NCBI GenBank assembly: GCA_030630935.1
Contig: DAOVMD010000009.1
Location: forward strand, 1-18,869
Source of the DNA: Candidatus Mcinerneyibacteriota bacterium
GTDB taxonomy: Bacteria > AUK180 > JAQVHJ01
Length of the DNA stretch: 18,869 nucleotides
Direction of reading: 5' to 3'
The translations under genes were made by a program, and so were the position numbers. How positions within the stretch are numbered: position 1 is the first letter of the stretch; each line of letters begins with the position of its first letter. Below the pieces are notes generated by a model that made no database searches, had not been told where the DNA came from, and worked only from the letters and a program-made list of their open reading frames with translations. This document shows, in pieces, positions 1 to 18,869 of this stretch.

Positions 1-108
1 ATTTATTTCGTTACCTCCATAAATGCAACTTCGGTGATGGGCTGTTGGCTATACTTTGCCCATATCGGACTTTAACCGATAAGAAATTACAAGCTTTGCT
101 TGGCGCAC
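1..108 (-). mobile_element. Group II intron, 5' end (domain I), truncated by window edge
   Basis: Read on the minus strand from 108 downward, the sequence begins GTGCGCC, a GUGYG-type group II intron 5' boundary. It is followed by the hallmark early domain I string GGTTAAAGTCC (about 77-67) and a GATGGGCTGTTGG-type block (plus strand 37-49) that can pair with the nearby TGCCCATATC. Only about 108 nt of intron are visible. The rest of the ribozyme and any intron-encoded reverse transcriptase/maturase would lie left of base 1. The call rests on recognising the primary-sequence hallmarks, not on a full fold. No protein-coding frame is expected in this part. Confidence 0.72.
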
Positions 109-139
109 TCATCCCGTCAATCCTGTACATCCCTGTAAA
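109..139. repeat. Degenerate cctgta-type repeat forming the intron 5' exon
   Basis: Directly upstream of the intron boundary, the plus strand reads as three short imperfect units: atcccgtca, atcctgtac and atccctgtaa. This resembles the interspersed 'atcctgta' direct repeats found between genes in many bacterial genomes. The intron appears to have inserted into, or been carried with, such a repeat. A T-rich stretch (about 141-171) follows and contains no gene. No coding sequence is seen between here and the promoter at 252. Confidence 0.45.
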
Positions 140-251
140 ATTATTTTTTTTGTTTTTATCTTTTTTTTATTCTATATAATTCTTTTTACTATTTTACCAA
201 CTTTTTTGGAGATGAACCTAAATATATGTCCACATATTGTTTAAAATTCTC

Positions 252-280
252 TTGACTTTATATTTATTAATTGTTATAAT
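252..280 (+). promoter_or_regulatory. Sigma70-type promoter for the glyA operon
   Basis: A TTGACT -35 box (252-257) and a perfect TATAAT -10 box (275-280) are separated by exactly 17 nt. Transcription would start near 287, giving a leader of about 30 nt before the glyA ATG at 319. The leader carries the ribosome binding site AAGGAGG (308-314). No operator or riboswitch fold is visible in so short a leader. Confidence 0.85.
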
Positions 281-318
281 ACTTCTTAATTTGTTATTAT
301 AAATATAAAGGAGGAATT

Positions 319-1590
319 ATGTCAAATTTCGATTCACCTTTAAAAAAATCTGACCCTGATATTTACAAATCCCTTCAGATGGAGACTCAGCGTCAGGCAT
401 ATACACTTGAACTGATTGCATCCGAGAACTTTGTATCTGAAGCAGTATTGGAAGCGATGGGTAGTGTTATGACAAATAAATATGCCGAAGGCTACCCTGG
501 AAAACGTTATTATGGTGGTTGTCATAATGTAGATATAGCCGAGGACCTGGCACGTGAGAGAGCGAAGGAGCTTTTTGGTTGTGAGCATGTAAATGTCCAA
601 CCTCATTCAGGTTCCCAGGCGAACATGGCGGTATATTTCACATTATTAGAACCGCGAGATACCTTTATGGGCCTGAGTTTATCACACGGTGGTCATTTGA
701 CCCATGGTCATCCCATTTCATTTTCAGGAATGTTCTATAAAGTAGAGCATTATACTGTTAGTCAGCAGACAGAACAGATTAATTATGATGATTTATTAAA
801 GCAGGCAAAAGAAGTACAGCCAAAATTAATAATGGCTGGCGCATCTGCGTATCCCCGATATTTAGATTTTAAGAAATTCCGTGAAATTTGTGATGAAGTT
901 GGAGCTTACCTTGTTGTTGACATTGCACATATTGCAGGATTAATTGCAGCCGGTGAGCACCCGTCACCTGTTCCGTTTGCGGATGTTGTTACGACTACTA
1001 CTCATAAAACCTTACGCGGACCAAGGGGTGGAATGATCATGTCCAAGGAACAATTTGCAAAAGGACTTGATAGAGTTACGTTCCCTGGAATCCAAGGCGG
1101 ACCGCTCATGCATGTAATTGCAGCAAAAGCAGTTTGTTTCAAAGAAGCAATGACTGATGAGTTCAAGAATTACCAAAAGCAGATCAGGAAAAATGCCCAG
1201 GTCCTTGCAAAGTCTCTTGAGGAGCAGGGATTCAGGTTGGTTGCCGGTGGAACTGATACACATCTAATCCTTATTGATATGACTCCTAAAGGGATATCAG
1301 GGAAAAAAGCCGAGAAAGCCCTTGAGAAGGCAGGTATCACAACCAATAAAAACACAATTCCATTTGATACAAGGAAACCATTTGTCACGAGCGGCATTAG
1401 AATTGGAACACCTGCAATTACCACAAGGGGAATGAAGGAAGAAGAGATGAAAGTAATTGCCGGTTTTATTTCAAAAGCAATTGATAACTATAAAGAAGGT
1501 GAAAAATTAGATATTATCAAGAAAGAAGTAAAAGAATTTTGTAAAAAATTCCCGTTATATACTAATAGATTGGACCCGGATTTTAATTAA
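319..1590 (+). CDS. glyA: Serine hydroxymethyltransferase
   Basis: This cytosolic PLP enzyme interconverts serine and glycine, loading a one-carbon unit onto tetrahydrofolate. The 423-aa length is normal for bacterial GlyA. Family motifs are present: LIASENF near residue 32, [15 protein letters not shown] (53-67), QPHSGSQAN (94-102), [10 protein letters not shown] (199-208) containing the PLP-contacting Asp201 and His204, and [14 protein letters not shown] (225-238), in which Lys230 should carry the PLP Schiff base. The ATG at 319 is fixed by a strong AAGGAGG four bases upstream. It is the first gene after the promoter. Its stop codon overlaps the acpS start by one base (TAATG), which implies translational coupling. 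Nothing unusual is seen in the protein. Confidence 0.97.
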
Positions 1591-1970
1591 TGGAAATAAT
1601 TGGTATTGGCACAGATATTATAGAGATTAGCAGGATTCAACACTTATTGTTGAATTTTAAAGATAGATTTGTCAATAAAATTTTTCTCCAATCTGAAGAA
1701 GAGTACTGTACTAAAAAGAGATATCCTGAAATTCATTTTGCAGGGAAGTTTGCCGGAAAAGAAGCTGTCATAAAATCTCTTGACAGTTTATTATCTCGAA
1801 TTTCATTTAAAGATATTGAGATCAAGAATAACCCGAATGGAAAACCCGAAGTGTTCCTGACAGATATTTTAGTTCAGACAAATAAACAACTGCAGGATAT
1901 TAATTTTGAAATTAGCATCTCGCATTCTCAGTCAATTGCCAATGCATTTGTGATTTGTTTTAGGAGTTGA
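1590..1970 (+). CDS. acpS: Holo-[acyl-carrier-protein] synthase
   Basis: AcpS transfers 4'-phosphopantetheine from coenzyme A to a serine of acyl carrier protein, activating fatty acid synthesis. At 126 aa it has the usual size. Visible motifs are GIGTDIIEI at the N-terminus with the metal-binding Asp9, FAGKFAGKEAVIK (50-62) with Glu58, a NPNGKPEV segment (81-88) and ISISHSQSIANA (108-119), which matches the conserved ISHS region. The start overlaps the glyA stop by one base. The next gene begins six bases after its stop. Operon membership with glyA does not change the assignment. Confidence 0.93.
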   Translation: MEIIGIGTDIIEISRIQHLLLNFKDRFVNKIFLQSEEEYCTKKRYPEIHFAGKFAGKEAVIKSLDSLLSRISFKDIEIKNNPNGKPEVFLTDILVQTNKQLQDINFEISISHSQSIANAFVICFRS

Positions 1971-1976
1971 GAAGAT

Positions 1977-2336
1977 ATGAAAAAATACTTATTTCTAATT
2001 TTAATTTTGTCTTTCCTTTTTACACTAAACAGCTGTACTAATTCGAATAAATATATAAAGGAAACGACTAATTTTGGGATTAAATCTGCAAAGAAAGGAT
2101 ATTGGAAAGAAGCAAAGTTCAGATGGGAGAAGCTTGTTAAAGAGGATCCTGATGACTTTATTGCATTAAATAACCTTGCAGTCTGCTATGAAGTTGAAGA
2201 AGATTTTGAGACCGCAAAGGAATTTTATTCCCGAGCTCTGGAGCTGCAGCCGAAAAATAAATATATCAAGATCAACCTGGAGAAGGTTGAAGCTCTGCTC
2301 TTTGCAAAAGAACAAGATAAAAAACAAACTGAATGA
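1977..2336 (+). CDS. Small TPR-containing lipoprotein
   Basis: This 119-aa protein has a basic, hydrophobic signal sequence ending in TLNSC, which places the lipidated cysteine at residue 20 (signal peptidase II type). The remainder forms about two tetratricopeptide repeats: a helix pair with GYWKEAKFRWEKLVKEDPDD (42-61) and a second with ALNNLAVCYEVEEDFETAKEFYSRALELQPKN (63-94). TPRs act as protein-protein docking surfaces, so a periplasmic scaffold or partner role is inferred. Its neighbours are a second lipoprotein, which overlaps it by an ATGA junction, and then the large barrel protease, suggesting one envelope module. There is no close named homologue that I can recognise. An AGGAG-like site lies about 10 bases before the ATG. 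Confidence 0.8.
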   Translation: MKKYLFLILILSFLFTLNSCTNSNKYIKETTNFGIKSAKKGYWKEAKFRWEKLVKEDPDDFIALNNLAVCYEVEEDFETAKEFYSRALELQPKNKYIKINLEKVEALLFAKEQDKKQTE

Positions 2337-3061
2337 TTATGAAAAAAAGAATAACACTATTGATATTAGTCTTAAGTTTTCTGATTTTTTATTCAGGTTC
2401 ATGTATTCATACTGAATTAGTTTATATCACAATTACAGATGACCCAAAAATTAAGTTAGACCCAGATGCAACTATTGTAGTTCATAATTTCTGGTTAAAT
2501 GCAAAGGATGACCCTACTCTCACATTCAGACCTGAGAAAGAGATTTCGCAGAAATTCCGGGATGTGCTTGAGCAGGAAGAAACTTTAAAAGTTCTTCCAA
2601 GGAAATCCTATAAACGGCTTAATAAACTTTTTCTTACTGCGGTGGAAGAGAAATCTCTTTCAATCTTGTCGTACATAGAAAAGCAGGACCTTAGTTGGGT
2701 CGAAGTTACAAAAGATGAACCTTGCGATTATTTATTACTTGGTGAGACTGCATTTGAGGTCGTAGACGGTTCAGGTTATGAATACAGACGAATCTATGAC
2801 CCTTTCTCAAGGACATATAAATATAAAGAAGTCTTTGTGAAACAAAAAATCTTTAATATTAAAGTTACAATTATTCTAATTGATGTTAAAAAGAACAAAA
2901 TGATTTATGAAGATATTTATAATGATTCCAGGATTGAAGCAGGAGATGTGGAATCAAATCTTACTCAATTTCTTTGGTTAAGCGAATTTTCAGTTGAAAG
3001 ATTCATCAGTTCATTTACTCCTGAAATTGAAAAGCAATATAGATACTTATTAGGTAGGTAG
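2333..3061 (+). CDS. Predicted lipoprotein, possibly CsgG/LpoB-like fold
   Basis: The protein has 242 aa, with a lysine/arginine-rich start, a hydrophobic core and an SGSC box that would lipidate Cys24. The box is not ideal at position -3. The mature part alternates strands and helices. Its middle, YLLLGETAFEVVDG (about 134-147) followed later by IKVTIILIDVKKNKMIYED, resembles the pattern of CsgG/LpoB/TolB-N-like periplasmic lipoproteins, where a 'what is the activity of this factor' strand precedes 'liDv.t.k'. This is a fold-level impression, not a firm assignment. The start could be the ATG at 2333, giving an ATGA overlap with the upstream stop, or the ATG at 2339. The next gene starts two bases after the stop, so it is probably co-translated with the barrel protease. 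Confidence 0.7.
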   Translation: MIMKKRITLLILVLSFLIFYSGSCIHTELVYITITDDPKIKLDPDATIVVHNFWLNAKDDPTLTFRPEKEISQKFRDVLEQEETLKVLPRKSYKRLNKLFLTAVEEKSLSILSYIEKQDLSWVEVTKDEPCDYLLLGETAFEVVDGSGYEYRRIYDPFSRTYKYKEVFVKQKIFNIKVTIILIDVKKNKMIYEDIYNDSRIEAGDVESNLTQFLWLSEFSVERFISSFTPEIEKQYRYLLGR

Positions 3062-3063
3062 CA

Positions 3064-5844
3064 ATGAAAAAGTTAATAATTTCTCTTACAGTTTTTTTAT
3101 TAATCACAACCTCAGTCCTTGGGTTCGGCAAGAATAAAGTCAGGTACGACCGATTTGATTGGAAGGTAAAAGAGACCAAGCATTTTGATATTTATTATTA
3201 CCCTGAATTTGAACATCGAATTAAACGGATTGCGAGTGTTTTTGAAAGTAGTTATGATTATCTTTCAAAGCGTTATGATTTTAAACTTTCATTTCGCCCT
3301 CCAATTATACTCTATAAGAATCACAGACATTTTGAACAGACTAATATTATGCCAGGGTTTATTCCGGGGAATGTCGGCGGGTTTGCGGAAATAATTAAGA
3401 AGCGATTAGTCATTCCCATAAATGGTTCAAGGTATAATTTGGAAACACTGATTGTACATGAATTAAATCACCTTTTTCAATTTGATTATTTCTACCAGAA
3501 TAAAATCCAATTGATCGGAGCAGTTCCTATGTATATTATGGAAGGATTCTCCCTAAGCTATTCATTCGATTGGGATATGGAAGGAAGAATGGTGTTAAGG
3601 GATGCATTTCTTAATAATACTTTCTACGACCTGCAAAGGATGAGAAATTTTTATGTTAACCCGAACGTTTACTTATGCTATAAGGAATCGCAAGCTTTTG
3701 TTGACTTCTTAATTGAAGAGTTTGGTGAAGAAAAGGTTAAGTTATTTCTACGAAACATAAGACGGAATCCAAAGATAAACTTCGACAGAACATTAAAGAT
3801 TTCTTTTGGTTATAACGAAAAGGAATTATCTAATCTCTGGGTCAATAAGATGAAGAAGAAATTCTGGCCCATGATTAAAGAGAAGGAGGTCCCGGAGATT
3901 GCTTATGGCAGACCAATCGGGTTCCATAGTGAGTATTATGTATCTTTCAAACCCGTTTACTTCCCGTCAGGGGATTTCTTTGCATTCATGACCTCAAAGA
4001 ACCAACAACTCGATATCTATATTCAGGGGGCTGATAATAAGGAAACGATTAAAAGATTAACTGAACAGGATACGCTTTTATACGAATACATTATTACAGA
4101 CGGCAATGCAATTTCCGTCTCACCCGATGGCGATTTAATTGCGTTATTTGTCAGAGATAACGAAGCGGATAAATTACTTATTATAAATGTTGTATCGGGA
4201 GAGAAAAGGAAGATTAAGTTTCGAGGTTATGAAGCACTCTCTTCTCCGTCCTGGGGTTCCGATTCAAAAACAATTGCGTTCATTGCCGATAAAACCGGGC
4301 AGTCAGATGTCTGGACATTTAATATTGAAACAGAGATATTTGAGAAGTGGACAAAGGATGTTGCCCAGGATTACACTCCCCGATTAACAGAAGACATGAA
4401 GAAAATATATTACGTATCTGAAATCATGGGAGTCAGAAAAATCTTTTCAATTGAGAAGGGAAAACCCAATTCAAAGAAGCCGGTTACATTTGGTTCATGG
4501 GACGATATCCAGCCTTTCCTTTCACAAGACCAAAAAAAGATAATTTATATCTCCGGGAAAGTTGATGAGATCCCGAATATTTTTGAATTGGATCTTGAGA
4601 CAAATGAAATTGTACAATTAACCAATACTCTCGGCGGGATATTTGATGTCTCCCTTTCACCTGATAATAAACAAGTAATCTTTTCCTGTTATTATAATGG
4701 ACGCTTTAATATTTACCAGATGGAAAGAGAGAATCTCCCTGAATTAAGTAAGTTCAAGAATGACGGTACAACCAAGATTAAAGAGTTCAAATATCTCACA
4801 AAAAAACACGCAAAACTATCAAAACCGAAAAAAGTAAAGTTTAGGTTAGAACCGTCTTATGTCTCTTCAAGCCTGGCATTCTCAACAACAGGAGAGCTGA
4901 AAAATTATACCGAGATTGGATTAAGCGATATTATGGAAGATCATATGTTCATATTATCCATCAACTCAATTCATCAATTCTCTGATTCATATCTTGTTTA
5001 TATTTTTAAGAAATACCGAACGACATTTGGCGCAAGCGTATTCAATTATGGAAATTATTATTTCTTCCCTTCACTTAATGAAGTGGGAGCACATCGAAAT
5101 TATGGGCTAAGTTTATTCGTGAGCTATCCTTTAAATAAATATAATCGAATTGAGTTATACTCTACTTACGCTCAGCTTTATTGGGATGATGTTTTCAGAA
5201 CCTATTTCGGTTTTCAAAAATTTGAACATGAATTATCTCTTAGTCTCAGGTTTGTTAGAGATTCTGCAAGGTGGGCACAGTTTGAACCAATATCAGGCTC
5301 GAGATATGCACTCGGAGTAAAACAATACTTGACCCCGAAGGAATCATTTAAAATGTTAACCGAGTATCATGTTGATTTCAGAAAGTATTTCAGGCTTTCA
5401 AGGAGATCATCATACGCATTGAGAGTATACGGTAGCTGGTCAACCGGACCGGATAAATACCTGTACTTCTTTGGCGGTGGGAACTACTTGAGAGGTTTTA
5501 GATTTAATGAGTTCTACGGTACCCGAATGTTTGTTCTGAATAATGAATTCCGAATCCCGTTCATTGATATTATAAGAATTTTTGGGTTCCTGGATTTATA
5601 CTATATTCGCGGCGTGCTATACTGGGATATTGCAAGCGCCTGGTCAGATGATACAAATTGGCAGCCTATGAAAAAGGACGAGAACGGAAATTGGAGGTTT
5701 GAAGATATTCATAGTTCAGTAGGTTTCGGGTTAAGATTGAGAGGTGGATATTTTGATTTGAATTTCTACTTCTCCAAGAAAATGGATTTCTATACAATTT
5801 ACCCGAATACAATTTACCAGTTTTATATCGGTTCAAATTTTTAA
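3064..5844 (+). CDS. Gluzincin metalloprotease / TolB-like propeller / Omp85-like barrel fusion
   Basis: This 926-aa exported protein has three parts. After a signal peptide (1-20), residues 25-280 resemble the MA-like gluzincin peptidases: zinc motif HELNH (132-136), a downstream MEGFSLSYS with likely third ligand Glu160, and a YKESQAFVDFLIEEFGEE helix. Residues about 285-580 hold repeated PD40/WD40-like blades such as SPDGDLIALF, GSDSKTIAFI and SPDNKQVIFS, as in the TolB beta-propeller. From about 610 to the end is an outer-membrane barrel like the bacterial surface antigen/Omp85 family: an FEPISGSRY segment near 738, a YLRGFRFNEFYGTRMF segment near 807 that corresponds to the Omp85 LRGY region, and a terminal phenylalanine typical of a barrel beta-signal. 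Both zinc ligands are intact, so proteolytic activity is plausible. Substrate is unknown. No POTRA repeats are seen. It sits directly after two lipoproteins. Confidence 0.85.
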   Translation: MKKLIISLTVFLLITTSVLGFGKNKVRYDRFDWKVKETKHFDIYYYPEFEHRIKRIASVFESSYDYLSKRYDFKLSFRPPIILYKNHRHFEQTNIMPGFIPGNVGGFAEIIKKRLVIPINGSRYNLETLIVHELNHLFQFDYFYQNKIQLIGAVPMYIMEGFSLSYSFDWDMEGRMVLRDAFLNNTFYDLQRMRNFYVNPNVYLCYKESQAFVDFLIEEFGEEKVKLFLRNIRRNPKINFDRTLKISFGYNEKELSNLWVNKMKKKFWPMIKEKEVPEIAYGRPIGFHSEYYVSFKPVYFPSGDFFAFMTSKNQQLDIYIQGADNKETIKRLTEQDTLLYEYIITDGNAISVSPDGDLIALFVRDNEADKLLIINVVSGEKRKIKFRGYEALSSPSWGSDSKTIAFIADKTGQSDVWTFNIETEIFEKWTKDVAQDYTPRLTEDMKKIYYVSEIMGVRKIFSIEKGKPNSKKPVTFGSWDDIQPFLSQDQKKIIYISGKVDEIPNIFELDLETNEIVQLTNTLGGIFDVSLSPDNKQVIFSCYYNGRFNIYQMERENLPELSKFKNDGTTKIKEFKYLTKKHAKLSKPKKVKFRLEPSYVSSSLAFSTTGELKNYTEIGLSDIMEDHMFILSINSIHQFSDSYLVYIFKKYRTTFGASVFNYGNYYFFPSLNEVGAHRNYGLSLFVSYPLNKYNRIELYSTYAQLYWDDVFRTYFGFQKFEHELSLSLRFVRDSARWAQFEPISGSRYALGVKQYLTPKESFKMLTEYHVDFRKYFRLSRRSSYALRVYGSWSTGPDKYLYFFGGGNYLRGFRFNEFYGTRMFVLNNEFRIPFIDIIRIFGFLDLYYIRGVLYWDIASAWSDDTNWQPMKKDENGNWRFEDIHSSVGFGLRLRGGYFDLNFYFSKKMDFYTIYPNTIYQFYIGSNF

Positions 5845-5855
5845 AGGATGGAGAT

Positions 5856-6134
5856 ATGGAAAAGAAAGAATATGTAATTACATTCATGGGTACAGGTGAT
5901 AATTCTACATTTTTAAATATTAACCGCTTAATAAAAAATGAAGGATTTGAAATTCTTACCAGTGAATATAAAGTATCACAAGATTCCATTGCAGGATATT
6001 TTCTTGTACCCGGGAATCCTAATGATAATTCAAAGACCATTGAAGACAGATTAAAAAAGATCATTCCTCAATTTGAGAATGTGAAATTTATTATTCAGAA
6101 TGCTAAGTTATTTGAATATGTTTATTCAATCTAA
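5856..6134 (+). CDS. ACT-like small protein (UPF0237-like)
   Basis: The 92-aa protein is predicted to form one ACT-type beta-alpha-beta unit. YVITFMGTGDNSTFLNINRL at the start resembles the ACT opening strand and loop of UPF0237 and SerB N-domains, where the usual loop is GkDrpGI, and a GYFLVPG strand follows near residues 47-53. The characteristic aspartate-glycine loop is altered, so ligand binding cannot be assumed. Support comes mainly from context: in many genomes a UPF0237 ACT protein lies just before a UPF0210 gene, as it does here with a 17-nt gap. ACT domains usually sense small ligands, often amino acids. A good ribosome binding site (AAGGATGGAG) precedes the ATG. Confidence 0.6.
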   Translation: MEKKEYVITFMGTGDNSTFLNINRLIKNEGFEILTSEYKVSQDSIAGYFLVPGNPNDNSKTIEDRLKKIIPQFENVKFIIQNAKLFEYVYSI

Positions 6135-6151
6135 ACCATGAGAGAATAGAA

Positions 6152-7516
6152 ATGTCATTTAAATTAAAAGATATTTTAGAAACGTTTTACATGTTTAAAC
6201 TTGAAAATGTTGATATAAGAACTACTACCCTCGGGATTAACCTGAAAGATTGCGCCGATTCGGATATAAATAAAATGGCCGATAAAATTTTTAATAAAAT
6301 TAAGTTATATGCGGGTAATCTTTGCAGAGTCGTTGATGAAGTCTCGGAAGAGTACAAAATACCCATTGCACATAAAAGGGTTTCAATAACCCCAGTTGCA
6401 AATATTATAGCGAATTGCAGTTTGAATAATGTAGTTAAGATTGCAGAAGCACTTGATGCAGCAGCTGAAGAGTGTAACCTTGATTATATCGGTGGATTCT
6501 CTGCGTACTGCCAGAAAGGAATTTCTTGTGGTGAGAAGATCCTGATTGATTCGATACCTGAAGCTTTATCCACGACAAAAAGAGTTTGTGGTTCGGTAAA
6601 TGTTGCCAGCACCAAAGCCGGGATAAATATCTCTGCAATTTACAGGATGGCAGAAGTTATTAAAGACCTGGCATTCAGGACTGCAGACCAGGATGGAATA
6701 GGTGCGGCAAAGCTGGTCATATTTGCAAATGCCCCGGAAGATAATCCCTTTATGGCAGGAGCATTCCATGGGGTCAGTGAACCTGAAACAACTATAAATG
6801 TCGGAATAAGCGGGCCTGGGTTTGTCAGAGCTGCAATTGAAAACTGCGGACCTGATGCAGATTTATTGGAAATATTCAATACCATTAAAATTGCTTCATA
6901 TAAAATCACCAGGATAGGGCAACTGGTTCTCGAAGAAGTTTCACGGAGAATGAACGTGGTAGAAGGAATAATTGACCTTTCCTTAGCCCCTACCCCTGCA
7001 AAGGGAGATAGCATTGCTGATATAATTAAAGCGATCGGAGTTGAAGATGTCGGAGCGCACGGGTCAACTTTTGCACTTGCTCTCTTAAATGATGCAGTTA
7101 AAAAAGGCGGAGCATTCGCATCAACATTTTGCGGCGGATTAAGCGGAGCTTTCGTACCCGTACTTGAAGATACCGGCTTGGGTAATGCGGTTCAGTCCGG
7201 AGCTCTGACACTAAGTAAACTGGAAGCAATGACTTCTGTATGTTCAATTGGACTCGATATGATAGCTGTGCCGGGAGATATTTCAATTGAAAAAATTGCA
7301 GGAATTTTAGCTGATGAGAGTGCAATCGGGGTTATTAACAGAAAAACTACTTCTGTCAGAATGATTCCGGTTCCTAATAAAAAAGCGGGGGATACAGTTC
7401 ATTTTGGCGGGCTGCTCGGTGGCGGACCAATCATGGAAATCAGTAAATTTAAAACCGGAAAAATCTTTCAAAAAGGCGGAAGAATCCCTGCACCATTAAA
7501 TAGTCTTACTAATTAA
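6152..7516 (+). CDS. UPF0210 (PFL-like, DUF711) family protein
   Basis: This 454-aa cytosolic protein matches the UPF0210 family, often annotated as 'PFL family protein' because its fold is related to glycyl-radical enzymes. Recognised landmarks are IRTTTLGINL near residue 22, GGFSAYCQKG (about 114-123), the VCGSVNVASTKAGIN segment, PFMAGAFHGVSEPE (about 199-212), SLAPTPAKGDSIADII (about 276-291), FCGGLSGAFVPV (about 328-339) and a glycine-rich C-terminus with HFGGLLGGGPIMEI. The biochemical function of this family is not established, so no reaction is given. Pairing with an ACT-like protein suggests ligand-regulated activity. Only a weak GAGAGA site precedes the ATG. Confidence 0.88.
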   Translation: MSFKLKDILETFYMFKLENVDIRTTTLGINLKDCADSDINKMADKIFNKIKLYAGNLCRVVDEVSEEYKIPIAHKRVSITPVANIIANCSLNNVVKIAEALDAAAEECNLDYIGGFSAYCQKGISCGEKILIDSIPEALSTTKRVCGSVNVASTKAGINISAIYRMAEVIKDLAFRTADQDGIGAAKLVIFANAPEDNPFMAGAFHGVSEPETTINVGISGPGFVRAAIENCGPDADLLEIFNTIKIASYKITRIGQLVLEEVSRRMNVVEGIIDLSLAPTPAKGDSIADIIKAIGVEDVGAHGSTFALALLNDAVKKGGAFASTFCGGLSGAFVPVLEDTGLGNAVQSGALTLSKLEAMTSVCSIGLDMIAVPGDISIEKIAGILADESAIGVINRKTTSVRMIPVPNKKAGDTVHFGGLLGGGPIMEISKFKTGKIFQKGGRIPAPLNSLTN

Positions 7517-7519
7517 AAA

Positions 7520-8635
7520 ATGAAAATTCTTCAAAAATACATAATTACTGATTTATTTGCACCATCCCTTTTCGGAATATCATTATTTACCTTTATGATG
7601 TTGTTAAGTAAACTTAGAGATTTCATTGAATTAATTATTAACAAAGGTGTTCCGGCGGAAAAAGTTCTTTTCCTATTAATCTTGATCTTACCTGCAATTC
7701 TTGCAATTACAATCCCAATGGGTTTCTTATTAGGGATTTTAATGACTTACGGGAGATTTGCTGAAGATAACGAGATCACCGCAATGAAAGCTTCCGGAAT
7801 AAGTGTTTTAAAAATGTTAACTCCGATTATCGCAGTAGCTCTCGTGTTAAGTGCTTTCATGGTGTATTTTAATGATACTATCCTACCAAAATCAAATTAC
7901 CTTTATGCAAAAAATCTATTTGATATAATATCTAATAGAGCTCATATTGTAATTAAAGAAAAAACATTTATCGAAACTTTCGACGGAATTACTCTGTATT
8001 GTGATTATGTCGAACCAAAAACAAATATAATGAAAAAAGTAAAAATAAATATCCGCGAAAAAAATAGAAGGGAACCAATCTTTATTTTTGCTGATTCTGG
8101 ACTACTCGTTTCAAATGAAGATGAAATGGAATTAATTTTATATCTCTATAACGGGTCTATTCATTTCTTCAGCACTAGTGATGTTCGATATGATGCTGGA
8201 ACATATTATTTTGGGACGTTTGAAAAATTAGAAAAAAGTATCGATATGAATAAAGGTCTGGAAAAGGCGCGGAACTTTAAGAAAGGACCGCGTATGCTTA
8301 CTTCGGGAGAATTAAAACAACGAATTGAAAAAGAAAAATTTGAACCTCTCAGAAGAAATTTATTAATTGAACTGAATAAAAAATTCTCTATTCCGATCGC
8401 CTGCTTAATCTTTGCTCTATTAGGTGCACCTCTTGGAATTTTACTCAAGCACGGTAGTAAACCTGTAGCGATTGCAGTTAGTATTGGAATCATATTTCTA
8501 TATTACATCATTTTATATTTAGGAAATAGCTTAGGTTTGACGGGAAAGATATCGCCATTCCTTGCAATGTGGCTCCCTAATATTGTTATGGGGATTGTTG
8601 CATTTTTTTTATTTAGAAAAGCAATAAAAACATGA
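7520..8635 (+). CDS. LptF/LptG (YjgP/YjgQ) family permease
   Basis: This 371-aa inner-membrane protein has the LptF/LptG layout: three N-terminal membrane segments (about 8-35, 50-80, 97-120), a long periplasmic region rich in beta strands (about 120-270), and three C-terminal segments (about 290-308, 312-330, 340-367). Family hallmarks include ILAITIPMGFLLGILMTYGRF near 60-80, an EITAMKASGIS coupling-helix segment (about 85-95) and FALLGAPLGI near 298. LptF and LptG together form the membrane part of the lipopolysaccharide exporter with LptB. Only one such gene is present, so its partner must be elsewhere or it may work as a homodimer. The sequence alone does not decide between F and G. Its stop overlaps the next gene by ATGA. 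Confidence 0.88.
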   Translation: MKILQKYIITDLFAPSLFGISLFTFMMLLSKLRDFIELIINKGVPAEKVLFLLILILPAILAITIPMGFLLGILMTYGRFAEDNEITAMKASGISVLKMLTPIIAVALVLSAFMVYFNDTILPKSNYLYAKNLFDIISNRAHIVIKEKTFIETFDGITLYCDYVEPKTNIMKKVKINIREKNRREPIFIFADSGLLVSNEDEMELILYLYNGSIHFFSTSDVRYDAGTYYFGTFEKLEKSIDMNKGLEKARNFKKGPRMLTSGELKQRIEKEKFEPLRRNLLIELNKKFSIPIACLIFALLGAPLGILLKHGSKPVAIAVSIGIIFLYYIILYLGNSLGLTGKISPFLAMWLPNIVMGIVAFFLFRKAIKT

Positions 8636-9651
8636 TGGAAAAGAATAAAGTAATCTCAGTTGAATGCATTTCAAAATTTTATCCGACAGAAGTTGGGTTA
8701 ATGCGAATTTTTAAGAAAGCTCGTTTGATAAGAGCTCTGAAAAGTGTAAGCTTCAACGTCTATGAAGAAGAAGTATTTGGAATTCTCGGTCCAAACGGGG
8801 CTGGAAAAACTACATTAATAAAGATATTAGCAACCCTGGTTCTTGCTGATACAGGGAAAACTACAATGTTTGGTTATGATGTAAAGCAAAACCCTTATGA
8901 TATAAAAAATAAAATTGGAATCATTACAGGTGATGAGCGCGGATTCTATTGGAGATTAACCGGAAGGGAGAACTTGATGTTTTTCGGGACTCTATCTAAC
9001 CTATCAAAAACTGAACTAAAGAAAAAAATCCCTTATCTTCTTGATTTTGTTAAACTAACCAAATCAAAAGATATTATGTTCAAGGAATATTCATCAGGAA
9101 TGAAAACCCGTCTGCAGTTAGCACGTGCTCTTTTAACAAAACCCGAAATGCTGCTTCTGGATGAACCGACAAAGTCACTCGATATTGAAGGGAAAGAAAA
9201 ATTTAAACAATTATTAAAAGAACCAATCTTAGGGAAAAAACCAACCGTTATTCTTGCAACTCATTCACTTGAAGAAGCCGAAGCTGTTTGTGACAGGTTC
9301 ATGATATTGAAAAAGGGTGAGAAAGTAATTGAAGGAGATATTGAAGATATAAGAAATTTCTTGAAGCTAAGTAACCATATCACAATATCCTTTTCTGCAA
9401 GGAATACAGATGATTTAAAATTGATTATTAAAGATATTAAAAATATCAAATCCCTGACTTCAATTGAAGAAAAAATTATCAAAAATACTGCTGACCTGAA
9501 TATCAGATATAAAGAAAATCCAGTAGATTTTTTGACTACTCTAATTGCCTTCTGTAAGAATGTGGAGGGATGTGAAGTTTTATCTCTAAATGTGAATTCA
9601 AAAGACTTGAAAGAAATAATGCACCTTATTCTGGATATAAAGAAGGTATAG
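8632..9651 (+). CDS. ABC transporter ATP-binding protein (ABC-2 exporter type)
   Basis: This 339-aa cytosolic ATPase has Walker A GPNGAGKT (53-60), signature SSGMK (154-158), Walker B LLLDEP (174-179) and H-loop His211 in ATHS. The Q-loop region reads IITGDERGFYWRLTGREN, without a standard glutamine, a form familiar in ABC-2 type exporters (NodI-like). The C-terminal 120 residues form an accessory domain of unknown role. The paired permease starts three bases after its stop, so together they make a drug, polysaccharide or lipid exporter of unknown substrate. Despite following an LptF/G gene it is not LptB, which is shorter and lacks this C-terminal extension. The start may be the ATG at 8632 (overlapping the lptF stop) or at 8635. 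Confidence 0.9.
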   Translation: MMEKNKVISVECISKFYPTEVGLMRIFKKARLIRALKSVSFNVYEEEVFGILGPNGAGKTTLIKILATLVLADTGKTTMFGYDVKQNPYDIKNKIGIITGDERGFYWRLTGRENLMFFGTLSNLSKTELKKKIPYLLDFVKLTKSKDIMFKEYSSGMKTRLQLARALLTKPEMLLLDEPTKSLDIEGKEKFKQLLKEPILGKKPTVILATHSLEEAEAVCDRFMILKKGEKVIEGDIEDIRNFLKLSNHITISFSARNTDDLKLIIKDIKNIKSLTSIEEKIIKNTADLNIRYKENPVDFLTTLIAFCKNVEGCEVLSLNVNSKDLKEIMHLILDIKKV

Positions 9652-9654
9652 ATA

Positions 9655-10470
9655 ATGATAAAAATTATTCGAAAAGTTTTTATATTCTTCTGGAAAGACC
9701 TGAAAAATTTATTCTCGTATAAGTTAGGTTCGGTCTTATATGCATTCAGTATTTTTATCCCGTTAATTATATTTTACTTCTTATCTCAACTTGTGGGGGA
9801 TGAAGCCCTGCCATATATCAGTAAGTATAGCTTAGAATATTTTCCATTTGTCCTTGTAGGCCTTGCATTCTCAAACTACTTTATATTCGGGATAAACTCA
9901 CTATCCGCATCAATTCGAAATGAACAGATGATGGGAACATTGGAAGCTATGCTCTCTACTCCAACTTCTATACCTACTATTATATTCTCATCTGTAATAT
10001 TCGATTTTGTCTTAACTTCATTACAGATATTCTTATATATCCTATTTGGAAAATATATATTTAATGCTGATATACATTTCCATAAAATTATTCCCATGAT
10101 GCTGATGCTCTTCTTTACTATAACGTCATTCGGGACCTTCGGCATAATATCAGCAAGCTTTATTATTGTCTTTAAAAGAGGTAATCCCCTGGCTCTATTG
10201 ATTACGCAATCTTCAATATTATTCGGCGGGGTTTATTTTCCATTTGAAATGCTGCCCGGATGGGTGCAATTATTCTCAAAATGCCTCCCAATGACATATT
10301 CCTTAAGAGGTATGAGACTACTACTATTACAAAATGCTCCCTTCAGCGAAATCCTACCCGACCTCCTGTTCTTGGTTATCTTTACCATGATATTCCTCCC
10401 AATCTCAATATATATCTTTAAATTCTCAGTCAATAAGGCAAAAAAAGACGGAACCCTGATCCAATATTAG
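9655..10470 (+). CDS. ABC-2 type transporter permease
   Basis: This 271-aa integral membrane protein has about six hydrophobic segments (near 22-45, 62-85, 106-130, 140-172, 178-200 and 238-262). Between the fifth and sixth lies GGVYFPFEMLPGWVQLFSKCLPMTYSLRGMRLLL, the conserved ABC-2 membrane signature around the PxxxLP turn and LP-TY-L-R motif. An IRNEQMMGTLEAMLSTP segment in the first half is also typical of the family. It is the translocation partner of the ATPase encoded immediately upstream. An AAGAAGG site lies about 8 nt before the ATG. It is the last gene of the plus-strand operon. Substrate is unknown. Confidence 0.9.
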   Translation: MIKIIRKVFIFFWKDLKNLFSYKLGSVLYAFSIFIPLIIFYFLSQLVGDEALPYISKYSLEYFPFVLVGLAFSNYFIFGINSLSASIRNEQMMGTLEAMLSTPTSIPTIIFSSVIFDFVLTSLQIFLYILFGKYIFNADIHFHKIIPMMLMLFFTITSFGTFGIISASFIIVFKRGNPLALLITQSSILFGGVYFPFEMLPGWVQLFSKCLPMTYSLRGMRLLLLQNAPFSEILPDLLFLVIFTMIFLPISIYIFKFSVNKAKKDGTLIQY

Positions 10471-10499
10471 GGATTTATGATTGATAATTATTAATTGAT

Positions 10500-10522
10500 A
10501 AACCGATTTTTCTATCGTTTTT
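10500..10522 (+). terminator. Weak hairpin after the plus-strand operon
   Basis: Thirty bases past the permease stop, AAACCGAT (10500-10507) faces ATCGTTTT (10514-10521). This gives seven pairs with one mismatch, and further Ts follow. It could be a weak intrinsic terminator for the ten-gene operon. The stem is AT-rich and short, so the call is tentative. Confidence 0.35.
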
Positions 10523-10532
10523 GAATCAGCAA

Positions 10533-10605
10533 ATGTTATTTGTCATGGAGTTTATCCAGAGCGTAGCGAAGGAACTAAGGAACGAAGTGAATGACGCGGC
10601 AATCT
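10533..10605 (+). repeat. Repeat module copy A (ATTTGTCAT...CGCGGCAATCT)
   Basis: It begins with ATGTTATTTGTCAT (10533-10546), which is the perfect 14-base inverse of 11239-11252, and ends with CGCGGCAATCT (10595-10605), the inverse of 11172-11182. The interior differs from the other copies, so only the two ends are conserved. GC content is visibly higher than in flanking genes. Short reading frames that cross it are not credible as genes. Confidence 0.65.
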
Positions 10606-10625
10606 GGGAGCAAAGCTCCCTTTTT
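10606..10625 (+). terminator. Intrinsic terminator-like hairpin
   Basis: GGGAGC (606-611 of the 10-kb block) and GCTCCC (615-620) form a six-pair GC-rich stem around an AAA loop, followed directly by TTTTT. The structure faces plus-strand transcription arriving from the ABC permease and is the best terminator candidate in this intergenic region. It lies between repeat copies A and C, so it may have arrived with the repeats. Confidence 0.55.
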
Positions 10626-10644
10626 AAAAACGTCATATGCGGCG

Positions 10645-10676
10645 CACAGAACCCTAACGAAGTGTGTGGTTCTGTG
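10645..10676. repeat. Nine-pair hairpin (CACAGAACC / GGTTCTGTG)
   Basis: CACAGAACC (10645-10653) and GGTTCTGTG (10668-10676) are perfect inverse complements separated by 14 bases. No T-run follows on either strand, so it is not an obvious terminator. It sits between repeat modules A and C. Confidence 0.5.
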
Positions 10677-10744
10677 TCATTGTCCCGACCCTGCGGGTAC
10701 GGGATTCCTTCACTATGTTCAGTCACGAGTAGAGCGCGGCAATC
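10676..10744 (+). repeat. Repeat module copy C (GTCATTGTCCCG...CGCGGCAATC)
   Basis: It starts with GTCATTGTCCCG (10676-10687), identical to the inverse of 11232-11243, and ends with CGCGGCAATC (10735-10744), identical to the end of copy A at 10595-10604. Its orientation is the same as A and opposite to B. An internal palindrome around CCCGACCCTGCGGGTACGGG (10684-10703) can fold. Confidence 0.6.
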
Positions 10745-10821
10745 CTATTGGGCAGCGATTGCTGCGTAAGTAAAAATGAATAATGAACAATGAAGAACTA
10801 TCTGCATTATATATTACAATG

Positions 10822-10849
10822 CAGTAGGGGCTTCCGACCGGACGCCCTA
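10822..10849 (+). repeat. GC-rich palindromic repeat, copy 1
   Basis: CAGTAGGGGC, then TTCCGACCGGACGCCCT. The second half folds back on the first (GGGCxTCC against GGACGCCC around GACC). The inverse of bases 10993-11019 matches it over 27 positions with one difference. A seven-pair hairpin (CTGCATT 10802-10808 / AATGCAG 10818-10824) overlaps its left end. Confidence 0.65.
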
Positions 10850-10925
10850 ATCGAAAGAACTTAATCCTCCCAAATGATTATAATGAAAATAATAAATTTT
10901 GAAATATAAATTCTAATACAAAAGA

Positions 10926-10942
10926 ATTGTTTGTCAAACAAT
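10926..10942. repeat. Seven-pair AT-rich hairpin
   Basis: ATTGTTT (10926-10932) and AAACAAT (10936-10942) are exact inverse complements with a three-base loop. It lies midway between the two GC-rich palindromes, in an AT-rich stretch without genes. Confidence 0.4.
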
Positions 10943-10990
10943 ATCTAGCATAATATTTTTAAATATTTACGGGATACTTGTTTCATACAA

Positions 10991-11019
10991 TAAGGGCGTC
11001 CGGTCGGACGCCCCTACTG
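10991..11019 (-). repeat. GC-rich palindromic repeat, copy 2 (inverted)
   Basis: This copy is the inverse of the one at 10822-10849, with one mismatch over 27 positions. It is itself palindromic (GGGCGTCC / GGACGCCC around GGTC). The two copies enclose about 140 AT-rich bases, like the ends of a small non-autonomous element. No transposase or coding frame lies between them. Confidence 0.65.
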
Positions 11020-11104
11020 ATTTTTACTAATGTCTTTTTGAGATTATAAATAAAGTCATTTTTTAACCATCCCTTACAAGTTTCGTAAAAGTCCATGTTA
11101 AAAA

Positions 11105-11143
11105 TTTTTATTTTTCTTTTGTTTTTTTGTTTTTTTTATTTTT
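11105..11143. other. T-rich tract
   Basis: This is an almost unbroken run of T with occasional A, C or G on the plus strand. It sits between the palindrome pair and repeat copy B. No hairpin directly precedes it, so it is not a standard terminator. A similar T-rich tract follows the cctgta repeat near 141-171. Confidence 0.5.
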
Positions 11144-11171
11144 CATCCCACCCATGTTTCTTACTTCAAAG

Positions 11172-11252
11172 AGATTGCCGCGGTTTGCTTTAGCGCGTGG
11201 CTGGAGTGGAACGGAAGTCTTCCCGACGCGGCGGGACAATGACAAATAACAT
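11172..11252 (-). repeat. Repeat module copy B (inverted)
   Basis: Read on the minus strand it begins ATGTTATTTGTCATTGTCCCG and ends CGCGGCAATCT. It therefore shares its outer 14 bases with copy A, the next block (GTCATTGTCCCG) with copy C, and its inner end with both. It lies 15 bases past the stop of the last gene of the minus-strand operon. Confidence 0.65.
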
Positions 11253-11267
11253 CTACTCGATCAGCAT

Positions 11268-11702
11268 CTATCTTGTGTCGCTATCTTCTATTTTACTCAT
11301 TATTATGTTATATGATTCTGAGTGTCGGAAGCTTCCAACTGTGAAAAAATTAGCAGGATAGAAACTGAGTTTCTTTCCGTATTTTGTTTCACCTTGAAAG
11401 TTAATTGTAATTATATGCGGGTTACTCCAAACCACTTCTTTGACTTCAGAAATTTGAGTAATCGGGATAATTGTTTCAAAACCGGATTCTGTAATGAATA
11501 AATAGTTATCATCAATTTCAATTTTGTATCCTTTAATTGCAAATCCGAAATAAAATACTATTCCTGAAGCAATTATCCAGATCATTATCATTACTATATC
11601 AAAGAATGCAATAAAAATTACTATTGATAATACTATCCAAATGATTGCAAAAATTTTAAAAAATCTTGCAACACCCGGTGATGATACAATTTTTCTTTCC
11701 AT
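11268..11702 (-). CDS. Two-TM membrane protein with PH-like C-terminal domain
   Basis: This 144-aa protein starts with a short cytosolic segment and then a membrane hairpin (about residues 14-54, two helices rich in I, V, F and W). The soluble tail of about 90 residues has alternating strands, with YKIEIDDNYLFITESGFETIIPITQISEVKEV. This is the pattern of bacterial PH-like (bPH) domains, where 'gy.i..d.l.i......IPl..I..v' recurs. Function is unknown. It is the last gene of the minus-strand operon, 95 nt after the lipoprotein and separated from it by a strong hairpin, so its expression may be lower or independent. Only a weak GAGAAAG site precedes the ATG. Confidence 0.7.
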   Translation of the reverse strand: MERKIVSSPGVARFFKIFAIIWIVLSIVIFIAFFDIVMIMIWIIASGIVFYFGFAIKGYKIEIDDNYLFITESGFETIIPITQISEVKEVVWSNPHIITINFQGETKYGKKLSFYPANFFTVGSFRHSESYNIIMSKIEDSDTR

Positions 11703-11725
11703 ATTACTTTCTCGACATTAACATT

Positions 11726-11753
11726 ACAGGGGTATCTTAAAAGACACCCCTGT
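11726..11753 (-). other. Intercistronic hairpin (possible attenuator)
   Basis: ACAGGGGT (11726-11733) and ACCCCTGT (11746-11753) form eight perfect pairs, and a short inner stem (TCT/AGA) can extend them past a mismatch. It lies between the lipoprotein stop and the next ATG on the minus strand. No T-run follows in either direction. Partial attenuation, mRNA 3'-end protection or a repeat are all possible. Confidence 0.5.
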
Positions 11754-11797
11754 AAATAAAATCTCAAATCATAAAACTAAGGATTTAGATATCTTCT

Positions 11798-12295
11798 TTA
11801 TTTCTTTCCTTGCCATCTCATGTTATCACCCAATTTCCAACCCTTAGGGCACTTCAGGCAATCATCGAGTTTCAACTTATACTCAACATTATTGGATTTA
11901 ATCGTGACAAAAATATCAGTCTCTTCCCAACCTTCTTTCGTATTAATTTTATAATCCACATTAACAATTTCATAATTCAGGTTATCGACTCCATCTTTTA
12001 GCGCTGCTACCCTTACTTCCTCTAAGCTTGAGATCATTTCGGTAAGGTATTCCGTTTTAAATTCCTCTCTAAACTTAGCTTCTCTTTCCGGGGGCATCTT
12101 CACTAATGGTAAAAGGAAATCCAGATCTTTTTCATTAAGGAGACATTTCTTATAAAGATCCTGGTTATTTAACAATACAGCTTTCACCACTGTTGCTGCG
12201 AGATTCTCAGGTGTATCAATCTTCGCTTTTGAACCACAACTAAGAGCTACAAATAAAACTACAAAAACCAATCCAACGATTAAAAGTCTCTTCAT
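11798..12295 (-). CDS. Predicted lipoprotein of unknown function
   Basis: This 165-aa exported protein has a KR-hydrophobic signal ending in VALSC, so the mature protein would begin at lipidated Cys20. The mature part begins KAKIDTPENLAATVVKAVLLNNQDLYKKCLLNEKDL, a helical 'kalk.gD...a..l.......' opening as in DUF4878-like or NTF2-like lipoproteins, and ends with strands around YEIVNVDYKI and DIFVTIKSNNVEYKLKL. The fold suggestion is inference and the role is unknown. A strong GGAGGAAAC site sits directly before the ATG. It follows dapB by 28 nt. Confidence 0.8.
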   Translation of the reverse strand: MKRLLIVGLVFVVLFVALSCGSKAKIDTPENLAATVVKAVLLNNQDLYKKCLLNEKDLDFLLPLVKMPPEREAKFREEFKTEYLTEMISSLEEVRVAALKDGVDNLNYEIVNVDYKINTKEGWEETDIFVTIKSNNVEYKLKLDDCLKCPKGWKLGDNMRWQGKK

Positions 12296-12323
12296 GTTTC
12301 CTCCTTTTTTGGATTAAAATTTA

Positions 12324-13100
12324 TTAAATCTTTATATTATCTAAACCTAAAACATCTGCCATCGTATAGAGTCCGGGTTTCTTTTTCACCAGGAACTTTG
12401 CTGCTTTAATTGCGCCAAATACAAAAGTATCCCGTGATGTCGCCTTATGAACAAGTTCTAATCTCTCAGTCCCTCCAAAATACATTACAGAATGTTCTCC
12501 TACCGTATTCCCTCCTCTCAAAGCAAATATCCCAAGTTCATTTTTCTTTCTGTCTCCGACATGCCCTTCCCTGCCTGTAACCAAAATATCCTTCAACTCC
12601 TTGTTCTTTTCCTTTGCAATGATCTCACCCAATTTCATTGCTGTTCCTGAAGGGGCGTCCTTTTTATGATGATGATGAATCTCCATAATTTCAATTTCGA
12701 AATCCTTCTTCAAAATCGAAGTTGCAATTTTGGTAAGACTAAATAAAAGATTGACTCCTAAACTCATGTTCGGACTTTGAAGGATAGGAATATATTCAGA
12801 AAATTTATTAATCTTTTTCATTGCATGATCATCCAGACCCGTAGTCCCGATAACAATGGGTTTTGAAGCTTTTACACATTCATCTAAAACCTTTACCGTA
12901 AGTTCTGGTGATGAGAAATCTATTATAATATCTCCTGATTTTACAATCTCTTCCGGCTCAGTAAATACTTCAACCCCATCAAAAACTCCACGTGTTTGAT
13001 CAATCCCGCCAATTGTCTCCAGTTTTTTATCAAGATTGATCAGGACTTGTAACCTCTTTCCCATCCGACCTAAAGCCCCTGATACTACAACTTTTATCAT
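12324..13100 (-). CDS. dapB: 4-hydroxy-tetrahydrodipicolinate reductase
   Basis: DapB reduces 4-hydroxy-tetrahydrodipicolinate to tetrahydrodipicolinate using NAD(P)H, the second step of the diaminopimelate/lysine branch after DapA. The 258-aa length is normal. Motifs are VSGALGRMGKRL (6-17, the dinucleotide loop), DFSSPE (61-66), IGTTGL (84-89) and the catalytic HHxxKxDAPSGTA motif at 142-154, in which Lys146 is the proton donor. Here the motif contains four histidines in a row, a variation at non-critical positions. A late RGGNTVGEH segment (195-203) is also conserved. It starts 13 nt after dapA. Confidence 0.97.
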   Translation of the reverse strand: MIKVVVSGALGRMGKRLQVLINLDKKLETIGGIDQTRGVFDGVEVFTEPEEIVKSGDIIIDFSSPELTVKVLDECVKASKPIVIGTTGLDDHAMKKINKFSEYIPILQSPNMSLGVNLLFSLTKIATSILKKDFEIEIMEIHHHHKKDAPSGTAMKLGEIIAKEKNKELKDILVTGREGHVGDRKKNELGIFALRGGNTVGEHSVMYFGGTERLELVHKATSRDTFVFGAIKAAKFLVKKKPGLYTMADVLGLDNIKI

Positions 13101-13113
13101 TTGATGAGCCCCG

Positions 13114-13989
13114 CTATTTAATTAGGTTGTATTCTTTCAACACAACTTTTAACTTCTCTAAATTCTCCGGGGTCATTTCACATAATGGTAATTTAAATTC
13201 CGTATCTAACTTTCCCATTAACCCAAGTGAAGTTTTTACGGGGATCGGGTTGGTTTCAATGAACATTGCACTATGAAGGTCATAAATTTCATTATGAATT
13301 TTTCTAGCTGCTTCTAAATTTCCTGACTTAAATTCTGTAAATAATTGATGCATCTTCCCGGGTATAATATTTGCTGATACTGAAATCACGCCCTTCCCGC
13401 CTAACGAAAGGAATGGTAAGAATGTGAAGTCGTCTCCGGATAAAAGGTCAAAATCCTTTGAGCATAATTTAAAAATCTCAGTCGCTTGTTTCATTGAACC
13501 GGTCGCTTCCTTTATACCTACTATACTTTTTATCTTTGAAAGTCTTGCAACGGTTTCAGGATTAATTGAAATTCCTGTTCGTCCAGGAACATTATAAATT
13601 ATAAGTGGAAGAGGAACTCGTTTTGCAATATACGTAAAATGCTTAAACATCCCTTCCTGCGTTGGCTTGTTATAATATGGCGTAATAACTAACAACGCAT
13701 CCACCCCTGCGTCACGTGCGATCTGTGAAAGCTTTAATGTCGATTTTGTATCATTTGTACCTGTCCCTGCAATTATGGAAATTCGACCTTTCGCAGCTTC
13801 AACACCTAACTTAAATAATCTGCCTTTCTCAGTTTCGGTTAATGTTGCAGATTCACCTGTTGTCCCTGAAAGTAAGATTCCATCTGTCCCATTCGATATC
13901 TGGAACTCAATTAAATTAAGTAGCGCTGATTCATCCAGCTTGCCATTTTTAAAAGGGGTAACTAACGCAACTATAGTTCCTTCAAACAT
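13114..13989 (-). CDS. dapA: 4-hydroxy-tetrahydrodipicolinate synthase
   Basis: DapA condenses pyruvate with aspartate semialdehyde to give 4-hydroxy-tetrahydrodipicolinate, the committed step to diaminopimelate for peptidoglycan and to lysine. At 291 aa it is a typical cytosolic TIM barrel. Visible motifs are LSGTTGESATL (40-50), TPYYNKPTQEG (103-113), YNVPGRTG (132-139, Tyr132 and Arg137 near the active site) and GIKEATG (158-164), where Lys160 would form the Schiff base. Its ATG overlaps the permease stop by eight bases, so the two are translationally coupled. A GGAGGT site lies inside the permease end. Confidence 0.97.
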   Translation of the reverse strand: MFEGTIVALVTPFKNGKLDESALLNLIEFQISNGTDGILLSGTTGESATLTETEKGRLFKLGVEAAKGRISIIAGTGTNDTKSTLKLSQIARDAGVDALLVITPYYNKPTQEGMFKHFTYIAKRVPLPLIIYNVPGRTGISINPETVARLSKIKSIVGIKEATGSMKQATEIFKLCSKDFDLLSGDDFTFLPFLSLGGKGVISVSANIIPGKMHQLFTEFKSGNLEAARKIHNEIYDLHSAMFIETNPIPVKTSLGLMGKLDTEFKLPLCEMTPENLEKLKVVLKEYNLIK

Positions 13990-15049
13990 CTTCTACCTCC
14001 TTAATATTCTTTTTCTTTGAGAAAAATTTCAATAAATATTGCGATGCAACAAATAAGATAATAATCCCTTCAAGTATAAAAATAATTTCCCTTGGTACTG
14101 AAGTTAACATATCTACTCTTGCTCCACCTGCATCTAATGCACCAAATAAAATTGCCGCAAATATTACACCTATCGGGTGATTCCTTCCTACTAACGCGAC
14201 TGCAATTCCCAGGAACCCCATTCCTTCCGGGAACGGAGAAATGAACGAGTGATAAACTCCTGATACCTGTTCAGCTCCTGCAAACCCTGCAAGGCCACCA
14301 CTAATTAACATAGTGGTTAGGATTATCCTTTTCGTATTAATCCCTGCAAACTTAGCTGCTGCAGGATTCTTTCCTGTCGTCCTTATCTTAAACCCGAGAA
14401 TTGTGTAATAGAGTAAAATAAAAATTAGAATACATAATACAATTGCGACCAAAAACCCAATATTTAATCTTGTTGTTGAAGAAAGAAACTTTAATTGCGG
14501 AAAAGTATATTGCGGCAGAATATCTGCTGTCTTAGGAATCTGACCAGGTGCCTTTATTCCCGGGAGCATTACAAGGTAGTTTGTTAAATTAAACATAACA
14601 TAGTTAAGCATAATTGTACTAATGACTTCGTGTACTCCCCATTTAGTTTTCAGATATCCCGGTAGAATCCCCCAGAATCCCCCTGCAAAAAATGCAATTA
14701 TAAAAACCAGAATTATACTGAGAAATACCTGAAGCCCGCCAAACCTTGAACCTATTAATGCAGTACAGAACGCCGCAAAAAACAATTGTCCTTCACCACC
14801 CACATTGAATAAACCACCCTGGAACGCAAATGCAACTGCTAAACCTGTAAATATCAATGGTGTTGCAAATTGTAGTGTATTCGATATTGCTTTCAAAGAA
14901 CCAAAAGAACCCTGGAACATTATGCTTAAAACTTTTAGTGGATTCTCTTTTAAAATAAGAATTATAATTGAACAAATTACAAATGCAAGCAGAATAGAAA
15001 CTAATGAAAAAATTAATTTTCTTATAACTTCTTTAAAACCACTACCCAT
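13982..15049 (-). CDS. ABC transporter permease, BPD_transp_2 family (nucleoside/sugar type)
   Basis: This 355-aa inner-membrane protein has about 8-10 hydrophobic segments. FNVGGEGQLFFAAFCTALIG (about 80-99) is the conserved motif of YufP/NupP-like permeases in nucleoside (BmpA-dependent) and simple-sugar importers. KTKWGVHEVISTIMLNYVMFNLTNYLV (about 133-159) and the late EGMGFLGIAVALVGRNHPIGVIFAAILFGALDAGGARV also match this subfamily. Such importers normally need a lipoprotein, an ATPase and a second permease, none of which is in the window. It lies 15 nt after ftsH and overlaps dapA by eight bases. The substrate cannot be read from the sequence, and nucleosides are only the family default. 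Confidence 0.83.
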   Translation of the reverse strand: MGSGFKEVIRKLIFSLVSILLAFVICSIIILILKENPLKVLSIMFQGSFGSLKAISNTLQFATPLIFTGLAVAFAFQGGLFNVGGEGQLFFAAFCTALIGSRFGGLQVFLSIILVFIIAFFAGGFWGILPGYLKTKWGVHEVISTIMLNYVMFNLTNYLVMLPGIKAPGQIPKTADILPQYTFPQLKFLSSTTRLNIGFLVAIVLCILIFILLYYTILGFKIRTTGKNPAAAKFAGINTKRIILTTMLISGGLAGFAGAEQVSGVYHSFISPFPEGMGFLGIAVALVGRNHPIGVIFAAILFGALDAGGARVDMLTSVPREIIFILEGIIILFVASQYLLKFFSKKKNIKEVEDV

Positions 15050-15064
15050 TAAATATTTGCATTC

Positions 15065-17098
15065 CTATTCATCAGGACTCTTTAAATCAGTTTTGATTTC
15101 TTTATCCTGACCCGAATCTTCATCTTTAACCTGTTTAACAAAGTCCAGGACGGAATTATCTTCATCACTTTTTGCATCTCTTGATAATTCCATTTCTGCT
15201 ATAACTTTCTTTTTCCGGGCTTTCCGCTTCTTCCGAGCTTCCTTAGCTTTGGCCTTGTTTTTTTGTAATAACTTTATTTTCGCAAGGTCTTTACCCTGAA
15301 TAATATCTTTAATATCTTCACCTGTTAAAACCTCATAAGTAAGCAGGTATTTGACAACTTCCTCCAATATAGATTTGTTCTTTAAAAGAATTTCCTTTGC
15401 TAACTCCATCTGAGACATAACAATTGCTTTAATCTCACTATCAATTAGCTTAGTCGTGTCTTCACTCAAATGAGAAGTTGTGGATATCTCTTTTCCAAGA
15501 AAAATCTCACCTTCCTTTTTACCAAGCGTTAACGGTCCAACCTTATCTGACATACCCCAATTACAAACCATATGTCTTGCTAAATTAGTTACCTTTTCAA
15601 GGTCATTCTCAGAACCGGTTGTTTTCATATCTAAGAATATCTCTTCGGATGCCCGACCACCTAATAATACACAAATTTCATCAAGTAAATATTTCTTTGA
15701 ATAATTATATTTATCACTTACAGGAAGTTGCTGAGTAACACCTAATGCCATACCCCTCGGAATTATTGTAACCTTATGAACAGGATCGGTATATTCAAGA
15801 AGTTGAGCTAAAAGCGCATGCCCTGATTCATGATATGCAATTATTCTCTTCTCCTCGGGAGATATAATCAAACTTTTCCTTTCGATACCCATTAGAACCT
15901 TATCTTTTGCATCCTCAAATTCCTGCATTGATACTGTGTTCTTACCCCTTCTTGCTGCAAGCAATGCTGCTTCATTAACTAAATTCGCAAGATCAGCTCC
16001 AGATAATCCAGGTGTCCCTCGAGCAATAAGTGCAAGGTCAACACCTTCTTCAAGAATAACTTCACGGGTATGAATTTTTAATATTCCTTCCCGACCGTTC
16101 AAATCAGGTCGTGAGACAACAATCCGTCTATCAAACCTTCCCGGGCGAAGTAAAGCAGGGTCGAGAACATCAGGTCTATTTGTTGCTGCCATGATAATAA
16201 CTCCTTCATTAGGTTCGAACCCATCCATCTCAACCAGAAGCTGATTTAAAGTCTGTTCCCTTTCATCATGACCACCGCCTAAACCAGCACCACGATGACG
16301 GCCTACTGCATCAATCTCATCAATGAAAATTATACAGGGTGCATTTTTCTTGCCTTTATCAAAAAGATCCCTGACTCGTGAAGCACCAACTCCAACGAAC
16401 ATCTCAACAAATTCAGAACCCGAAATGGATAAAAAAGGAACATTCGCTTCACCTGCAACTGCCTTCGCTAATAAGGTCTTCCCTGTTCCCGGAGGTCCAA
16501 TTATTAAACAACCTTTCGGAATCTTACCACCGAGTTTTGTGAATTTCTTCGGCTCCCGTAAGAACTCAATTATCTCACCTAACTCCTCCTCCGCTTCATC
16601 AGCTCCTGCAACATCTGCAAAGGTTGTTTTATTCTTTGGTGTAGCCAACTTAGCACGGGATTTCCCAAAAGACATTGCTTTATTTCCGGATGATTGAATC
16701 CCTTTGAAGAAGTAAATAAACAAAACAATCAAAAGAATATAAGGAACTGCTGAGACAATCGCAAAGAGTAAGGATGATTTCTCCTCCTTCGCTACAACTT
16801 CTTCAACTCCATATTTCTCAATTACTTGTGATTGAAGTTCAGCGTCCTCAAAAGGAATCCGTGAATGGAACTTTATATATTCCTTACCATTTTCACTAAT
16901 ATAAACATGCTTGAACTCGCCTTCTACCTTACGCTCAATAAATACTAACTTCTTAATATTCTTATTCTGCAGCTCCCGGAAAAATACTGAATACGAAATC
17001 TCTACTTCATCACTTAACTTCGAAGCGACAAATAGATATAGTAAAAACATTAAAATTATTAAAAACAGTAGAATTACTCCATTCTTAACTTTATCCAA
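15065..17098 (-). CDS. ftsH: ATP-dependent zinc metalloprotease FtsH
   Basis: FtsH is a hexameric inner-membrane protease that degrades membrane and regulatory proteins. Its 677 aa show two membrane segments (about 7-25 and 108-133) around a periplasmic domain. The AAA module has Walker A GPPGTGKT (201-208), pore loop MFVG (233-236), Walker B IIFIDE (256-261) and the second region of homology [21 protein letters not shown] (304-324). The protease part has HESGH (423-427) and Asp499 as third zinc ligand in TGSENDL. A basic/acidic tail of about 70 residues is longer than in E. coli and may be disordered. The start is TTG, not ATG, chosen because a strong TAGGAGG lies five bases upstream. The tilS stop is inside that site. 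Confidence 0.97.
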
Positions 17099-17110
17099 AA
17101 TTTCCTCCTA
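17096..17110 (-). promoter_or_regulatory. Ribosome binding site and TTG start of ftsH
   Basis: The TAGGAGG motif (17110-17104 on the minus strand) is followed by AAATT and the TTG start codon (17098-17096). The first three bases of the motif are the tilS stop codon TAG. Ribosomes finishing tilS would therefore be placed at the ftsH start, coupling the two genes. Confidence 0.85.
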
Positions 17111-18517
17111 ACGATATTTTTTAAAACTAATCTTTACAACTTCTTTACTCTTTTCATCAATAGCTGCAAAGTTAGAACGTTTAATTCCAAGAATATAGAT
17201 TAATTCACCAGAATCACTAAAAATCAGGGGGATCATATCCCTGGAACGCTTCTCAATTTTCAGGTCAATTAATAACTTCTTGACTTTAACCGGTCTCTTC
17301 CTGTGAAAGGGAATTATCTTATCCCCGGGACAACGAGTCCGAATCAAAAGAGGATATTTCAAAATTGCTGCTGAGAAATATTCAGAGTTTTTTGAATAAC
17401 GAACCTTACTTTTCTGAATCAACTTGATAGAAATTTTATAATTAAGATATTTATAATCTCCAGTATTAAAAATTCTAAGTTCACTTACAACTCCAGTCGA
17501 TGATTCAAACTCCCAATAAAAACCAAACCTGAGATTATTATAAGACTTCTCAATAACAATATCATTTGGCAGATTTATTTGAACTGTCCCCTTCCTGCTT
17601 TGAATTAATTCATCTATCCGGTTAAGGTGATTAGAGTAAATCCCTAATCTTGTACCCTGAAGCCGTTCAATTGCAGTTAAGTATATTAGAGACCGAATAT
17701 ATGGGGTATTTTTTCGCAAGTCCTTAATTGATAATTCTATAAAACTTTCTGAATGTGAATTAAGAAGCTGCTTAAATTTTTCCCCTATTATTTTATCAAA
17801 GAACTTATAGTGATTATATAATAATTCACTAATAAATGCAAGGTTTTTTTTCAAATCAATTTTATAGTTTTCATCAATATAAGGGATTAAATTATTTCTA
17901 ATACGGTTACGTAAGTATTTAGTGTCAAGATTCGATTTATCTATCCTGAACGGGATTTTTTTATTACTGCAAAATTCCAGAATCTCTGATTTTGTACTGG
18001 TTAATAAAGGACGAATTATTTTAAAACTCTTTTTCCAGGGAAAGTTTGAGATAGGTTCAAGACCAATTAAACCCCTGGGACTACACCCCCTGAGAATATT
18101 CATTATAATCGTCTCTACACGGTCATCAAGGTTATGACCTAATGCAAGTTTCTCGATTCCTAATTCTTCCATTGCTTTCAAAAAAATATTAAATCGGAAA
18201 TTACGCGCATTATCCTGAATATTACCTTTCTTTAAAAGCTTGAGCTCAGAAGGATTTAATTTAAAATCAAAAAATTTGATATTATATTTCTTTGAAAGAC
18301 TTTTCGCTGCCTTCAGATCCAGGTCAGAATCTATACCACGTAAATGATAATTAATTGAGATCCCAAAAAGTTCAAGATTAAATTTTTCTTTGATTTTATT
18401 TAAACAAAAAAGCAATGCTGCAGAATCAGGTCCCCCGGATAATCCGATAAGAATTTTATCATTCTTTTTTACTAATTTAAATGTACTTTGATTTTCCTGG
18501 AAGTTCTTAAATATCAT
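17108..18517 (-). CDS. tilS: tRNA(Ile)-lysidine synthase
   Basis: TilS joins lysine to C34 of the CAU-anticodon tRNA-Ile, changing its reading from AUG to AUA. The 469-aa protein has the ATP-pyrophosphatase loop SGGPDS (27-32), the helix GHNLDDRVETIIMNILRG (about 128-145) and YLRNRIRNNLIP (about 203-214). The C-terminal TilS substrate-recognition region includes RTRCPGDKIIPFHRKRPVKVKKLLID (about 392-417) and RDMIPLI. The ATG at 18517 is chosen because any longer frame would run through two tRNA genes. It lies only 10 nt after the tRNA-Met CCA end and has no recognisable ribosome binding site, so an mRNA released by tRNA processing would be nearly leaderless. Confidence 0.93.
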   Translation of the reverse strand: MIFKNFQENQSTFKLVKKNDKILIGLSGGPDSAALLFCLNKIKEKFNLELFGISINYHLRGIDSDLDLKAAKSLSKKYNIKFFDFKLNPSELKLLKKGNIQDNARNFRFNIFLKAMEELGIEKLALGHNLDDRVETIIMNILRGCSPRGLIGLEPISNFPWKKSFKIIRPLLTSTKSEILEFCSNKKIPFRIDKSNLDTKYLRNRIRNNLIPYIDENYKIDLKKNLAFISELLYNHYKFFDKIIGEKFKQLLNSHSESFIELSIKDLRKNTPYIRSLIYLTAIERLQGTRLGIYSNHLNRIDELIQSRKGTVQINLPNDIVIEKSYNNLRFGFYWEFESSTGVVSELRIFNTGDYKYLNYKISIKLIQKSKVRYSKNSEYFSAAILKYPLLIRTRCPGDKIIPFHRKRPVKVKKLLIDLKIEKRSRDMIPLIFSDSGELIYILGIKRSNFAAIDEKSKEVVKISFKKYR

Positions 18518-18527
18518 ATTTATTAAG

Positions 18528-18604
18528 TGGTAGCGGAGCAGGGACTCGAACCCCGGACAACACGGGTATGAACCGTGCGCTCTAACCACCTGAGCTACTC
18601 CGCC
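18528..18604 (-). tRNA. tRNA-Met (elongator, CAU)
   Basis: Seventy-seven bases form a full cloverleaf. The acceptor GGCGGAG pairs with CTCCGCT (last pair G1-U72), the D-stem is GCTC/GAGC, and the anticodon stem CACGG/CCGTG closes the loop TTCATAC. The T arm is CGGGG-TTCGAGT-CCCTG, and CCA is encoded. The CAT anticodon (plus strand 18568-18570 reads atg) could in principle be the tRNA-Ile substrate of TilS. The GGCGGAG acceptor lacks the C4-G69/C5-G68 pairs that E. coli TilS prefers and fits elongator tRNA-Met better. It ends 10 nt before tilS. Confidence 0.9.
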
Positions 18605-18624
18605 ACACGGCCATTTTGAGAATT

Positions 18625-18701
<77 letters not shown>

Positions 18702-18715
18702 TCAATTAATTTGAA

Positions 18716-18744
18716 ATTATAACATAAAAACATATTATTGTCAA
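18716..18744 (-). promoter_or_regulatory. Perfect-consensus sigma70 promoter for tRNA-fMet/tRNA-Met/tilS/ftsH operon
   Basis: On the minus strand TTGACA (18744-18739) and TATAAT (18721-18716) are separated by exactly 17 bases, so both hexamers and the spacer are the consensus. The start point would fall near 18709, about eight bases before the mature tRNA-fMet end. Such a strong promoter suits tRNA synthesis. Confidence 0.9.
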
Positions 18745-18791
18745 GTTTTTATTTGATAGAAATTTATTCATTTTTTTATTAATATGGAGTG

Positions 18792-18820
18792 CATCAGGTA
18801 AATCGGTGATTTTCCTGATG
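18792..18820. repeat. Long imperfect hairpin upstream of the tRNA promoter
   Basis: CATCAGG (18792-18798) pairs with CCTGATG (18814-18820). Past a T-T mismatch, AAATC (18800-18804) pairs with GATTT (18808-18812) around a GGT loop, for a total of 12 pairs. No T-run of terminator quality follows. It could be a repeat-family palindrome, a regulator site or a terminator for a gene right of the window. The rest of 18745-18869 shows no gene. Confidence 0.5.
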
Positions 18821-18852
18821 TAGAGTACTTTTAATTTTTATGATTTCATTAT

Positions 18853-18869
18853 TTGTCCTGTAAGGACAA
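18853..18869. repeat. Hairpin at the right window edge
   Basis: TTGTCC (18853-18858) and GGACAA (18864-18869) are perfect inverse complements around TGTAA. The window ends exactly here, so a longer repeat may continue to the right. The structure alone does not indicate a role. Confidence 0.3.

Follow-up and report, generated by a model that had tools for sequence, protein, structure and literature searches.

A POTRA-less propeller-Omp85 protein with a conserved zinc protease site and two lipoprotein gene partners in Candidatus Mcinerneyibacteriota

What might a zinc protease, a beta-propeller and an outer-membrane barrel do on a single chain, encoded directly behind two lipoprotein genes? This arrangement lies at positions 1,977 to 5,844 of the window, the whole 18,869-nucleotide stretch of contig DAOVMD010000009.1 analysed here. 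The building and policing of the outer membrane in diderm phyla beyond Proteobacteria are poorly known, and uncharacterised Omp85 subfamilies have been named as open targets in the literature. The gene coordinates, order and near-overlap given in a preliminary description of this DNA proved exact. The three genes, P1, P2 and P3, are contiguous, and their features are as follows.

1977..2336, + strand: P1, a 119-aa TPR lipoprotein with lipobox LNSC (Cys20) and a short TPR solenoid (PF07719)
2333..3061, + strand: P2, a 242-aa putative lipoprotein with a TolB-N/FlgT-M/PelC/CsgG-like alpha-beta fold in the model; overlaps P1 by 4 bp
3064..5844, + strand: P3, 926 aa, with signal peptide, gluzincin peptidase, TolB-like propeller and Omp85 barrel (domain matches, model)
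3151..3882, + strand: peptidase MA domain of P3, residues ~30-273 (PF13485 match at residues 104-263; helical in the model)
3457..3471, + strand: HELNH zinc-binding motif, P3 residues 132-136 (H132, E133 and H136 invariant in 66 homologues)
3541..3543, + strand: E160, third zinc ligand of P3 at gluzincin spacing (invariant in 66 homologues)
3931..4761, + strand: TolB-like beta-propeller of P3, residues ~290-566 (VIA Z 28.3 to TolB over 247 residues, rmsd 2.3)
4849..5841, + strand: 16-stranded Omp85 barrel of P3, residues 596-926, with LRGF motif (R810, G811) and C-terminal Phe (model, fold match)

Pfam searches identified a peptidase MA domain in P3 (Peptidase_MA_2, PF13485, 42.7 bits against a cut-off of 32.4) and also matched PD40. 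The NCBIfam matches were TolB (TIGR02800, 2.4e-24) and an Omp85-family model; the TolB match reached 86 bits against a cut-off of 343, too low to class P3 as TolB itself, and the propeller is TolB-like, as first described. PF01103 (Omp85) was above its cut-off in the genome search. The AlphaFold2 model of P3, built on 66 aligned sequences, had a pLDDT of 88.8 and a pTM of 0.87, and its N-terminal peptidase domain is mostly helical. The barrel in this model is of the Omp85 BamA type, with 16 strands spanning residues 596-922; it starts about 14 residues before residue 610, where the preliminary description had placed it. In fold comparison it resembled BamA, TamA and Sam50 with Z of 24-27 over ~300 residues, and BamA with Z of 25-27 (D. 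radiodurans BamA: VIA Z 26.9, 308 residues, rmsd 3.4). There is no POTRA in the model, as had been expected: the gap between propeller and barrel is an extended linker of only ~30 residues, leaving P3 without this domain.

The gluzincin zinc site had been described as intact, and HExxH with its downstream Glu (H132, E133, H136, E160) was indeed invariant in the 66-row alignment of P3. When the set was widened to 103 rows, all four ligands were present in 101. Of the remaining two, L085_7937 is a kinase-like sequence and apparently no member of the family, which leaves the site intact in 101 of 102 genuine P3 proteins; L139_2374 is a genuine P3 from the clade with all three genes that has lost the site. 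We rejected the idea that the family is a pseudo-enzyme, since only L139 among its genuine members lacks the site. Retention of the ligands despite great divergence points to selection on activity and suggests that the protease is in use.

Residues of the barrel were strongly conserved as well. The loop-6 RG motif typical of Omp85 was present (R810 in 101/103 rows, G811 in 96/103), E828 was kept in all 103 rows and a C-terminal F/Y/W, the Omp85 terminal aromatic, in 100. D771 and Y775 of the barrel, together with the mature N-terminus FGKNK, were also near invariant in these 103 rows. Such strong conservation of barrel residues suggests a working barrel.

P1 is a TPR lipoprotein as first described: its TPR was above the Pfam cut-off (PF07719, 1.8e-10), and the lipobox Cys was invariant among 6 homologues. 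We considered whether P1 might be BamD and rejected this, as TPR models match it and YfiO (PF13525) does not. P2 had been called a second lipoprotein. As a partner of P3 it is genuine (see below); its lipidation is less secure, since the lipobox is a non-canonical SGSC and the cysteine is missing from the relatives in Thermoanaerobaculia. Searches of Pfam, NCBIfam and PDB sequences, the last with a P2 profile, found no relatives of the window's P2. Its structure model (pLDDT 82.6) matched FlgT (VIA Z 12.5), PelC (12.3), the TolB N-domain (10.6) and CsgG (10.1). LptE was also among the fold matches, which ranged overall from Z 12.5 to 8.6, and likeness of fold is not sameness of function; the CsgG Pfam family PF03783 had no match in the window's P2 despite the fold Z for CsgG.

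P3 is not confined to the window. The preliminary description had called its arrangement unusual, a view that did not hold: among 290 sampled genomes, 92 had P3 (E<=1e-100), often in 2-3 copies, and a POTRA-less propeller-Omp85 was published in 2014 (PMC4104836). P3 occurs in Zixibacteria, Calditrichota, KSB1, Ignavibacteria, Bacteroidota, Acidobacteriota, Poribacteria, Latescibacterota, WOR-3, Cloacimonadota and Marinimicrobia, and in every member sampled from the window's class. A FastTree phylogeny of 103 P3 sequences contained three large sets, of 25 (support 99), 30 (support 99) and 43 (support 97) proteins. The window's P3 falls in the set of 25, with taxa from Acidobacteriota, Poribacteria, Latescibacterota, the window's class and others. 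We count 26 members in this clade by adding Sulfidibacter corallicola (L132), assigned here on gene neighbourhood rather than on the phylogeny.

Within this clade, P1 lies directly upstream of P3 in 26/26 sampled members, and P2 accompanies P1 in 24/26 (21 by a strict six-frame distance rule, plus L136, L140 and L062). Neither gene was found beside P3 at any of 78 loci outside the clade. Neighbours were called from an unfiltered six-frame scan. Six of the loci, L136-L141, were chosen for their P2 gene and are not independent tests of adjacency; the remaining loci were found via P3 alone. Among the 290 sampled genomes P2 occurred in 17, directly upstream of P3 in 13 of them; P3 was present somewhere in the genome for 16 of the 17 carriers, G223 being without it. 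The order SHMT, AcpS, P1, P2, P3 was seen in 5/5 members of the window's class with upstream sequence, two of which are near-duplicate genomes of a single genus. In L062 (Acidobacteriota) P1 and P2 are fused into one gene. A chance string of genes was rejected: all 26 clade members, drawn from several phyla, show the order. The conserved adjacency and the fusion in L062 bear out the earlier proposal that the two lipoproteins are partners of P3. A missing barrel, a broken zinc site and the want of a conserved neighbourhood were all looked for, and none was encountered.

The other two sets have different neighbours. Within the set of 30, 22/30 members encode, directly downstream of P3, a BamB-like propeller lipoprotein (PQQ_2, PF13360, down to 1e-49) whose gene often overlaps the 3' end of P3 by the same 13 bases. 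This neighbour links the P3 family to outer-membrane assembly. In the set of 43 rows, no matching partner lipoprotein was seen next to P3. The split of the P3 family into three clades by neighbourhood is new relative to the literature searched.

P3 does not stand in for BamA. In the sampled genomes of the window's class, BamA is encoded separately and bears four or five recognised POTRA repeats; there is exactly one P3 in addition and no third Omp85, so that P3 adds to BAM and does not replace it; P3 as the sole BamA was rejected on the same ground. In the window's own draft genome the second Omp85 is present only as a BamA fragment at a contig end. Domain searches of the class genomes for BamD (YfiO) and BamB (PQQ_2) gave many generic TPR and propeller matches.

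We tentatively favour, as plausible if a little short of probable, the reading that P3, P1 and P2 form a dedicated second Omp85 machine that works alongside BamA, faces the periplasm and subjects outer-membrane clients to proteolytic quality control or matures them. The N-terminal domains of Omp85 proteins face the periplasm, as do the POTRA of BamA, and lipoproteins of the TPR, TolB-N-fold and BamB-like kinds are of a sort that attaches to the barrels of outer-membrane assembly on the periplasmic side. The domain order of P3 would place its protease and propeller on this side, like the POTRA of BamA; for PlpD such a placement has been shown experimentally. P3 would probably be seated in the outer membrane, with propeller and protease, in place of POTRA, hanging into the periplasm. 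P1 and P2 may dock on the propeller and help to bring clients (outer-membrane proteins or lipoproteins that are not yet mature) to the protease beside the barrel seam, where stalled clients would be degraded or specific clients trimmed. The module might then do BepA-type work in a BAM-like scaffold. Its topology, complex formation, proteolytic activity and substrate are what we infer from these likenesses. We hold as more doubtful, though possible, the wider proposal of an unrecognised machine spanning phyla, in which a POTRA-less Omp85 with an active protease would proofread or mature clients with clade-specific lipoprotein sets (TPR and TolB-N fold versus BamB-like). A large propeller-Omp85 family with a near-invariant zinc site and fixed lipoprotein partners makes a testable complex, and the trio is present in a cultured species, Sulfidibacter corallicola, in which it could be tested.

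Several features speak against a second machine: P3 is without POTRA, the client-handling domain of BamA; P1 has no YfiO match and P2 no counterpart in BAM; and the third clade (43 rows) showed no matching lipoprotein neighbour. Other readings were weighed. The barrel may be a dedicated translocon that moves or inserts a few clients, each cleaved once by a maturation protease in a secretion or lipoprotein-export pathway. Omp85 barrels insert or translocate proteins (PMC4104836), the protease site of P3 is intact, and the fold of P2 recurs in PelC and CsgG, which are export lipoproteins, and in LptE. However, no conserved client gene adjoins P3, and the neighbours beyond the trio vary by lineage; we regard this reading as unlikely. 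Signal peptide, enzyme and C-terminal barrel on a single chain would also suit a type V-like display, long the interpretation of PlpD, in which the barrel exports its own protease and propeller to the surface; the protease, surface-bound or released, would serve in feeding or competition, with P1 and P2 as secretion accessories. Display of the protease by the barrel had been proposed at the outset, but it is the less likely topology: that of Omp85 leaves N-terminal domains in the periplasm, and the enzyme of PlpD is found exclusively there (PMC11116518). The partners in two clades (TPR and TolB-N fold; BamB-like) are likewise of periplasmic type, and we regard display as quite unlikely.

A plain anchor, close to the view of the preliminary description, would be a barrel that only tethers a peptide-degrading periplasmic protease-propeller and has no part in assembly. 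It accords with a P3 that is without POTRA and so without a known client-handling domain; yet R810, G811 and E828 are conserved and not obviously needed by an inert anchor, and we judge this reading improbable. Very improbable, finally, is an envelope link related to Tol-Pal, with P2 and the propeller of P3 as a split TolB contacting Pal or peptidoglycan. It would account for the fold likeness of P2 to the TolB N-domain (Z 10.6) and of the propeller to TolB (Z 28), but P2 is equally close to FlgT, PelC and CsgG, the TIGR02800 score of P3 is far below its cut-off, and no Tol-Pal genes were seen within the window. The second Omp85 machine remains the reading that we prefer.

The literature searched, mostly outside subscription journals, yielded no experiments on any P3 family member and no report of a peptidase MA-propeller outer-membrane protein. 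Nor did it yield the P3 protease site, the modules with lipoproteins, the split into three clades or the fusion of P1 with P2. One published group is close in architecture. Heinz & Lithgow (PMC4104836) named WD40-Omp85, a propeller-Omp85 subfamily with no POTRA, and likened it to a BamA-BamB fusion; they accept POTRA-less Omp85 subfamilies. Like these proteins, P3 has a TolB-like propeller directly N-terminal to the barrel and no POTRA. Unlike P3, they are described in the available text of PMC4104836 with no mention of an N-terminal zinc protease or lipoprotein gene partners. The P3 family overlaps WD40-Omp85 as so described, matched by architecture rather than by published cluster membership. 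Metallophos (PF00149 in Pfam) we take to be a phosphoesterase family. It is this family, and not the peptidase of P3, on which the 'Metallo' Omp85 class of PMC4104836 rests.

P3 resembles PlpD in carrying an enzyme N-terminal to an Omp85 barrel on the same chain. The fused enzyme of this patatin-Omp85 was shown to be exclusively periplasmic (PMC11116518), and PlpD differs from P3 in its patatin-like lipolytic domain, its one POTRA and the lack of a propeller. The fold of P2 is of the type of CsgG, PelC, FlgT, the TolB N-domain and LptE (Z about 9 to 12.5), with no Pfam match to any of these. The module as a whole resembles the BAM complex in that both combine an Omp85 barrel, a propeller and a TPR lipoprotein (BamA, BamB and BamD in BAM), and the BamB-like neighbour in the sister clade is a further likeness. 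It is unlike BAM in having no POTRA, in its fused propeller of TolB type, in its fused protease and in a P1 that is not YfiO. The zinc peptidase BepA acts on LptD at BAM, either promoting or degrading it (PMC8423444). P3 would resemble BepA as a zinc metallopeptidase that works at the outer membrane together with an Omp85 barrel. BepA, which also contains TPR, is an M48 peptidase, whereas P3 belongs to another peptidase family and has barrel and protease on one chain, with the TPR on a separate lipoprotein.

Downstream of P3, the gene for the peptidase-propeller-Omp85 barrel protein, the window carries the following genes.

5856-7516, forward strand: a small ACT-like protein, then DUF711 (PF05167, 7.5e-169)
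7520-8635, forward strand: LptF/LptG permease (PF03739, 3.5e-83), three genes after P3

The order ACT-like, DUF711 after P3 was also present in L036, a genome of the same family as the window. In L039, an LptF/LptG permease (4570-5649) immediately follows P3. Because LptF/LptG lies nearby and P2, the putative lipoprotein, has an LptE-like fold, the P3 locus is possibly linked to LPS transport.

P3 genes of the third clade from Zixibacteria are often preceded by a gene of about 420 aa (L048, L110, L067, L070, L072), and the one in L048 resembles MurA by eye. In the trio clade, the P3 of L139 (2374-5214) lacks the HExxH zinc site while P1, the TPR lipoprotein, and P2 are still encoded upstream; judged from its sequence, this P3 is probably a natural inactive variant. 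In L142 (4193-5458) and in L144 (4539-5495), one protein is matched by the P1 model and by the P2 model alike. The L142 protein contains CsgG, TPR and FlgT_C domains, and therefore the P2-type fold is again paired with TPR, apart from P3.

The end of the window contains the following features.

17108-18733, reverse strand: 541-aa ORF, tRNA(Ile)-lysidine synthase-like as judged by eye
18528-18604 and 18625-18701: two tRNA-Met(CAT) genes

The 5' part of the ORF as listed spans both tRNA genes, so its real start should lie downstream of both.

PF00149 is named Metallophos by Pfam itself and is a phosphoesterase family. Since the 'Omp85-metalloprotease' class of Heinz and Lithgow (2014; PMC4104836) rests on PF00149, its 'metalloprotease' label appears to be wrong.
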